Assembly (NCBI RefSeq): GCF_002303885.1
Contig: NZ_MRCM01000011.1
Span: 124,001-188,000, forward strand
Length of the DNA: 64,000 nt
Direction of reading: 5' to 3'
From: Flavobacterium sp. ACN2
GTDB taxonomy: Bacteria; Bacteroidota; Bacteroidia; Flavobacteriales; Flavobacteriaceae
A model generated the notes under the pieces. It was given only the letters and a program-made list of their open reading frames with translations. It did not search any database and was not told where the DNA came from. Shown piece by piece: positions 1 through 64,000 of this stretch (the stretch's first letter is position 1; each line of letters starts with the position of its first letter). The translations under genes were made by a program, and so were the position numbers.

Positions 1-462
1 GGAATTCTTCTTTTGGTAGCTATACTTCTTTTTTCTTGTGATAAAAAAAGAGTATTTGATCAGTATAAATCTGTTGGAAGTGCTTGGCACAAAGACAGTA
101 TTGTAAGCTTTGATCTGCCAGTTTTAGATTCTACAAAAAAGTTCAACCTCTTTGTAAACATACGAGACAATAATAATTATCCTTTTAATAATTTATTTTT
201 AATTGTTGCTCTTGAAACACCAAGCGGTTTTACAAAAGTGGATACATTAGAATACCAAATGGCAGAGCCAGATGGAACGTTGTTAGGAAATGGATTTTCT
301 GACATAAAAGAAAGTAAGCTTTATTACAAAGAAGATGTGAAGTTTACAGGGAAATACAAAGTTCACATCAAACAAGCGGTTAGACAATCGGGTAAAATAC
401 CAGGTGTTGAAGCTTTGCAAGGAATTACAGACGTTGGTTTTAGAATAGAACAAAAAGATTAG
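1..462 (+). CDS. gldH: gliding motility lipoprotein GldH (5' end outside window)
   Basis: Outer-membrane-associated lipoprotein needed for Bacteroidota gliding; the Gld proteins work with the type IX secretion machinery. The frame is open to the first base, so the true start lies upstream; a TTG at 13 would cut into the signal peptide. The visible start is the end of a lipoprotein signal (hydrophobic stretch then LFSC, the Cys near base 37 being the lipidation site) followed by DKKRVFDQY, which I recognise from GldH. The remainder is one beta-rich domain of about 140 residues, the usual family length. The stop is 10 nt before the penicillin-binding protein start, suggesting cotranscription. 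Recognition is from sequence memory, not a search. Confidence 0.88.
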   Translation, partial: GILLLVAILLFSCDKKRVFDQYKSVGSAWHKDSIVSFDLPVLDSTKKFNLFVNIRDNNNYPFNNLFLIVALETPSGFTKVDTLEYQMAEPDGTLLGNGFSDIKESKLYYKEDVKFTGKYKVHIKQAVRQSGKIPGVEALQGITDVGFRIEQKD

Positions 463-472
463 ATAAATAGTT

Positions 473-2779
473 ATGGCTGCTAAAAAAAACAATCAATCCA
501 AAAGCGTTAAGGATATTAATTATTACAAAAAGAAATTTTGGCAGGTTTTTGCCTACTCTTTATTAGGAGTTCTAGCCTTCTTCTTATTTGCTTCTTGGGG
601 TTTATTTGGTTCTATGCCTTCATTTGAAGATTTAGAAAATCCAGATTCAAACCTTGCTACCGAAATTATCTCTTCTGATGGAGTTGTGATTGGTAAATAT
701 TTCAAAACCAATAGATCGCAACTTAAATATTCTGATTTGCCTAAAAATTTAGTTGAAGCACTTGTTGCAACTGAAGATGCACGTTTTTACGACCACTCAG
801 GAATTGATGGGCGTGGAACTTTAAGAGCTGTTTTTAGTTTAGGAACAAATGGGGGTGCGAGTACATTGACACAACAGCTTGCAAAACAGTTGTTTCATGG
901 TGAAGGATCGAAATTTTTGCCTTTTAGAGTTGTACAAAAAATAAAAGAATGGATTATTGCCATTCGTCTGGAAAGACAATATACAAAGAACGAAATCTTA
1001 GCGATGTATTGCAACGTTTATGATTTCGGAAATTATTCTGTTGGAGTAAGTTCTGCCGCTCAGACTTATTTCTCAAAAGAGCCAAAAGACTTGACAATTG
1101 ACGAATCTGCTATTTTGGTCGGAATGTTCAAAAATTCAGGTTTGTACAATCCGGTAAGAAATCCGCAGGGCGTAAAAAACCGTCGTAATGTGGTTTTATC
1201 GCAAATGGCAAAAGCAAAAATGATTTCGGAAGCTGAAAAAGAAAGACTTCAAGCGCTTCCAATTACGCTGAAATTTAAATTGGAAAGCCACCGTGAAGGT
1301 ATCGCTACTTATTTCAGAGAATATCTTCGCGATTACATGAAAAAATGGGTTGCTGAAAACAAAAAGCCTGATGGATCTGATTACGATATTTACAAAGATG
1401 GTCTTAAGATTTATACTACTATAGATTCTAGAATGCAAACCTACGCTGAAGAAGCGGTTGCTGCGCACATGCAAAACCTTCAACAGCAGTTTTTTATTGA
1501 TCAAAAAAACAATAAAAATGCTCCTTTCGTAAATATTACACAAGCTGAGACAGATAGAATCATCATGCAAGCCATGAAAAATTCTGTTCGTTGGGCTCAG
1601 ATGAAAGATATGGATAAAAGCGAGGAAGATATCATTGCATCATTCAAAGTAAAAACTAAAATGCGTGTCTTTACTTGGAAAGGTGAAAGAGATACCACTA
1701 TGACACCACTGGATTCTATTCGTTACTACAAGCACTTTTTGCAATCTGGTTTAATGTCTATGGAACCTCAAACAGGAGCAATTAAAGCTTGGGTTGGAGG
1801 AATCAATTACAAATATTTCCAATACGATCACGTAGGGCAGGGAGCAAGACAGGTAGGTTCTACTTTCAAGCCTTTTGTTTATGCAACGGCAATCGAAGAA
1901 TTAAATATGTCGCCATGTGATTCTATTCTTGATGGACCTTTCATGATCCATAAAGGACGTCACCACGTAACAGAAGACTGGGAACCAAGAAACTCAGATT
2001 ACAGATACCGCGGAATGGTAACTTTAAAACAAGCCTTGGCAGCTTCTATCAATACAGTTTCGGCTAAATTAATTGATAGAACAAGTCCAGAAGCAGTTGT
2101 AGAATTAACTAAAAAATTAGGAGTAAAAACAGAAATTCCAGTTCAGCCTTCAATTGCACTAGGTGCGGTAGATATTACAGTTGAAGATATGGTTGCGGCG
2201 TATAGTACATTTGCGAACCAAGGAGTTTATGTAAAACCACAGTTTTTAAGCAGAATTGAAAACAAAAGCGGAGAGGTTATTTACGAACCAATTCCAGAGT
2301 CTCACGACGTTTTAAATAAAGATATTGCCTTTGCGGTAATCAAATTGCTTCAAGGGGTTACAGAAAGTGGTTCTGGTGTGCGTTTACGTACTCAGGGCGG
2401 CGGAAGTGGAGATAACCGTTGGACAGGATATCCATACATGTTTACAAACCCAATTGCGGGTAAAACAGGTACAACGCAAAACCAGTCTGATGGTTGGTTT
2501 ATGGGAATGGTTCCGAACTTGGTAACTGGAGTTTGGGTTGGATGTGAAGATCGTTCAGCACGTTTCAAAAGTTTGACTTACGGACAAGGAGCAACTGCAG
2601 CTTTGCCTGTTTGGGGGTATTACATGAAAAAGTGTTATGCTGATAAAACCCTTCAGGTTTCTAAAGGCGAGTTTGAACGTCCGGCAAACCTTTCTATAAA
2701 AGTAGACTGCTATGCTAGACCAGTTATAGTGAAAGATACCACACAGACCGAACAAAATACAGATGAATTTGAATTGTAA
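473..2779 (+). CDS. mrcA: penicillin-binding protein 1A, bifunctional glycosyltransferase/transpeptidase
   Basis: Class A PBP that polymerises glycan strands from lipid II and cross-links peptides in the periplasm. A short cytoplasmic tail is followed by a membrane anchor (about residues 22-45). The GT51 domain shows the EDxxFxxHxG motif with catalytic Glu101, then GGASTLTQQ (residues 127-135) and RLERQYTKNEIL. The transpeptidase domain has STFK (Ser463, Lys466), SIN (525-527) and KTGTT (Lys664). The length of 768 residues is normal for Bacteroidota PBP1A. The ATG at 473 lies 10 nt after gldH, so the two probably share a transcript; a strong hairpin follows the stop. All catalytic motifs are intact. 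Confidence 0.95.
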   Translation: MAAKKNNQSKSVKDINYYKKKFWQVFAYSLLGVLAFFLFASWGLFGSMPSFEDLENPDSNLATEIISSDGVVIGKYFKTNRSQLKYSDLPKNLVEALVATEDARFYDHSGIDGRGTLRAVFSLGTNGGASTLTQQLAKQLFHGEGSKFLPFRVVQKIKEWIIAIRLERQYTKNEILAMYCNVYDFGNYSVGVSSAAQTYFSKEPKDLTIDESAILVGMFKNSGLYNPVRNPQGVKNRRNVVLSQMAKAKMISEAEKERLQALPITLKFKLESHREGIATYFREYLRDYMKKWVAENKKPDGSDYDIYKDGLKIYTTIDSRMQTYAEEAVAAHMQNLQQQFFIDQKNNKNAPFVNITQAETDRIIMQAMKNSVRWAQMKDMDKSEEDIIASFKVKTKMRVFTWKGERDTTMTPLDSIRYYKHFLQSGLMSMEPQTGAIKAWVGGINYKYFQYDHVGQGARQVGSTFKPFVYATAIEELNMSPCDSILDGPFMIHKGRHHVTEDWEPRNSDYRYRGMVTLKQALAASINTVSAKLIDRTSPEAVVELTKKLGVKTEIPVQPSIALGAVDITVEDMVAAYSTFANQGVYVKPQFLSRIENKSGEVIYEPIPESHDVLNKDIAFAVIKLLQGVTESGSGVRLRTQGGGSGDNRWTGYPYMFTNPIAGKTGTTQNQSDGWFMGMVPNLVTGVWVGCEDRSARFKSLTYGQGATAALPVWGYYMKKCYADKTLQVSKGEFERPANLSIKVDCYARPVIVKDTTQTEQNTDEFEL

Positions 2780-2813
2780 TATTGTTGCAATAACCCTTAT
2801 CTGATTATACATC

Positions 2814-2860
2814 AATCCCTTTACCAGTCTTCTAGAAGATTTGTAAAGGGATTTTTCTTT
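2814..2860 (+). terminator. intrinsic terminator after mrcA
   Basis: AATCCCTTTAC (2814-2824) pairs perfectly with GTAAAGGGATT (2843-2853) around an 18-nt loop, and is followed by a T-rich run. Placed 35 nt after the mrcA stop. Confidence 0.85.
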
Positions 2861-2944
2861 TCGTTTTATTTTTACGAAATCGTTATAATTTCACCTAAAA
2901 ATCTTATTTTTATCAAAAATATTCAGCAATAAAGATAGTTTGTT

Positions 2945-3646
2945 ATGATAACAAAAAAAGTAAATAACGTTCATGAAGCTATTGAAGGAATCGATAGCGG
3001 TATGACCATTATGTTTGGTGGTTTCGGTTTATGTGGTATTCCTGAAAATACAATCGCAGCTTTGGTAAATACATCCATTTCAGATTTAACCTGTATTTCC
3101 AACAATGCTGGTGTAGACGATTTTGGTTTGGGATTGTTGTTGCAGAAAAAGCAGATCAAAAAAATGATTTCTTCTTATGTGGGAGAAAACGCCGAATTTG
3201 AACGTCAGATGCTTTCGGGAGAATTAGAAGTTGAATTGACGCCTCAAGGAACTTTGGCAGAACGCTGTCGTGCGGCTCAGGCTGGAATTCCTGCTTTCTT
3301 TACACCAGCAGGTTACGGAACTGAAGTTGCTGAAGGAAAAGAAGCACGCGAGTTTAATGGAAAAATGCATATTATGGAAGAAGCTTTCAAAGCCGATTTT
3401 TCTATTGTAAAAGCTTGGAAAGGCGATGAAGCCGGAAATCTGATTTTCAAAGGAACAGCCAGAAACTTCAATGCTTGTATGGCGGGTGCAGGAAAGATCA
3501 CAATTGCAGAAGTAGAAGAGTTGGTTCCTGTTGGCACATTAGACCCCAATCAAATTCATATTCCTGGAATTATGGTACAGCGTATCTTTCAAGGAGAAAA
3601 ATTTGAAAAGAGAATTGAGCAACGCACAGTAAGAGCTAGAAATTAG
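2945..3646 (+). CDS. scoA: 3-oxoacid CoA-transferase subunit A
   Basis: Alpha subunit of a class I CoA-transferase (succinyl-CoA:3-ketoacid or acetate/acetoacetate type), which moves CoA between succinyl-CoA and acetoacetate in ketone-body or branched-chain catabolism. The 233 residues match the family length. The N-terminal glycine-rich [10 protein letters not shown] (26-35) is the family signature, and [13 protein letters not shown] near the middle is also typical. The catalytic glutamate belongs to the B subunit, encoded at 4718. Normally A and B abut or overlap in one operon; here they are 1.07 kb apart with a beta-lactamase gene between them. The stop lies inside the first of two 94-bp direct repeats. 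Exact acyl substrate cannot be read from sequence. Confidence 0.92.
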
Positions 3647-3735
3647 ATAATTAGAAAATGAGGTAATTAGATAATTAATTTAGATTGTGTATAGAATTAT
3701 CTTATTATCAAATTGACTAATTGACACATTAAAAA
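3642..3735. repeat. left copy of 94-bp direct repeat flanking the beta-lactamase
   Basis: Compared base by base with 4610-4703 this stretch differs only at 3663-3664 (GT here, TC in the other copy), so 92 of 94 match with no gaps; the offset is exactly 968 bp. The repeat is AT-rich and built of short ATTAGATAATTAG and CAATTGACTAATTGAC units. It carries the last bases of scoA at its left end and reaches 1 nt before the beta-lactamase ATG. Confidence 0.95.
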
Positions 3736-3736
3736 T

Positions 3737-4618
3737 ATGACTAGATTTAGTATAGCTCTTTTTTCGTTCGTATCGTTTCAGGTTTTTTCTCAAGGCACCA
3801 ATGAACTTAGAAATCAATTGCAGCAAATCATTTCAAGTAAAAATGCGACGGTCGGAGTTTCAATAAAAAACATTGAAGACAAAGACACTTTGAGTATTAA
3901 CGGAAATTTAAAAATGCCAATGATGAGCGTGTTTAAATTTCATATTGCTTTGGCAGTTTTGCATAAAGTTGATGAAGGCGAGTTCAATCTTACGCAGGAA
4001 ATTTTCGTAAAAAAGAAAGACTTAAAGGAAGATACGTGGAGCCCGATGAAAGAAGATTATCCAGAAGGAAATGTAAACTTGACTTTGGATAAAATACTTC
4101 GATATACGGTTTCGCATAGTGATAATAACGGATGCGACATTTTGATCAAATTAGTTGGAGGCACAAAATACATTCAGAAGTTTATAAACGAACAGGGAAT
4201 CAAGGATTTCGTTATTAAAGTGAACGAAGATCAAATGAAGACTTGGAAAAATCTGTATATCAACACCACCACTCCGTTAGCAACTACAGAATTGCTGGAG
4301 AAGTTTTTTAAAGGTAAAGTTCTAAAAGAAGAAACCACGAAGTATCTATATCAGATAATGGTAGAAACTTCAAGAGGTCTTACTTGGATGAAAGCTGGAC
4401 TTCCTGAAGGAACAGAATTGGCACATCGAACTGGAATCTCTGGAACGAATGATGCTAATTTGAGAGTAGCAATGAATGACATTGGAATTGTAAAACTTCC
4501 AAATGGAAAACATCTTATTGTTTCTGTTTATTTAAAAGATATTACAGAAAAGAAAGAAGACACAGAAAAAATAGTTGCAGATATCACAAAAGCAGTCTGG
4601 AATTATTTTATTAGATAA
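3737..4618 (+). CDS. class A beta-lactamase (subclass A2-like)
   Basis: Secreted or periplasmic serine beta-lactamase that hydrolyses beta-lactam rings. Signal peptide is residues 1-18. Catalytic elements are all visible: SVFK (Ser64, Lys67), SDN (128-130), the omega-loop Glu164 in NEDQM, and RTG (231-233) where most class A enzymes have KTG. The length of 293 residues and the NEDQM loop resemble the Bacteroidota subclass A2 group (PER, CfxA, CblA and relatives) more than TEM or SHV. It sits between the two CoA-transferase subunit genes and is flanked by 94-bp near-identical direct repeats, as if inserted or duplicated in. Arg for Lys in the third motif is conservative and does not by itself argue against activity. 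No LysR-type regulator lies next to it. Resistance spectrum is not predictable here. Confidence 0.9.
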   Translation: MTRFSIALFSFVSFQVFSQGTNELRNQLQQIISSKNATVGVSIKNIEDKDTLSINGNLKMPMMSVFKFHIALAVLHKVDEGEFNLTQEIFVKKKDLKEDTWSPMKEDYPEGNVNLTLDKILRYTVSHSDNNGCDILIKLVGGTKYIQKFINEQGIKDFVIKVNEDQMKTWKNLYINTTTPLATTELLEKFFKGKVLKEETTKYLYQIMVETSRGLTWMKAGLPEGTELAHRTGISGTNDANLRVAMNDIGIVKLPNGKHLIVSVYLKDITEKKEDTEKIVADITKAVWNYFIR

Positions 4619-4703
4619 TTAGAAAATGAGTCAATTAGATAATTAATTTAGATTGTGTATAGAATTATCTTATTATCAAATTGACTAATTGACACATTAA
4701 AAA
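4610..4703. repeat. right copy of 94-bp direct repeat flanking the beta-lactamase
   Basis: Second copy of the repeat at 3642-3735 (mismatches at 4631-4632 only). It starts inside the last codons of the beta-lactamase and ends 14 nt before the scoB ATG. Identity drops abruptly just past both ends, which marks the unit boundary. Confidence 0.95.
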
Positions 4704-4717
4704 GATACATTAAAACT

Positions 4718-5377
4718 ATGGCACTTAGTAAAGAAGATATAGCAAAACGAATTGCAAAAGAAGTAAAAGACCGTTATTTTGTAAATCTTGGAATTGGGAT
4801 TCCGACTTTGGTCGCAAATTATGTTCGAGAGGATATAGCGGTTGAATTCCAAAGTGAAAATGGAGTTCTCGGAATGGGGCCTTTTCCTTTTGAAGGAGAA
4901 GAAGATGCAGATGTGATCAATGCAGGAAAACAAACTATTACAACACTTCCGGGTGCAAGTTTCTTTGATTCGGCTTTCAGTTTTGGAATGATTCGTAGCC
5001 AAAAAGTAGATTTGACAATTCTAGGAGCGATGGAAGTTTCTGAAAACGGAGACATCGCAAACTGGAAAATTCCAGGTAAAATGGTAAAAGGAATGGGGGG
5101 CGCAATGGATTTGGTGGCTTCCGCCGAAAATATCATCGTTGCCATGATGCACGTAAACAAAGCAGGTGAGTCAAAAATCTTAAAAAGATGCACTTTGCCA
5201 TTGACTGGAGTAGGATGCGTTAAAAAGGTTGTAACAGAGCTTGCAGTTCTAGAAGTAACCGAAAAAGGTTTTAAGCTCTTAGAACGAGCGCCAGGTGTCT
5301 CAGTCGATCACATCATCGCCTCAACCGAAGCCGATTTGATTATTGAAGGAGAAATTCCTGAAATGGATATCAGCTAA
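4718..5377 (+). CDS. scoB: 3-oxoacid CoA-transferase subunit B
   Basis: Beta subunit of the class I CoA-transferase, carrying the catalytic glutamate that forms the CoA thioester. Glu47 in the motif SENGVLGMGP (46-55) is the active-site residue. The 219-residue length is typical, as is the N-terminal NLGIGIPTLVANYV. It pairs with scoA at 2945 and the two together should form the heteromer. The present distance from scoA means scoB must be read through the beta-lactamase gene or use its own promoter, possibly within the right-hand direct repeat. A strong terminator follows 30 nt after the stop. Confidence 0.93.
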   Translation: MALSKEDIAKRIAKEVKDRYFVNLGIGIPTLVANYVREDIAVEFQSENGVLGMGPFPFEGEEDADVINAGKQTITTLPGASFFDSAFSFGMIRSQKVDLTILGAMEVSENGDIANWKIPGKMVKGMGGAMDLVASAENIIVAMMHVNKAGESKILKRCTLPLTGVGCVKKVVTELAVLEVTEKGFKLLERAPGVSVDHIIASTEADLIIEGEIPEMDIS

Positions 5378-5406
5378 AAAAATATTTTTTTCTAAAAAAA
5401 CCGATC

Positions 5407-5438
5407 AAGGCCAGCTTTTAAAAGAGCTGGCCTTTTTT
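5407..5438 (+). terminator. intrinsic terminator after scoB
   Basis: AAGGCCAGCT (5407-5416) pairs with AGCTGGCCTT around an 8-nt loop and is followed by a run of six T. It closes the scoA-bla-scoB segment. Confidence 0.9.
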
Positions 5439-5439
5439 G

Positions 5440-5747
5440 TAGGAATTAATTAAAGGATTTATTGCTATTGATATTAATAAATTATATCAGATTCAAAACT
5501 TATTTTCAAATATAAGTAGTTATTAATCAGTGAAATAATTATTTTTTAAGGCATTTTCTTACGAGATTATTATGGTTTGTTAAATAAAAATGGAATTAAT
5601 GTAAAAAATGTTGCTTTTTATCGATTAAAGACATATTTAATCGATTATCTAACATAAATAAAATATTTTTACACAAAAATAAAGTATTTACCTACATTAA
5701 ATATTTTGTTTGTAATCCATTTAACCAAAATTAAATACCACATTATT
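5440..5747. other. 308-bp AT-rich intergenic region
   Basis: No open frame or hairpin of note. It is unusually AT-rich, with several ATCGATT/TTAATCGATT stretches (near 5620-5645), and should hold the promoter of the secreted protease. The nearest -7-like string is TATTTTG near 5703, which deviates from TAnnTTTG. Confidence 0.5.
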
Positions 5748-8531
5748 ATGGAAAGAAAATTACCCAAGATTATGGCGTCAGCCGTTATTATTCTTACATT
5801 TTCAGCGCCTGTATTTGCTCAGAATACAGACAAGCGGATAAGTCAGAAAAATTTATCAGAAAATGGACAACCGAGTCTAATCACTTTTAGTGATAAATCC
5901 ACCTACAAGGGAACAGATTACAATACTGTTTTTAAAGAGCAACTTGGACTAAAGGATAACCAATCTTTTTTGAAAGTTAAAACTGAATCAGACAGAGAGG
6001 GGTTTACTCATGAAAAGTTTCAGTTGTATGAACAAGGAATTAAAGTAGAATTTGCCAATTATACATTACATTCTAAAGAAGGCAAATTGGTTTCTATGAA
6101 TGGTGAGTTTTATGCTTTTAATAATGTAAAAACTACTCCAAAATTATCAAGTCAGGATGCATTTGCTAAAGCGATTGCTTACACGGGAGCAAAAGAATAC
6201 TTATGGGAAAAACCCGAAGATGCCGCTGCAATGGATTATGAAAAACCAAAAGGGGAATTGGTTTTATTACCAGATATGGAAGAACAGGGACAGGATAGAA
6301 AATCAGACAAAGTTCGATTGGCTTATAAGTTTGATATCTATGCTACGAATCCGTTGAGCAGAGGTGATCTCTATATCGATGCTGAAACTGGAAATGTTTT
6401 GTTTTATAATGCTACAATAAAACACCTTGGAGAATATAGTCACGGAGGAAAATTGGAGTCTGCGAAAGCAAAGCAAGAGGTAGCATCTAATGCAAAAGTT
6501 GCAATTGTTGCAGCAAATGCAGCGACACGTTATAGCGGAACTCAGACCATTCAGACTACTCTAAGCGGATCTTCTTATATTTTATCTGATGGAACTCGCG
6601 GAAATGGAATTCAAACCTATAATTCTGCCAGAACAGCGACATACCCAACAACCAATTTCACCGATGCTGACAATAACTGGACAGCTGCTGAGTATAATAA
6701 TACAAATAAAGATAATGGAGCATTAGATGCACATTGGGGTGCTGAAATGACATATGATTATTGGTCTGCTGTTCATGGAAGAAACAGTTATGACAATGCT
6801 GGAGCAAAAATTAGAAGTTATGTTCACTACAATTTAGTAGCTGCTGGATATCCAAATAACAATAATGCATTCTGGAACGGAAGTGTTATGACTTATGGCG
6901 ACGGAACAGGAACTGGAGGATTTGATATCTTGACGTCAATAGATGTTGCTGGACATGAAATAGGACATGCGGTTTGTACTTATACAGCAAATCTTGCTTA
7001 TCAAAAAGAATCAGGAGCAATGAATGAGGGTTTCTCTGATATTTGGGGAGCTTGTATCGAATATCGTGCTGCACCAACAAAATCGACATGGTTAGTGGGA
7101 GAAGATATTGAAAGAAGATCAGGGCATCTTGCTTTGCGCTCTATGAGTAATCCAAAATCTGAGGGGCAACCAGATACTTATGGAGGAACTAATTGGGTGA
7201 GCCAAAGCTGTACACCCACTAGTAGTAATGATTATTGCGGCGTTCATACCAATTCTGGAGTTTTGAATCATTGGTTTTATATTTTATCAGTTGGTAAATC
7301 AGGAACAAATGATATTGGAAGCACCTATAATGTGACTGGTATAACTATCGATAAAGCTGCAAAAATTGCCTATCGTTTAGAAAGTGTGTATTTAACCGCA
7401 AATTCTACTTATGCAAATGCAAGGACATCAGGAATACAATCTGCAATAGATTTGTATGGTGCAGGTTCGGCTGAAGTTATAGCAACAACCAATGCTTTTT
7501 TTGCAGTAGGTATTGGCGCAGCTTATGTAGGATCTACTGATACTGTTGCGCCTACAGCTCCAACAAGTCTTGCAGCTTCGGGCACTACGGGAACAACGAC
7601 TAATTTATCCTGGACAGCCTCAACAGATAATGTTGCTGTTACAGGGTATGATATTTACCAAGGAACAACATTAAAAGGTTCGTCTGCAACAACTAGTTAT
7701 ACCGTAACTGGTTTAACAGCATTAACAGCTTATAGTTTTAGTGTAAAAGCTAAAGATGCGGCAGGAAATGTTTCGACAGCGAGTAATACAGTAAATGTTA
7801 CAACTACTTCTGCGGGATTAACATATTGTACATCTCAGGGTAATAGTACGGCAGACGAAAGAATTGGTAAAGTTGTATTTGGAACAATCAACAATACATC
7901 TACAGGAACAGCGGGTTATGAAAATTACACCTCAATTTCGGCAAATGCAACAAGAGGAACTGCATATACAATTACGATCACACCGAGCTGGACATCTACA
8001 GTTTACAGTGAAGGATATGCTGTATTTATAGATTACAATCAAGATGGTGATTTTGCCGATTCTGGTGAAACGGTTTGGACAAAAGCGACATCAACAGCAA
8101 CTTCGGCATCTGGAACTATTACAATTCCGGCAACAGCAACTCTTGGGACAACAAGACTTAGAGTTTCTATGAAATACAATGGAGTTCCAACATCTTGCGA
8201 AAGTTTTTCTTATGGACAGGTCGAAGATTATTCGATAAACATAACAGCTTTAGGACCAATTGTGAATGAAGAACTTGTTGCGGGATTGATTGAGACTAAT
8301 GAAAATTCTGAATTTGTATTATATCCAAATCCTGTTACAAATGAGCTAAATGTTTCATTTTTAAACAATAAAGGATATACATTTAGAATTACAAATGTTT
8401 TAGGTCAGCAAATTAGTAAAGGTGAACTTTCTGAAAGCCCTATAGATGTAAGCCTGTTAAGTACGGGAATTTACATTATAGAATTGAACAACGGCACAAA
8501 AAGAATCGTTAAGAAATTCGCTAAAAAATAA
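5748..8531 (+). CDS. secreted thermolysin-like (M4) metalloprotease with FN3, GEVED and T9SS sorting domains
   Basis: Extracellular zinc endopeptidase of 927 residues. I prefer the ATG at 5748 to an upstream TTG at 5706 because it gives a clean signal peptide ending near VFAQ (residue 25). Order: signal; FTP/PepSY-type inhibitory propeptide (about 30-230); M4 catalytic domain with HEIGH (His403, Glu404, His407) and third ligand Glu427 in NEGFSD, the same 24-residue spacing as in thermolysin; a fibronectin type III domain (about 600-690); a GEVED domain (about 720-835) with FIDYNQDGDF; and a C-terminal T9SS type A sorting domain starting at LYPNP and ending in KKFAKK. The last domain directs export across the outer membrane by the same machinery GldH belongs to. 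Monocistronic, with a terminator directly after. Confidence 0.95.
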   Translation: MERKLPKIMASAVIILTFSAPVFAQNTDKRISQKNLSENGQPSLITFSDKSTYKGTDYNTVFKEQLGLKDNQSFLKVKTESDREGFTHEKFQLYEQGIKVEFANYTLHSKEGKLVSMNGEFYAFNNVKTTPKLSSQDAFAKAIAYTGAKEYLWEKPEDAAAMDYEKPKGELVLLPDMEEQGQDRKSDKVRLAYKFDIYATNPLSRGDLYIDAETGNVLFYNATIKHLGEYSHGGKLESAKAKQEVASNAKVAIVAANAATRYSGTQTIQTTLSGSSYILSDGTRGNGIQTYNSARTATYPTTNFTDADNNWTAAEYNNTNKDNGALDAHWGAEMTYDYWSAVHGRNSYDNAGAKIRSYVHYNLVAAGYPNNNNAFWNGSVMTYGDGTGTGGFDILTSIDVAGHEIGHAVCTYTANLAYQKESGAMNEGFSDIWGACIEYRAAPTKSTWLVGEDIERRSGHLALRSMSNPKSEGQPDTYGGTNWVSQSCTPTSSNDYCGVHTNSGVLNHWFYILSVGKSGTNDIGSTYNVTGITIDKAAKIAYRLESVYLTANSTYANARTSGIQSAIDLYGAGSAEVIATTNAFFAVGIGAAYVGSTDTVAPTAPTSLAASGTTGTTTNLSWTASTDNVAVTGYDIYQGTTLKGSSATTSYTVTGLTALTAYSFSVKAKDAAGNVSTASNTVNVTTTSAGLTYCTSQGNSTADERIGKVVFGTINNTSTGTAGYENYTSISANATRGTAYTITITPSWTSTVYSEGYAVFIDYNQDGDFADSGETVWTKATSTATSASGTITIPATATLGTTRLRVSMKYNGVPTSCESFSYGQVEDYSINITALGPIVNEELVAGLIETNENSEFVLYPNPVTNELNVSFLNNKGYTFRITNVLGQQISKGELSESPIDVSLLSTGIYIIELNNGTKRIVKKFAKK

Positions 8532-8552
8532 AATAATAATACTATAAAAAGT

Positions 8553-8580
8553 AAAAAACCGCCTACTTGGGCGGTTTTTC
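8553..8580. terminator. bidirectional terminator between protease and outer-membrane protein gene
   Basis: AAAAACCGCC pairs with GGGCGGTTTTT around a short loop; A-run on the left and T-run on the right allow use from both converging genes. Confidence 0.85.
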
Positions 8581-8640
8581 TTTTTCAAAATCTTAGAAAC
8601 TTAGAAACTTAGGATCTCAGTATCTTAGAAACTTTAAAAA

Positions 8641-9162
8641 CTATAAATTAAATGAAGCTCCTAAACTAAAAGTAGCTTGATTATTCAAATGATAAAAACG
8701 ATCATCGCTTGAACTGTATTTTGCAATTGGGAATCCGATTTCTGTGAAAACACCAAATCCTTCTGTGAAGAAATAACGGCCTCCAACATGACCTCCGAAA
8801 TTACGTAAACCTAAGCTTAATCCAGGGTATACGTCCAATTCTTTTACTCCAATTACACTAGATAAGTTAGCATTAATTCTTGCTTTTGCATCAAAACGAT
8901 CCCCAAAATCAGGTTTAGCAGTACCAGACGCTCCATTAGGAAAACTGTAATAATAAGTGTCTACTCCTAATAAGTAGTTAGAGACAAAACCAAAAGAGAA
9001 ATTTTCTCCTAAACCAAAATCAACAGAACCTTGAATTCCAGAACCACCATCTTGCAAATTAGCTCCTACGTTTACTTTAATATCTCCCTTTCCTTTAAAA
9101 GCTTCTTGAGCATTAACAAATCCGAATGTCACTAAAAATACAAGTGTAATAACCTTTTTCAT
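8641..9162 (-). CDS. small outer-membrane beta-barrel protein
   Basis: 173 residues with a signal peptide (1-18, ending FVNAQ). The mature part is a series of alternating hydrophobic/polar strands rich in Gly and aromatics (for example SFGFVSNYLLG, PGLSLGLRNFGGHVGGRYFF), ending in ATFSLGASFNL, a typical C-terminal beta-signal ending in an aromatic-x-hydrophobic pattern. About eight strands can be drawn. This predicts a small porin-like barrel of the type usually annotated as outer membrane beta-barrel protein. No specific function is recognisable. It converges on the protease gene across a shared terminator. Confidence 0.75.
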   Translation of the reverse strand: MKKVITLVFLVTFGFVNAQEAFKGKGDIKVNVGANLQDGGSGIQGSVDFGLGENFSFGFVSNYLLGVDTYYYSFPNGASGTAKPDFGDRFDAKARINANLSSVIGVKELDVYPGLSLGLRNFGGHVGGRYFFTEGFGVFTEIGFPIAKYSSSDDRFYHLNNQATFSLGASFNL

Positions 9163-9211
9163 AAAAATTTAATATTAATTATTTGGGTAGCAAATGTAAA
9201 ATTTAAATAAA

Positions 9212-9946
9212 TTAATTCCTACCTTTTTCGTTAAAATAGAGTTCGTTCAGTGGTTCACTTTGCCAGTATTCCTTAGTATCAACATCTAAAATCGTAAGCG
9301 GACCTCTAAATGCTGCGCCTGTATCTACATTCCAGACACAAGCTCTGTTTACAGGAACCGTTTCTCCAATTCGGGTAACGGGTGTGTGGCCAATATAAAC
9401 TTCCTTATAAACGGTAAATCTTTTCGGATAGTGTAAATCGTCTTCTTTTAATTTTGGGTCTAATGAAAGTGCTGTTTCCCAAAGGGTTCTATCCCAGTAA
9501 AATAGTTTAGAAAAATATTCCCATTTTACACCATTCAAATTAGTGAAGCCTGCATGAACAAACAAACGATTGTGATCGTCAAGATAAAAATCCTGAAGAT
9601 TTTCTAGAAATTCGATATGCGCTTTCTTTTTCTCTTCAGAAATTTTAGCATAACCTTCAACCGTAGCTTTTCCGCCATGTTTGTACCACATTTCTTCATC
9701 AAAATCATCATGTCTGTTTTCGAGCCAGTCCAAAGCCAGCTGATCATGATTTCCTCGTATGCAGATGCAGTTTTGTTTGCTTTTTAAATCAATCAAATAG
9801 TCGATTACTTCAACAGACTGACTCCAGCCGTCAACATAATCGCCCAAAAAAATTAGAGTATCTTCTGTGGTAACGTTGGCTCTCTCTAGTACTTGTTCAA
9901 GTGCAAGTAATCCGCCATGAATGTCACCTATAACAAATGTTCGCAT
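9212..9946 (-). CDS. metallophosphoesterase (PPP-type serine/threonine phosphatase or Ap4A hydrolase family)
   Basis: Calcineurin-like phosphoesterase of 244 residues. The three metal-binding signatures are present in order: GDIHG (7-11), GDYVDG (36-41) and GNHD (66-69), with later histidines in FVHAGF and GHTPV completing the dinuclear site. This arrangement is that of bacterial PrpA-like protein phosphatases and symmetric Ap4A hydrolases; the sequence alone does not separate them. The frame begins with ATG (MRTFVIGDIHG), so the start is well fixed. Upstream, 140 nt separate it from the divergent dinB. Confidence 0.88.
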   Translation of the reverse strand: MRTFVIGDIHGGLLALEQVLERANVTTEDTLIFLGDYVDGWSQSVEVIDYLIDLKSKQNCICIRGNHDQLALDWLENRHDDFDEEMWYKHGGKATVEGYAKISEEKKKAHIEFLENLQDFYLDDHNRLFVHAGFTNLNGVKWEYFSKLFYWDRTLWETALSLDPKLKEDDLHYPKRFTVYKEVYIGHTPVTRIGETVPVNRACVWNVDTGAAFRGPLTILDVDTKEYWQSEPLNELYFNEKGRN

Positions 9947-10074
9947 TATTTAATTTTTCGAGTAGAAGAACAAAAATAGAAAGAATAATTGGTTTGAACT
10001 CATTGAATTCAGATTCTTTAAAAATTGATATGATTTATAACTACTTACAATACTTTTTTATTATTTTTCCTCAG

Positions 10075-10082
10075 TAAATTTG
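10075..10082 (+). promoter_or_regulatory. -7 promoter box of dinB
   Basis: TAAATTTG matches the Bacteroidota -7 consensus TAnnTTTG. It ends only 4 nt before the dinB ATG, so a start point about 5-7 nt downstream would give a leaderless message. No good -33 TTTG is seen 17-23 nt upstream. Confidence 0.5.
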
Positions 10083-10086
10083 CAAA

Positions 10087-11169
10087 ATGTCTGAAACACC
10101 AACATATCGCAAAATTATCCATATTGATATGGATGCATTTTACGCATCGGTAGAACAGATGGACAATCCGGAATTAAGAGGCAAACCGGTAGCAGTTGGA
10201 GGTTCTGAAAATCGAGGTGTAGTTTCGGCTGCAAGTTACGAAGCCAGAAAGTTTGGCGTTCGTAGTGCCATCAGCGGGGTTTTAGCAAAAAAATACTGCC
10301 CGGACATTATCTTCGTCAGACCCAGATTTGATCGTTACAAGGAAATTTCATCCAAGATTCATAAAATCTTTCATGATTATACTGATTTAGTCGAGCCTCT
10401 TTCGCTTGACGAAGCTTACTTGGACGTTACCAAAAACAAAAAAGGAAATCCTAGCGCAAGTCTTTTGGCACAGGAAATTAGGCAAAGAATTTTTAATGAA
10501 GTAGGGTTGACGGCTTCGGCGGGAATTTCGGTCAATAAATTTGTGGCTAAAATTGCCAGCGATTATAACAAACCAAACGGACAAAAAACGGTAAATCCCG
10601 ACGAGGTAGAAGCTTTTCTGGAGGATCTTCCCATTCGTAAATTTTACGGAGTTGGAAAAGTAACTACAGAAAAAATGTATCAGCTCGGAATTTTTACAGG
10701 AACCGATTTGAAAAGCAAATCTCTAGAGTTTTTAGAAAAGCACTTCGGAAAATCGGGAACATTTTATTACCATGTGGTTCGAGGCATTCATAATAGCGAA
10801 GTAAAATCTTCACGAATTACCAAATCTGTTGCTGCAGAACATACTTTTGATGTGAATTTGTCTTCGGAGATTTTTATGATGCAACAGTTGGAGCGTATTG
10901 CAACTTCGCTAGAGAAACGTCTTCAAAGGCATAACATTTCTGGAAAAACGATTACGCTCAAAATCAAATACAGCGATTTTTCGCAGCAGACGAGGAGTAA
11001 AACGCTTCCCTATTTTATTTCTGATAAAAGTCTGATTATGGAAAACGTTGAGGAATTATTGTACCAGGAAAAAATGAAAGATTCAGTACGATTGCTCGGA
11101 ATTTCGTTGAGCAATTTAAATAACGAGGTAAAAAAAGCGGTGGTAGTACAGCTTAAATTTACTTTTTAA
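10087..11169 (+). CDS. dinB: DNA polymerase IV (Y-family)
   Basis: Error-prone translesion polymerase of 360 residues. Catalytic carboxylates are Asp14 (in IHIDMDAFYASVE) and Asp108-Glu109 (in SLDEAYLDV); YEARKFGVRSA (51-61) and the helix-hairpin-helix ASAGISVNKFVAKIASD are intact. The steric-gate position is aromatic (FYAS, 18-21). The C-terminus QLKFTF resembles a beta-clamp binding peptide of the QLxLF type, at the place where other Pol IV proteins carry it. The gene stands alone, divergent from the metallophosphoesterase, and may be translated from a leaderless mRNA. No LexA-like palindrome was recognised upstream. Confidence 0.96.
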   Translation: MSETPTYRKIIHIDMDAFYASVEQMDNPELRGKPVAVGGSENRGVVSAASYEARKFGVRSAISGVLAKKYCPDIIFVRPRFDRYKEISSKIHKIFHDYTDLVEPLSLDEAYLDVTKNKKGNPSASLLAQEIRQRIFNEVGLTASAGISVNKFVAKIASDYNKPNGQKTVNPDEVEAFLEDLPIRKFYGVGKVTTEKMYQLGIFTGTDLKSKSLEFLEKHFGKSGTFYYHVVRGIHNSEVKSSRITKSVAAEHTFDVNLSSEIFMMQQLERIATSLEKRLQRHNISGKTITLKIKYSDFSQQTRSKTLPYFISDKSLIMENVEELLYQEKMKDSVRLLGISLSNLNNEVKKAVVVQLKFTF

Positions 11170-11271
11170 TAACAATTTTGAAAAGTTTAAAATAAGGCTA
11201 GGTTATGAATAACAAGATTTTTCTGCTATCTTTGAGTAAAAAGATATATCTGTCTTCTGAATTGATTTTGT

Positions 11272-11772
11272 ATGAAAAATAGAAATTCCGACGATCCGTT
11301 ACAGCGAAATTCAGTTCCAATTCTTTCTTGGGATTTTCATTACGAATATCTAAACGAGCTAAAAGCATTAAGTACTGATTTAAAAAGGGTAAGCGAAATC
11401 TCAGATGAGTTTATCTGGGATGAAAAAACGCTCAATATTCAGGAACGAATCAAAAATGAAGTGGTTTTAATAACCGATTTAGATTTGAAAATAGTTTTCG
11501 CGTCAAGCGGAATAAAAAAAATGACGGGTTACAAAGAAGAAGAAGTCTTAGGAAAAACCCCTAAGATGTTTCAAGGCCCAGCAACTTCACAAAAAGATTT
11601 AAAGGAAATTAGAGATGCGGTAAAAAAGAAGATTCCTTTTGCCAAAACCCTCGAAAATTATAGAAAAAACGGTCAAACCTATAAATGTAAAATCGATGCC
11701 TCGCCAGTTTATAACCTGAAAGGTGAGATATCTCATTTTATAGCCTTCGAAAAACAAGACATAAGCGCTTAG
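11272..11772 (+). CDS. stand-alone PAS-domain protein, LOV-like but lacking the cysteine
   Basis: 166 residues: an N-terminal helix of about 60 residues (possible coiled coil) then one PAS domain (65-163). The core reads VVLITDLDLKIVFASSG..MTGYKEEEVLGKTPKMFQG. The stretch GKTPKMFQG (94-102) lines up with the flavin-binding GRNCRFLQG of LOV domains, but the adduct-forming Cys position is Pro97, so blue-light adduct chemistry is not expected. No kinase, GGDEF or DNA-binding output domain follows; the protein may act by binding a partner. Similar short PAS proteins are common in Flavobacteria. The next gene is convergent. Confidence 0.82.
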   Translation: MKNRNSDDPLQRNSVPILSWDFHYEYLNELKALSTDLKRVSEISDEFIWDEKTLNIQERIKNEVVLITDLDLKIVFASSGIKKMTGYKEEEVLGKTPKMFQGPATSQKDLKEIRDAVKKKIPFAKTLENYRKNGQTYKCKIDASPVYNLKGEISHFIAFEKQDISA

Positions 11773-11775
11773 TTA

Positions 11776-11896
11776 TTTTGCCGCAAAGGCACTAAGACAC
11801 AAAGATGTTTTTTAAAGAGAAAAAAATAAAGCTATCCGTTAGGGATAGCTTTATTTTTATAAAAAACTTTGCGTCTTAGTGCCTTTGTGGCAAAAC
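11776..11896. repeat. interspersed inverted repeat around a terminator
   Basis: Left arm 11776-11804 (begins TTTTGCCGCAAAGGCAC) and right arm 11868-11896 are reverse complements with 27 of 29 bases matching. Enclosed is a second perfect hairpin. The same 'GCCnCAAAGGCAC..AGACnCAAAG' words recur elsewhere in the window (near 52625 and 57255), so this is an interspersed repeat family rather than a gene-specific signal. Confidence 0.85.
11822..11859. terminator. bidirectional terminator between PAS gene and fumarase
   Basis: AAAAATAAAGCTATCC pairs with GGATAGCTTTATTTTT around a 5-nt loop. It serves both the PAS gene and the converging fumarase gene. Confidence 0.88.
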
Positions 11897-11900
11897 ATCT

Positions 11901-13505
11901 TTATAAATTAGCAAAGAAATCATTTCCTTTATCGTCGGTGATAATAAACGCAGGGAAATCTTTGACGGTGATTTTACGAACAGCTTCCATTCCTAATTCT
12001 TCAAAATCAACAACTTCCACTTTTAAGATATTATCTTGAGCCAAAATAGCAGCAGGCCCACCGATAGACCCCAAATAGAATCCGCCGTATTTGTTGCAGG
12101 CATCAGTAACTTGTTTGGTACGGTTTCCTTTTGCCAGCATAATCATACTTCCGCCATTTTTCTGGAATTCATCCACATAAACATCCATACGACCCGCAGT
12201 TGTTGGTCCGAAACTTCCAGAAGCCATTCCGTCTGGAGTTTTTGCAGGACCAGCGTAATACACGGGGTGATTTTTGAAATACTCTGGCATTGGTTTTCCA
12301 GCGTCTAACAATTCTTTAATTTTTGCGTGAGCAATATCTCGGGCAACAATTACAGTTCCGTTTAGTTTTAAACGAGTTTTAACAGGATATTGAGATAATT
12401 TAGCCAAAATATCTGCCATAGGTTGATCTAAATCAATTTCTACAGGAGCTTCTAAATGCGGAGCTGTTTCTGGTAAAAATTGCTTTGGATTTACTTCTAA
12501 CTGCTCAACAAAGATTCCGTCTTTAGTGATTTTTCCTTTGATATTTCTATCTGCCGAGCAAGAAACACCCAATCCAACCGGACAAGAAGCTGCGTGACGA
12601 GGCAAACGGATTACACGAACATCGTGCGTGAAATATTTTCCTCCAAATTGCGCTCCAATAGCACTTTCTTGGCAGATTTTCTGAACTCTTTCTTCCCATT
12701 CAAAATCACGGAAAGCTTGGCCCGCCATGTTTCCAGAAGTTGGAAGGTGGTCATAATATCCAGCAGAAGCTTTTTTAACAGCGCTTAAGTTTGCTTCAGC
12801 AGAAGTTCCGCCAATTACCAAAGCTAAATGGTATGGAGGACAAGCAGAAGTTCCTAAATCTTTAATTTTTGTGCGAATGAATTCATCTAATGATTTTTCA
12901 TTCAACAAAGACTTTGTTTGTTGGTATAAGTATGTTTTGTTTGCAGATCCTCCACCTTTTGCCATGAACAAAAAGTCGTAAGAAGTTCCTTTTTTAGCAT
13001 AAATATCAATTTGTGCCGGAAGATTTGATCCTGAATTTTTCTCTTCAAACATCGAAATCGGAACAATCTGAGAATAACGTAAATTTCTTTTTTGATACGT
13101 ATTAAAAATACCACGGCTTAACCACTCTGCGTCATCAACACCAGTAAAAATGCTTTCGCCTTTTTTAGCCATTACAATCGCAGTTCCAGTATCTTGACAG
13201 CTTGGCAACTGACCTTCAGCAGCGACAGAAGCATTTTGAAGCAAGTTGTAAGCTACAAATCGATCATTGTCTGTTGCTTCTGGATCGTCAAGAATTTTTC
13301 TTAGTTTCTGTAAATGCGTTGTTCGTAGCATAAACGAAACATCTGTCAAAGCTTCTTCAGCCAATAATTCTAAACCTTTTGGATCAACGGTTAAAACTTC
13401 ACGTTCTCCAAATTGTTCTACTTTCACAAAATCAGAAGTGATTTTGCGATACTGCGTATCATCCTTTAAGATCGGATAAGGATCTTGGTATATAAAATCG
13501 ATCAT
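11901..13505 (-). CDS. fumA: fumarate hydratase, class I (iron-sulfur)
   Basis: TCA-cycle enzyme interconverting fumarate and malate with a [4Fe-4S] cluster. At 534 residues it is the fused alpha+beta (two-domain) class I form. Candidate cluster ligands are Cys103 ([10 protein letters not shown]), Cys222 (GTSACPPYH) and Cys316 (GLGVSCSAD), matching the three-cysteine pattern of the family. The C-terminal beta-like domain has [17 protein letters not shown]. The start ATG gives [13 protein letters not shown], the usual beginning in Bacteroidota. A TAnnTTTG box lies 16 nt upstream. Single-gene unit. Confidence 0.95.
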
Positions 13506-13520
13506 TGTTTTGTTTTTTTA

Positions 13521-13528
13521 CAAATTTA
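13521..13528 (-). promoter_or_regulatory. -7 promoter box of the fumarase gene
   Basis: On the minus strand this reads TAAATTTG, an exact TAnnTTTG match, 16 nt upstream of the ATG. No clear -33 box was seen. Confidence 0.55.
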
Positions 13529-13581
13529 GAAATTATTTACCTAAGAAAGAATTTGAATTAGGACTCTTCTGCAGATGTTTT

Positions 13582-14328
13582 TTACTCTGCAGCGTTAAAT
13601 TGATCAAACGTCATCTTTTTTTCAAAGTACGGTTTGTCTTTGGCAGAGAGTAACATTTTTTTCCATTTATTATCTTTTAATTCGAAAGCTATTGAGTCTG
13701 AGTGCTTAAGGATGCCCATGTCCATGTTTTCATCTTCGTCCGCAGGTATAAACGCAACAGTTTTGCAATAAAAGGATTTTGGATCAGATTTAGTAGAAGT
13801 ATTTACAATTTCAACCCAGCTTCCCCAGCCGCTGTCGGTCATAGAGCTCCATTGGTGTACCAATTGTAATCCGCTGTTTTTTAGATAATACAAGTAGTTG
13901 TCATGCGCATAGCCACAAGCAGGAAATCCAACGGTGATTTGTATGAATGGCGAATTTTTAGAAGTTTCAGATGTTAATCCGTAAGAAGCCGTCCACTCAG
14001 AATCTTTCTCAAAACCTTTTATAGCAACTTTAGAAGAGGCGCTTTTGGTTTTATTCTGATAAAAGTCTAATCGGTATTTTACCGTAACGATACTGTCCTT
14101 GTCTGCTTGCTGATCTACCAAATGCGCCAGTATAAAATCTGTAGAAGATTCTGTTCCGTCCGTGTAAATGGCTACAGTATCAGTTTTAATAATCTTTTCA
14201 TCAGCAGAAACCTCTAATGTCTCTTGCGGTTCAATGATTTCTGCTATAGGTGGCGCAGCATCTGTAGGTTTTGTTTTTTGACATCCGATAAAAATAAGTA
14301 GGGAGAAAAATAGAGTGTGGATTTTCAT
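13582..14328 (-). CDS. putative lipoprotein of unknown function
   Basis: 248 residues. Signal peptide of a lipoprotein with lipobox IFIGC (Cys16). After a Pro/Thr-rich linker the protein has a predominantly beta domain with a repeated pattern of charged and aromatic residues (YLYYLKNSGLQLVHQWSSMTDSGWGSWVEI). No family is recognised. Its ATG is preceded by an AT-rich leader; the next gene upstream on the same strand ends 217 nt away, so it is probably transcribed separately. Confidence 0.75.
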   Translation of the reverse strand: MKIHTLFFSLLIFIGCQKTKPTDAAPPIAEIIEPQETLEVSADEKIIKTDTVAIYTDGTESSTDFILAHLVDQQADKDSIVTVKYRLDFYQNKTKSASSKVAIKGFEKDSEWTASYGLTSETSKNSPFIQITVGFPACGYAHDNYLYYLKNSGLQLVHQWSSMTDSGWGSWVEIVNTSTKSDPKSFYCKTVAFIPADEDENMDMGILKHSDSIAFELKDNKWKKMLLSAKDKPYFEKKMTFDQFNAAE

Positions 14329-14545
14329 CTTTGGGGAGATATTTAATTGTTTTTTTAATTCTAGCGAAACCTCTAAAGTATAAAATTATGAGATTTTTTT
14401 GAAGAAAAAAGAAAAAGAAGCACATGAAAAATAAGTTTAATTACTTTCAAGGCTTCTTTTAAAACTTTAATTAATTAGTCTTTATTCTTTGTAATAAAGG
14501 TATTTAGAGTGTTTTTTTTAAGGATAAAAAAATGTTCTTAATTTT

Positions 14546-15985
14546 TTAAAAAAACCAAGTTGCTACAAAAATGGCTGTAATTACACAGATTAAATCTACC
14601 AAAAGCATTGTACCCAAAGCGTAACGAGTGTTTTTGATGTTTACAGATCCAAAATAAACCGCAATTACGTAGAAAGTACTCTCGGCGCTGCATTGGAAAA
14701 TACTGCTTAGTCTTGCAGTTAAAGAATCGGCTCCAAAGGTATTCATCGAATCAATTAGAAAACCTCTTGAACCTGCAGAACTAAATGGACGAAGCATCGC
14801 AACTGGCAATGCATTCGTAATTTCTTTGCTTACACCTAAATTCGAAAAGACAAATCCGATTGCATCGCTGATAATTTCGAATAAACCGCTGTTTCTGAAT
14901 AGTGAGATTGCAACCAGCATTCCTAAAACATAAGGAAAAATCGTAACTCCAGTTTTAACTCCGTTATTGGCGCCAACTACAAAAGTGTCGAAAACAGTGG
15001 TTTCTGCATCTTTGAATTTTTTTTCATGTATGAATGAGAATATTAGAGTAAATGCAATAATGGCAATTAAGATTAATCCAGAAAGGTTAGAAGTAAAATA
15101 GTTTTTTCCGATTAAGTCCAAATGATTCACATACATCAGCAAACTTACAATTGCAGCAATTAAAACCATCAAACCAATAAGAAGCGAAGCACTTTTAAAA
15201 TTGATTTTTTGTTTGATTCCAACAATCAGGAAAGCCGCAATGGTTCCGATGAAAGATGTTATAATACAAGGCAGCATAACATCGGCAGGATTACTGGCGT
15301 TTGCCGCAGCACGGTAACCAATAATTGAAGTTGCAATTAAAGTCAAACCAGAAGCATGAAGGCACATAAACATGATTTGCGCATCACTCGCTTTGTCTTT
15401 TTCGGGATTTATTTCTTGTAAACTTTCCATGGCTTTCAATCCGAATGGCGTTGCAGCAGAATCTAATCCCAAGAAATTGGCAGCAAAATTCAAAGTCATG
15501 TAAGATATCGAAGGGTGATTTTTAGGAATACTCGGGAAAACTTTCACAAAAACCGGACTCAAAGCTTTGGCCAATTTTCCTGAAGCTCCAGAAACGATTA
15601 AAAGTTCCATCAAACCACAGAAAAAAGCTAAATAAGCAATAAGAGGCAAAATTAGATCAACCAAAGTGCTTTTACAAGTTGGCAATAAACCATCAGATTT
15701 TTGAAGTCCGCTGTAAATTTTTACGGTTTTGTTTTTGTAAACGTAAGTAGTGTCGGCATTAAGCGTATCACGATTGATAATCATGGTCTGATCTGGCGCT
15801 TTTTTAATGCTGTCTTTTAAGAAAGCAGGAAGTTCTTCGACGTATTTTTCAGAAACCAAAATTGGATCGTCTTTCTTTCCATTCAAAATAGAATCAATGG
15901 TATACGTGTTGGCAGTAAACAAACTGACTACAATAAAAACAATCGAAGAAATAAAAATCGCTAACCAAAATCTGCTTAATACCAT
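14546..15985 (-). CDS. fused SpmA/SpmB-like nucleoside-recognition (Gate) membrane protein
   Basis: Integral membrane protein of 479 residues with roughly 8-10 hydrophobic segments. Two Gate-type (nucleoside recognition) halves are visible: one near 135-240 with LNFAANFLGLDSAATPFGLKAM, as in spore maturation protein A, and one from about 335 with GANNGVKTGVTIFPYVLGMLVAISLFRNSG-like sequence, as in SpmB. In endospore formers these are separate adjacent genes; Bacteroidota usually carry the fusion. A long periplasmic loop (about 30-85) follows the first membrane helix. Substrate unknown; the spore name is historical and does not imply sporulation here. Confidence 0.85.
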   Translation of the reverse strand: MVLSRFWLAIFISSIVFIVVSLFTANTYTIDSILNGKKDDPILVSEKYVEELPAFLKDSIKKAPDQTMIINRDTLNADTTYVYKNKTVKIYSGLQKSDGLLPTCKSTLVDLILPLIAYLAFFCGLMELLIVSGASGKLAKALSPVFVKVFPSIPKNHPSISYMTLNFAANFLGLDSAATPFGLKAMESLQEINPEKDKASDAQIMFMCLHASGLTLIATSIIGYRAAANASNPADVMLPCIITSFIGTIAAFLIVGIKQKINFKSASLLIGLMVLIAAIVSLLMYVNHLDLIGKNYFTSNLSGLILIAIIAFTLIFSFIHEKKFKDAETTVFDTFVVGANNGVKTGVTIFPYVLGMLVAISLFRNSGLFEIISDAIGFVFSNLGVSKEITNALPVAMLRPFSSAGSRGFLIDSMNTFGADSLTARLSSIFQCSAESTFYVIAVYFGSVNIKNTRYALGTMLLVDLICVITAIFVATWFF

Positions 15986-16067
15986 AATTGTAATTTTTTG
16001 TAAATGTAATTATTTAGCAATAATAAGCATAAAGATTTTATATAATGAAACGGTAATTTGAGTTTAT

Positions 16068-16240
16068 ATGTCGCCTCGTTGGGGGCTTTTTGAAATAGGG
16101 AAATTTCATTTGCTATAAATATTTCGCTCTTCCAAAGCTCTTTTTGAATTTTAGTCAGGTAAATAGCTCTGGAAGAGCGATATATTTATAGAAATCGATT
16201 AGACAATAATTAAAAAGCCCAGCGGGGCAAAATCTAATTT
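16068..16240. repeat. nested inverted repeat, about 170 bp
   Basis: Outer arms: GCCTCGTTGGGGGCTTTTT near 16072-16092 pairs imperfectly with the AAAAAGCCCAGCGGGGC region at 16212-16228. Inner arms: 16112-16139 (TATAAATATTTCGCTCTTCC) and 16171-16194 (GGAAGAGCGATATATTTATA) are near-perfect complements. The whole would form a long cruciform or RNA hairpin in the gap upstream of the SpmA/B gene. It fills most of the 272-bp gap and contains no gene. Confidence 0.8.
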
Positions 16241-16257
16241 ATCTATTGTAAAATGGA

Positions 16258-17328
16258 CTATACAATCACCACTTTGGTTTCCAAATAGGTTTCAAAAGCT
16301 TTAATGCCTTCAAACAAAATTTCTTTTTTCGAACTTTCGGTTTCAGTAAAAAATTCCGTTTCAATTTTGGCGTAATCTTTTTTTATGGTTCGTTTCCAGA
16401 TTCCGATTACTTTTCCGTTTTCTAAAATTATGGGTTTAAAGATGCCATTATTGGTAAAAACTTTCGATTGATGTTCGGTGTTAAAAGAAGCTTCGCGTGT
16501 TTTATACGAAATTAAAATTTCATCAAAAGCAGGAAGAAAATGTACGCCTTCGCGAAAATTTCCCTCATCTCTTAGCCCTTTTTTGAACCAATATTGTTGA
16601 TTATCAATAGTAATATTTTCTAATTGCAACTCTATTGCGTTAATTATTTTCTTGCATATTGTAGCAGGAAATCCTGACCACCATGAAAAATCATATATTG
16701 TTGCTGGGCCATGACTTTCAAAATAGCGTAAGGCAAGTTTGGCTAATGCTTCTTCTGTTGACAATTTGTTTTTTGGTTTAGAAACTCTTTCTTCTAGCAG
16801 CGCATAAGTAATTTGTTTGCCTTTCATTTTACCATTGCAAACTAAACCATCCAATTCGGCATTCATCATTACAATAACAGGGGATAAATCTCCAGCTTTT
16901 TTCTGAATGTTAAGTTCCTGCATGATTTCCTCTCGTGTTAAATGATTATTTCCTGCTAGAAGTTTTTCTATGGCGGCATTGACCTGATCGAATTTCTTTT
17001 CGTCAAAACCATGCTGTTTGGCCATTGTAGCAAAAAGGCGCTTTACTTGTGGCGAAGAAAGCTCCAGCATCCAATAAATATCATCAGGAGAAACAAAATG
17101 CCAAGTTGGACGCAGAATATGAGTTCGAATGATTTGACCTGAATTTATGGCTTCTTCTATTTCTTTTTCGCTTGAACTACAACGAGAACCAATTGCCCAT
17201 TTTGCCATTGCATAATCTTGAGCTTGCATAGCACCAAAATGCTTTACAATTTCTTGTGGAGAACATTGATTTTCCTGATAAAGCTTCTGAGAAGCCATAC
17301 GATAATGTGAAATTTCGGAATGAATCAT
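16258..17328 (-). CDS. winged-helix DNA-binding protein, AlkZ-like DNA glycosylase (HTH_42/YcaQ family)
   Basis: 356 residues of the HTH_42 superfamily, whose characterised members are DNA glycosylases for bulky N7-alkyl adducts and interstrand cross-links (Streptomyces AlkZ, E. coli YcaQ/AlkX). The N-terminus FGAMQAQDYAMAKWAIG contains Gln35-Ala-Gln37, the QxQ catalytic motif of the AlkZ branch rather than the QxD of AlkX. Also typical are RPTWHFVSPDDIYWML (about 95-110), YFESHGPATIYDFSWWSG and FLPAFDEILISYKTR. Downstream neighbours in the same orientation are a DEDDy exonuclease and Ogt alkyltransferase, which fits a DNA-damage role. Glycosylase activity is inferred from motif and family. 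Confidence 0.85.
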   Translation of the reverse strand: MIHSEISHYRMASQKLYQENQCSPQEIVKHFGAMQAQDYAMAKWAIGSRCSSSEKEIEEAINSGQIIRTHILRPTWHFVSPDDIYWMLELSSPQVKRLFATMAKQHGFDEKKFDQVNAAIEKLLAGNNHLTREEIMQELNIQKKAGDLSPVIVMMNAELDGLVCNGKMKGKQITYALLEERVSKPKNKLSTEEALAKLALRYFESHGPATIYDFSWWSGFPATICKKIINAIELQLENITIDNQQYWFKKGLRDEGNFREGVHFLPAFDEILISYKTREASFNTEHQSKVFTNNGIFKPIILENGKVIGIWKRTIKKDYAKIETEFFTETESSKKEILFEGIKAFETYLETKVVIV

Positions 17329-17425
17329 TTTTCAGTATTAATTTAAACCATAAAAGTTATACAAGTTCACATAAAAAATGACCTTAGTATCTTATCAACT
17401 CAGAACCTTAGCATCTAAAAAGAAG

Positions 17426-18139
17426 CTATACATGAATAATCTCATCATCAATTAACAAATCCTCTCGACGCAAGCGAAGAAAAACCTGCGCAACAGCAAT
17501 GGTGTCTTTTTCGCAATACGTAATAATTCGATCAATGTCTTTTTCGACATAATAGACGTGAGCAACCTGGCTTCCGTCAATATCGCCTTTTGGCGAAGGA
17601 ACTCCCAAAATCTTGGTTAGCAATTTTAGCGAAGTAAAATGCTTATAATCGCCAAATTTCCATAATTCGAGAGTATCGAGATGCGGAATTTCCCAAGGTT
17701 TTTTACCGAACAAATTCAATTTGTCGGGAATGGGCATTTGGTTGATGATCATTCTTCGGGCAATAAACGGAATGTCAAATTCTTTTGAATTATGTCCGCA
17801 AAGCAAATGCTGAGGCTGATTAAAATGATTGTTAACCAGATTCGAAAAATCTTTTAAGATTTTCTTTTCTTCACCAAAAAACGAAGTCACCCTAAAATTA
17901 CGAACATCTCCTTTGATGGTAAAAAAGCCAACAGAGATGCAGATTATCTTTCCGAACTCGGCCCAAATTCCCGCACGTTCGTAAAATTCTTCTGGAGAAA
18001 ATTCATCTTTTCGCTGATATTGTGTTTTCAAATCCCAAAGCGATTGCATTTCCGCGTCAAGCGAATTGAAGCTTTCTTCTTCGGGAACGGTTTCTATATC
18101 AAGAAATAAAATGTTATTGAGGTTTATTTTTTCAATCAT
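17426..18139 (-). CDS. predicted DEDDy 3'-5' exonuclease (PolB-like)
   Basis: 237 residues. The three exonuclease motifs are visible: Exo I LFLDIETVPE (Asp14, Glu16), Exo II HNSKEFDIPFI (Asp121) and Exo III YCEKDT (Tyr207, Asp211), which makes it DEDDy class, like the proofreading domain of family B polymerases but with no polymerase attached. Such proteins are annotated as 3'-5' exonuclease/ribonuclease H-like in Flavobacteria. It lies between the AlkZ-like glycosylase and ogt on the same strand, with gaps of about 97 and 86 nt. Substrate (DNA or RNA) is unproven. Confidence 0.88.
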   Translation of the reverse strand: MIEKINLNNILFLDIETVPEEESFNSLDAEMQSLWDLKTQYQRKDEFSPEEFYERAGIWAEFGKIICISVGFFTIKGDVRNFRVTSFFGEEKKILKDFSNLVNNHFNQPQHLLCGHNSKEFDIPFIARRMIINQMPIPDKLNLFGKKPWEIPHLDTLELWKFGDYKHFTSLKLLTKILGVPSPKGDIDGSQVAHVYYVEKDIDRIITYCEKDTIAVAQVFLRLRREDLLIDDEIIHV

Positions 18140-18225
18140 TTTTAAGACTTCTTAGATATTAGATAATTAGACTTGTATTTTTATGTTTTACAAATATGCG
18201 TAAAATTCTTACTATTTAAAAATCG

Positions 18226-18702
18226 TTAGAATAAACTTTGTTGTGCAGACGGACATTCGTGTTCCAAAAGCCATTTTTTGCGTGACAATCCGCCAGCATA
18301 TCCAGTTAAAGACCCATTTGTTCCAATAACGCGGTGACAGGGAACCACAATCCAAAGCGGATTTTTGCCATTTGCTGATGCTACAGCGCGAATTGCTTTT
18401 ACATCGCCCAATTTCTTGGTCTGGTCCATATAACTAACCGTTTTTCCGTAAGGAATTTCTAAAAGAGATTTCCAGACTTTCTGCTGGAATTCGGTTCCTT
18501 GTGGATTTAGTTTAAGATCAAAATCGGTTCTTTTCCCTTCAAAATATTCATTCAATTGTGAAACGGCTTCTTGTAAAACGGCTGGAATTTCCTTAGAAAC
18601 TTCATTTGTTCCAACATCGGAAACAGAAATTACCGAAATACCGTTTTCATCTCCAATGATTTTGGTGATTCCGAGAGGCGAATTGATGAAAACTGTTTCC
18701 AT
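18226..18702 (-). CDS. ogt: methylated-DNA-[protein]-cysteine S-methyltransferase
   Basis: Suicide repair protein that removes the alkyl group from O6-alkylguanine to its own cysteine. I chose the ATG at 18702 (METVFINSPLG), giving 158 residues; a frame extension to 18732 would add 10 unlikely residues. The active site is PCHRVIG with Cys122, preceded by the DNA-binding helix AIRAVASANGKNP and followed by GSLTGYAGGLSRKKWLLEHE. All family motifs are intact. Third gene of a same-strand group with an exonuclease and an AlkZ-like glycosylase. Confidence 0.95.
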   Translation of the reverse strand: METVFINSPLGITKIIGDENGISVISVSDVGTNEVSKEIPAVLQEAVSQLNEYFEGKRTDFDLKLNPQGTEFQQKVWKSLLEIPYGKTVSYMDQTKKLGDVKAIRAVASANGKNPLWIVVPCHRVIGTNGSLTGYAGGLSRKKWLLEHECPSAQQSLF

Positions 18703-18732
18703 GATTTTTGAGTTATAACCGTATAGAAGCAA

Positions 18733-18887
18733 AGGTCAATCGCAAAGTTCGCAAAGTTTTTTTAAATCATGTAAGTAATTTAAGTTTTTGTATAACGCTT
18801 TAAACGATTGTCACCCTGAGCGAGTCTAAGGCTTGTGAAAAATAATATATCCCTGACTTTGTTAAGTCTAGAAGCATAAAGAATCAA
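18733..18887. repeat. intergenic interspersed-repeat fragments
   Basis: Holds TCGCAAAGTTCGCAAAG (18738-18755) and a CACCCTGAGCGAGTCTAAGG box (near 18808-18830), variants of repeat words found in other gaps of this window. No gene seen. Confidence 0.55.
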
Positions 18888-19463
18888 TTAAAAAGTCATT
18901 AATAGTCCACAGTTTGATTCTTTGGCTTCTTCGTAAATCTCAATTAATTCTTCATAAGCTTGGATAACTTCTTTGTCTAAGCTCTCAGTCTCGAAGATAT
19001 TTATGAAGTTTTGTTTTAAACTTATTAGTTCTTTATGAATGCTAGAAATTTGCTGAGAGTCAATAAAACCAAGTCCCATTCTGCCTGGGTCTAAAGTAAA
19101 GTTTTCAGAATCTAATGATTTGCCAAGTATATAATATTCATTATTAAACTTAAGGTCTAATTCATCAAATGATTCTAATAATAATTCCCAGCTATAAGAT
19201 AACCCTAATTCTTCATCAGGATTATAATATTTTGTCATTGCAAAATCTGCTAGTTCTTGAATATCTTCGGTTTCTAACTCTTCTATCCATTCAGATGTAA
19301 GTTCTTCTCCTGAATAAGGTGACTTTAAATCGTTTAAATTTTGGTTTATAAAAGAAATTAACAATTTTTCGTTATCTGTTTCTCCAGCAGTAAGAATGAT
19401 TTCTGATAATTCTTTTGTGAATGCTGACGTATTAAACAAAAATGATTTGTGTTCCATTGACAT
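18888..19463 (-). CDS. hypothetical acidic protein
   Basis: 191 residues from the ATG at 19463; the frame is open to a TTG at 19490, and a second ATG follows at 19457. The protein is acidic, mostly helical, rich in Glu/Leu/Ser, with no signal peptide or membrane segment. Segments such as SEWIEELETEDIQELADFAM and KEVIQAYEELIEIYEEAKE look like amphipathic helices. I recognise no family. Its size and soluble, acidic make-up resemble immunity-type orphan proteins of Bacteroidota, but that is only a resemblance. Confidence 0.65.
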   Translation of the reverse strand: MSMEHKSFLFNTSAFTKELSEIILTAGETDNEKLLISFINQNLNDLKSPYSGEELTSEWIEELETEDIQELADFAMTKYYNPDEELGLSYSWELLLESFDELDLKFNNEYYILGKSLDSENFTLDPGRMGLGFIDSQQISSIHKELISLKQNFINIFETESLDKEVIQAYEELIEIYEEAKESNCGLLMTF

Positions 19464-19593
19464 GATTTTCGCGTTATAAATTTTTTGCAAAAATGTTTTA
19501 TGGATGTGTTTTTAATAGCCTCAATAAGATGTATTTGTATCACTTTAAGTTTAAATAAGGATTTTAACTTTACCAAGCCGGATATCTTAGAGT

Positions 19594-20415
19594 TTAATAA
19601 TTATCTAAACAGAATTTATAGTTCAAATAGTTTTCAATCTTTTCGCTAGAAACCACTTTTTTAATATTTGATTTTTCAGAATTGAATTTTGGTTCTGGCA
19701 AATTCATTTCGATCGCTTTTTGAGTATAGTATTCCTCTCTTGTTGGGTGAAAAGGTGCAACTGCATTAAAAACTTCATTCCATTTCGATTGATTTATGAT
19801 TTCGTCAATAATGCCAATACAGTCGTTTTGATGAATTAAATTGATTGGAGCATCAGGATTTTCTAAGTTTTCTTTTCCAGCTAAAAACTTTACAGGATGA
19901 CGATCTTCACCAATTAATCCGCCGAAACGCAGAATTGTAGTTTCAAATTTCTGATTTTCTTGAAGAAGCTTTTCTGCTAAAACTAACTGTTTGCCACTCT
20001 CAGTATCTGGATTTGGAATAGTTTCTTCTGTTACCAAACCATTTTCATCTCCATAAACCGATGTTGAACTTACAAAAAGGACTTTCTTAACCGTTGATTT
20101 TGCTATAAACGGAATCAAATTCTTGATTTTGTTTACAAATGTCATTTCGAGCGGAGTTGAGAAACTTTGATTGGCTCTTAATTTTGGCGGAATGTCTATG
20201 ATTAAGATTTCGCTTTCCGCTAAAAAATCAGTGGTGTTTTCAGAAACACTTTCACTTTCAACCGTTACTAAAAACGGATTTATTCCAGCATTTTCTAAAA
20301 TGGAAAGTTTATTTTCTGAAGTTGTAGATCCGTTTACCGAATTTCCTTTTGCAATTAATGCTTTTGCTAAAGGAAGCCCTAACCAGCCACAGCCAAGTAT
20401 ACTAATTTTTGTCAT
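19594..20415 (-). CDS. NAD(P)-binding SDR family protein, YeeZ-like
   Basis: 273 residues with an N-terminal Rossmann fold: MTKISILGCGWLGLPLAKAL carries the GxGxxG dinucleotide motif (8-13). Further marks of extended atypical SDR/YeeZ proteins are VLFVSSTSVYGDENGLVTEE and TILRFGGLIGEDRHPV. The classical YxxxK pair is not obvious in the expected place, as in other members of this atypical group. Reaction unknown. A perfect five-copy 8-bp tandem repeat lies 14 nt upstream of the ATG. Confidence 0.85.
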   Translation of the reverse strand: MTKISILGCGWLGLPLAKALIAKGNSVNGSTTSENKLSILENAGINPFLVTVESESVSENTTDFLAESEILIIDIPPKLRANQSFSTPLEMTFVNKIKNLIPFIAKSTVKKVLFVSSTSVYGDENGLVTEETIPNPDTESGKQLVLAEKLLQENQKFETTILRFGGLIGEDRHPVKFLAGKENLENPDAPINLIHQNDCIGIIDEIINQSKWNEVFNAVAPFHPTREEYYTQKAIEMNLPEPKFNSEKSNIKKVVSSEKIENYLNYKFCLDNY

Positions 20416-20428
20416 TTTTTCTTTTTAA

Positions 20429-20468
20429 GTTGCAAAGTTACAAAGTTACAAAGTTGCAAAGTTGCAAA
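20429..20468. repeat. 8-bp tandem repeat, five copies, directly upstream of the YeeZ-like gene
   Basis: Five back-to-back octamers GTTRCAAA (G,A,A,G,G at the fourth base), 40 bp without interruption. On the minus strand they sit 14-53 nt upstream of the ATG at 20415, where promoter spacing or leader length would change with copy number. Flanking sequence also carries 'GCAAAG' words of the interspersed repeats. Confidence 0.9.
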
Positions 20469-20530
20469 GAAAATTAAACTTAGCGTCTTGGCGACTTTGC
20501 AAGATTAAAAGTCACAGAGAGATTCTTTGG

Positions 20531-20980
20531 TTACAAAGTTAAAGTAAATCGGACTTTGTCTTTTCCTTTTGCGCCCATTCTGTTGTAAAATTTAATAGCT
20601 CTTGTATTGAATTCTGGAGTTTGCCATTGTATGTTGACACAATTGTTTTGTTTTCCGATTTCTTTTAATTTCTCGATTAAGATTTCGCCAATTCCAAAAC
20701 CTCTCGTTTCTTCTTCCAAAAACAAACAATCCATGTAAAGAAAGTCTTGCGCATTCCAGGTTGAAAAATCAAAAGTGTAAGAGGCATAACCGACAATGGT
20801 TTCTTCTGTAGCGACAACCAAACAATATAGTTTTGGGTTTGGACCAAATAAAGCATTTTTTAAACCTTTTTCTTTTCCTTCAGGAGAAAATTCGGCTTTT
20901 TCAAATTCGGCATGTTTCTGAATTAAAACCAATAGTTTAGGCAAGTCTGTGATTTCGCAGTTTCTTATTGAATATTCCAT
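20531..20980 (-). CDS. GNAT family N-acetyltransferase (spermidine/diamine acetyltransferase-like)
   Basis: 149 residues forming a single GNAT fold. Typical marks are RNCEITDLPKLLVLI at the start, LYMDCLFLEEETRGFGIGEIL with the acetyl-CoA pyrophosphate loop (RGFGIG), and the C-terminal QTPEFNTRAIKFYNRMGAK. The DLFV/DCLF core and NxRAIxFY tail are closest to the diamine acetyltransferase group. Its start overlaps the 3' end of the LysR-type regulator gene by 16 nt, so the two are translationally coupled; the acceptor substrate is not predictable. Confidence 0.85.
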   Translation of the reverse strand: MEYSIRNCEITDLPKLLVLIQKHAEFEKAEFSPEGKEKGLKNALFGPNPKLYCLVVATEETIVGYASYTFDFSTWNAQDFLYMDCLFLEEETRGFGIGEILIEKLKEIGKQNNCVNIQWQTPEFNTRAIKFYNRMGAKGKDKVRFTLTL

Positions 20981-21867
20981 TGCAAGTTGATTTCGTTTTG
21001 TAAAAAGCTGATAAAATGATAGAAATAATCAGGATAACTTTCATTGGTGCGTGTTGCAATGAAGTGCTTTCTTTTTAAACCATTTTTTCCAACTTTTACT
21101 GCTTTTAGCGAAGTGGTTTTTAAATATGGCGTAAATGCCCATTTTGCCATCGACATGACTCCCATATCGGCTTTTACCATTTCTAGAGAAGCTTCGGTTA
21201 ATGGCATCGGAGTTATTTTCTTCGGACTTACTTTGGCTGGAGCCAAAAGAAACTGATGAATAGTAACGGTTTCTAACGGAAGCGAATGAATTATAAAATG
21301 CTCGTTAATAAAATCTTCTGCAACGACATATTTTTTATCTGCCCAAGCATGATTTTCAGAAACTACCATTACCACCTCGTCCTGAAAAAGCTCTTGATAT
21401 TTTATATTGCTGTCTTTTATCTGATCACTTACAATGGCAATGTCAATTGTGTTTTCTAGAAGTTTTTGCAATGGGATATGAGTCGCTTCGGCTACTATTT
21501 TCAATTCGACATTTGGGTATAAAAGATGAAATTGCTTTAAAACGGAAGGAAGCCAATGGTAACTTGAGAAACATTCAGTACTGATTCGGATTTCGCCATG
21601 TTCGCCAAAGACCATTTGTTTGATTTGAGTTTCGGCTTCGGCAAGTTTGTTCAGGATTTCATTGGCCAGTTCGTAGATTTTTTCGCCTGCTTTTGTAAGT
21701 ACTAGTTTTTTATTTGTTCTTAAAAAAATGGCTGTTCCCAATTGATATTCGGCTTCTTTAAGCTGATGACTCAAAGCCGATTGTGTCAAATGAAGTTTGT
21801 CGATCGCTTTTGTGATGCTTCCTTCTTCGACAATTGCTTTTATCAATTTTAAGTGGCGTATTTCCAT
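20965..21867 (-). CDS. LysR-type transcriptional regulator
   Basis: 300 residues from the ATG at 21867 (MEIRHLKLIKAIVEEGSIT); an in-frame TTG at 21888 would add seven residues. N-terminal winged helix-turn-helix with the recognition segment LTQSALSHQLKEAE, then a LysR substrate-binding domain from about 90. The overall look (HLKLIKAIVEEGSITKAIDKLHLTQSALS) is that of the MetR-like subgroup. It is divergent from the rhodanese gene at 22014 (146-bp gap), the common arrangement for a LysR regulator and its target, and overlaps the downstream GNAT gene by 16 nt. The inducer is unknown. Confidence 0.9.
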   Translation of the reverse strand: MEIRHLKLIKAIVEEGSITKAIDKLHLTQSALSHQLKEAEYQLGTAIFLRTNKKLVLTKAGEKIYELANEILNKLAEAETQIKQMVFGEHGEIRISTECFSSYHWLPSVLKQFHLLYPNVELKIVAEATHIPLQKLLENTIDIAIVSDQIKDSNIKYQELFQDEVVMVVSENHAWADKKYVVAEDFINEHFIIHSLPLETVTIHQFLLAPAKVSPKKITPMPLTEASLEMVKADMGVMSMAKWAFTPYLKTTSLKAVKVGKNGLKRKHFIATRTNESYPDYFYHFISFLQNEINLQWNIQ

Positions 21868-22013
21868 TTTTGAAGAATTAATACGCAAAGTAACAAAATT
21901 TTAGACTGGCTTTTGCATGAAAAAAAGTAATGCTTTTGATGAATTCTTTTCGTTTTTATGATGTTTGATGTTGGGCTACTTTTGGAAAAGTAAAACATCA
22001 AAACGCAAACAAC

Positions 22014-22409
22014 ATGGAAGCACAAATTAAACATTATGAAAACAAACTAGCTTTTGAAATGGATCCGTCTGATTTATTTGAAGCTTTAAACAATGGCGAG
22101 AAAATAATTGTAATCGATGCCAGAAGAGCTTTTGGATACGATGAAGAACATATTCCGAATGCCGTTAATATTCCGCACCGCGAAATGAATTTAGAAACTA
22201 CAAGACATTTAGATAAAGATATTCTATATGTGACATATTGCACCGGAATTGGCTGTAATGCTTCGACAAAAGGAGCTTTGAATATGACTAAATTAGGTTT
22301 TAAAGTAAAAGAACTAATTGGCGGACTAGAATGGTGGAAAATCGACGGATATGCAACCGAAGGTACAAAAGGCGAAAAGAAAGGTTTGAAAATAGAATGC
22401 GCTTGCTAA
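22014..22409 (+). CDS. rhodanese-like sulfurtransferase
   Basis: 131 residues, one rhodanese domain. VIDARRAFGYDEEHIPNAVNIPH is the N-terminal signature; the active-site loop is YCTGIGCNAS with Cys76 at the catalytic place and a second Cys81 in the same loop. The C-terminus ends in an ECAC pair (residues 128-131). The gene is divergent from the LysR regulator and likely controlled by it. Single-domain rhodaneses move sulfane sulfur to cyanide or protein acceptors; the natural acceptor is not known. The length is a little over the minimum for the domain. Confidence 0.9.
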   Translation: MEAQIKHYENKLAFEMDPSDLFEALNNGEKIIVIDARRAFGYDEEHIPNAVNIPHREMNLETTRHLDKDILYVTYCTGIGCNASTKGALNMTKLGFKVKELIGGLEWWKIDGYATEGTKGEKKGLKIECAC

Positions 22410-22414
22410 AACTG

Positions 22415-22452
22415 AAAAAGGCAGACTTTAGAATTATAAGTCTGCCTTTTTA
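22415..22452. terminator. bidirectional terminator
   Basis: AAAAAGGCAGACTT pairs with AAGTCTGCCTTTTT, loop of about 9 nt, between the converging rhodanese and TPR genes. Confidence 0.9.
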
Positions 22453-22460
22453 TTTAAGTT

Positions 22461-23330
22461 TTATTCAATTTTAATGTTGTTTTTCTCTGCAATTTTTTTG
22501 AATACATCCTCTTTGTTTTCCGATTTCATTTTCTGGTAAAGAGCCCCAATAAGCTGTTCAGAATCTTTTGCATATTCAGAATTTTCATTGGTATAAATGA
22601 TATGGGCCAAAAAAAGATTATCCAGCGCTTTTTCATCATCTTTCAGCATGAAATAGTTTTTTCCAGCACCAAAATAGCCTTCAGCATTGTTTGGATGATA
22701 TTGAATTAGTTTTTCATAATAACTTATCGCAGTTTGATAATCAGATTTAAAAGTATAGGCAACACCAATATTCATCAAGGCAAAATTTCCTTCGGGATAA
22801 ATTTCGAGCGATTTTTTGTAATATTTAATGGCATTATCATAATCGTTTAACTGTCTGTAAGAAACAGCCATATCATCAAGAGCAAGAACAAAATTTGGAT
22901 CTTCTTTTAAAGCCAGCTGAAAACTTTCGATAGCCATTTTATAGTTGCTCTGGCGCATAAAATCTTTTGCAATTATATAAGAGTTCTGCGCGTTTTTGTT
23001 CTTTGATTCGCTATAAAAAACATCGTCTTTGTTTTCCATTAATTCAGGAACCAGATTCGGACATTTTTTTGAAATGACACCTTGAACTTTCAGAATCATT
23101 CCCTGAATGCCTTCAACTGTGTTTATTGATTCTCTAACTTTAGGATCTTTATCTGTCAAGATCACTTCGCTCATTGGTTTAGTTAGACAATCTCTATAAA
23201 CGTCTTCAGTAACTTTTGAACTTTTTTCTAAACACTCGCATGCTTTTGTGGCGATTTTTTCTTCAACGGTTTGCGCATTCAGTGCCAGAAAGCCGCTAAA
23301 AGTTAAAAATAACGAGAAGTTTTTTTTCAT
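22461..23330 (-). CDS. secreted TPR-repeat protein
   Basis: 289 residues with a signal peptide (1-19, ending LNAQT). Residues 25-110 hold four conserved Cys (ACECLEKS, DCLT, KKCP), a pattern seen in Bacteroidota periplasmic proteins. From about 115 there are at least four TPR units (for example SNYKMAIESFQLALKEDPNF, NDYDNAIKYYKKSLEIYPEG). Probably a periplasmic protein-protein interaction module. Follows the M28 peptidase gene on the same strand with a 29-nt gap, so likely cotranscribed with it. Confidence 0.82.
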   Translation of the reverse strand: MKKNFSLFLTFSGFLALNAQTVEEKIATKACECLEKSSKVTEDVYRDCLTKPMSEVILTDKDPKVRESINTVEGIQGMILKVQGVISKKCPNLVPELMENKDDVFYSESKNKNAQNSYIIAKDFMRQSNYKMAIESFQLALKEDPNFVLALDDMAVSYRQLNDYDNAIKYYKKSLEIYPEGNFALMNIGVAYTFKSDYQTAISYYEKLIQYHPNNAEGYFGAGKNYFMLKDDEKALDNLFLAHIIYTNENSEYAKDSEQLIGALYQKMKSENKEDVFKKIAEKNNIKIE

Positions 23331-23359
23331 TTTAAATGATTAAGGTTAGAGTGATTTTC

Positions 23360-25753
23360 TTATTCTGGTTTAACAACTGCCGGTTTCAAAGTATCTTTAC
23401 TTACCGCCAAACTATCTACTGGCACAACAGGCTCAATAGGTTTTACTGGCGGCACATATCTTTTGATTTTCTGCTGTATTAAAATGGCATCATTTAAAAC
23501 AAATGGTGTTGGCATCATCCAATCATTTCTTGGTTTAACATTCAATAGCGGATTGCTCATTAAATCGAATGAACTTTCGATTAAATCCATATCAAAAATA
23601 GACGATTTATTGATGTAGAATTCCATTTCAAGAGGTTCATTCCCTACAACATAATAACATAAAATTTTGCTGTCTTCTCTTTGCAGACGATTTCCTTTTT
23701 CGCCAGAAGTTGCCACTCCGTTTGCTTTAAAGTTAAAGAACGTCATTTTCGGATTAGCATAAATATCGTAACGATTTACTTTTCTGTTTGGAGTAATTTT
23801 GATTTTTAGATATCTATTATTTCCAATTACACTATCTCTTAAAAACTGAATTGTTGGTTTCGGAACTTCAACAACTGGAGCAATAGCGCTATAGGTAAAC
23901 GTCGTATTGTATTTGCTTGCCAGTGGAAGCGTATTTAATCCAACTGCTTTTTGATTGTTTTCGCCTAAATAAGATTTAGTCCATTCGTCCAAATTAGTAT
24001 CGTATGTTGTCCAAACAGCCGAATTGTTGTCTGCATTGTAAACATATAATAAACTATTCGATTTTGCTTTACCATATTCGTAACCAGAATTGTATCCCGC
24101 GTAAATGAAAAATGCAATAGAAGACAGGAAGAAAACAACGATCCAAGCTCCTTTTTTTGCAAATGCACCAAATATCGGAAGTAATAATCCGAACAAAAGA
24201 ACGGTTAGAACAGCACTTCCATACAATATTTTAAGACCTAAACCAACAGGGAACATTACAATGAAAGGTGCAACAATTGCTAGGGCAGGAATAGAAAATA
24301 TTAAATTCATTCCTAAACTGTAATGTTGTGTAAAGACAAAGATTCCGAATAATAAGATTCCGAAATAAACCGGAATAATTAAGAAACCTGCACCTGTTAA
24401 GCTATTTGCTAAAAAGGCATTGATGATGATCCAAACTAGTAAGGGCGCCACAAAATGGTTCATCGTAGTTTTTGCCTCAGAAAAATGATGGTAAAAAGCA
24501 AAACAGATTGCAATACTTAACGTAACAAAAGCACCAATGTAAGCATGACCGTTATAAGTAAATCCGTTTAGAAGATCAGAATACTGCGGGTAGATTTCAA
24601 GAACAAGTTTCCATCCTAAAAACGTTACCAATCCTGCAATTATAAGTGATCCAAGAAGTGGAACAAAACCTTTAAAAATTTCTGTGAAAGTAATGATTCG
24701 TTTTACTTTTCCAACGAAAATGAAAATAACCAATAAGCCAAAAGCAATAAGTGTCATTGGCATTACCCAAGTAAACGGATAACTGATGAAAGTAAAAGGA
24801 GCATTGAAATAAACATCGTCTTCTGTAGACTCGGTTTGGTTTAAATCAATATTAGAGAAGTATTTTATCAAAGGCATAATGTAAGTGCCTTGATGTGCCA
24901 ATGTATTTTTGTTTAGATGCTGAACATCATCCTGTTGCGTATGATAGTTAAAATGCCCATCTATAAATGCAAAATTAAAACCTTGAATATTTCCTTGTTC
25001 TCTAAAAACAGTTAAATCGGTATCGTTAGGAAGCATTTTGTAAATACTATACATCAACGAATTTGAAACGGGATGTGAAGGTTTTGCTTTGGTAAATTCC
25101 TTAATCAGAGCTTGATTTCCTTTATTGGTTTCCATCAGCATGTAGCTTGGTCCAGAAGTTCCTCTTGCTTCAAAGTTTAAAACCAAACCAACGTCTTTTG
25201 CCCAAGGATGTTTATTTACGAATAAAGCAGCGCCGTTTAATCCCAATTCTTCTGCATCAGAGAATAATATGATAATATCGTTTTTTTGAGGATGTTTGGA
25301 GTACAAAAAGGCGCGAACACCTTCTAAAATGGTAGCGACTCCAGAAGCATCGTCGCTTGCGCCTTTAGAAAACGAGTGTGGTGCACTATCATAATGAGAA
25401 AGAAGTAAAAGTGCTTTTGTATTGTTAGTTCCTTTAATTCGAGCCAAAATATTTTTTGACTTTACCAAAAGACCTTTATCGTTTAGAGTAAAACCTTCCT
25501 GGACACTCGTTTCTAAACCAATTCGGTTTAATTCTAGCTTTAAATAGTTGGCAACAAGTTCGTGATTGGTTGACCCTACATAGTGCGGTTTCTGTGCAAT
25601 AATCTCTACCTGATTTAAGGCTCTTTCGGTCGAAAATTCTGCAAGAGCTTCGTCATCTTTAGAGATTCCTTGCGGCATCATCGTGGCGTATATAATGCCA
25701 AGTAAGGCTAAAACGCAGACTATGGCTAGAATTGAGGTGGGGTTTTTTCTCAT
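23360..25753 (-). CDS. M28 family zinc aminopeptidase with multi-pass membrane domain
   Basis: 797 residues. An N-terminal membrane anchor (8-25) precedes an M28 peptidase domain (about 45-305) with zinc ligands His120 (LSHYDS), bridging Asp134 (ASDDASG), catalytic Glu168 and ligand Glu169 (DAEELG), Glu195 (NFEARG) and a His in FIDGHFNYHTQQDD. Then follow about eight transmembrane segments (roughly 330-560) and a C-terminal extracytoplasmic domain ending in a Pro/Val-rich tail. The architecture matches the ER aminopeptidase/Fxna-like group. The cargo peptide is unknown. Expressed ahead of the TPR protein. Confidence 0.9.
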   Translation of the reverse strand: MRKNPTSILAIVCVLALLGIIYATMMPQGISKDDEALAEFSTERALNQVEIIAQKPHYVGSTNHELVANYLKLELNRIGLETSVQEGFTLNDKGLLVKSKNILARIKGTNNTKALLLLSHYDSAPHSFSKGASDDASGVATILEGVRAFLYSKHPQKNDIIILFSDAEELGLNGAALFVNKHPWAKDVGLVLNFEARGTSGPSYMLMETNKGNQALIKEFTKAKPSHPVSNSLMYSIYKMLPNDTDLTVFREQGNIQGFNFAFIDGHFNYHTQQDDVQHLNKNTLAHQGTYIMPLIKYFSNIDLNQTESTEDDVYFNAPFTFISYPFTWVMPMTLIAFGLLVIFIFVGKVKRIITFTEIFKGFVPLLGSLIIAGLVTFLGWKLVLEIYPQYSDLLNGFTYNGHAYIGAFVTLSIAICFAFYHHFSEAKTTMNHFVAPLLVWIIINAFLANSLTGAGFLIIPVYFGILLFGIFVFTQHYSLGMNLIFSIPALAIVAPFIVMFPVGLGLKILYGSAVLTVLLFGLLLPIFGAFAKKGAWIVVFFLSSIAFFIYAGYNSGYEYGKAKSNSLLYVYNADNNSAVWTTYDTNLDEWTKSYLGENNQKAVGLNTLPLASKYNTTFTYSAIAPVVEVPKPTIQFLRDSVIGNNRYLKIKITPNRKVNRYDIYANPKMTFFNFKANGVATSGEKGNRLQREDSKILCYYVVGNEPLEMEFYINKSSIFDMDLIESSFDLMSNPLLNVKPRNDWMMPTPFVLNDAILIQQKIKRYVPPVKPIEPVVPVDSLAVSKDTLKPAVVKPE

Positions 25754-25768
25754 GGTAATAAATACTAA

Positions 25769-26116
25769 CTATATTTCTTTTTTAACAAGCATAAAATAAT
25801 CATTGTCCAAGGAACGATAGCCTTGATCGTACAAGAAATAATATGTATTTCCTGTCTTGGTCTGTAAAATGTTTGTAAAGAACTCAAAATCAAAACCTTT
25901 TGTTAGTAATTTATCTCTCGAAGCTTTCGATTTTCCGTCTACATTTAACTCTGCCAAAATACGGTAATTTTTGCGTAACTTGTTGTTTATATTTCGCATG
26001 AAATTCGTACTATCTTTATTTATTTTGTTATTGTAGGCATTTCGACAACTATCAGAACAGAATTTCTTGTCTTCTCTGCCAACAATTTTAATGGAACATT
26101 CGAGGCATGTTTTCAT
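25769..26116 (-). CDS. small zinc-ribbon protein
   Basis: 115 residues. The N-terminus MKTCLECSIKIVGREDKKFCSDSCR has two CxxC/CxxxC pairs (Cys4, Cys7, Cys20, Cys24) forming a DUF2116-like zinc ribbon. The remainder is basic then mixed, with KLRKNYRILAEL probably helical. The function is unknown. It lies 15 nt upstream of the M28 gene start and 9 nt after the preceding gene, so the set 26494-26126-25769-23360 may be one transcript. Confidence 0.75.
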   Translation of the reverse strand: MKTCLECSIKIVGREDKKFCSDSCRNAYNNKINKDSTNFMRNINNKLRKNYRILAELNVDGKSKASRDKLLTKGFDFEFFTNILQTKTGNTYYFLYDQGYRSLDNDYFMLVKKEI

Positions 26117-26125
26117 TTAACATTT

Positions 26126-26470
26126 TTATTTTGTTGATAAACTAGGTTTTTCACTTTCTCTTTTAATAATAACTTGATTAATTTCGTAGATTAAAAGCTC
26201 CACTTTTTTAATATCACAGTCGGTTAGAACAATATCCTTAAAACCATTTTCCAAATTAATTCTAAGTTCGCAAGATTTTTTAGGGACATTTAGTCCAAAT
26301 GTTATTTCAATGATTTTATTAATGAAAGATAAATGTCTTATTAATTCTAAGCTTACAATGCTGTCAATTTCAAATATGACATTATCCTTTCTGAAATCAG
26401 TATTGTTAATTACTAGATGATCATTTTTAATATAAATCTCAAATAGCGGATTTTTTCGAATGACACTCAT
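26126..26470 (-). CDS. hypothetical small protein
   Basis: 114 residues, no signal peptide or membrane segment. Alternating short beta strands (LFEIYIKNDHLVINN, KDNVIFEIDSIVSLEL) and a C-terminal helix could suggest a small PH-like or beta-sandwich fold, but I recognise no family. The start ATG is 23 nt after the stop of the GNAT-nitrilase gene and it ends 9 nt before the zinc-ribbon gene, so it is embedded in a same-strand cluster and probably genuinely expressed. Confidence 0.65.
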   Translation of the reverse strand: MSVIRKNPLFEIYIKNDHLVINNTDFRKDNVIFEIDSIVSLELIRHLSFINKIIEITFGLNVPKKSCELRINLENGFKDIVLTDCDIKKVELLIYEINQVIIKRESEKPSLSTK

Positions 26471-26493
26471 TGATTATTAATTTGAAAAGTTCT

Positions 26494-28023
26494 TTATGAA
26501 TTAAATTTTTTAATTTCATAGAGATCGGATCTTCTGTCTTTTAATATTTTCACACTTCCATGTTCATGAAGTTCTTTCAGTAAATTTAAGTCAACATCTA
26601 CAATTAGGGTCATTTCTGTGTTTGGAGTAGCTTCTGCTTTGATTCCGTTACTTGGAAAAGCAAAATCGGATGGCGTAAATACAGAAGACTGCGCATATTG
26701 AATATCCATATTATTTACTTTCGGAAGATTTCCAACGCAACCTGCTATGGCTACATAACACTCATTCTCGATAGCGCGTGCCTGCGAACAATGTTTTACG
26801 CGAGTGTACCCGTTTTGAGTATCTGTTAAAAATGGTACAAACAAAATATTCATTCCCTCATCGGCTAAAAGCCTAGAAAGTTCGGGAAACTCAACATCAT
26901 AACAGATTAAAATTCCGATTTTACCACAATCAGTATCAAAGGTTTTAAACTGAGATCCGCCTTTCATTCCCCAATGGATAACTTCGTTTGGCGTGATATG
27001 AATTTTGGTATACATTTCTGATGTCCCATCTCTTTTGCATAAGAAACCAACATTATAGAGATTTCCGCCTTCTAGATAAGGCATACTTCCAGTAATAATG
27101 TTGATATTGTATGAAATGGCAAATTCCTGAAACTTTTTTCTAATAGGATCAGAGTGACGAGCCAGTTCACGAATGGCTTCTGCTTCAGACAAATGATTGT
27201 AATCGGCCATTAAAGGCGCAATAAACAACTCTGGGAATAAAGCAAAATCAGAACCATAACCCGAAACGGCGTCAATAAAAAATTCGGCTTGTTCAAAAAG
27301 CGCTTCAACATTATTAAGTGGACGCATCTGCCACTGAATTAATCCTAAGCGAATAATATTTTTCTTCAAATTAATCAGCTTCGGACTATCATCATAGTAA
27401 ATATTATTCCATTCCAATAGAACCGCAAATTCTTTCGATTCTTCATCTCCTTCCAAATAATTTTTGATGACTCTCAAAACGTGAAAATCGTTACTTAACT
27501 GAAAAGAAAGAACCGGATCGTACAATTCTTTGGTACGCACCTTTTCGATATAAGCTTTTGGAGACATCTTTTTGGCATGTTCTCTATAGTTCGGAATTCT
27601 TCCTGCAAAAACAATCGCCTTAAGGTTCAATTGTTCGCAAAGTTCTTTTCTTGCATCGTACAAACGACGTCCTAAACGCAAGCCTCTATAATTTGGATGA
27701 ATAAAAACATCTATTCCGTATAAAATTTCAGCATTCGGATTGTGGGTCGAAAAGGTATAATCGCCACTAATCTGCTGATAATTATGTCTTTTTTCTACTA
27801 ATTTTTCGTCAACAATAAGAGATAGGGCAGAGCCAACAACTTTTCCATCAACCAAAATTACCAGCTGTCCTTCTGGAAAAATAGAAAGAAGTCTTTCTAT
27901 ATCCTCAGATCTCCAATAAGAATCGGCCATTTCTGGATACGATTCGATCATCGATTTCTTTAATTGTTTATAGTCTTCTATTTCAAGATTTCGTAACTCT
28001 ACTTTTTTAATTTTTGCCTGCAT
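26494..28023 (-). CDS. fused GNAT acetyltransferase / carbon-nitrogen hydrolase
   Basis: 509 residues with two enzyme domains. Residues 1-200 form a GNAT domain with the CoA-binding loop RGLRLGRRLYDAR (113-125). Residues 224-505 form a nitrilase-superfamily amidase with the catalytic triad Glu265 (FPELF), Lys340 (YTKIHI) and Cys374 (ILICYDVEFPE). This fusion is known in bacteria as bifunctional GNAT/carbon-nitrogen hydrolase, but I know of no established substrate. One plausible logic is acylation and deacylation of the same amine. Both active sites look intact. First gene of a probable four-gene unit. Confidence 0.9.
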   Translation of the reverse strand: MQAKIKKVELRNLEIEDYKQLKKSMIESYPEMADSYWRSEDIERLLSIFPEGQLVILVDGKVVGSALSLIVDEKLVEKRHNYQQISGDYTFSTHNPNAEILYGIDVFIHPNYRGLRLGRRLYDARKELCEQLNLKAIVFAGRIPNYREHAKKMSPKAYIEKVRTKELYDPVLSFQLSNDFHVLRVIKNYLEGDEESKEFAVLLEWNNIYYDDSPKLINLKKNIIRLGLIQWQMRPLNNVEALFEQAEFFIDAVSGYGSDFALFPELFIAPLMADYNHLSEAEAIRELARHSDPIRKKFQEFAISYNINIITGSMPYLEGGNLYNVGFLCKRDGTSEMYTKIHITPNEVIHWGMKGGSQFKTFDTDCGKIGILICYDVEFPELSRLLADEGMNILFVPFLTDTQNGYTRVKHCSQARAIENECYVAIAGCVGNLPKVNNMDIQYAQSSVFTPSDFAFPSNGIKAEATPNTEMTLIVDVDLNLLKELHEHGSVKILKDRRSDLYEIKKFNS

Positions 28024-28200
28024 ATCGTAAGATTTATCTCAAATATACAAAAAACAATTTCCATTTACAAACGCTTACAAATAGTTACAGTCGATAGTAA
28101 ATAGTTAATAACCGACTGTCTCGTCTGAGCTTTCGCATCTTTGCCATGTTGAATTTGATAAACGATTCAATTTAATAGTAACATTAAAATAGTATACGCC

Positions 28201-28533
28201 ATGAGTGCAATTAGAAACAAAGTACAATTAATCGGGAATGTAGGGAATGATCCAGAAATTAAAACATTAGAAAGCGGTAGAAAACTAGCACACCTTACGA
28301 TCGCAACAAATGAGATTTATAGAAATGATAAAGGCGAGAAAGTAGAACAAACAGAGTGGCATCGAATAACTGCTTGGGGGAAAACCGCAGAACTTATAGA
28401 AAAGTATGTTGTAAAAGGTAAAGAAATCGCTGTTGAAGGAAAACTGACACACAGAAGCTATGATGATAAAAACGGAGAGAAACGTTATATAACCGAGGTT
28501 GTAATAAATGAAATTTTACTGTTGAGTAAATAG
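28201..28533 (+). CDS. ssb: single-stranded DNA-binding protein, short form
   Basis: 110 residues consisting of the OB fold only: NKVQLIGNVGNDPEIKTLESG, TEWHRITAWGKTAELIEKYVVKG and the closing VVINEILLLSK. There is no Gly/Pro-rich linker and no acidic DDDIPF-type tip, the part that recruits partner proteins in replicative SSB. It is therefore likely an accessory SSB rather than the main one. A GCATCTTTG box near 28136 is one base off the -7 consensus. Divergent from the GNAT-nitrilase gene. Confidence 0.9.
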   Translation: MSAIRNKVQLIGNVGNDPEIKTLESGRKLAHLTIATNEIYRNDKGEKVEQTEWHRITAWGKTAELIEKYVVKGKEIAVEGKLTHRSYDDKNGEKRYITEVVINEILLLSK

Positions 28534-28552
28534 CGTTTTTTTTTCGAGATAG

Positions 28553-29296
28553 TTAAACCCGACAGGATCCAAAACCTGTCGGGTTTGTTGTTTTTATAAA
28601 TGAATTAAAGTTCGAAACGCCATTAGCATCAGTTGTAAGAACTTCGCTCATATAATCAAAAAAAGGTCTCATGTTTTTGAAAGCATCCAATGCCAGTTCT
28701 AAAAACTGCGGACTCAAGACTTCTTCATCTGTAAAACGCTTAATGACCAAAAATTGTTTGAAACGAAGCAAATCAATGGCAGGATGATCAACATCAAAAC
28801 CTTTTGGCTTTGTTTTGAGCTGTTCTCCTTGCAAAGTGCCAAAATTGCTTTTGAAAGAATCTGAATTCAATATTTCTTGAAAGGTTTCTGGATCTTGAGC
28901 AAATTCGTTTCTTATTCGTTTTAAATCTGCGGCATTTGGTCCCCAGAAACCACCAGCAAAAAAGCTGTTTCCTTTTTCCAGATGAAAATAATAACCGCCA
29001 CGTCTTGCTGCAGTTGCTCTTGTGTAACTTCCTCCCCAATAATGCTTAAAAGGGGTTTTATCTTTAGAAAAACGAATGTCTCGATAAATTCTGTAAACGC
29101 TTTTCTTGCCCGAAGCATTTTCTAAAACATCAGTTTTGGAAAGTTCCTTCAGTAAAGCGCCTGCAAAATTTTCAATATGATTGAGCTCTATTAAATATTG
29201 TGGTTTATGCTCTTCAAACCAAGGTTTATTGTTGTTCTTTTTCAGTTCAACTAAAAAGTCAAGACTAGATTTGGGAATTGTAACAGTGTTTTCCAT
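28553..29296 (-). CDS. DUF2461 family protein
   Basis: 247 residues from the ATG at 29296 (MENTVTIPKSSLDFL); the frame runs open to 29380 but the extension overlaps a terminator and is unlikely. Family marks are LKKNNNKPWFEEHKPQY, KTPFKHYWGG, GGYYFHLEKGNSFFAGGFWGP and RFKQFLVIKRFTDEE. Function of DUF2461 is unknown. The final residues (PTGFGSCRV) are encoded by a palindromic repeat (28555-28586), so the C-terminus may be longer than in relatives. Confidence 0.88.
   Translation of the reverse strand: MENTVTIPKSSLDFLVELKKNNNKPWFEEHKPQYLIELNHIENFAGALLKELSKTDVLENASGKKSVYRIYRDIRFSKDKTPFKHYWGGSYTRATAARRGGYYFHLEKGNSFFAGGFWGPNAADLKRIRNEFAQDPETFQEILNSDSFKSNFGTLQGEQLKTKPKGFDVDHPAIDLLRFKQFLVIKRFTDEEVLSPQFLELALDAFKNMRPFFDYMSEVLTTDANGVSNFNSFIKTTNPTGFGSCRV
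28555..28586. repeat. palindromic repeat doubling as ssb terminator and 3' end of the DUF2461 gene
   Basis: AAACCCGACAGG pairs with CCTGTCGGGTTT around an 8-nt loop. The same palindrome family (with TAACAGG in place of CGACAGG) occurs after serS at 49318-49347. Confidence 0.85.
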
Positions 29297-29337
29297 AATT
29301 GAATTTAAAAATCGAAAGTGACTGCAATTTAAAACTA

Positions 29338-29369
29338 AAAAACCCACCAGAGAAATCTGATGGGTTTTT
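29338..29369. terminator. terminator after the Lys/Cys-rich mini-protein gene
   Basis: AAACCCACCAGA pairs with TCTGATGGGTTT with one mismatch and a 4-nt loop; A/T runs flank both sides. It lies 11 nt past the stop of the gene at 29380. Confidence 0.8.
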
Positions 29370-29379
29370 CTATATTGCA

Positions 29380-29565
29380 TTAAGCAGTTTTTTTGAATAA
29401 GTCAAACATAGGACAGCGTGAGCAGCGTTTCTTTTCGCTCTTTTTATATTTCTCGCAACAAGAAGATTTACAGTTTTCAATCTTCTTAATTTTATCAAGG
29501 ATATCTTTGTTTTTCTTTTTCTTTTTATCCTTTTTTTTGTCCTTGTCTTTTTCTTTCTTGCTCAC
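29380..29565 (-). CDS. Lys-rich small protein with cysteine cluster
   Basis: 61 residues. The first 30 are almost all Lys, Asp and Glu; the C-terminal half has Cys32, Cys36, Cys37, Cys48 and Cys51 in the pattern Cx3CCx10CxxCP, suggestive of zinc or iron-sulfur binding. I recall similar short conserved proteins in Flavobacteriia, with the ending KRCxRCPxFD, but no function. It sits 83 nt downstream of the ferritin gene on the same strand and has its own terminator, so it is likely real. The charged half could bind nucleic acid or membrane phosphate. Confidence 0.7.
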   Translation of the reverse strand: MSKKEKDKDKKKDKKKKKNKDILDKIKKIENCKSSCCEKYKKSEKKRCSRCPMFDLFKKTA

Positions 29566-29647
29566 TTTTTCCTCTGAATTTTAAAAACAGAGACAAATAT
29601 AAATCAAAAAAGTTATTTTTAAATGTTCTAAATAAACTTTAACTTTT

Positions 29648-30166
29648 TTATTTAGGATTGATAGCGATTGAACTCGTAACTGTTAATTGCTGAATATCAC
29701 GATCAAACAAATAAAGTCCACCTTTATCATCACCAATTAAGTTGATTTTATCTAAGATCGATTTAGCTGTAGCTTCCTCTTCAATTTGTTCAGAAACGTA
29801 CCATTGCAAGAAATTGTGCGTAGCATAATCTCTTTCTTCAAAAGTAATGTGCACTAATTCGTTGATAGATTGCGAAACAAAAAGTTCGTGATTGTAAAGC
29901 TCCTCAAACATCTCTTTGAAAGTAGTATAAGTTGTTTTTGGCGCTTTAAGATCTGTTACCTGAGCGTGTCCTCCGCGTTCGTTTACATACTTAACTAGTT
30001 TAAGCATATGTGCGCGCTCTTCATCTGACTGTGTGTACATAAATTGAGCGATTCCCTCTAATCCTTGTACTTCAGCCCAACAAGCCATAGAAAGATAAGT
30101 TTGCGAAGATTCTGCTTCTATGCGGATTTGCTTGTTTAAAGCTGATTCAATATTTTTTGCTAACAT
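29648..30166 (-). CDS. ftnA: non-haem ferritin
   Basis: Iron-storage protein of 172 residues from the ATG at 30166 (MLAKNIESALNKQIRIEAES); ten extra upstream residues are unlikely. Ferroxidase ligands Glu17, Glu50 and His53 (in DEERAHM) are visible, with further acidic residues in the third and fourth helices (EEATAKSIL). No haem Met of the bacterioferritin type is expected. A TAnnTTTG -7 box lies 27 nt upstream. Its downstream neighbour is the cysteine-rich mini-protein. Confidence 0.95.
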   Translation of the reverse strand: MLAKNIESALNKQIRIEAESSQTYLSMACWAEVQGLEGIAQFMYTQSDEERAHMLKLVKYVNERGGHAQVTDLKAPKTTYTTFKEMFEELYNHELFVSQSINELVHITFEERDYATHNFLQWYVSEQIEEEATAKSILDKINLIGDDKGGLYLFDRDIQQLTVTSSIAINPK

Positions 30167-30193
30167 AATAAGTGTCTTTTTTGTAAAATTAAG

Positions 30194-30201
30194 CAAAATT
30201 A
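30194..30201 (-). promoter_or_regulatory. -7 promoter box of the ferritin gene
   Basis: Minus-strand TAATTTTG, exact TAnnTTTG, 27 nt upstream of the chosen ATG; this supports the shorter ferritin start. Confidence 0.5.
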
Positions 30202-30351
30202 TTCATTTCATTTTTCTAAAGCTTGAAAACATTAGACTCTTGGATTAATTTCACTAGAATAATAGTAAGAAGTTAGGCTTTAGTTGTGTAGCATAAAAAA
30301 AGCCCCTAAGAAAAAATCTTAAGGACTTTCGAATCAAGTATTAAAAAGAAA

Positions 30352-31488
30352 TTATTTTACAATAAAAGTAACTCGTCTAGCTAATCTTCTAGCTTCGTCA
30401 GAATCTTTTTGAATTGATGTATCTGCACCATTTGCAACAACATTTAAACGAGAAGAAGCAATTCCAGCTTTTTCGAAAATTGTTTTTACGTTAGTAGCTC
30501 TAGTATAAGATAATTTTTCATTATACTCAGCTTTTCCAACTTGGTCAGCATAACCAACAAGGTCTAGAGATGCAGAAGGGTTTTTTCTTAAGTAATTTAA
30601 CACAACGTCAATCGCAGCTGTTGAGTTCTCGATTGGAGTTGTTTTATTGAAATCAAAATAAACACTGTAATATTTGTCATTAATCATTCTTCTGATTAAT
30701 TCGTTATCAGTTGCCTGAGGAGTGTTTATTTGTTTTTCAACAACTACTTCTTTTTGTGCAGGTATTTTTTTGATTTGTGCTTCAAGATCTGCTACTTTGT
30801 TTTCCAATGCAGAAATATCCACATTGTTACCTTCGCTTGAAGTTACAGTCCAGTCTGCATGTTTTGTATTTTTTCCTAAGTACACATTTAAACCAACTGT
30901 TCCGTTAAAAATCAAACCTGAGAAACCTCTGTTTTGACCTACATAAGCTCCGTCAAAGGTATGATCTTGTGATGCATTCAAAATTGTAGAGAAATCACCA
31001 GTTAAAGCAACTCTGTTTGATAATTTTATTTGTCCAGTTACACCGGCAATAAAGTTACCCACTTCATCTGCTCCTTTAAAGTTATCACTTCTTAATTGAC
31101 CATAACCAAAACCAGCATGACCTAATAAACCGACAGTGTTTGTCCATGTTTCAAAATTCATGATACGGCCTAAGTTAGCAACAGCTTGTAAATCTACTCT
31201 GTAGTTTTTTGAATCAAAATCGATAGAGTTGCTTTTTGAAGTAAAACTGTTGTATCCAAAATCGGCCTTTAAACCAAATTTGTTGTTGAACATATAACGA
31301 ACCCCTACTTCGCCAACCCAAGGACTTGGAGTACTTGTTGAGTAACCTGCTGAAAATGATCTTTGAGGCTTAGTTAGTCCGCCAGCTAGTTCTACAGACC
31401 ACTTATTATAGCCGCTATTGTTTTCTGTTTGCGCATGTACTCCTGTTAAAGCCAGGGCAAATGCAAGAGTCATTACAATTTTTTTCAT
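30352..31488 (-). CDS. OmpA family outer-membrane protein
   Basis: 378 residues: signal peptide (1-19), an N-terminal eight-stranded barrel (about 25-210, with YMFNNKFGLKADFGYNSF), a coiled-coil segment (DISALENKVADLEAQIKKI, about 225-243), and a C-terminal OmpA-like peptidoglycan-binding domain (about 270-375) with YFDFNKTTP, DLVGYADQVG and EARRLARRVTF. It anchors the outer membrane to the cell wall. The paired OmpA/barrel plan is that of the abundant Flavobacterium OmpA. Single transcription unit with a long leader. Confidence 0.92.
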   Translation of the reverse strand: MKKIVMTLAFALALTGVHAQTENNSGYNKWSVELAGGLTKPQRSFSAGYSTSTPSPWVGEVGVRYMFNNKFGLKADFGYNSFTSKSNSIDFDSKNYRVDLQAVANLGRIMNFETWTNTVGLLGHAGFGYGQLRSDNFKGADEVGNFIAGVTGQIKLSNRVALTGDFSTILNASQDHTFDGAYVGQNRGFSGLIFNGTVGLNVYLGKNTKHADWTVTSSEGNNVDISALENKVADLEAQIKKIPAQKEVVVEKQINTPQATDNELIRRMINDKYYSVYFDFNKTTPIENSTAAIDVVLNYLRKNPSASLDLVGYADQVGKAEYNEKLSYTRATNVKTIFEKAGIASSRLNVVANGADTSIQKDSDEARRLARRVTFIVK

Positions 31489-31645
31489 TGTTTCTTAATT
31501 TTAAATATTGTCCAAAACAACAATAAATTGTAAGTAAAAACTTTCTCTTAAAGACAAAAAAGTATTAAAATAGGGTAATTGGCAAAAATCCAAGCGATAA
31601 AAAATAAGGAAAATAAGAGCAAATAGGTTTTATCAACGAATTGGT

Positions 31646-33040
31646 TTAATTAAATCCGTCAGTAAATTTGCGAAGAACAAGCTGTTTCGCAACAATGTCA
31701 TAATAAGTTAAAATGGTGTAATTACTTAGTTTAACAGAATTAGGAAGAACTGCTTCTCGATGAGAATCTAAAAAGTAGAAGATTTTATCGGTAGCAAAAG
31801 GCTCGTGTGTTTCTTGTGTTGGTTCTAGTTTTTTGGTCCATATACTTTCAAAAAAAACAGAATAATTGGTCTCAACATTGTAATAATTGTTTGAAGGAAA
31901 ATCTCCAAAAGGATCGCTAAAATTAAAACCATTAATAGATACCGCATTGAAATCTCTTCCGCTTCCTCCTAGTGTGATAAACAGATTTTTCTCGCTTTTA
32001 TAAACCGAAACTCCGGCGTCAAGGGAAGATAAAGCTTTTAAAAATTTCGTTGTATTCTTTAACTTTCTGGGCTCACGATCTTCAATTTGCATTAGTAATG
32101 GGGAATTACTAAAACGAATGGTGTCTTTTTTTGAAACCGCAAAAGACTTTATCGATTCACCAGATTCATAATCTTTGATGTCAAGCAAAAGCTCATCGGC
32201 ATTAAGATTAATTTGATATAATTTATTCTCGTGATAATAAGAATTAGACGTTTTTGGGTTTTTATCTCCAACCGGTTTTAAAAATGTCTTTTCTTTTATT
32301 TCTAGGTTTTCTAAATTAATATCAAACAATTGCGTTTTTCTAAAGTTTTGATCTAAAGTTAGAATCAAGCGATTAGGAAGGGTATAAATTTTACTTTTGG
32401 CAGTAACCTTATACAACGGATTGTATTCGCCAGATCCCATCAGTTCTATTGGATTTTCAAACAAAATTTGATGAAATGTTTTAGGCTGGTTTTTCTGATC
32501 TATAAATTTGAAAGCGCTAAAATCTAAAAACTTTTGTTCGGCCATTCCGTTTTTAAAAATAAAAGCAATCAAAGCCTCTTTTGTTCGATCTTTCATCAAC
32601 AAATAGAAGTTGTTGTCTCTCTGATAATTTGTTATTAGCGAATTCTCTTCAAGCGGAATCTGAAATTTTAATGCTCTAGAGGTTTTGTTTTCCAGATAAT
32701 ATTTAATTAAAATAATTGATTTGTCTTCTTTCGAAAACCAATATAAAGTAGGATTTCCATCTTCGCTAAAACTGTAACCCATTAAAGATCTGTTTTGAGT
32801 ATACTGACGATTTGTAACAAATTTATCTCTAAGAAATAAAGCACTATTGTACTTTAATATCGAAAGGCTATCTGCACTGGCAGCAAAAAGAAAAACATCA
32901 TGAGTAATGGTATTTTCACCAATCATAATTTCAGATTGGCCAATTTGGTTTTTTAAATCTATTGCATAAGAAGTTAGTACTGTTTGACTTAACGAAACAG
33001 AACTAGAGATAAAAAACAAAAAAAGAAAAATTCGTTTCAT
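31646..33040 (-). CDS. secreted hypothetical protein
   Basis: 464 residues with a signal peptide (1-18, ending SSVSLSQ). The rest is beta-rich with recurring aspartate/tyrosine strand patterns (LIKYYLENKTSRALKFQI, NNFYLLMKDRTKEALIAFI), compatible with a propeller-like fold. No lipobox, no sorting domain and no catalytic motif are seen, so it is likely periplasmic or surface attached. No family recognised. A near-consensus -7 (GATTTTTG) is found just upstream of the ATG on the minus strand. Confidence 0.7.
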   Translation of the reverse strand: MKRIFLFLFFISSSVSLSQTVLTSYAIDLKNQIGQSEIMIGENTITHDVFLFAASADSLSILKYNSALFLRDKFVTNRQYTQNRSLMGYSFSEDGNPTLYWFSKEDKSIILIKYYLENKTSRALKFQIPLEENSLITNYQRDNNFYLLMKDRTKEALIAFIFKNGMAEQKFLDFSAFKFIDQKNQPKTFHQILFENPIELMGSGEYNPLYKVTAKSKIYTLPNRLILTLDQNFRKTQLFDINLENLEIKEKTFLKPVGDKNPKTSNSYYHENKLYQINLNADELLLDIKDYESGESIKSFAVSKKDTIRFSNSPLLMQIEDREPRKLKNTTKFLKALSSLDAGVSVYKSEKNLFITLGGSGRDFNAVSINGFNFSDPFGDFPSNNYYNVETNYSVFFESIWTKKLEPTQETHEPFATDKIFYFLDSHREAVLPNSVKLSNYTILTYYDIVAKQLVLRKFTDGFN

Positions 33041-33073
33041 ATGTTTTTGGGCGCAAAAATCATTCCGATTATT

Positions 33074-33703
33074 TTACTGATTCATAAGCTCTTGAAAAAG
33101 ATCTACAAACTGACCAACGTGCATTCCGTCCATTAAACCATGATGAACATAAACGGCCATCGACATAGTTCTTTTTCCAGTTTCGGAAACCATCATTTTA
33201 CCAAACGAAATTTTTGGACAGCTGTCTGGATACGTAAAACTGCGTGCATGAGTTATCGAACTAAAATTCAACCACGGAATTGCCGAAAAATGAATCAGAT
33301 TATCATCATCAAAAGATCTGGTAAAAAGTCCGTTTGTGTTTTGAATTCGCTCGATTTCGGTTAATGCAATTTGTTCGAATGTTTTAAAATCAGGATGATA
33401 TTCAATTAAAGAAAATCCGAACGTGCCATCTTCACGACCAATTGTTGCCGATGCATCAATTTGATTGTTAATGTATATTTTGTCTTCTGAAATTCGATAT
33501 TTAAAATTATCAATGGCGTTTACTGCAGCCAAAGTTTTATGCAAATAGAAAATGAAAAAAGAAGCGTTTATACTTTTTGCTATTTGATACGCTTTGGTGC
33601 AGTCAATTTCTACGGTGACTCCAAAAAAGGGTTCTTCCATTTGTTTGAAATGGGCAAAATGCTCTTTTCTATTCCAATTTTCTAGGTCTAAAAGTGTTTT
33701 CAT
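33074..33703 (-). CDS. chloramphenicol acetyltransferase-like protein (type A CAT fold)
   Basis: 209 residues, the usual CAT monomer length. Catalytic segment VHHGLMDGMHVGQF contains His188 and Asp192, corresponding to His195 and Asp199 of CAT-III. The N-terminus (DLENWNRKEHFAHFKQMEEPFFGVTVEID) and SFTYPDSCPKISFGKM are also CAT-like. Chromosomal CAT homologues in Flavobacteria may have other substrates, so drug resistance is a possibility rather than a conclusion. Its ATG overlaps the HAD gene stop (TAATG), giving tight translational coupling. Confidence 0.85.
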   Translation of the reverse strand: MKTLLDLENWNRKEHFAHFKQMEEPFFGVTVEIDCTKAYQIAKSINASFFIFYLHKTLAAVNAIDNFKYRISEDKIYINNQIDASATIGREDGTFGFSLIEYHPDFKTFEQIALTEIERIQNTNGLFTRSFDDDNLIHFSAIPWLNFSSITHARSFTYPDSCPKISFGKMMVSETGKRTMSMAVYVHHGLMDGMHVGQFVDLFQELMNQ

Positions 33704-34410
33704 TATAATAAATTCGGAACCACTTCTGCAATAGTTTCAAATGAACTAAAATGCTCGTGTTCTATAGTATGATTAATTTTTTCGTGTTCCCAAGTAGTAT
33801 GAAATGGAATATGAACAGCATAACCGCCAATTCCTAAAACAGGAAGAACATCTGATTTTAATGAATTTCCAATCATCAAAAATTCGTGTGGCTCAATATC
33901 TAAACGGCCTAAAAGTTTCTGATAATCGATTTCTTGTTTGTCTGACATTACTTCGATATGATGAAAATAATGCCCCAAACCAGAACGATGCAATTTGCTG
34001 TGCTGATCTTTTAGATCGCCTTTTGTAGCAACGACCAATTTGTATTTTCCTTTTAAAGCTTCAAGAGTTTCTTCAATTCCGTCTAACAATTCGATTGGTT
34101 TTTCCAATAATTCTTTTCCATATTGAATGATTTTTTCAATGACTTCAATCGGAATGGTATTGTTAGAAATATTCATCGCAGCTTCAATCATTGAAAGAAT
34201 GTATCCTTTGATTCCATACCCATACAAAGGCAGATTGGCAATTTCTATTTTGAATAATTCCTGCGAAATGCCTTGATGTGAAAGGTAATCTTCCATCAAA
34301 GCGCAAAATTTATGTTCGGTTTCCTCGAAATAAGGTTCGTTTACAAACAAAGTATCATCGGCATCAAAAGCGATTACTTTTAAGTTTGGTATTTTAGTTT
34401 TATGTAACAT
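33703..34410 (-). CDS. HAD family hydrolase
   Basis: 235 residues. Motif I AFDADDTLF gives nucleophile Asp16 and acid Asp18; motif II is LVVATKGD, and MIGNSLKSDVLPVLGIGG holds motif IV acidic residues. A helical cap of about 100 residues lies between motifs I and II. Similar proteins are small-molecule phosphatases (YjjG/phosphoglycolate type); the substrate is unknown. It is cotranscribed with, and overlaps by 1 nt, the CAT gene. Confidence 0.88.
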   Translation of the reverse strand: MLHKTKIPNLKVIAFDADDTLFVNEPYFEETEHKFCALMEDYLSHQGISQELFKIEIANLPLYGYGIKGYILSMIEAAMNISNNTIPIEVIEKIIQYGKELLEKPIELLDGIEETLEALKGKYKLVVATKGDLKDQHSKLHRSGLGHYFHHIEVMSDKQEIDYQKLLGRLDIEPHEFLMIGNSLKSDVLPVLGIGGYAVHIPFHTTWEHEKINHTIEHEHFSSFETIAEVVPNLL

Positions 34411-34529
34411 AATGTTTTTTGTTTCAAGTTCTGTTTGTTTCAGGTTTCAGGTTTTTCGCCACAGATTATTGAGATTAAAATGATTTTTAAAATCTGCTCA
34501 ATCTGCCAAATCTGCGTGAAACTATACTA

Positions 34530-35417
34530 TCAATTTTTAGAAAAAAGCCCTTTCAAAGAAATCGTTTTATCGTAAAACGTAATTCGGATTCCGAAAAGCA
34601 GAATGATTCCGCCCAAAACCATCTGTAAAGTTATTTGTTCTTCCAAAAACAACCAAGCTAAAATTGAGGTAATTACAGCTTGACTCAATAAACTTAACGA
34701 AACTCTTGTCGCGCGCATGTGTTGTGTGGCATAACTAATCGAAAGCCAAGCACACAATTGACAAATTACGGCTTGCAAAACCAAAACAAACCAGCCCATA
34801 TCTGTGAATCCTGTGAAAGGTTCGTTTAATGAATAACATAAAATTCCCAAATAAATACTTGAAGCCATTAAACTAATCGTCATAAACGAAAGAACATCGA
34901 CCTCTGAAAGGACATTTTTGCTTACCAAAAGGTAAATGGAATATAGAATGCCAGATAAAACGGCAAATAGAAATGCTTTATCGAAGTTTAAATCGATAAA
35001 AAATTCAAAACCGACCAAAGTGACCATTCCGAATAAAGCGACCAATGTTCCGATCCAGAAATTTGTTGCAGGTTTTGCTTTCAGAAAAAAGAAAGAACCA
35101 ACCCCAACCCAAACTGGAGATAAATTGGTTAAAAGTGAAGCCTGAGTCGCGCTTGATTCCTGAATAGCGATATTCCAAACGGCAACATCAGACGAAAATA
35201 AAACACCGCAAAGTATTGCTAAAAGTACAAATTTTAGTTTTGGAAGTTTAAAGTTTCCGCTAAAAAGTACATAAGGCAGTAACAGAACCACAGCAAAAAA
35301 CATTCGGTAAAAAGCCGAAATTAATCCTGGTGTTAAACGTAATTTTACCAATATCGGGAAAATAGATATGCAGAGTATACCGCAGATTAGGGCTAATCTT
35401 GGTTTGGTGAGTTTCAT
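34530..35417 (-). CDS. DMT superfamily transporter (EamA)
   Basis: 295 residues with ten predicted transmembrane segments in two EamA repeats (about 8-135 and 150-285). Typical segments are SATQASLLTNLSPVWVGVGS at the first repeat end and VSLSLLSQAVITSILAWLFL at the second. Inner-membrane exporter of small metabolites; substrate unknown. The gene is not coupled to neighbours (120-nt gap to the HAD gene). Confidence 0.9.
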   Translation of the reverse strand: MKLTKPRLALICGILCISIFPILVKLRLTPGLISAFYRMFFAVVLLLPYVLFSGNFKLPKLKFVLLAILCGVLFSSDVAVWNIAIQESSATQASLLTNLSPVWVGVGSFFFLKAKPATNFWIGTLVALFGMVTLVGFEFFIDLNFDKAFLFAVLSGILYSIYLLVSKNVLSEVDVLSFMTISLMASSIYLGILCYSLNEPFTGFTDMGWFVLVLQAVICQLCAWLSISYATQHMRATRVSLSLLSQAVITSILAWLFLEEQITLQMVLGGIILLFGIRITFYDKTISLKGLFSKN

Positions 35418-35480
35418 TGAATGAATTTTAATCGTGTATTATTTTTCAAAGATAACTTAGAAAGCGACTATTTTGAAAGG

Positions 35481-35526
35481 AAAAAGCGCGAATCGATTAA
35501 AATTAGTAATGGATTCACGCTTTTTT
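35481..35526. terminator. hairpin with flanking A and T runs
   Basis: AAAAAGCGCGAATC pairs with GATTCACGCTTTTT with one mismatch. It lies directly after the stop of the minus-strand gene at 35533 and faces the start region of the EamA gene. Confidence 0.75.
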
Positions 35527-35532
35527 GTTGTT

Positions 35533-35829
35533 TTAAGCAGCTAAAAATTTACTGCAAGCTTTCTGAATTTGTTTATCCGAAAATGGTTCGAGTGTTTCGG
35601 CAAGCATTTCACTGGTTTTGATGCATTCCATCATTTTTGATCTTAGCTCTTTGTCATCTCCCAATTCTGTTTCAAGAATTCGCTTGAAAATTTCAGACAG
35701 ATAATTGGGCTGTTCTCTAAAATCTCCTTCAAACCATAAGTCTGAAAGGAATTTTGCCATCGATGGCATTACATCTTGATGTGTCGGTTTTTGATTTTCT
35801 TTTGTTATATACGAAAATATTAAACGCAC
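35533..35829 (-). CDS. hypothetical small protein
   Basis: Up to 98 residues if the GTG at 35829 is used; ATG codons inside (MPSMAKFLSDLWFEG) at 35769 and 35760 are alternative starts giving 78 or 75 residues. The core is helical and acidic (LSEIFKRILETELGDDKELRSKMMECI). The GTG lies inside the 3' arm of a strong hairpin (35828-35914), which argues for the later start. No family recognised. A terminator follows immediately. Confidence 0.6.
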   Translation of the reverse strand: MRLIFSYITKENQKPTHQDVMPSMAKFLSDLWFEGDFREQPNYLSEIFKRILETELGDDKELRSKMMECIKTSEMLAETLEPFSDKQIQKACSKFLAA

Positions 35830-35914
35830 GAAACTCTCGCTTTAGATGTGACAAAATATCCTTACAGATAGATTTTCCCGAGTTTCCATAGGGTCATCAT
35901 GGCGAGAGTTCGCT
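35828..35914 (-). ncRNA. candidate structured RNA element upstream of the small gene
   Basis: Read on the minus strand, GCGAACTCTCGC (about 35902-35913) pairs with GCGAGAGTTTCGT (about 35828-35840): a 12-bp stem with one bulge. Inside, CCC/GGG and AAAAT..ATC/GAT..ATTTT give two further small helices. The branched form, about 87 nt long, is directly upstream of the reading frame at 35533. No known riboswitch class was recognised; the interior also holds a 12-codon frame starting ATGATGACC. This is a structural reading by eye only. Confidence 0.4.
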
Positions 35915-35940
35915 TATTTTAACTTTTAATAAAGTTTCAA

Positions 35941-35984
35941 TATTATTTGTAAGGTTTTTTGTCGGCACAAACTTACAAATAATA
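35941..35984. repeat. strong hairpin with 13-bp perfect inverted repeat
   Basis: TATTATTTGTAAG (35941-35953) and CTTACAAATAATA (35972-35984) are perfect complements; the loop itself forms TTTGT-CGGC-ACAAA. It lies between the toxin-antitoxin pair and the branched element at 35828-35914. Confidence 0.75.
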
Positions 35985-36000
35985 AACTTGCATAAAAGAA

Positions 36001-36027
36001 AAAACATGAGAAATTTCTTATGTTTTT
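36001..36027. terminator. terminator after the toxin gene
   Basis: AAAACATGAGAAA/TTTCTTATGTTTT is a near-perfect palindrome flanked by A and T runs, 27 nt after the toxin stop. Confidence 0.7.
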
Positions 36028-36053
36028 ATGTTTCGATTCTTTGCAGAAAGAAC

Positions 36054-36353
36054 TTATTTTACTTTTCTGTTTTCAATGTCCTGACGATTATCCCAAAATG
36101 AAACTATTTCAATTTGATTTCCATTTATTTCGTAGAATACTAGATAAACTTTCATAGAAATAACACGAGTGATTTTATTGGAAGTAAGCCTTCCAATCAA
36201 TTCTGAATTTGAAAGTGTCTCTAGTAAGTCTTCAACTTCATCTAGCAGTTTTAAGCTGTAAGTTGGACTTTCATTTCTAATGAAATAATATTCAAGAACA
36301 TTTTCAAGTTGAAGTTTAGCCAAAGAAGACCAAACTATTTCCTTTTTAGCCAT
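36054..36353 (-). CDS. ParE/RelE family toxin
   Basis: 99 residues. Family marks are IVWSSLAKLQLENVLEYYF (the helix-helix start), a central helix with LLDEVEDLLETLSN, and the closing strands VYLVFYEINGNQIEIVSFWDNRQ, the usual ending of ParE/RelE proteins. The frame begins 19 nt before the antitoxin stop. The pair is a type II toxin-antitoxin module; whether the target is gyrase (ParE) or ribosome-bound mRNA (RelE) cannot be told. Terminated by a hairpin just downstream. Confidence 0.87.
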   Translation of the reverse strand: MAKKEIVWSSLAKLQLENVLEYYFIRNESPTYSLKLLDEVEDLLETLSNSELIGRLTSNKITRVISMKVYLVFYEINGNQIEIVSFWDNRQDIENRKVK

Positions 36354-36571
36354 TCTCTCATTTCTGAAATTACTTCTTCATTTTTATGAAAATTACCATT
36401 TTCAATTTCAATGCGACTTTTTTCAATTGCCATTTTTTGATCATTTGACAATTCATAAAGTTCTTGTTCAGATGAATCAAAAATAGTTTGAAGTGCATTT
36501 AGAAAATTCAAATCTTTAGAATCTTTGATTCTTGAGATTAAATTCTTTTTTATTTGTGCCGTCAAGTCCAT
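36335..36571 (-). CDS. antitoxin of the ParE/RelE-type pair
   Basis: 78 residues, helical and charged (IKDSKDLNFLNALQTIFDSSEQELYELSNDQKMAIEKSRIE). Size, position before the toxin and the 19-nt overlap identify it as the antitoxin. It lacks an obvious ribbon-helix-helix or HTH DNA-binding motif but has the helix plus EEVISEMREWLKRK tail typical of small ParD-like partners in Bacteroidota. Autoregulation is likely by analogy. Confidence 0.8.
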   Translation of the reverse strand: MDLTAQIKKNLISRIKDSKDLNFLNALQTIFDSSEQELYELSNDQKMAIEKSRIEIENGNFHKNEEVISEMREWLKRK

Positions 36572-36656
36572 AATATCTCTTTATAATCTCAAAATTAAAG
36601 ATTTATTCTCAGATTGTATTAGTTGATTATAGATTATTTAAGAAAGTACGCTAAAC

Positions 36657-36703
36657 AAAGAAAGTTACCTGCCAAATATTTTAGGCGGATAACTTTCTTT
36701 TTA
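36657..36703. terminator. terminator after metG
   Basis: GAAAGTTAcctGCC pairs with GGCggaTAACTTTC; minus-strand T-run follows. Placed 20 nt past the metG stop. Confidence 0.8.
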
Positions 36704-36722
36704 TTATCTTAAATAAACTTTT

Positions 36723-38858
36723 TTAGTTTACCGTAGCTCCGTTCGGCGCATCAGCATCTGGATTTACAAAAACCAGTTTTCCTTCTGCATTTGTTGTCAT
36801 CAAGATCATTCCTTGACTTTCAACTCCGCGTAAAGCTCTTGGCGCTAAGTTTGCTAATACAGAAACACGTTTTCCGATGATTTCTTCTGGCGAAAAACTC
36901 TCCGCAATTCCTGAAACAATCGTACGAATATCGATTCCGGTATCCACTTTAAGAACCAGAAGTTTGTTTGCTTTTGGCATTTTTTCAGCCTCCAAAATAG
37001 TTCCGATACGAATATCCATTTTCGCAAAATCATCAAACTGAATTAAATCTTTTTGTGGTTCTGCTTGTTTGTTTTCAGCAATATTTGCGGTTTTTGTCGC
37101 TTCCAATTTATCTACTTGTTTTTGTATTTCTTCGTCTTCAATTTTAGCAAAAAGCAATTCTGCCTCGCCAATTTTATGTCCTGCTGGAATTAAATCTGAA
37201 TTTTCAGAAATGTCATTCCAACCTAAAGTTTTCTCAATAAATATATCTTTTGCATCACGATTTTTCTCTTTCAAGAATTTACTGAAACCTGCAAAATGCT
37301 CTTTAAGGTCAGCCAAATTCAAGATTTTAGAAAGTTTCGCAGCAGTAAAAGGTAAAAACGGTTCAGCTAAGACGCTCAACGCTGCAGCAATTTGCAATGC
37401 TACATACATTTGAGTTTTTACACGCTCTGGATTGTCTTTCATTACTTTCCAAGGCTCTTCGTCTGCTAGATATTTATTTCCTAAACGCGCCACATTCATC
37501 AATTCGCCTAAAGCTTCACGGAATCTGTAACGTTCCACCGAACTTGCAATTACAGCTGGATACGCTTTTAATTCGTTTAAAGTTTGTTCATCAACTTCTG
37601 AGAATTCGTTTGGAGTTGGAATAACACCATCGTAATATTTGTTGGTTAAAACTACAACACGATTCACGAAGTTTCCGAAAACGGCAACTAATTCATTGTT
37701 ATTTCTAGCTTGGAAATCTTTCCAAGTAAAGTCGTTATCTTTTGTTTCAGGAGCGTTTGATGTTAAAGCGTAACGCAAAACATCTTGCTTGTCTGGAAAC
37801 TCTTCTAAATATTCGTGCAACCAAACGGCCCAGTTTTTAGAAGTCGAAAGTTTGTTTCCTTCCAAATTCAAGAACTCATTTGCAGGAACATTGTCTGGTA
37901 AAATATAACTTCCTTCAGCTTTTAACATCGCTGGGAAAATGATACAATGGAAAACAATATTGTCTTTTCCGATAAAGTGAACCAATTTCGTTTCTTCATC
38001 TTTCCAATACGGTTCCCAGTCTTTTCCTTCGCGCGCCGCCCATTCTTTTGTAGAAGAAATGTATCCAATTGGCGCATCAAACCAAACATATAATTTTTTG
38101 CCTTCGGCACCTTCAACAGGAACATCAATTCCCCAATCTAAATCACGTGTTACGGCGCGAGGTTCTAATCCTGCATCGATCCAAGATTTTACTTGTCCGT
38201 AAACATTCGTTTTCCAGTCATTTTTATGTCCAACTAAAATCCATTCTGTTAGAAAATCAGAATATCTGTCTAAAGGTAAAAACCAGTGTTTAGTTTCTTT
38301 AAGAATAGGAGTTTCTCCAGTAATAGTCGATTTTGGATTAATTAAATCCGTAGCATTTAAAGTAGATCCGCAATTTTCACACTGATCTCCGTAAGCTCCA
38401 TCATTACCACATTTTGGACAAGTTCCCACAACAAAACGATCTGCTAAAAACTGATTTGCTTTTGCATCGTATAATTGTTCTGTAACTTCTTCAATAAAAT
38501 CGCCTTTATCATACAATGTTCTAAAGAATTCCGAAGCCGTATCATGATGAATTTTTGCCGAAGTTCTTGAATAGTTGTTGAATGAAATCCCGAAATCTTC
38601 AAACGATTTGCGGATAATCCCGTCATATTTATCAATAACTTGCTGTGGTGTAATTCCTTCTTTTTTGGCTTTCATAGAGATTGCAACTCCATGTTCATCG
38701 CTTCCGCAAATAAATGCTACATCTTTTCCTTGCAATCTTAAATATCTCGAATATATATCTGCAGGCACATAAACTCCCGCCAAGTGACCAATATGAATAG
38801 GTCCGTTGGTGTAAGGCAATGCCGCCGTGATCGTATATCTCTTTGGATCTTGTATCAT
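36723..38858 (-). CDS. metG: methionine-tRNA ligase
   Basis: Class I aminoacyl-tRNA synthetase, 711 residues. HIGH motif [10 protein letters not shown] near residue 20; four-Cys zinc knuckle [18 protein letters not shown] near 145-162; KMSKS-type loop LSTSKNW near 340; and a C-terminal EMAP/tRNA-binding OB domain (about 600-711) starting at [13 protein letters not shown]. The C-terminal domain makes it the long, dimer-forming type. Starts with [31 protein letters not shown]-type -7 box is present on the minus strand just upstream of the start (near 38875-38885). Confidence 0.97.
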
Positions 38859-38961
38859 AATTCAATTTTATTGAGTGCAAAAATAAGCAATAGATTTGAG
38901 ATTTTAATATTAGACAGAGATTCGCAAAGAAAAAGCGCAGAGAATCGCAGAGATTTTTTGA

Positions 38962-39177
38962 ATTTAGTTCTCGCAAAGTCGCGGAGATGCAAAGTTTTTT
39001 TAAGCCAAAATTGTTAGTATTGTTTGTCATTTCGAGGAACGAGAAATCTTCGCGAGTAGCTCGACAAAAATTGACGCTTTTAGGAACGGAGTTACTTGCG
39101 AAGATTTCTCCTTACGTCGAAATGACAAGAAAACCATGAAAAACTTTGCGCCTCTGCGACTTTGCGAGATTATTTCA
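38962..39177. repeat. composite nested inverted repeat, about 215 bp
   Basis: Outer arms (38962-39001 and 39139-39177) both read CTCGCAAAGTCGCnGAG..GCAAAG when compared as reverse complements. Inner arms 39025-39062 and 39089-39127 share TGTCATTTCGA and GAGAAATCTTCGC with a few mismatches. The whole could extrude as one long hairpin. The same words recur in gaps near 18740, 20430, 40840 and 57255. Confidence 0.85.
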
Positions 39178-39296
39178 CTCCAATAAATAAAGTACTTTGC
39201 AAGGACTTCGACTTCGCTCAGTCTGGCAAAATGCTGAGAGAAAATCTTTTTAATCCTCTAAATCTGTGGCTAATTACATCTTATAGTCTTTTTGAC

Positions 39297-39304
39297 TATA
39301 TTTG
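39297..39304 (+). promoter_or_regulatory. -7 promoter box of the GH43 gene
   Basis: TATATTTG matches TAnnTTTG exactly, 16 nt upstream of the ATG at 39321; no good -33 box at the usual distance. Confidence 0.5.
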
Positions 39305-39320
39305 AAAAAAATATCAAAAC

Positions 39321-40823
39321 ATGAATAAAATATATCTAACCTTTTTAGTGCTGTTTTCGTATTGCGGTTATTCTCAATCACAACCAGAAAAAAGTCTAAA
39401 ACAAAACCAATATTCTAATCCGATTTTTGCGGGTGATTATCCCGATCCGAGTTTATTGCGCGACGGGAAAGATTATTATGTTGTGCATTCTTGTTTTGAC
39501 TATTATCCTGGACTTCTAATCTGGCATTCTACCGATTTAATGAATTGGGAACCGGTAACCAATGCGCTTCACAAATATGTTGGCGCAGTTTGGGCACCCG
39601 ATTTAATCAAGTACAACAATAAATATTATATCTATTTTCCTGCGAATAATACCAACTTCGTAGTTTCAGCCGATTCTATTAACGGACCTTGGAGTGAACC
39701 TGTCGATTTAAAAATCGGAAATATTGATCCTGGACACGTAACAGATGATAAAGGGAATAGATATTTATATTTTAGTAACGGAGGTTATGTGGCTTTATCC
39801 AAAGATGGCCTTTCGGTAACAAGCGAATTAAAACATGTTTACGACGGATGGAAAATTCCGCGTGAATGGAGTATTGAATGTTTTTGTATGGAAGGGCCAA
39901 AATTATTCAAGCGTGGAGAATATTATTATTTAACGGTTGCCGAAGGTGGAACAGCTGGACCCGCCACAAGTCATATGGTCATTTCGGCAAGATCAAAATC
40001 GCCATTAGGTCCCTGGGAAAACTCGCCTCATAATCCGATTGTGAGAACCAATAGCAGTTCTGAAACTTGGTGGTCAAAAGGACATAGCACCGTTTTTGAA
40101 GATGCAAACGGAAAATGGTGGATGATTTTTCATGGTTACGAAAAGGATTATTACAATTTAGGGCGTCAGACTTTATTGCAGCCGGTTGAATGGACAAAAG
40201 ACGGCTGGTATAAAATTCCAGATAATATCGAGACCGATAAACCAATTGCAAAACCAGAAGGAAAAACGCTTCCTGAATTTTCTCTGAGTGACAATTTTGG
40301 AGGCTCGGCTCTTAAACCGCAATGGAAATTTTATAGTGGAGTAGAAGCTTCAAGATTTAAAGTTGCCAATAACACGTTGACTATTGAAGGAAAAGGCGAC
40401 GGAGTAGGAAACAGTTCGCCTCTAGTAGTTGTTCCAGGCGGACATTCGTATACAGCTGAAGTTGAAATGGAAATTGAAGGCAACGCAACAGGCGGATTAA
40501 CGCTTTTTTACGATAATAAATATTACTCCGGAATACTAGCCGATCAAAACAACATTTTGGCAAACTTGAGAGGATGGCAGTTTCCAACAGAAAAAAATAC
40601 ACATAATAGAAAAGTCTTTCTTCGTTTAAAGAATATCAAAAACACAGTAGATATGTTTTACAGTTTAGACGGAAAAGACTGGAAGAAAATCGAAAATTCA
40701 GTAGAAGTTTCAGGATACAATCATAATGTCTTAAGCGGATTTTTGGGATTAAGAATCGGTCTTTGTTCTATTGGAAAGGGAAGTGTGAAATTTAAGAATT
40801 TTGTTTATAAAACTTTAGAGTAA
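39321..40823 (+). CDS. glycoside hydrolase family 43 (beta-xylosidase/alpha-L-arabinofuranosidase)
   Basis: 500 residues, signal peptide 1-19. The five-bladed propeller catalytic domain (about 30-320) has catalytic base Asp42 (YPDPSL), pKa-modulating Asp136 (GNIDPGHV) and acid Glu191 (MEGPKLFKRG). A C-terminal concanavalin-like beta-sandwich (about 335-495) follows, typical of GH43 xylosidases. No sorting domain, so it is likely periplasmic, acting on imported plant-polysaccharide oligosaccharides. No SusC/SusD pair lies beside it, so it is not a full utilisation locus. Confidence 0.93.
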   Translation: MNKIYLTFLVLFSYCGYSQSQPEKSLKQNQYSNPIFAGDYPDPSLLRDGKDYYVVHSCFDYYPGLLIWHSTDLMNWEPVTNALHKYVGAVWAPDLIKYNNKYYIYFPANNTNFVVSADSINGPWSEPVDLKIGNIDPGHVTDDKGNRYLYFSNGGYVALSKDGLSVTSELKHVYDGWKIPREWSIECFCMEGPKLFKRGEYYYLTVAEGGTAGPATSHMVISARSKSPLGPWENSPHNPIVRTNSSSETWWSKGHSTVFEDANGKWWMIFHGYEKDYYNLGRQTLLQPVEWTKDGWYKIPDNIETDKPIAKPEGKTLPEFSLSDNFGGSALKPQWKFYSGVEASRFKVANNTLTIEGKGDGVGNSSPLVVVPGGHSYTAEVEMEIEGNATGGLTLFYDNKYYSGILADQNNILANLRGWQFPTEKNTHNRKVFLRLKNIKNTVDMFYSLDGKDWKKIENSVEVSGYNHNVLSGFLGLRIGLCSIGKGSVKFKNFVYKTLE

Positions 40824-40829
40824 GTTAAG

Positions 40830-41010
40830 CTCATCTTTGCGGGACTTCGACTTCGTTCAGTCTGACAAAAGAATAAAAAACTTTTGTGACTCTGCGTCTT
40901 TGCGAGATTAGTTCCTCAAAATAAGTTAAAATCTTTGCGAATCTCTGTGTGAAATCTTCGTGTTTCTCTGCGGAATTCCAAATAAAATAGAACCAGTTTA
41001 AACTACGTTT
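40830..41010. repeat. interspersed repeats between GH43 and CDGSH genes
   Basis: Contains a CTTCGACTTCGTTCAG box (40842-40857) and CTTTGTGACTCTGCGTCTTTGCGAGATT-like words (40880-40910), variants of the repeats at 38962-39221. No gene. Confidence 0.65.
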
Positions 41011-41066
41011 CCCGCTTATAAATGAGAATATATTTCGCAATCTTTGTACTCGAAAAAAACAAACTT

Positions 41067-41294
41067 ATGAGCAAGACTAAATTAATCATCAATAAAAACG
41101 GATCAATCAAAATCGAAGGTGATTTTGAAATTATGGATCCAGAAGGAGCACTTTACGGTTTACAAGGAAGATCTGCATTAGGTCTTTGTCGTTGCGGATT
41201 ATCTGCAAACAAACCATTCTGCGATGGAGGACACAGAAACAATTTCGAACACGATTCTGTTGCGTTTGATTTACCGCCAATGAAAACGAACTAA
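41067..41294 (+). CDS. CDGSH iron-sulfur domain protein
   Basis: 75 residues from the ATG at 41067; an open extension to 41022 is not needed. Motif CRCGLSANKPFCDGGH supplies the 3Cys:1His ligands Cys41, Cys43, Cys52 and His56 of a mitoNEET-type [2Fe-2S] cluster. The conserved N-terminal strand block (INKNGSIKIEGDFEIMDPEG) is typical of the short bacterial form. Role is likely redox or cluster transfer. A strong terminator follows. Confidence 0.92.
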   Translation: MSKTKLIINKNGSIKIEGDFEIMDPEGALYGLQGRSALGLCRCGLSANKPFCDGGHRNNFEHDSVAFDLPPMKTN

Positions 41295-41318
41295 ATCTTT
41301 ATTTGGTTTTGAATATAA

Positions 41319-41352
41319 AAAAAAGCTGCATTTTCTGAATGCAGCTTTTTTA
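41319..41352. terminator. bidirectional terminator
   Basis: AAAAGCTGCATT pairs with AATGCAGCTTTT around a 5-nt loop, between the converging CDGSH and DUF2695 genes. Confidence 0.88.
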
Positions 41353-41353
41353 T

Positions 41354-42109
41354 TTAAACAATACTATTTAATAGTTTTTCAAATTCCTTAAGGTCACCTT
41401 TATATCTATTTAATTCAGTATTCATTTTTAGAAACCATTGTGGGTCATCTTTTTTTGTACACCAAATTTTAACAGGAACCCAGTCTTTAGTTTTTACTAT
41501 AATTGCGGAATAATTACCTATTTCGAAGCGCTCTGTACATAAGTTCGCAAGATTGTAATTTAATTTGGTTTCATTTACCCAGAGTTTTATCCAAATCGCA
41601 TCATCATGTTGTAATGAAGAAAAATCACTTTGTAGGTTAACCGTGCAATTATTACTTTTTCCAATTTGAAAAAGATACTCCTTGTTGTCGGTTGATGTTA
41701 TTTCAATTAAATTCCATGGTGAAGGAATTTTTTCAATACAGAAATTAAAATCTGTTTTTAAGCTACTAATTTTTCTTTTATGAGTATTTTGTTCTGGAAT
41801 AGTTTTAATTTTAGGAGGATTAAGATACTCAAACAAATCTTCAACATTCGCTAGAATTTCGCAATCACAATAACCTCCATTTTTGGCTAGCCATTCCGTT
41901 ACTTCGATAATATTTGAAATGCTATTTTTTTGTAAAAATGATTTCGTTATAAATGGACTATGGTTACATCCGTTTTTTTCTAATTCAGTATCTAAAAAAT
42001 CAAATAATTTTGGAAATAAAACTTCATCAATAGGTAGGTTTTGTCTGAATTCGATTAATTTTTCTTTATTGAGCCGATCTAATATTTCTTTTCGATTCTT
42101 CTTATCCAT
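41354..42109 (-). CDS. DUF2695 domain protein with C-terminal extra domain
   Basis: 251 residues. Residues 25-95 match DUF2695: GCNHSPFITKSFLQKN and WLAKNGGYCDCEILANVEDL carry the conserved Cys/His residues. The remaining 130 residues (NLIEITSTDNKEYLFQIGKS and following) form a beta-rich domain I do not recognise. DUF2695 proteins often accompany polymorphic toxin or hypothetical loci; nothing here proves that role. The ATG lies 16 nt after the PhzF gene, so the two may be cotranscribed. Confidence 0.75.
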   Translation of the reverse strand: MDKKNRKEILDRLNKEKLIEFRQNLPIDEVLFPKLFDFLDTELEKNGCNHSPFITKSFLQKNSISNIIEVTEWLAKNGGYCDCEILANVEDLFEYLNPPKIKTIPEQNTHKRKISSLKTDFNFCIEKIPSPWNLIEITSTDNKEYLFQIGKSNNCTVNLQSDFSSLQHDDAIWIKLWVNETKLNYNLANLCTERFEIGNYSAIIVKTKDWVPVKIWCTKKDDPQWFLKMNTELNRYKGDLKEFEKLLNSIV

Positions 42110-42125
42110 AAAAATAGATGATATT

Positions 42126-43028
42126 TTATATATAAAGTTCCCCTTTCATAGTAATAATCGAAGAACCGCCAACCAGAATATCTTCGTCACGATTCATGAC
42201 TTCAATCATTGAGGGCTGCTTTAATTTAACTCCTTGAAGAATTTTATACTCTTTATCTGGTTTAGTAAATTTCTTTTGCGTTAAAAAACCAATTAAAGGG
42301 CCAGCGGCTGTTCCTGTTGCTGGGTCTTCATTTATTCCGATTATCGGATTAAAAAATCTTGTTTCGACTATATGATCCTGACCTTCTTCTGCTGGAGCGA
42401 AACAATAAAAGCCTTCAAAATTATATTCTTTTGAGATCTGAATTAAAAGCTGGTTGTCTGGAACAAAGCTGTTCAATATCTGACTGTTTTTTATAGGAAC
42501 CATTGTATGCGCAACTTCTGTTTTAACTATTGTTGGAACAAAAGAATTTACATCCAAATCTTCAATCTTTAAGCCCAGTGCCACCGCAATTCTATAAGTT
42601 GGAATTTCGCTTTTTATAACCGCCGATTTTTGATGCATTTGAACAACTGGTGAATAATTATCCAAATCGAAACTTACTGATACTGGAATTGCCGAATGGT
42701 TCATAATTACAAACGGTTCGCTTTCATTTTGCTCCTCAAAAATGGGTATTCCTTTTAGAAGAGCTCCGCAGACTGCGCCCAATAAATTGTGCCCTGCGCC
42801 ATCGATTTCAATTCCGGTTGGCGTAAATGAACGAACTACAAGTGCTTTTTCTCTTGTAGAATAATAGACAAATGAGGTTTCAGAATAGCGAAATTCTCTA
42901 GAAATATCTTGATAAGTTTCTAATTTTAAATTTCCATCTGTAAAAACAACCGAAAGTGGATTTCCTTTGTAGCTTTCGTTTGAGAATACGTCTAAAACGT
43001 AATATTCTAATGCTTTTCTTCCGCTCAT
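42126..43028 (-). CDS. PhzF family isomerase-like protein
   Basis: 300 residues with the twofold diaminopimelate-epimerase fold. The PhzF catalytic acid is Glu50 in RYSETSFV; the second half carries GINEDPATGTAAGPLIGFL, the phosphate-loop signature. Family enzymes isomerise or epimerise small metabolites; phenazine synthesis is not implied as no other phz genes are nearby. It precedes the DUF2695 gene by 16 nt. Confidence 0.9.
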   Translation of the reverse strand: MSGRKALEYYVLDVFSNESYKGNPLSVVFTDGNLKLETYQDISREFRYSETSFVYYSTREKALVVRSFTPTGIEIDGAGHNLLGAVCGALLKGIPIFEEQNESEPFVIMNHSAIPVSVSFDLDNYSPVVQMHQKSAVIKSEIPTYRIAVALGLKIEDLDVNSFVPTIVKTEVAHTMVPIKNSQILNSFVPDNQLLIQISKEYNFEGFYCFAPAEEGQDHIVETRFFNPIIGINEDPATGTAAGPLIGFLTQKKFTKPDKEYKILQGVKLKQPSMIEVMNRDEDILVGGSSIITMKGELYI

Positions 43029-43260
43029 ATTTTCCTATTTTGAATCTAAAACGATTCTTAATGGAATAAAATTACGGTTTATTCTTGTATTTCATAGACA
43101 CGTTTCGTTTTTCATGGTTATTTTAGCATTACTTTTTGATTAATAATTTGCTTTCGAGATCAAAAAAAAAAAGGAGAAAAGTTAAAAAAATACTAGGCAA
43201 GGATTTCATTTTGAATTAATTCAGTTAATTTTAAACCTTCAAAATAATGTTGTCGTTTTT

Positions 43261-44820
43261 ATGATGTTTAAAAAGCTTTCGATAGGATTCTTTTTTCTTT
43301 TTCTAATAAATGATGGGATGGCTCAAAATAAGATTAATCTTTTTTCTGAGATTAACTATAATTCTATTCCTGCAGTCAATTTAAATGAATACAAATCGGT
43401 TCAAGATCGCGACAACCGAATCCAAAATCCTAATATTGCTTTGGGAGTTGCTATTTCTGGCGGCGGATCTAGAGCGCAGTTTTTTAGCATGGGTATTCTT
43501 TTGGGATTGGAAGAAATTCAAGAAGACAATTCGAGTCGTAACTTTCTAAATGAAATCGATTATTTTTCGACTGTTTCTGGCGGATGTTATTCAGCAGGAT
43601 ATTATTTGACAATTCTGAAAAATAGATTGCAATATGATAATTGTTCCTTCAACGAATTTTATTTTTCAAAAGCCGATGCTTTTAAATCGGATGTCAATAA
43701 ATCGGCTACTATTTTTTCTCTTTTAAATAATGGCAGAAACGAAAAAGGAGAAAAAGTCTCGATGGCGCAGCGTCTCGATTTGGAAGTTTTGCAATACGAT
43801 AGCGCCAATCCAGAAAATCAGAATAAGTTTAAGACTCAAATGCTTTTGTCGGATTTCTTTATTCCGAAAGACAGCAAACTTAATCCGCAGTTGCCTATTA
43901 TGGTGGCCAACGGAACGGCTTATAACAATGGAGAACGCTTTCCGTTTATGCCGCATATTATTCGTGCCTTAAAAATCAATTCGTCTTTGGCTCCAAATAA
44001 AGCTTCACTTTCGCTTGACGAAAATTATATTAATAATGGGTACGATTTTCCACTAACTTATGCAATTACGGCTAGTTCGGCTTTTCCTGGAGTTCTTCCT
44101 AAAACGAAATTCGGAATCAAAAATCAAGATAAAATTTTATGTGTGATTGATGGTGGCGCTTCGGATAATATGGGGTACGAAACTTTGATAGAACTGCTTC
44201 ACAATGATTCTAAAGTAAAAGACAAAAACAAAAAAGCACTTTTTATCGATTGTTTAGGACAAGGAAAGAAAGCGCCTTTTATAAACGATGGTAAAATCGG
44301 ATTGCTTTCTTTGTTGGAAACCGCTTCCTTATATACGGTTCAAACCAGATACATGACTTTTGAGAAAGATGTCGAAAATGTGCTGGAAAAATATAAAATT
44401 CCAACTTCAAATTATCAAGTTATTGGTTTTACGACTTTGCGTGATTATTTACTAACCTTAAAAAAAGATCAAGCTTACGAAGATTTAGTCGCACAATTGA
44501 AAGAAACCGACGATGACGCCGGAAATTGGCTGAAACTTCATGATAGTTTTAAAGCAGAATTGATTGCAAAATTTGGTTTAGATAGTTTTAAGAAAGATAA
44601 ATACGGCGAACCTATTCTTTCTAGCTTGGATAAGGAAAAATTTAAAGATTTTGATGCAGGCAAACTTTTAATGCTTTATGAATATGCTTCGCATGTTGAA
44701 ACCAAACTAAAAACAACTCCAGAAGAAAAAGAAATGTTATTGCTATCTGGACGTTTTGCTGCTTATTTAAAAACCAATGAATTGAAAGATTTGCTGGTAG
44801 AGAATAAGGGAGTTTATTAA
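43261..44820 (+). CDS. patatin-like phospholipase
   Basis: 519 residues, signal peptide 1-21. Oxyanion loop GGGSR (67-71), nucleophile Ser106 in STVSGGCYS, and the dyad Asp297 in VIDGGASDN. The nucleophile elbow is T-V-S-G-G rather than the classical GxSxG, as in cPLA2-like patatins. Upstream the patatin core runs to about 340; the C-terminal 170 residues are helical and not recognised. Predicted secreted or periplasmic lipid acyl hydrolase, substrate unknown. It converges with the PrcB-like gene with a 3-nt gap. Confidence 0.88.
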   Translation: MMFKKLSIGFFFLFLINDGMAQNKINLFSEINYNSIPAVNLNEYKSVQDRDNRIQNPNIALGVAISGGGSRAQFFSMGILLGLEEIQEDNSSRNFLNEIDYFSTVSGGCYSAGYYLTILKNRLQYDNCSFNEFYFSKADAFKSDVNKSATIFSLLNNGRNEKGEKVSMAQRLDLEVLQYDSANPENQNKFKTQMLLSDFFIPKDSKLNPQLPIMVANGTAYNNGERFPFMPHIIRALKINSSLAPNKASLSLDENYINNGYDFPLTYAITASSAFPGVLPKTKFGIKNQDKILCVIDGGASDNMGYETLIELLHNDSKVKDKNKKALFIDCLGQGKKAPFINDGKIGLLSLLETASLYTVQTRYMTFEKDVENVLEKYKIPTSNYQVIGFTTLRDYLLTLKKDQAYEDLVAQLKETDDDAGNWLKLHDSFKAELIAKFGLDSFKKDKYGEPILSSLDKEKFKDFDAGKLLMLYEYASHVETKLKTTPEEKEMLLLSGRFAAYLKTNELKDLLVENKGVY

Positions 44821-44823
44821 AGA

Positions 44824-45273
44824 TTATTGCTCAAAAATAACCTTTTTGTCTGTCTTATCTGTTTTGATAATGTCGTACGGTCTTGATAGTTTTAAAGTGC
44901 TATTGCCACTTTTTAGTCTTTCTACTTTTACAATTATCGTATTTCGATTTTCGGTAATTTCAACAATATCGATCGAATGTCCTTCTGTGTTTTGAGTTTT
45001 ATCTATAACAGCAATAACTTGATATTTGCTAAAATCAATATTAATTTCTTTAAAATCTTTAGACAAATTGGTAGAAACATTCATTTCTGCAATTAATTTA
45101 TCCCAAGCTTTTTGGTCTTTAATAATCAAATGTATTGGCGCAAGACTTTCATCATTAGGAAAAGAATCTCCTTTAGCAATCAACGAATATTGCACATCAG
45201 AATTTGGCAAATCATCGTTCTCGCAACTCGTTAAAGCTAGCAATATGCTAAATATTAGGATAATCCTTTTCAT
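44824..45273 (-). CDS. PrcB-like lipoprotein
   Basis: 149 residues. Lipobox LTSC (Cys17). The domain PIHLIIKDQKAWDKLIAEMN and FSKYQVIAVID matches the PrcB C-terminal family; the protein is otherwise small and beta-rich. In Treponema, PrcB is a partner of the protease PrtP, but Bacteroidota members are stand-alone. Converges tail to tail with the patatin gene. Confidence 0.78.
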   Translation of the reverse strand: MKRIILIFSILLALTSCENDDLPNSDVQYSLIAKGDSFPNDESLAPIHLIIKDQKAWDKLIAEMNVSTNLSKDFKEINIDFSKYQVIAVIDKTQNTEGHSIDIVEITENRNTIIVKVERLKSGNSTLKLSRPYDIIKTDKTDKKVIFEQ

Positions 45274-45460
45274 GGTTTTGGTTTTGGTTGCAAAGACTTT
45301 TTGTAGAAAGCCTTCTCTATATAAACAGATGCATTTATGTTCAAATAGTTGCGTAAAAGGTGTTTAGTTTTATCTGCATCTTTTATTAGATAAAGATAAC
45401 GCTAATTTTGAAGAAAGATTGTGCTCAATAGCAAATAAATATGATGCAAAAGGTTTTATT
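45274..45460. other. gap with no gene
   Basis: 187 bp, AT-rich, no convincing frame or hairpin. Contains the putative promoter region of the PrcB-like gene. Confidence 0.5.
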
Positions 45461-45598
45461 TTACTTCATACCGTTCTCATCTATTAGCATTTGTTCTCTT
45501 ATATAAGTTTGAAACGACTTATTTGTGTAATAAAGTTCTCCGCTTTCATGCCAAAATTCAACGACTTTACCATCATTCCGATCCAAGTTTATCGCCAT
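45461..45598 (-). pseudogene. short 45-residue frame, possible remnant of a SUKH/SMI1-type protein C-terminus
   Basis: ATG at 45598 to TAA at 45461. The peptide INLDRNDGKVVEFWHESGEL resembles the last segment of SMI1/KNR4 (SUKH) immunity proteins, which usually run to about 150 residues. Only the end is present, so this is either a remnant or an independent mini-gene. It begins 5 nt after the stop of the gene at 45604 on the same strand. Low certainty. Confidence 0.4.
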
Positions 45599-45603
45599 AA
45601 ATT

Positions 45604-46107
45604 TTAGTCTTCAAGTTCTTTCCAGCAAATATCTATTTCGCGTTGTACTTCATTTTTCAATTTTGGTAATTCGTTGGTAATCCAATCTTGGCTTTCTTTG
45701 CTGAGGTAGTTTTGATTCTCGTTGAGCTTGTACTTCATAGCGCCATTAATGATGTCTATCATTTCTTCGACTTCAGATGTGCCGTTTGCAAAGTTTGGGC
45801 CTATTAAATATTTTAAAACTTCTTTTTCGGACATAGGTTTGTAATACAAAATATGACTGACTAAAGGGAAATAGAAGTAAAAATTATTAGTGGTGTTAGA
45901 AGCAAATTGTATTTTATGTAATGCTGTTATTAAAGAGTCTGATTCTGAATCTGTAGTTTGAGAATTTAACTTTTTTAAAAGATCGAAACAAATTTTGGAG
46001 TGAGGCAGTATTTTTCCAACTTCTTCCAAGTAAGTAAATGTTTTTTCAAAATTAGTAGGGTCATCATTTCCAAAAGAACTAATAAGAGAGGACATTTTCT
46101 TTTTCAT
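45604..46107 (-). CDS. hypothetical helical protein
   Basis: 167 residues from the ATG at 46107 (MKKKMSSLISSFG); an open extension to 46134 adds nine. All-helical soluble protein with no signal, rich in Glu, Lys and Asn (for example ESQDWITNELPKLKNEVQREIDICWKELED). I do not recognise it. It precedes the SUKH-like remnant by 5 nt, so the two look like a small immunity-type locus, but no toxin gene is present in the window. Confidence 0.65.
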   Translation of the reverse strand: MKKKMSSLISSFGNDDPTNFEKTFTYLEEVGKILPHSKICFDLLKKLNSQTTDSESDSLITALHKIQFASNTTNNFYFYFPLVSHILYYKPMSEKEVLKYLIGPNFANGTSEVEEMIDIINGAMKYKLNENQNYLSKESQDWITNELPKLKNEVQREIDICWKELED

Positions 46108-46324
46108 TTTAAATCTATATACTAGCTTAAACAATACATTTTTGAGATGTATTTATCTGGAAGTTTTTAATTGGCAGAAGAGTTTCAGATAATGCTAAAA
46201 TACAGTTTTTCTATTTAGGGATGACAAAATTAAAGCTCGATGAGCTAGGAAACATGCAAAAAAATGTAATTTATATTATTATTTCTCCCAACTTTGCATC
46301 ACAATCTTTTAAACAAAAACTCAA

Positions 46325-46864
46325 ATGGAATTCGGTAAAATCATAATTTCAGAAACTGCAGCGAATAGTGAAAATCCGCAAGACGTTGTCAATTCGAATA
46401 TTTCAGTAATCAATTTAATGCGTGAAGAAAAGATAGACGACGACTTGATTCACGAAGATGCTTTAATGAGTTACTATTTAGATTTTTACGCTTCAAAGTA
46501 TGCGGAAGGAAATTTCTCGAAGTTCGTGTATGATTCTGGATGGAATAAAGAATTGAACGAATTAATCGAAGAAGGTTTAGCTTTAATTGGCGCAGAAAAG
46601 CATTTGGAATTGTTTAAAGAGCAATGCCGCAAGCTGCGTTTGCAGAGTACAATCAAATTAGGGAAATTTCTAAAAGAGAAATACGATGCTCCAAACGCTT
46701 TCAAAGATTTGCTAAACAACAATGCTTATTTTGAATTGGATGAAAATTTGGCCGAATTGAATGCTGCATTCTTAAAATCGCATCCCGATACAGAAGTGCT
46801 TTCGGTAGAAGAAATGTTTGCTACACTAGAAGAGTTTATAGGACACGAAATTAAGAGAGATTAA
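46325..46864 (+). CDS. DUF4375/DMP19-like protein
   Basis: 179 residues, soluble and acidic. YYLDFYASKYAEGNFSKFVYDSGWNKE (about 50-76) resembles the conserved core of DUF4375/DMP19 proteins, one of which is a DNA-mimic protein in Neisseria. I judge this as a family resemblance only. Acidic surface (many Glu/Asp) would fit DNA mimicry. Followed after 78 nt by a lipoprotein gene with its own promoter. Confidence 0.6.
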   Translation: MEFGKIIISETAANSENPQDVVNSNISVINLMREEKIDDDLIHEDALMSYYLDFYASKYAEGNFSKFVYDSGWNKELNELIEEGLALIGAEKHLELFKEQCRKLRLQSTIKLGKFLKEKYDAPNAFKDLLNNNAYFELDENLAELNAAFLKSHPDTEVLSVEEMFATLEEFIGHEIKRD

Positions 46865-46876
46865 GTTTTTGTTTTT

Positions 46877-46909
46877 TTTGCTGTGGTTTGTAAGAAAATT
46901 ATATATTTG
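46877..46909 (+). promoter_or_regulatory. promoter of the lipoprotein gene
   Basis: TTTG (46877-46880) and TATATTTG (46902-46909) are separated by 21 nt, within the 17-23 nt spacing described for Flavobacterium. The ATG follows 33 nt later. This is the best complete promoter seen in the window. Confidence 0.75.
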
Positions 46910-46942
46910 GAATGCCCTAAAATTTCTAACAAATCGAAACCT

Positions 46943-47863
46943 ATGAAAAAAACGATTCTTTTAAGCAGCGTTTTGATGTTTTTGTTTTCCTGCGGGAAAA
47001 ATGAAAAGGTTCCAAACGATGCCGAAGTTCAGTATCAGGAACTGCTTTCGGAAACACAAGCACATCTTGCTCTTAATAAAAAACCTATAAAAAAACTCAT
47101 TTTTAAAAATCTGGATGAGATCGAAGATTCTAAAGAAATGAATTTGCAGCTGCTTTCCATAGTAGCGTCAAACTTAAAAATCAAATATTCAGATATTAAA
47201 ATTGCCGAATCAAGTTCCATCGATTACGATAATCAAACCACTTTTTTTGTTCTGACAACTGTTGCGCACGATAAAAAAGTATTGAAATCTCGAGATGACG
47301 AAGAAATGGGAAATTATTTCCAACGTAAATACTTGTTTGTAAATCGGGAAGATGGAAGCATAATTGCCGAAGAATTTGATGAAAATCTAGGTTATTACGA
47401 TAATGAAGCCATTCAGTTTTCAAAATCGCATATTTTGAAAGATCTGTTTTTTTTAAACGAAAATACTCCCGCAATTGCCTTTTATACAGAAGCAAGCGCA
47501 AGCAGTAGAATTGTTTTGTATTCGGAGAAGAAATTTACACTGATTACTTTGGCTGACAATGAAATTAAAAAGGTCTTATACGAATATCCAATTCGATTAA
47601 CGAATGGCGATTCTAACGGAAGCGGAACTTTTCAAGTAGAAACTTTAGAAACCGGCATGAGCTTTTCAGATCATAAAACAAACGGTTATTTTGATTTGAT
47701 CATAACCAAAAATTTTTCTTATGAAGAAGCGTTCGAAAGTGATGCTGAAAACGGAATTGAAGAAAAAAGTGACCTGAAAATTAAAAAAGAATTAGAAAAG
47801 ATTAAGTATAACGGCAGAGAATACGCTTTTCATAGAGACGACAGGCATCGTTTTCTGGAGTAA
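46943..47863 (+). CDS. putative lipoprotein
   Basis: 306 residues from the ATG at 46943 (MKKTILLSSVLMFLFSCGK); a frame opening at 46883 lies before the promoter and is rejected. Lipobox LFSC at residues 14-17. The mature part is acidic and mixed alpha/beta; IIAEEFDENLGYYDNEAIQF and LILYSEKKF-like segments suggest beta strands. No family recognised, probably periplasmic or outer-membrane anchored. Confidence 0.72.
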   Translation: MKKTILLSSVLMFLFSCGKNEKVPNDAEVQYQELLSETQAHLALNKKPIKKLIFKNLDEIEDSKEMNLQLLSIVASNLKIKYSDIKIAESSSIDYDNQTTFFVLTTVAHDKKVLKSRDDEEMGNYFQRKYLFVNREDGSIIAEEFDENLGYYDNEAIQFSKSHILKDLFFLNENTPAIAFYTEASASSRIVLYSEKKFTLITLADNEIKKVLYEYPIRLTNGDSNGSGTFQVETLETGMSFSDHKTNGYFDLIITKNFSYEEAFESDAENGIEEKSDLKIKKELEKIKYNGREYAFHRDDRHRFLE

Positions 47864-47955
47864 AATTCAAAAAAAGCGAAATAACATCAAGGGCACTTTT
47901 ATAGTGCTTTTGCTGTTTATAGGAGATTTCGGTTTTACTGCAAAACTTTGACCTA

Positions 47956-47982
47956 TTGTTAACAAACATTTCCTTAAATTTG
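47956..47982 (+). promoter_or_regulatory. promoter of serS
   Basis: TTG (47956-47958), a 16-nt spacer and TAAATTTG (47975-47982) precede the serS ATG by 40 nt. The -7 box is a perfect TAnnTTTG match; the spacer is slightly short. Confidence 0.6.
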
Positions 47983-48022
47983 CTTCCGTTATAAAAAATA
48001 CAATAGTTATAAAAATCAAGCT

Positions 48023-49294
48023 ATGTTACAAATTGCATTTATTAGAGAAAATCAAGAGAAAGTAATCAAAGCTTTAGCAAAACGAAATATCGATGCTAAA
48101 AGCGTTGTTGAAGAGGTGGTTCAATTAGACGAAAATCGTCGTGCTGCACAGGTGGAATTAGACAATACTTTATCAGAATCTAATAAATTGTCCAAAGATA
48201 TTGGTGAATTGATGAAAGCTGGAGAGAAAGCGAAAGCCGCAATCTTAAAAGAAAAAACAGTTTCGCTAAAAGAAAAAAGCAAAGAACTGAGCGAAAAAGC
48301 AGAAGCTTTGGCTGTTGAGTTGACGAATAAATTATACACATTACCAAACCTTCCAGCAGATATTGTTCCTGAAGGAAAAACGCCAGATGATAATTTGAAT
48401 GTTTTCCAAGAAGGAGATATTCCGACTTTGCATGAAGGCGCACAGCCACACTGGGAATTGGTAAAGAAATACGATATCATCGATTTTGAATTGGGTGTAA
48501 AAATTACTGGGGCAGGATTTCCTGTTTATAAAGGGAAAGGAGCAAAGCTTCAACGTGCTTTGATTAACTATTTCTTAGACAAAAATACTGCTGCAGGATA
48601 TAACGAAGTTCAGGTTCCGCATTTGGTAAACGAAGCTTCAGGTTTTGGAACTGGACAATTACCAGACAAAGAAGGACAAATGTATCATTCTACAATTGAT
48701 GATTTATATTTGATTCCAACTGCTGAAGTACCAGTTACGAATTTGTTCCGCGATGTTATTTTAAACGAAAGCGAATTGCCAGTTTTACATACAGCGTATA
48801 CGCCATGTTTCCGTCGTGAAGCGGGTTCTTACGGAGCACATGTTCGTGGATTAAACCGTTTGCACCAATTTGATAAAGTTGAAATCGTACGCGTTGAACA
48901 TCCTGATAATTCTTACGCAGCTTTAGACGGAATGGTAGAACATGTAAAAGACATTTTAAAAGAATTAAAATTGCCTTACAGAGTTTTACGTCTTTGCGGT
49001 GGCGATATGGGATTCACATCTGCTTTGACTTACGATTTTGAAGTGTTTTCTACAGCACAAGACCGCTGGTTAGAAATCAGTTCTGTTTCTAACTTTGAAA
49101 CTTTCCAGGCAAATCGTTTGAAATTACGTTTTAAAGACAAAGACGGAAAAAATCAATTGGCGCATACACTTAACGGAAGTTCATTAGCGCTTCCTAGAGT
49201 TTTGGCTGGAATTATAGAAAATTACCAAACTCCAGAAGGAATTGTAATACCAGAAGTTTTACGTCCTTACTGCGGATTTGATATTATAAACTAA
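48023..49294 (+). CDS. serS: serine-tRNA ligase
   Basis: Class II aminoacyl-tRNA synthetase, 423 residues. The N-terminal coiled-coil arm (about 25-110) with heptad-like charged residues is followed by the catalytic core: motif 2 around CFRREAGSYGAHVRGLNRLHQF and motif 3 HTLNGSSLALPRVLAGIIEN near the C-terminus. YDFEVFSTAQDRWLEISSVS is the serine-specific part. It has its own promoter and a long perfect palindrome downstream. Confidence 0.97.
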   Translation: MLQIAFIRENQEKVIKALAKRNIDAKSVVEEVVQLDENRRAAQVELDNTLSESNKLSKDIGELMKAGEKAKAAILKEKTVSLKEKSKELSEKAEALAVELTNKLYTLPNLPADIVPEGKTPDDNLNVFQEGDIPTLHEGAQPHWELVKKYDIIDFELGVKITGAGFPVYKGKGAKLQRALINYFLDKNTAAGYNEVQVPHLVNEASGFGTGQLPDKEGQMYHSTIDDLYLIPTAEVPVTNLFRDVILNESELPVLHTAYTPCFRREAGSYGAHVRGLNRLHQFDKVEIVRVEHPDNSYAALDGMVEHVKDILKELKLPYRVLRLCGGDMGFTSALTYDFEVFSTAQDRWLEISSVSNFETFQANRLKLRFKDKDGKNQLAHTLNGSSLALPRVLAGIIENYQTPEGIVIPEVLRPYCGFDIIN

Positions 49295-49317
49295 AAAAAG
49301 ATAGTTTTTAAGATACA

Positions 49318-49350
49318 AACCTAACAGGTTTTAAAACCTGTTAGGTTTTC
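49318..49350 (+). terminator. perfect 30-bp palindrome acting as serS terminator
   Basis: From 49318 to 49347 the sequence equals its own reverse complement (arms AACCTAACAGGTTTT / AAAACCTGTTAGGTT), followed by TTC. Same family as the palindrome at 28555-28586. Confidence 0.85.
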
Positions 49351-49378
49351 TTAATTTATAGAAATTAAAAAACGGAGC

Positions 49379-50212
49379 ATGATGAATGGAATTTTAAACT
49401 GGAACGTAGATCCTGTTATTTTCTGGATTACAGATAGTTTTCCTTTAAAATATTACGGAGCTCTTTTTGCCTGCGGAATTCTTTTAGGTTTCTACATTGT
49501 TAGAAATATTTATAAGAAAGAAAATCTTTCGCTAGATAATCTTGATACTTTATTGATTTATGTAATTGTCGGAACCGTTTTAGGTGCTAGACTTGGACAT
49601 TGTTTCTTTTACGAACCGGAGTATTTCTTGAAACATCCGATAGAAATTCTTTTACCAATTCAGAAAATAAAAGGAGTTTATCAATTTGTGGGTTACCAAG
49701 GTTTGGCAAGTCACGGAGGATCAATTGGGGTTATAACGGCAATGATTTTGTACTGCCGAAAATATAAAGTTCAGTTTTTAGGACTTTTAGATAAAATGGC
49801 AGTTGCAGTTCCTGTAACGGGTACTTTTATCAGAATGGGGAATTTTATGAATTCTGAAATCTATGGAAAACCAACCAACGGAAATTGGGGAGTTGTTTTC
49901 CAAAAAGACGATTTAATTCCTCGACATCCAACACAATTATATGAAGCTTTTGCTTATTTGTTGATTTTTGGAATTCTGTTTTATATGTACAAATCAGAAA
50001 AAATCAGAAGTGCACAAGGATTAATCTTTGGAACTTTCTTAACTTTATTATTTACAGCTCGTTTTATAATTGAATTTTTCAAGGAAAATCAAGAAGCTTT
50101 TGAAAACAATATGCTAATTAATATGGGACAGATTCTAAGTATCCCATTTATTTTAATTGGTTTAGGATTGATTTTTTGGAAAACTAAGAAAGTCTCAGTT
50201 TACAGTAACTAG
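49379..50212 (+). CDS. lgt: prolipoprotein diacylglyceryl transferase
   Basis: Inner-membrane enzyme that transfers diacylglycerol to the lipobox Cys of prolipoproteins, the first step for proteins such as GldH here. 277 residues, about seven transmembrane segments. Signature GYQGLASHGGSIGVI with the essential His-Gly-Gly-Ser, and RMGNFMNSEIYGKPT with Arg and Asn of the lgt motif. The last residues (KVSVYSN) are encoded by the first copy of a tandem repeat that continues past the stop, so this tail may be longer than in relatives. Confidence 0.95.
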   Translation: MMNGILNWNVDPVIFWITDSFPLKYYGALFACGILLGFYIVRNIYKKENLSLDNLDTLLIYVIVGTVLGARLGHCFFYEPEYFLKHPIEILLPIQKIKGVYQFVGYQGLASHGGSIGVITAMILYCRKYKVQFLGLLDKMAVAVPVTGTFIRMGNFMNSEIYGKPTNGNWGVVFQKDDLIPRHPTQLYEAFAYLLIFGILFYMYKSEKIRSAQGLIFGTFLTLLFTARFIIEFFKENQEAFENNMLINMGQILSIPFILIGLGLIFWKTKKVSVYSN

Positions 50213-50266
50213 AAAAGTCTCAGTTTACAGTTACTAAAAACTAAAAAAGTCTCAGTTTGCTGTTGA
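50189..50266 (+). repeat. tandem direct repeats at the lgt 3' end
   Basis: AAAGTCTCAGTTTACAGTnA (50189-50211), again at 50214-50236 with one mismatch, and a third diverged copy from 50246. The first copy encodes the lgt C-terminus. Confidence 0.8.
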
Positions 50267-50354
50267 AGTATGATCGAAAACTGCGATTGCGACTGCAACT
50301 AAAAACTGCGACTGAAAACTAAAAAAAGGCTGAAAACTAAATAAAAAAGGCAGT

Positions 50355-52136
50355 ATGAAAAACATATTGATTGGAATCGTTTTATTATGTTCTGGTTTGG
50401 CGTTTGGTCAAAACGAGCAGCTGGCGCAATATTATTACGATAAAGGTGATTTTGATAAAGCTAAGATCAGTTATGAAGAGCTTTTAAGAAGTGCGCCATC
50501 CAATACGCAGTATTTTTTACGAACTGTAGATTGCTATCAGCAATTACAGCAGTTTGCCAATGCCGAAAAAGCTATTCAAGAGCGTTACAATCGTTACAAA
50601 CAAGGTGTTTTCTTGGTTGAATTAGGATATAATTTTCAGTTGCAGAAAAACGATTCGAAAGCTAAAAATTACTACGAACAGGCAATCGAAAAAATAAAGG
50701 TAAATCCAAACGATGTGTATGGAGTTGCGAGTTCGTTTGAGAAAAAAGTATTATTAGAATATGCTTTAAAAGCGTATCAGACTGCAATGCAGATTCAGCC
50801 AAACTTCAATTTCAATTTTCAGATCGGAATGTTGTACGGACAGTTAGGTAAAACCGATTTGATGATAGATTTGTTATTGACAGAATCTTTTACAAATCCG
50901 CAGAATACCAATTTGATTCAGACGCAACTGTCGCGATTCATGAATGGCGAAACTGATAATACGGCTTTTAAAGATGCAATGCGAAAAGCCTTAATTTTGA
51001 AAACCCAGAAAGATCAGGACGTTTTTTGGAATCATTATTTGAGCTGGTTTTATGTGCAGCAAAAAGAATTCGGAAAAGCCTTTATTCAGGAAAAAGCCAT
51101 TTACAAACGCGAACCAGAATCGTTGATGAGTATCGTCAATTTGAGTCAGTTTGCAATGAATGAAGGAGACACCGATACGGCTGAGGAAATTCTGAATTTT
51201 ATTCTTCAAAACACAAAAGATCGTGATTTACTGATTCAGTGTAATGCCTATTTAATGCAAATCAAGATTGATAAAGCGCAGGAAAAAGATTATCCAGCCA
51301 TCAATCAAGAATTGCAGCAATTATTGGCAACTTACGAAATCAGTCCTTTTACCTTATCTTTGCAAATCATTCAAGCCCATTTTCTGGCCTTTAATTTGAA
51401 AAAGACAGAAGAAGGAAAGGCAGTTGTCAAAAAAGCTTTAGAATTAAATTTAAATGAATATCAAAAAGCCGATGCCAAAATGGAGCTGGCAGATATTCTG
51501 CTTTTAGAAGAAAAGTACAATCAGGCACTTATTTACTATTCGCAGATTCAATTGGATTTAAAGAATGATGTAATGGCGCACGAAGCGAGTTTGAAAGCTG
51601 CTAAAACCAGTTATTATAAAGGCGATTTCGAATGGGCGAATAAACAGTTTAAAGAATTAAAAGCAGCCAATACGCAGTTAATCGCCAACGATGCTTTAGA
51701 ATATTTTCTTTTAATTAATGATAATACCGCAGCAGATTCGACTCAAGTGGCGCTGAAACAATTTGCAAAAGGAGATTTTTTAATTTATCAGAATAAAAAA
51801 CAAGAAGCGATTGCACAGTTTCAGAATATTTTAAAAACCTATAAAGGTCAGGAAATAGAAGCCGTAACATTATTGCGTTTAGGAAAAGTTTACGAAAGCC
51901 AGAAAGATTTTGCTTCGGCTTTAAGTCAATACCAGCAGATTATAGACAATCACAGCGACGGAATTTATGTTGATGAAGCGCTATTTTTCTCAGCCGAAAT
52001 TTACAACGACGAACTAAAAGATCCAGAAAAGGCAAAGCCTTTATATGAAAAGGTAATTTTTAATCATCAAGACAGTATTTACTTTGTCGATGCTAGAAAA
52101 AAATACCGCGAGTTAAGAGGGGATAAGAATTTATAA
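50355..52136 (+). CDS. secreted TPR-repeat protein
   Basis: 593 residues with a signal peptide (1-18, AFGQ). Nearly the whole mature protein is built of helical TPR-like repeats (for example EQLAQYYYDKGDFDKAKISYEELL and LGKVYESQKDFASALSQYQQI), at least eight recognisable units. Probably a periplasmic scaffold in secretion or envelope assembly; the partner is unknown. It lies 142 nt after lgt with only repeats between. Confidence 0.85.
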   Translation: MKNILIGIVLLCSGLAFGQNEQLAQYYYDKGDFDKAKISYEELLRSAPSNTQYFLRTVDCYQQLQQFANAEKAIQERYNRYKQGVFLVELGYNFQLQKNDSKAKNYYEQAIEKIKVNPNDVYGVASSFEKKVLLEYALKAYQTAMQIQPNFNFNFQIGMLYGQLGKTDLMIDLLLTESFTNPQNTNLIQTQLSRFMNGETDNTAFKDAMRKALILKTQKDQDVFWNHYLSWFYVQQKEFGKAFIQEKAIYKREPESLMSIVNLSQFAMNEGDTDTAEEILNFILQNTKDRDLLIQCNAYLMQIKIDKAQEKDYPAINQELQQLLATYEISPFTLSLQIIQAHFLAFNLKKTEEGKAVVKKALELNLNEYQKADAKMELADILLLEEKYNQALIYYSQIQLDLKNDVMAHEASLKAAKTSYYKGDFEWANKQFKELKAANTQLIANDALEYFLLINDNTAADSTQVALKQFAKGDFLIYQNKKQEAIAQFQNILKTYKGQEIEAVTLLRLGKVYESQKDFASALSQYQQIIDNHSDGIYVDEALFFSAEIYNDELKDPEKAKPLYEKVIFNHQDSIYFVDARKKYRELRGDKNL

Positions 52137-52220
52137 TTTTCAATATTTTAAATTCCAAATTCCAAGAATAAAAATTAGTAAAATGATGATTTGAAAAGAT
52201 TTAAGAGGCAAGAGGAAAAA

Positions 52221-52260
52221 CTCAGAACCTTAGAATCTAAGCATCTCAGAACCTTAGAAA
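52221..52260 (+). repeat. CTCAGAACCTTAG repeat units upstream of the DUF4286 gene
   Basis: CTCAGAACCTTAGAATCTAA and CTCAGAACCTTAGAAA, two units of an interspersed family also present at 17399-17418 and, degraded, at 8595-8635. Confidence 0.75.
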
Positions 52261-52262
52261 AA

Positions 52263-52574
52263 ATGATTATTTACAACGTTACCACAAACATACACGAAAG
52301 CGTTCATGACCAATGGTTAAAATGGATGCAAGAAAAGCACATACCAGAAATTCTGGCTACTAATAAATTCTCTTCGGCGCGAATTGTAAAAGTTTTGGTT
52401 GAAGAAGAAATGGGCGGAATTACGTATTCTGTGCAATACATAACAGACAGCAAGGAAACTTTAGAGAAGTTCTATATCGAAGACGAACCTGAGTTTCATA
52501 GAGAAGCATTAGGTTTATTTGCAGATAAAATGCTTTCTTTTAGAACAGAATTAGAGGTTGTTTCTGAGCATTAA
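52263..52574 (+). CDS. DUF4286 family protein
   Basis: 103 residues from the ATG at 52263 (MIIYNVTTNIHESVHDQWLKWM); the open frame before it consists of repeat units and is rejected as coding. The conserved block HIPEILATNKFSSARIVKVL and TYSVQYITDSKETLEKFY is typical of DUF4286. A small ferredoxin-like alpha/beta domain, function unknown, common in Bacteroidota near rsmA. Confidence 0.85.
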   Translation: MIIYNVTTNIHESVHDQWLKWMQEKHIPEILATNKFSSARIVKVLVEEEMGGITYSVQYITDSKETLEKFYIEDEPEFHREALGLFADKMLSFRTELEVVSEH

Positions 52575-52638
52575 TATTTAATGTTCAGTTTTCAGTAATT
52601 AGTTTTCAGTCAAAAGAAATTAAATCTTTGTGTCTTTG

Positions 52639-52656
52639 TCCCGATAGCTATCGGGA
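52639..52656. repeat. 18-bp perfect palindrome TCCCGATAGCTATCGGGA
   Basis: Perfectly self-complementary and placed inside a 'CTTTGTG..TTTGTGGCAAAA' interspersed repeat, splitting it. It is a few bases from the rsmA promoter boxes. Confidence 0.85.
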
Positions 52657-52681
52657 TTGTGGCAAAAAAAGAATACTTTTG
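52657..52681 (+). promoter_or_regulatory. probable promoter of rsmA
   Basis: TACTTTTG (52674-52681) is a perfect TAnnTTTG box; the nearest TTG (52657-52659) gives a 14-nt spacer, shorter than usual. ATG follows at 52708. Confidence 0.5.
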
Positions 52682-52707
52682 CAGCCTCGTGGCAAACAAG
52701 AAATGAA

Positions 52708-53493
52708 ATGGAAAAAGTAAAAGCCAAAAAACATTTAGGACAGCACTTTCTTAAAGACGAAAGCGTAGCAAAAGCTATTGCAGACACTTTAAGTCTGAAA
52801 GGGTACGATGAGGTTTTAGAAATAGGACCAGGGATGGGTGTGCTTACTAAGTATTTGCTTGAAAAGCCAATTACTACACATGTTATAGAAATCGATACCG
52901 AATCTGTAGCATATTTGGATGCACATTATCCAAAATTAAAAGACAAGATTATTTCTCAGGATTTCCTGAAATATAATATAAATGAAGTTTACCAAGACAA
53001 ACAGTTTGCCATAATTGGAAACTTTCCGTACAATATTTCTTCTCAGATTGTTTTTAGGACATTAGATCTTAAACATCAGATTCCTGAATTTTCAGGAATG
53101 TTCCAGAAAGAAGTAGCCGAGCGCATCTGCGAAAAGAAAGGCTCGAAAACCTACGGAATACTATCCGTTTTAGCTCAGGCTTTCTATACTACAGAGTATC
53201 TGTTTACGGTTGATGAAAACGTTTTTATTCCTCCGCCCAAGGTGAAATCGGGTGTGATGAGAATGACCCGAAAGGAAGATTACAGTCTTCCTTGCAGCGA
53301 AAAGTTATTTTTTACAGTTGTAAAAACCGCTTTTCAGCAGAGACGAAAAACATTACGTAACAGTTTGAAAACATTAAATTTATCAGACCATTTGCGAGAA
53401 GACACTATCTTTGATAAACGTCCGGAGCAGCTTAGCGTCGATGAATTTATTGAACTAACTCTAAAAATAGAAACCGATGGAGTTCAAAGTTAG
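52708..53493 (+). CDS. rsmA: 16S rRNA dimethyladenosine transferase (KsgA)
   Basis: 261 residues from the ATG at 52708 ([15 protein letters not shown]); extension to 52657 would precede the promoter. SAM-binding motif [12 protein letters not shown] (38-48), motif IV NFPYN (105-109), and HLGQHFLKD (9-17) are the family signature. Dimethylates two adenines in 16S helix 45, a ribosome-maturation checkpoint. Its 3' end overlaps mgtE by 17 nt. Confidence 0.96.
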
Positions 53494-54826
53494 TAAAGAA
53501 TTTATACACCAGCTTGAGGAGCTGATCAATAAGAAAAACGACAGTGAACTGGAAGTTTTACTTAATGATCTGCACCACGCTGATATTGCCGAAATTTTAG
53601 ACGAATTAGATTTCGACGAGGCAACTTATATCTTTAAGGTTTTAGATAGTGATAAAACAGCCGAGATTCTTCTGGAATTGGAAGAGGATCTGCGTGAAAA
53701 TATCTTAAGCCGACTTTCACCAAAGGAAATCGCAGAAGAACTTGACGAGCTTGAAACCAACGACGCTGCCGATATTATCGCAGAACTTTCGCAGGAAATC
53801 AAAGCGGAAGTAATTTCTGAAATATTAGACGTTGAACACGCCAAGGATATTGTTGATCTTTTGCGTTACGACGAAAATACTGCAGGTGGTTTGATGGGTA
53901 AAGAGCTTGTAAAAGTGAATGAAAATTGGAACGTTTTGACCTGCGTTAAAGAAATGAGAATTCAGGCTGAAAATGTATCTCGAGTACATTCTATTTACGT
54001 AGTGGATGATGAAAACCGTTTAAAAGGAAGATTATCTCTTAAAGATTTACTGACTTCTTCTACCAAAACTCAGATTGGCGAAGTCTATATCCGAAAATTA
54101 AATTTTGTAAATGTTGATACAGAAGACGTAGAGGTCGCTCGTATTATGCAGAAATACGACTTAGAGGCAATTCCGGTTGTTGACGAATTAGGTCGTTTGG
54201 TGGGAAGAATTACTATTGACGATATCGTAGACGTAATCAAGGAAGAAGCCGATAAAGATTACCAGTTAGCTGCCGGTATTACGCAAGACGTTGAATCGAA
54301 TGACAGCGTTTACGAATTAACCAAAGCGCGTCTGCCTTGGCTTTTAATCGGGATGGTGATCGAAATTGTAGCGTCTTTTGTTTTAAAAGGCAATGAAGCA
54401 ACGTTTCAGAAATATTCTACACTAATTATTTTTGTTCCTTTGCTTTCGGCAACTGCTGGAAATATCGGAGTTCAGGCTTCGGCAATCGTGGTGCAAGGTT
54501 TGGCAAACGGAACGCTTAAAGATTTCAGCCGTGCTTATTTTACTAAAGAAATTACCGTTTCAATGATTTCCGGAAGTATCATTTCGTTTCTTTTGTTATG
54601 CTATCATTCTATCATGTATCAGCAGTATTTAGTAGGATTTGCGATTTCAATTTCAATGATTGTTGTGATTTTGTTTGCGGCGACTTTAGGAACTTTGGTC
54701 CCTCTTTTCTTAAATAAAAATAAAATTGATCCCGCAATTGCGACTGGTCCGTTTATCACAACGACCAACGACGTATTCGGAATTATGCTCTACTTTGGAG
54801 TAGCAAACTTAATTCTTGGATTTTAG
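53477..54826 (+). CDS. mgtE: magnesium transporter MgtE
   Basis: 449 residues: N-terminal helical MgtE_N domain (about 25-130, rich in Asp/Glu, [16 protein letters not shown]), two CBS domains (about 130-255) sensing cytosolic Mg2+, a plug helix, then five transmembrane segments (about 275-448) with [20 protein letters not shown] at the end. Inner-membrane Mg2+ channel. It overlaps the rsmA 3' end by 17 nt, so translation is coupled. Confidence 0.95.
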
Positions 54827-54937
54827 ATTTTTGCCACAAATTAGTAGATTACAGTGATTTAAGATCTCTAAAATCTACGTAATTTACAGGCGGAAAAAAC
54901 GCTGTTTATCAGCTACAAATAATTAAAGCCAACCAGA

Positions 54938-55714
54938 ATGAAAGTACACATTATTGGAGGAGGAAACCTTGGGGTTTCTATTGCCTTGGGAATTGCTAAA
55001 TTCTCGAAAAACAACCAAGTTACTGTCACAAGAAGGAACATAGCAAGCATTCAATATTTATCTGAATATGGAATTGCTGTTTCTAACGATAATAAACACA
55101 ACATCCAAGAAGCCGATGTTGTAATTCTAACTATAAAACCGTATCAGGTAGATACTGTTTTGGCCGAAATTTTGCCCGTTATTCAAAACAAAACAATTGC
55201 TTCAGCAGTAAGCGGATTGTCTTTGGATGTGCTTCAAACCAAAACAAACTACGAATATCCAGTTGTTCGCATTATGCCAAATATTGCAGCACAGTTTGGA
55301 GAGTCGGCAACTTGTATTTCTTTCCCAGAAAAATATGCAGCAAATGCTTCGCCAATTGTTGATTTATTTCAAGATTTAGGAACTGCTCCGGTAATTGATG
55401 AAAAATTGATGGATGCGGCAACCGTTTTAGGAGCATGTGGGACTGCGTATGCGTTGCGTTATATTCGCGCGTCTATGCAGGCAGGAATCGAGATTGGTTT
55501 TGATTCTAATACCGCTTTAGCAATTGCGGCGCAAACCGTAAAAGGAGCAGCAAAAATGCTTTTAGAAGAACGAGTACACCCAGAACAATTAATCGACCGT
55601 GTAACGACCCCACAAGGTTGTACAATTGTAGGTTTAAATGAAATGGAGCATAATGGTTTCAGTTCATCATTAATTAAAGGAATCAAGACTTCTTTGAAAC
55701 AAATCAAAGGATAG
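54938..55714 (+). CDS. proC: pyrroline-5-carboxylate reductase
   Basis: Last step of proline biosynthesis, 258 residues. Rossmann motif IIGGGNLGVSIALGIAK (5-21); central GLSLDVLQT; the C-terminal catalytic block VTTPQGCTIVGLNEMEHNGFSSSL is the P5CR signature (classical GGTT replaced by PQGCT). Separated from mgtE by 111 nt. Intact. Confidence 0.95.
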   Translation: MKVHIIGGGNLGVSIALGIAKFSKNNQVTVTRRNIASIQYLSEYGIAVSNDNKHNIQEADVVILTIKPYQVDTVLAEILPVIQNKTIASAVSGLSLDVLQTKTNYEYPVVRIMPNIAAQFGESATCISFPEKYAANASPIVDLFQDLGTAPVIDEKLMDAATVLGACGTAYALRYIRASMQAGIEIGFDSNTALAIAAQTVKGAAKMLLEERVHPEQLIDRVTTPQGCTIVGLNEMEHNGFSSSLIKGIKTSLKQIKG

Positions 55715-56031
55715 ATTTTAAAGAAATTCCAAATAGTTTTAAATTCCAAATTCCAATTTTTGTTGGGGTTTGGGATTTTTTTTATGTATGTTGCAAAGTC
55801 CTTCGACTTCGCTCAGGAAGACAAACAGGATGCAAGATTGTTATTGTTTAAATTGGAATTTGGAATTTTGGTTTTGGAATTTTTTTTAATGGATAACGAT
55901 TGTTAGTCTGAGCGAAGTCGAAGACCTTATAGGCTGTAAAGTCCTTCGACTTCGGTCAGGAAGACAAACAGGATAGAAGAATGTTATTGTTTAGATTGGA
56001 ATTTGAGAATTGGAATTTGGAAATTAAAATT
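55715..56031. other. 317-bp gap of interspersed repeats
   Basis: No gene. It holds three CTTCGACTTCGnTCAG boxes (two direct, one inverted at about 55907-55924) and GGAATTTGGAATT-type short repeats. Confidence 0.75.
55795..56014. repeat. direct duplication of a 70-bp repeat unit
   Basis: 55795-55864 and 55938-56007 (offset 143 bp) share the block AAAGTCCTTCGACTTCG..TCAGGAAGACAAACAGGAT with about five mismatches. An inverted CTGAGCGAAGTCGAAG box lies between them. Confidence 0.8.
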
Positions 56032-57171
56032 TTATTTCAATCTATTTAGCGTGTATTTCAAATAAACAAATCCCATAAGTCCCGCTAAGAAAGAAGCAAT
56101 TAGAATTGCTATTTTAGAAAAAACAATAATTTCAGGATTTTTAAAAGCAAGAACGGTAATGAAAATCGACATTGTAAAACCGATTCCGCCGAGCATTCCT
56201 GCACCTAAAATATGCGCCCATTTTAAATTTTTCGGCAAAGTGCACAAACCTGCAGTTACGCCAACAGAAGAGAAAAGTAAAATTCCAAGTGGTTTTCCGA
56301 CTACTAGTCCGAGAATGATTCCGTAAGTGTTGGCATGATTTAAGCCTTCATGCCAGTTTTCGGTAATCGTTAGAGCAGTATTGGCAATGGCAAACAAAGG
56401 CAAAATAAAAAAAGCGACAGGTTGGTGCAAAAAATGCTGTAACCTGTATGAAGATGTTTTCTCGCCACCATCTCCAAACGGAATAACAAATGCTAAAATT
56501 ACACCCGTTATTGTGGCATGAACTCCAGAATTAAGCATAAAATACCACATTATGACTCCGCCAATGAGATACGGAATGAGATTGTGAATTTTCATTCGGT
56601 TTAAAACAAAAAGAAGACACCAAATTCCAAGTGCAATTCCGAGGTTTAAAAATGAAATCGAAGTGGTATAAAAAATCGCAATCACGATAATGGCACCCAA
56701 ATCATCAATGACGGCCAAAGCCGTTAAAAATACTTTTAAAGAAGCAGGAACTTTGTTTCCTAGAAGCGATAAAATTCCGATAGCAAAAGCAATATCGGTC
56801 GCCATCGGAATTCCAGCTCCGTTTTGTGTAGTTGTTCCGTAATTTAAAACCAAAAAGATTGCGGCAGGAACCAGCATTCCGCCAAAAGCAGCCATTATAG
56901 GCAATGAAGCATTCTTAATATTGGATAATTCACCATGATAAATCTCGCGTTCCAGTTCCAAACCGATCAAAAGGAAGAAGATGGTCATCAATCCATCATT
57001 AATCCAATCGGTTACAGAATGTCCTGAAAATTCTTTTTCCCAAAAAGAAACATACGGAATTTGAATCGAAGAGTTAGCGAGAAAAAGAGATAAAATCGTG
57101 ACCACGAGCAAGATAATTCCTCCCGATTTTTCGTTTTCAAAAAAGGCTTTAAAAGTCTTGGTTAATTTCAT
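56032..57171 (-). CDS. nhaA: Na+/H+ antiporter NhaA
   Basis: 379 residues, about 12 transmembrane segments. The essential aspartate pair is Asp156-Asp157 in AVIDDLGAIIVIAIF, matching Asp163/Asp164 of E. coli NhaA; Asp126 in MATDIAFAIGIL matches Asp133. Also GLELEREIYHGEL at the cytoplasmic side. Inner-membrane antiporter for Na+ and pH homeostasis. Single gene, flanked downstream by repeats. Confidence 0.95.
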   Translation of the reverse strand: MKLTKTFKAFFENEKSGGIILLVVTILSLFLANSSIQIPYVSFWEKEFSGHSVTDWINDGLMTIFFLLIGLELEREIYHGELSNIKNASLPIMAAFGGMLVPAAIFLVLNYGTTTQNGAGIPMATDIAFAIGILSLLGNKVPASLKVFLTALAVIDDLGAIIVIAIFYTTSISFLNLGIALGIWCLLFVLNRMKIHNLIPYLIGGVIMWYFMLNSGVHATITGVILAFVIPFGDGGEKTSSYRLQHFLHQPVAFFILPLFAIANTALTITENWHEGLNHANTYGIILGLVVGKPLGILLFSSVGVTAGLCTLPKNLKWAHILGAGMLGGIGFTMSIFITVLAFKNPEIIVFSKIAILIASFLAGLMGFVYLKYTLNRLK

Positions 57172-57349
57172 TGGGAAGATTTTCTGAAGATTTATATGAT
57201 GGATTGCAAAATCCTTATTCTTTCAAAGTTAAAAAAAAATCTGACCAATAAAAAGTTTAGAAGCAAAGGCGCAAAGATTCAGAAGTTCAAAGTTTATTGT
57301 AATAGGAAAAACTTTGGGGCTTTGTGACTTCACGAGATCAAATTAACCG

Positions 57350-57357
57350 TATTTTTG
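57350..57357 (+). promoter_or_regulatory. -7 promoter box of the hydroxyacid dehydrogenase gene
   Basis: TATTTTTG, exact TAnnTTTG; TTTG 25 nt upstream (57321-57324) is slightly far for a -33 box. ATG at 57381. Confidence 0.5.
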
Positions 57358-57380
57358 TTTTTTATAAAATTTAGAAAAAA

Positions 57381-58331
57381 ATGAGTATAAAAATTCTTCA
57401 TATCGACAGCAATAATCCAATTTTATGGAATCAATTGGAAGAAGCGGGTTTCGAAAATCACGCCGATTTTAAATCTTCAAAAGAAGAAATTGAAGCGAAA
57501 ATTCAAGACTATAATGGAATCGTAATTCGCAGCCGTTTCAAGATTGATAAGACTTTTTTAGACGCTGCAACAAAGTTGCAATTTATTGCGAGAGTTGGCG
57601 CAGGTCTGGAAAGTATTGACTGTGAGTATGCTTCTGCGAAAGGAATTCATCTTATTGCTGCTCCCGAAGGAAACCGCAACGCTGTTGCAGAACATTCGCT
57701 TGGCGTAATTTTATCTTTATTTAATAATTTAAACCAAGCTGATGCAGAAGTAAAAGCCGGACATTGGAATCGCGAAAGCAATCGCGGCCATGAATTGGAT
57801 TTAAAAACAGTCGGGATTATCGGTTACGGAAATATGGGTAAAGCTTTTGCTAAAAAACTGAGAGGTTTTGATACAGAAGTTTTATGTTATGATATTTTGG
57901 ACAACGTTGGCGATGAAAATGCCAAACAAGTTTCGTTGGAAGAATTACGCGAAAAAACAGACGTTTTAAGTCTTCACCTTCCTTGGACACCAGAAACAGA
58001 TAAAATGGTGAATAGCGACTTTATAAATGCGTTTAAAAAGCCTTTTTGGATCATTAATACTTCACGTGGTAAAAATATTGTTACAGCAGATTTGGTTGAA
58101 GCCCTGAAGTCTAAAAAAATTCTCGGTGCTGGATTGGATGTTCTGGAATATGAAAAGCTTTCGTTTGAAACTTTATTCCAAGAAAATAATACACCAGAAG
58201 CACTTCAATATCTTATGGAGGCAAAAAATGTATTGCTAACGCCTCATATTGCCGGTTGGACTTTTGAAAGTCACGAACGTTTGGCTCAGGTAATTGTAGA
58301 TAAAATTAAAGCGGTTTATAGTAAAAAATAG
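57381..58331 (+). CDS. D-2-hydroxyacid dehydrogenase (SerA-like, without ACT domain)
   Basis: 316 residues. NAD-binding segment VGIIGYGNMGKAFAKKL, catalytic Arg in GAGLESIDCEYA..RVGAG region, Glu and His-type acid/base pair in VLLTPHIAGWTFESHER. Annotated in related genomes as phosphoglycerate dehydrogenase, but it lacks the ACT regulatory domain, and serB/serC are not adjacent. Cytoplasmic oxidoreductase; the exact hydroxyacid is not certain. Confidence 0.9.
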   Translation: MSIKILHIDSNNPILWNQLEEAGFENHADFKSSKEEIEAKIQDYNGIVIRSRFKIDKTFLDAATKLQFIARVGAGLESIDCEYASAKGIHLIAAPEGNRNAVAEHSLGVILSLFNNLNQADAEVKAGHWNRESNRGHELDLKTVGIIGYGNMGKAFAKKLRGFDTEVLCYDILDNVGDENAKQVSLEELREKTDVLSLHLPWTPETDKMVNSDFINAFKKPFWIINTSRGKNIVTADLVEALKSKKILGAGLDVLEYEKLSFETLFQENNTPEALQYLMEAKNVLLTPHIAGWTFESHERLAQVIVDKIKAVYSKK

Positions 58332-58520
58332 TCTACAGCCTTTAGGTTTTAATAACGAGTTTTTTCTTGTAAATTTTATTTGGCAAGATTAGTTTTATTT
58401 GTTAATTTTTAATAATATTGTTTCCGAATTTAAAAGAATGAGTCTAAATAGATTCTTTTTTTTAAGTTCGGAGAAAACCGAAAATCCCAAGAGTAGGCCC
58501 AAAAACAAATTATCCTAAGT

Positions 58521-58937
58521 ATGATTGAATGGTATAAAATTGCCATGTTCCAGAACTATTCAAATTTTAGCGGAAGAGCTAGAAGAAGTGAATATTGGTA
58601 TTTTCGTCTGGCAACAGCAGTAATCTTTTTTGTGTTTATTGCTTTAGCTATAATAGTATCAGTAATTGGCGGAGGATTTTTAGGTTTTCCAGTTGCAATA
58701 GGATTAATTGCTTTGTATTCTCTTATTGCTTTAATCCCATCTTTGGCTGTAACAGTTAGAAGGATGCACGACTTGGGTAAAAGCGGTTGGAATGTTTTAA
58801 TTTCTTTTATTCCGTTGGTTGGTCCTATCTGGTTTCTTGTTTTATTAGCAACAGAAGGAGAACACGGAGAAAACTATTACGGTCCAGATCCTAAAAGTAC
58901 TATTGAAGAAATTGATGAAATCGGAATTAATAATTAA
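58521..58937 (+). CDS. DUF805 membrane protein (paralogue 1)
   Basis: 138 residues, three to four transmembrane segments. Family marks NFSGRARRSEYWYF at the start and VRRMHDLGKSGWNVL before the last helix. Function unknown, inner membrane. It is a paralogue of the gene at 59434 and precedes a TM2 gene by 15 nt. Confidence 0.9.
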   Translation: MIEWYKIAMFQNYSNFSGRARRSEYWYFRLATAVIFFVFIALAIIVSVIGGGFLGFPVAIGLIALYSLIALIPSLAVTVRRMHDLGKSGWNVLISFIPLVGPIWFLVLLATEGEHGENYYGPDPKSTIEEIDEIGINN

Positions 58938-58952
58938 CTAAATAATATAAAA

Positions 58953-59231
58953 ATGGAAACTACAAAACCAGAAAGCTGGAATACACCATCTCAACCTAGA
59001 CAAGAGAATAAAAAAGTATTAGCAGGAATTATGGGAATTATTTTTGGATACTTAGGTATTCATAAATTTATCTTAGGATACACTCAAGAAGGAATCATCC
59101 AAATTGTAATTACAATCGTAACTTGCGGAGTTGGTAGTATAATTGGATTCATTGAAGGAATCATCTACTTGACAAAATCAGATGAAGATTTTTACCAAAC
59201 GTACCAAGTTGGTAAAAAAGGCTGGTTTTAA
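58953..59231 (+). CDS. TM2 domain protein
   Basis: 92 residues, two hydrophobic hairpins. TM2 marks are GIMGIIFGYLGIHKFILGYTQEG and TCGVGSIIGFIEGIIYLTKSDEDF. Inner-membrane protein of unknown role. It lies between two DUF805 paralogues and is followed by a strong hairpin. Confidence 0.88.
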   Translation: METTKPESWNTPSQPRQENKKVLAGIMGIIFGYLGIHKFILGYTQEGIIQIVITIVTCGVGSIIGFIEGIIYLTKSDEDFYQTYQVGKKGWF

Positions 59232-59254
59232 GAGAAAAACGCATATAATAATAG

Positions 59255-59289
59255 AAATCCCATTCAGAACTGAATGGGATTTTTTTATG
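59255..59289 (+). terminator. terminator after the TM2 gene (AATCCCATT family)
   Basis: AAATCCCATTCAG pairs perfectly with CTGAATGGGATTT around a 3-nt loop, then seven T. Confidence 0.9.
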
Positions 59290-59433
59290 TCTAAAAATGT
59301 CTTTTCGTGATATTTTAAAAACTTTTAATGGCTCTAGAAGATTTTCAAAGTGAGTAATCTTGCACTCTGATAGAAGAGAGTAATGGAGTAACTGAAAATC
59401 CATAAAGAGTAGGGAATTATAAAGATTTTTATT

Positions 59434-59814
59434 ATGTTAGAAATGTACAAAAAAGTAGTTCTTGAGAACTATACAAATTTTGATGGAAGAGCAAGAAGAA
59501 AAGAATATTGGATGTTTTTCTTGGTAAGTACCATCATATCTGTAGTGTTGAACGTTATAGATGCTACTACTGGTTTAACTTTTGGACCTGGAAAAACGGG
59601 TATATTAGGTTTGATATATTCTTTATTGGTTTTAATTCCATCATTGGCTGTTGCGGTTAGAAGAATGCATGATGTCGCAAAAAGTGGGTGGTATGTACTT
59701 ATTCCAATTTATAATTTGATTTTAGCTTGTACAGAAGGTGAAAAAGGGTCAAATCAGTATGGTGCAGATCCTAAGAATCAGTTAGAGGAAATCAATGAAA
59801 TTGGGAAAGAATAA
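59434..59814 (+). CDS. DUF805 membrane protein (paralogue 2)
   Basis: 126 residues, clearly the same family as the gene at 58521 (YTNFDGRARRKEYWMFF, VRRMHDVAKSGWYVL, YGADPKNQLEEINEIG) but diverged in the membrane segments. Probably arose by local duplication around the TM2 gene. Followed by another AATCCCATT-type terminator. Confidence 0.9.
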   Translation: MLEMYKKVVLENYTNFDGRARRKEYWMFFLVSTIISVVLNVIDATTGLTFGPGKTGILGLIYSLLVLIPSLAVAVRRMHDVAKSGWYVLIPIYNLILACTEGEKGSNQYGADPKNQLEEINEIGKE

Positions 59815-59847
59815 CTTTTCTGGTTTTAAAAAATGTAATTAGAAGTA

Positions 59848-59890
59848 AATCCCATTTCATGTATTAAATGAAAATGGGATTTTTTTTTGA
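59848..59890 (+). terminator. terminator after DUF805 paralogue 2 (AATCCCATT family)
   Basis: AAATCCCATTT pairs with AAATGGGATTT across a 14-nt loop; nine T follow. Confidence 0.85.
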
Positions 59891-59994
59891 ATTTTCTCGC
59901 GAAGAAATGATTTTAACTTAAGACACGAGAATAAAAATTTTATTTTACTAAATAAAAAACGTTACTTCATTGTAATTAAATTTTGATGTAAAAT

Positions 59995-61092
59995 ATGGGA
60001 TTATTTAGTAGAAACAATAAGATTGAAAAGCCCGAAGTTCTTCTTGAACTTCGAAGTCCAAGTTGTCCAATAACAGCTGTTGTAGAGCAAGACAATAGAA
60101 CAGCTTATTTTTATTTGTTTGGTGATAATGAAGATTTTGGTATGAAAAGCTGCTGGATTCGAAATTTAACTGAAGCACCAGAAAAAATAGAAACAAAATT
60201 GATGGAAAAAGGTGTTCCTCCTATGTTAACCAAAGAGTTTTGCAAATTCCCAAAAGGTCAAGAGGCACTTAGTTCTGATAATTTGGAAATTGTTTGGTTG
60301 GAAGAAGGAGATGGAGCAGCATTATTGGAAAATGGAGAGATTTTATGCGTAATTCCTAGTTGGGGAGGTGATGGAGGATTTTATGGGTATTCGCGTGATT
60401 GCAACGGTGCTGGCGATTTTGCATGGGAACTTTCAGCAGACAATGAAATGCGCAAACGTATTGAAAGCGCCATTGATTTTTTGGAAGCATGGGATAAAGA
60501 ACCTAATCCTTTTCAATTGGTACAGCCTGAAATCTTAAATTACTACGATGAAATATTCGGTAAAAGTGAAAAATATTTTGCAATTGATGGACCAGAAGGA
60601 CCTCCAAAAGGTTTGTATGTGTTTGAAGGAAAAGAAAAGACTGTTTTTGCAACTGTAGCAGTATCATTACGTCCACAGCCAAAAGTAGAAATGTATTGTG
60701 AAAATCCTAATGAAGTGAATAGGATTGAACTTGGAGTTATTTTAAAGTCAGGAATGACAAATGAGCAAATAAATGACGTTGCGGGTTTGGTAAGCGGAAT
60801 TACAATGATACCATGGGACTATATTACATTTTTAGCAGAAGGACATACGGTAGAATTTCAAACAAGTATTAGCGAAAAATTTAAGTATGCGGTACTTACT
60901 AATAAATTAAAAGTTTTGCCTCAAATGAACTTAACTAGTTATGCCAAATCAAATATATCTTTTTTATGGATTGTGCCAGTTTCGGAAAGAGAATTGGAGG
61001 TAATGAAAGAATCTGGCTCACAAGCTGTACTAAGTAAACTTGACAGTATAGGAGAGGAAATATTCAATTTAGAGCGAAATGAAGTGGTTTAA
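59995..61092 (+). CDS. SUFU (suppressor of fused) domain protein
   Basis: 365 residues. The C-terminal half (about 185-360) matches the SUFU domain: PPKGLYVFEGKEKTVFATVAVSLRPQPKVEMY and LGVILKSGMTNEQI, TMIPWDYITFLAEGHTVEF. The N-terminal half (1-180) is an unknown beta-rich domain with SWGGDGGFYGYSRDC. SUFU domains in bacteria are often immunity proteins in polymorphic toxin systems (Zhang and Aravind); no toxin is seen in the window. Followed by small orphan genes. Confidence 0.85.
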   Translation: MGLFSRNNKIEKPEVLLELRSPSCPITAVVEQDNRTAYFYLFGDNEDFGMKSCWIRNLTEAPEKIETKLMEKGVPPMLTKEFCKFPKGQEALSSDNLEIVWLEEGDGAALLENGEILCVIPSWGGDGGFYGYSRDCNGAGDFAWELSADNEMRKRIESAIDFLEAWDKEPNPFQLVQPEILNYYDEIFGKSEKYFAIDGPEGPPKGLYVFEGKEKTVFATVAVSLRPQPKVEMYCENPNEVNRIELGVILKSGMTNEQINDVAGLVSGITMIPWDYITFLAEGHTVEFQTSISEKFKYAVLTNKLKVLPQMNLTSYAKSNISFLWIVPVSERELEVMKESGSQAVLSKLDSIGEEIFNLERNEVV

Positions 61093-61100
61093 GGATTAGT

Positions 61101-61235
61101 ATGAAAAAAAGAAAACTCGATAGCACTGATTTGAAATCCGAGCCCTTTTCAAATAGAAAAAATTATAATATCAATAAAGTACAAAGCAACGACAGCAGAG
61201 GTTGTAAAGTAAAAGATTTAGATTATGAGTTTTGA
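61101..61235 (+). CDS. short hypothetical frame, 44 residues
   Basis: ATG at 61101, TGA at 61233. Lys/Asp/Ser-rich, no motif recognised. It starts 8 nt after the SUFU gene and overlaps the next gene (61225) by 11 nt, an operon-like arrangement, but at this size chance cannot be excluded. It may be a fragment of a longer gene. Confidence 0.35.
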   Translation: MKKRKLDSTDLKSEPFSNRKNYNINKVQSNDSRGCKVKDLDYEF

Positions 61236-61515
61236 ATATAATGTTGTTACGGATAAGAAAATTGATTTTGCTCTTTTGCAAAAATTGTGCGACTATCTAA
61301 AGAAAAACCGAAGTTTTGAAGATATTAAGGTGAAAGAAAATGGTTTGTTTATTTCTGATAAGACATCTAATTGGGAGTTAGTAGATATAAATTTGATTTC
61401 TATTGGGCTCTTTGTCAGTGTAAACCTTAATGCAACTCAAAGAAATGAATTACTACTACTAATTCAGAATTTTATGCAAGATCAAGGATTGGGTGTGGTG
61501 ATAGATGAAATATAA
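61225..61515 (+). CDS. hypothetical protein
   Basis: 96 residues, soluble, alpha/beta, no motif recognised (KIDFALLQKLCDYLKKNRSFEDIKV, NATQRNELLLLIQNFMQDQGLG). Located after the SUFU gene on the same strand, thus likely a small orphan of the same cluster. Ends just before a degraded AATCCCATT hairpin. Confidence 0.65.
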   Translation: MSFEYNVVTDKKIDFALLQKLCDYLKKNRSFEDIKVKENGLFISDKTSNWELVDINLISIGLFVSVNLNATQRNELLLLIQNFMQDQGLGVVIDEI

Positions 61516-61540
61516 AAATCCCATTCCAATAGGAATGAAT
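61516..61540 (+). terminator. degraded copy of the AATCCCATT terminator
   Basis: CATTCC (61522-61527) and GGAATG (61532-61537) pair but the flanking arm and T-run are lost, as in a decayed copy of the hairpins at 59255, 59848 and 62277. Confidence 0.5.
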
Positions 61541-61639
61541 ATTTATGTCAACAAAGTTAAAAGCAATTACAGCTGATTAGTCTTAGAAAATGAATTGAAT
61601 TTTGTTGTATAGATTTATTGTCATACTCTTTTGGGGTAC

Positions 61640-61660
61640 GGATTGCAAATCCGTGCTATC
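61640..61660 (+). repeat. left inverted repeat flanking the orphan gene
   Basis: Contains GATTGCAAATCCG; 19 of 21 bases match the reverse complement of 62227-62247. It also forms its own 7-bp stem (ACGGATT/AATCCGT). Confidence 0.75.
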
Positions 61661-61695
61661 AAGCCAGGTTGATAAAAAATAATTATTTTAAGTAT

Positions 61696-62202
61696 ATGAA
61701 ACTAAGAAAAGAGATAGAGCCACAATTAGAAGTTGCCGAAAAACTATATTCAAAAATATTAAAGTCTCTTATCGAATATGCGGAGTTTTGTGATGAAAAT
61801 GATGATGAAGAGAATGTTGAGTATCAAAAGTTAGAAGAGAAACTTCATATACTAACAAGAAAGGATATGACTCAATTTAATCTTTGGGAATGGTGGGAAG
61901 AAGAAGGTGTCGAAGTTCTTGCGTTCAGAATTGCTTTACCGAATCCTTTAGAAGTGGAAAACATTACAAAAGAAGAGCTTTCGGAAATTATTTGTAATAG
62001 GCTTCAATGGTCTGATGATTTTGATGATGATAATTTCAATGGAAAGTTCAGTCTTTATCTTGATAATTATTACCATGATTTTTTGAAATTAAATTTCAAA
62101 AGGACTTATAATTATTCAAAGATATTCTGTACACAAAAAAACAAAGATAAAAGTATATTTGAACTTACTAATGAAGAAAAAGTAGAGAAGCTTTGGGGTT
62201 GA
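61696..62202 (+). CDS. hypothetical acidic protein between inverted repeats
   Basis: 168 residues from the ATG at 61696; the frame opens at 61618 but passes through the inverted repeat and is not needed. Acidic, helical N-terminus (KLRKEIEPQLEVAEKLYSKIL), then a strand/helix region with FNLWEWWEEEGVEVLAFRIALP. No family recognised. Flanked 36 nt upstream and 25 nt downstream by an inverted repeat pair. Likely part of an immunity-type orphan cluster with SUFU and the gene at 61225. Confidence 0.65.
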   Translation: MKLRKEIEPQLEVAEKLYSKILKSLIEYAEFCDENDDEENVEYQKLEEKLHILTRKDMTQFNLWEWWEEEGVEVLAFRIALPNPLEVENITKEELSEIICNRLQWSDDFDDDNFNGKFSLYLDNYYHDFLKLNFKRTYNYSKIFCTQKNKDKSIFELTNEEKVEKLWG

Positions 62203-62226
62203 AGTTTTGCTTTGACAACGATACAC

Positions 62227-62247
62227 GATAACGCGGATTTGCAATCC
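62227..62247 (-). repeat. right inverted repeat flanking the orphan gene
   Basis: Reverse complement of 61640-61660 with two mismatches; reads GATAACGCGGATTTGCAATC on the plus strand. Confidence 0.75.
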
Positions 62248-62276
62248 TTGCCCGTTCCAATTAAGAAACAAAATAG

Positions 62277-62312
62277 GAAATCCCATTTACTTATTAAGCA
62301 AATGGGATTTTC
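62277..62312. terminator. bidirectional terminator (AATCCCATT family)
   Basis: AAATCCCATTT (62278-62288) pairs with AAATGGGATTT (62300-62310); A/T runs on both sides. Converging genes share it. Confidence 0.88.
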
Positions 62313-62337
62313 TAATTTTTATATATCAAAAGAAAAA

Positions 62338-64000
62338 CTAATCTTCTTTCTCAGATAATTTCTTCTCTAATTCAATCTGAAACTCTTCAATTACAGGTTT
62401 CATGGTGCTTTCTGGAATATCTGCAATTCTAATATACATTAAACCGTCGATTGCATTGTTGAATAATGGGTCAACATTAAAAGCAACTACTCTTGCGTTT
62501 TGTTTGATGTATTTCTTAATTAAAACGGGCAAACGTAAGTTTCCTGGTTCTAATTCGTCAATGATTTTATCAAACTTATTCAAGTCAGATTCTGCTTCGT
62601 CGAAAATGAAATCTTTATCGGCGTCTTTTAGTTTTACTTTGTACGCTTTTTTCGGGTGAATGTATTGTGCGATATACGGATCGTAATAGTTCGATTTCAT
62701 GAACTCAATCATCAATGATTTAGAGAAATCTGAAAACTGATTACTGATACTTACACCTCCAACTAAATATTTGTGTTCTGGATGGCGCAAAGTGGTATGA
62801 ATAATACCTTTCCACAATAAGAACAAAGGCATTGGTTTTTGCTGATACTCTTTTACGATAAATGCACGACCCATTTCAATCGATTTGTGCATCATATCAT
62901 GAAGTTCTGGTTCAAATCTGAAAAGATCCGTTAAGTAGAAACCTTCAATTCCGTATTTTGGATAGATTTCAGAACCTAATCCCATACGATATGCTCCGGC
63001 GATTTTCTTGGTTTCATCATCCCATAAAAACATATGGTGATAATATTGGTCGTATTCGTCTAAATCGATAGATTCATTTGTTCCTTCTCCAACTTCACGG
63101 AAAGTGATTTCGCGTAAACGACCGATTTCGTGCAAAATGTTCGGAATCTCTTTTGCGCTTGCAAAGAAAACCTCGTAGTTTTTGCTTTGTAAAAACCTGC
63201 TGTCACTATCACGTAATGCCTGAACTTCATCAATCAATTTTGATTCGCTTGCAGCTGTTACGATTTTTTTAGGTGCTTTCGGTATTTTAAGACTTGCTGT
63301 ATCGATCAGTTTGGTGTCTTTTTCAAACGGATTGGCCAACATATAGGTTTTCTTTCTCAAGAATTCTGAATATTCTTCAAAAGATTCAATTTCGTTTTGT
63401 TCAGATACAGAAATAGGTTTTCCGATACGAACTTTAATTACACGATCTTTTTGCGTAAGCAATTCAGAAGGTAATTTAGCGGTACGCAAAGTATCATCAA
63501 TTTTAGAAAGCCAGTAGAATAATTTACTGTTTTTGGCATGAAAGTAAATTGGAACTACAGGAACTTTTGCTTTTCTGATTAATTTCAGCGCGCCTTCTTC
63601 CCAAGGTTTGTCCACTACTAATTTGCCATCTTTATAAGTAGAAACTTCACCAGCAGGAAAAATACCCAAAGGTTTTCCGTCGCTTAAATGGCGTAACGTT
63701 TCTTTAATGCCAATTACGCTCGATTTTGCATCCTTATGGTTTTCAAAAGGATTAACCGGCATAATGTATTTCTTCATCGGAACAATTCTGTGTAACAAGA
63801 AATTGGCAATGATTTTGAAATTTGGCTCTCTTTCAAGCATTAATTTCAAAAGCAAAATTCCGTCAATTCCACCAAGCGGATGATTTGAAATGGTAATATA
63901 CGCACCATCTTTTGGTAGACGTTTTAAATCTTCTTCTGGGATTTCGAACTTAATTTCCATTTCATCCAAAATTCCATTCAAAAAGTCAAGGTCTTCCAAA
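62338..64000 (-). CDS. olsF: OlsF-like bifunctional acyltransferase (5' end outside window)
   Basis: About 553 residues visible, frame open to the right edge. N-terminal half (to about 250) is a PlsC-type O-acyltransferase with NHPLGGIDG (HxxxxD motif) and FPAGEVS. C-terminal half (about 270-553) is an OlsB-like N-acyltransferase with LREITFREVGEGTNESIDLDEYDQYYHH and GGVSISNQFSDFSKSLM. The two-domain order matches OlsF, the bifunctional ornithine-lipid synthase described in Serratia and reported active from Flavobacterium johnsoniae, which makes ornithine (or related aminoacyl) lipids. Function here is inferred from that family. Confidence 0.8.
   Translation of the reverse strand, partial: LEDLDFLNGILDEMEIKFEIPEEDLKRLPKDGAYITISNHPLGGIDGILLLKLMLEREPNFKIIANFLLHRIVPMKKYIMPVNPFENHKDAKSSVIGIKETLRHLSDGKPLGIFPAGEVSTYKDGKLVVDKPWEEGALKLIRKAKVPVVPIYFHAKNSKLFYWLSKIDDTLRTAKLPSELLTQKDRVIKVRIGKPISVSEQNEIESFEEYSEFLRKKTYMLANPFEKDTKLIDTASLKIPKAPKKIVTAASESKLIDEVQALRDSDSRFLQSKNYEVFFASAKEIPNILHEIGRLREITFREVGEGTNESIDLDEYDQYYHHMFLWDDETKKIAGAYRMGLGSEIYPKYGIEGFYLTDLFRFEPELHDMMHKSIEMGRAFIVKEYQQKPMPLFLLWKGIIHTTLRHPEHKYLVGGVSISNQFSDFSKSLMIEFMKSNYYDPYIAQYIHPKKAYKVKLKDADKDFIFDEAESDLNKFDKIIDELEPGNLRLPVLIKKYIKQNARVVAFNVDPLFNNAIDGLMYIRIADIPESTMKPVIEEFQIELEKKLSEKED

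Follow-up and report, generated by a model that had tools for sequence, protein, structure and literature searches.

An ogt-exonuclease-alkZ gene order in Flavobacterium: probably three independent repair enzymes, with an AlkZ-type (QxQ) glycosylase gene at a fixed site

Three genes for DNA repair proteins follow one another on the minus strand of a 64 kb stretch of a Flavobacterium genome of about 5.4 Mb (the window, which here means that whole stretch of 64,000 nucleotides). We consider, with a probability of roughly 0.7, that they specify three independently acting repair enzymes which lie in an inherited order, and not the members of one pathway. The three-gene locus itself is real and is no chance assembly. 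Its features, in the direction of transcription, are:

18764..18785, minus strand: second copy (4 mismatches) of a 22-base box, 5' of ogt; most probably one terminus of a dispersed repeat
18226..18702, minus strand: ogt, O6-alkylguanine-DNA alkyltransferase, 158 aa (Pfam PF01035/PF02870, TIGR00589, PDB 4wxd, PCHR)
17426..18139, minus strand: exo, predicted DEDDy-type 3'-5' exonuclease of the DNA_pol_B_exo2 / RNase_H_2 kind, 237 aa (PF10108, PF13482, conserved residues)
17345..17366, minus strand: the 22-base box, immediately upstream of alkZ; most probably one terminus of a dispersed repeat
16258..17328, minus strand: alkZ, AlkZ-like (AZL, QAQ) DNA glycosylase, 356 aa (PF06224, 5uuj by sequence and fold, QAQ, tree)
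14546..15985, minus strand: SpmA/SpmB-like nucleoside-recognition (Gate) membrane protein (PF07670), at the far edge of the alkZ site

The initial annotation had named the three genes correctly and had noted their common orientation and short gaps; according to the ORF list 86 bases separate ogt from exo and 97 separate exo from alkZ. It gave them from left to right, which is the reverse of the order of transcription (ogt, exo, alkZ). SpmA/SpmB is the name that we take to belong to the membrane protein family matching PF07670. The nearest named relative among the matches listed is F. tyrosinilyticum, with a glycosylase 94% identical to that of the window; F. johnsoniae is represented there by strain CI04. 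None of four proteins of the locus matched a PADLOC defence-system model at E 0.001. By title, no paper on this locus was found in the open-licence PMC literature, and nothing was found there linking AlkZ to Bacteroidetes or HTH_42 to Bacteroidota. The gene dinB (DNA polymerase IV, 10087-11169) lies on the opposite strand, at a distance of about 5 kb from the three genes. After it comes a gene with a PAS domain; the best match of this gene in NCBIfam, below the cut-off, is to a blue-light receptor family.

The product of alkZ matches PF06224 (AlkZ-like) with 197.8 bits against a Pfam cut-off of 25.9; the family is chiefly known for resolving DNA cross-links. Its QAQ (Q35, Q37) aligns with the QAQ of Streptomyces AlkZ (PDB 5uuj, E 3.3e-17) and is present in 80/80 named relatives (78 by pattern, 2 by eye), so that the QxQ motif of the AlkZ branch had been read correctly at the outset. 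An AlphaFold model of the protein (pLDDT 72, residues 255–306 mostly poor) retrieved AlkZ 5uuj as its first Foldseek match (E 2.9e-13, TM 0.63/0.60, but with an rmsd of 11.9) and AlkX 9zd6 as its second (rmsd 12.2). The structure alignments held 25 of the 81 glycosylases and 22 of the 81 exonucleases. In a FastTree phylogeny of 41 sequences, rooted on YcaQ and with AlkZ entered as a partial sequence, the AZL side (25 sequences) forms one group with a support of 0.891; Streptomyces AlkZ falls among the QxQ sequences, YcaQ among those with QxD. Motif, fold and tree position are thus held in common with S. sahachiroi AlkZ (AZL subfamily, HTH_42/PF06224), to which the window protein is 18% identical in the fold alignment.

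E. coli YcaQ/AlkX (YQL) belongs to the same superfamily, which is described as dividing into QxQ/HxQ (AlkZ-like) and QxD (YcaQ/AlkX-like) groups (PMC9040887; PMC13303869). An identity with YcaQ/AlkX was entertained and is ruled out by the QAQ of the window protein, YcaQ having QxD and the QxD proteins forming another branch. Judged by its sequence, the window glycosylase belongs with the AlkZ (QxQ) and not with the YcaQ/AlkX (QxD) type. For sixteen of 38 Bacteroidota loci the best alignment is with E. coli YcaQ; all are QxD, and these proteins sit on a branch of their own, apart from the window type. For the other 22 it is with the window protein, and 19 of them carry QxQ or HxQ. Two of the three in which the motif is unreadable (L006 and L058) are the same gene fetched twice, with an internal stop codon, and the third (L051) is a second, divergent copy in genome G225. 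By motif and alignment, then, the Bacteroidota hold both QxQ and QxD glycosylases.

DEDDy exonucleases are marked by four acidic residues together with a YxxxD motif III. In the window protein these are D14, E16, D122 and Y208-x3-D212, invariant in 81/81 sequences (window plus 80 relatives) and equally present in 22/22 of a broader sample with identities as low as 65%; the four carboxylates that had been reported at first are therefore sound. The Pfam scores are above cut-off for both DNA_pol_B_exo2 (PF10108, 56.9 against 24) and RNase_H_2 (PF13482, 50.3 against 22). Against the PDB, phmmer gave no match at E 0.1 and the best profile match, to a DNA polymerase chain, had an E of 0.12; an AlphaFold model from 22 close sequences reached a pLDDT of 40 and was unusable. 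The assignment as a predicted DEDDy-type 3'-5' exonuclease is accordingly made from the Pfam matches and residues D14, E16, D122, Y208 and D212. With the PF10108/PF13482 exonucleases the protein shares the DEDDy residues and the scores over cut-off; it differs in having no solved close relative.

Of the trio Ogt alone is named by NCBIfam (TIGR00589), which has no model for the glycosylase or the exonuclease. It matches MGMT PF01035 (112.8 against a cut-off of 27), PF02870 (39.6 against 21) and PDB 4wxd (E 4.3e-37), and its translation contains the PCHR active site that had been reported for it. PCHR and both MGMT domains are shared with bacterial Ogt proteins such as 4wxd, and we saw no notable difference. 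The window genome has two further MGMT-domain genes elsewhere, as well as one partial match to DNA_alkylation (PF08713, 27.9 bits against a cut-off of 21), which indicates that the genome has alkylation repair outside this site as well.

All three genes are under purifying selection, with median NG86 dN/dS values, calculated for sequence pairs with dS 0.1–0.9 only, of 0.130 for alkZ (177 pairs), 0.028 for exo (292) and 0.069 for ogt (848). The initial annotation had proposed that conservation of the trio be checked, and the neighbourhood is indeed conserved, so that the refutation it had named, lack of a conserved neighbourhood, does not apply. The order ogt-exo-alkZ is kept in 80/80 nearest named relatives (the best 80 of at least 563), a sample which is nearest by design and silent on distant relatives (78 Flavobacterium, 2 Flavobacteriaceae bacterium). 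In these loci exo and alkZ are separated by 3 to 1373 bases, ogt and exo by 35 to 641; the genes never overlap, and an extra ORF of at least 90 aa lies inside a trio gap in 9/80. Across the genus PF06224 is found in 33/150 genomes, in 32 of these as a single match, and alkZ stands directly after exo on the same strand in 29/33. The remaining four (G219, G220, G224 and G257) have the PF06224 gene elsewhere, that of G219 being of the QxD kind.

This conservation is a first point in favour of the main rival to independent action, namely a true alkylation-damage operon in which Ogt and AlkZ would take different lesions and the exonuclease would trim 3' ends or cross-link remnants. Three genes on one strand, with short gaps and in an order kept by every one of the nearest relatives, are what such a functional link would also produce. 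We nevertheless regard the operon as unlikely.

Conservation of the trio is largely limited to a single group of closely related Flavobacterium species. The trio is present in all 27 genus genomes with an exo at least 90% identical to that of the window; the two that bring the total to 29 have an exo 85–86% identical, a range in which alkZ is mostly missing; at 84% identity or above, 29 of 82 genus genomes have the trio. Exo itself occurs in 143/150 genus genomes and an Ogt-like protein, among the matches listed, in 149/150. Among the same matches ogt lies upstream of exo, on the same strand and within 10 kb, in 116/143 genomes, a count that leaves aside one exo fragment (G176) and the ogt matches ranked below the first from G149, these being distant or Ada-type. 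In a family sample of about one genome per genus PF06224 is present in 6/149 genomes, two of them Flavobacterium, and in a phylum sample it is over cut-off in 51/395.

Over the Flavobacteriaceae, 107 of the 121 genomes that have both ogt and exo carry them on the same strand and no more than 8 kb apart (omitting three exo fragments, two of G103 and one of G126), with a gap of 1.0–1.7 kb in 62 of the 107. Twenty family loci were read for their neighbouring genes. A beta-lactamase-fold hydrolase gene sits between ogt and exo in 13/20; an ORF of 356–383 aa precedes ogt in 19/20 (a CNNM/CBS transporter in the one run through Pfam), and one of 557–563 aa follows exo in 11/20 (an ABC transporter in the one run through Pfam). 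Linkage at this frequency amid unrelated genes means that old synteny explains the adjacency of ogt and exo. It also speaks against the operon, as most species have the ogt-exo linkage but lack alkZ, and the hydrolase gene often lies in between. On the other side of alkZ the SpmAB-like gene is kept as tightly, being the next ORF in 77/80 relatives. Where a dedicated repair operon would hold repair genes, we found unrelated genes on both sides and, in many species, in between.

Ten genus loci without alkZ at this site bear on how the gene arrived. Exo is followed directly by the SpmAB-like gene in 7; in one an HNH protein gene intervenes, and in two other genes follow exo. Since exo and the SpmAB-like gene are neighbours in 7/10 of these loci, alkZ looks like a later insertion between them, made within the genus. 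Loss or transfer is possible too, given that the two trio genomes with an exo 85–86% identical resemble in this many genomes without alkZ. In other species the place after exo is taken by further genes of a repair or nuclease type, either two photolyase-type genes convergent to exo (L040, 649–3506) or an HNH protein gene (L046, 2679–3452).

Among 81 sequences the mean pairwise identity is 0.758 for alkZ, 0.932 for exo, 0.875 for ogt and 0.923 for SpmAB. AlkZ thus evolves faster than its exo, ogt and SpmAB neighbours, yet remains under purifying selection. Its pairwise distances correlate with those of exo (0.46, permutation maximum 0.23) and ogt (0.41, 0.23), and with those of SpmAB at 0.32, barely above the permutation maximum of 0.28. 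Inheritance of alkZ together with its neighbours is moderately supported by these values.

A second point that appeared to favour the operon, and counts to that extent against independence, is the 22-base box, which in the window stands 5' of both ogt and alkZ. It is found 5' of ogt in 37/80 relatives, 5' of alkZ in 38/80 and in both places in 20/80; elsewhere in these 80 loci there are four matches in two loci, and 15 loci carry the box in reverse orientation 5' of ogt. The window genome, however, has 9 matches over 800 kb, 6 of them as three inverted pairs facing apart, compared with 0, 1, 1, 3 and 5 matches for five shuffled boxes. A regulator site specific to ogt and alkZ was considered and seems unlikely, the box occurring elsewhere in the genome and mostly in inverted pairs. 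Most probably it forms one end of a dispersed repeat element. TAnnTTTG is a promoter motif of the Bacteroidota; upstream of alkZ it occurs in 10/80 regions, equal to shuffles (mean 10.2), and no promoter is called. Between 15900 and 19600 sigma-70-type sites are not above shuffles (10 against 13.9), and there are 4 terminator-like sites against 2.2 in shuffles. Rfam gave no match at 14000–21000.

The intergenic regions hold other repeats, which we record here as observations in their own right. Degenerate period-8 tandem arrays (unit CWRAGNNN) lie at five places in the window, 8592–8628, 11784–11804, 11867–11887, 20433–20469 and 39144–39164; 20 Markov simulations produced none. All 43 arrays in 800 kb of the window genome are intergenic, and four-unit matches to CWRAGNNN in that genome number 257, against 23 for the reversed pattern. 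Among 31 genus genomes there are 152 to 288 four-unit matches in the five that are larger than 5 Mb and 0 to 58 in the other 26. An array is present after exo, within 500 bases 5' of alkZ, in 57/80 relatives; of the 174 arrays in the relatives 36 have the 22-base box within 120 bases downstream, many at this same alkZ site. Nothing on intergenic octamer repeats in Flavobacterium was found in the open-licence PMC literature. A dispersed 172-base palindrome occupies 16062–16233, between alkZ and the SpmAB-like gene. Its DNA folding z-score is -6.6. With 40 of 65 candidates scored, its full and partial matches in the window genome amount to 29 rows, counting its own position and both strands, at about 20 places.

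The third point on the side of the operon comes from another locus of the genus. In L054 (Flavobacterium, 4875–9062) a QGQ AlkZ-like gene opens a close-packed run on one strand with gaps of 3 to 66 bases, followed by genes for an esterase, an FMN-binding protein, an Ada-type regulator/alkyltransferase and a PF09859 oxygenase, a family described by Pfam as acting on damaged DNA. From its gene content this run is a possible Ada operon. It suggests that QxQ-type glycosylases can join alkylation-repair operons, and it is one of 16 loci in which the PF06224 gene lies off-site (5 Flavobacterium from the genus search, 1 QxD Flavobacterium, 1 other family locus and 9 QxQ loci of other Bacteroidota). 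By tblastn at E 1e-5 none of the 16 has a match to the window exo, and L054 alone has an Ogt-like match.

The proposal of a small alkylation-repair locus thus holds as regards the identities of the proteins and the conservation of the trio; it is weakened in that PF06224 is absent from 117/150 genus genomes and that unrelated genes stand on both sides of and between the repair genes. The further suggestion that the exonuclease trims ends after base removal found no backing, as nothing that we found ties the exonuclease to base removal. As a pathway the trio has too little behind it to matter by itself.

Under the preferred reading of three independent enzymes, Ogt would move alkyl groups from O6-alkylguanine onto its own cysteine. 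The AlkZ-like protein would cleave the N-glycosidic bond of N7-alkyl purines and might possibly unhook cross-links. An AP endonuclease is the usual next enzyme after a monofunctional glycosylase, and the abasic site left here would presumably pass to one encoded elsewhere. The DEDDy protein would be a stand-alone 3'-5' exonuclease, near-universal in the family and tied to neither ogt nor alkZ. The ogt-exo order would be an old synteny of the family, to which alkZ was added within the genus, ahead of the SpmAB-like gene, and then kept.

The AZL kinship of the glycosylase raises another alternative, that it gives self-resistance or acquired resistance to one natural product, as do Streptomyces AlkZ and HedH4. 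The parts of PMC9040887 that deal with these genes tie QxQ glycosylases mostly to self-protecting antibiotic makers, and describe Streptomyces AZL genes as mainly multi-copy and often in or near biosynthetic clusters; AZL genes outside clusters are reported there as well, the AZL2 group never being near one. The QxQ motif, the grouping with AlkZ and the fact that alkZ is less conserved than the three genes it was compared with would suit this explanation. Unlike the Streptomyces AZL genes, however, the window-type gene is mostly single copy (one PF06224 match in 32/33 genomes) and at a fixed site, and no cluster is visible within the window; in copy number and fixed neighbourhood it resembles the Streptomyces YQL genes instead. 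Judged by ORF length, the 64 kb of the window contain no giant biosynthetic gene, the longest ORF (941 aa) being a thermolysin-like protease, while the relatives were read for about 6 kb on each side. We judge resistance to a single product to be improbable, more so than the operon. That the protein is a catalytically dead, DNA-binding regulator made of winged helices is scarcely credible: several of the weaker fold matches beyond AlkZ and AlkX (E above 0.001) are winged-helix proteins, but both motif glutamines are kept in 80/80 relatives and the dN/dS is 0.13.

Taken as independent enzymes, the members of the trio look like ordinary repair proteins whose adjacency is mostly inherited gene order, and not like a dedicated repair machine. 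What is mildly surprising is to find a QxQ glycosylase, mostly single-copy and fixed, in a window that shows no toxin cluster. It is conceivable, and we put it forward tentatively at somewhat less than even odds, that the Bacteroidota carry a resident, mostly single-copy and fixed-site lineage of QxQ cross-link glycosylases which serves as a general defence against the genotoxins of other microbes. Such a lineage would break the split by which QxQ proteins belong to toxin makers and QxD proteins are general-purpose. The fixed enzyme in this set of Flavobacterium species would offer a clean test of whether the motif makes a specialist or whether a QxQ glycosylase may serve the general defence of a bystander.
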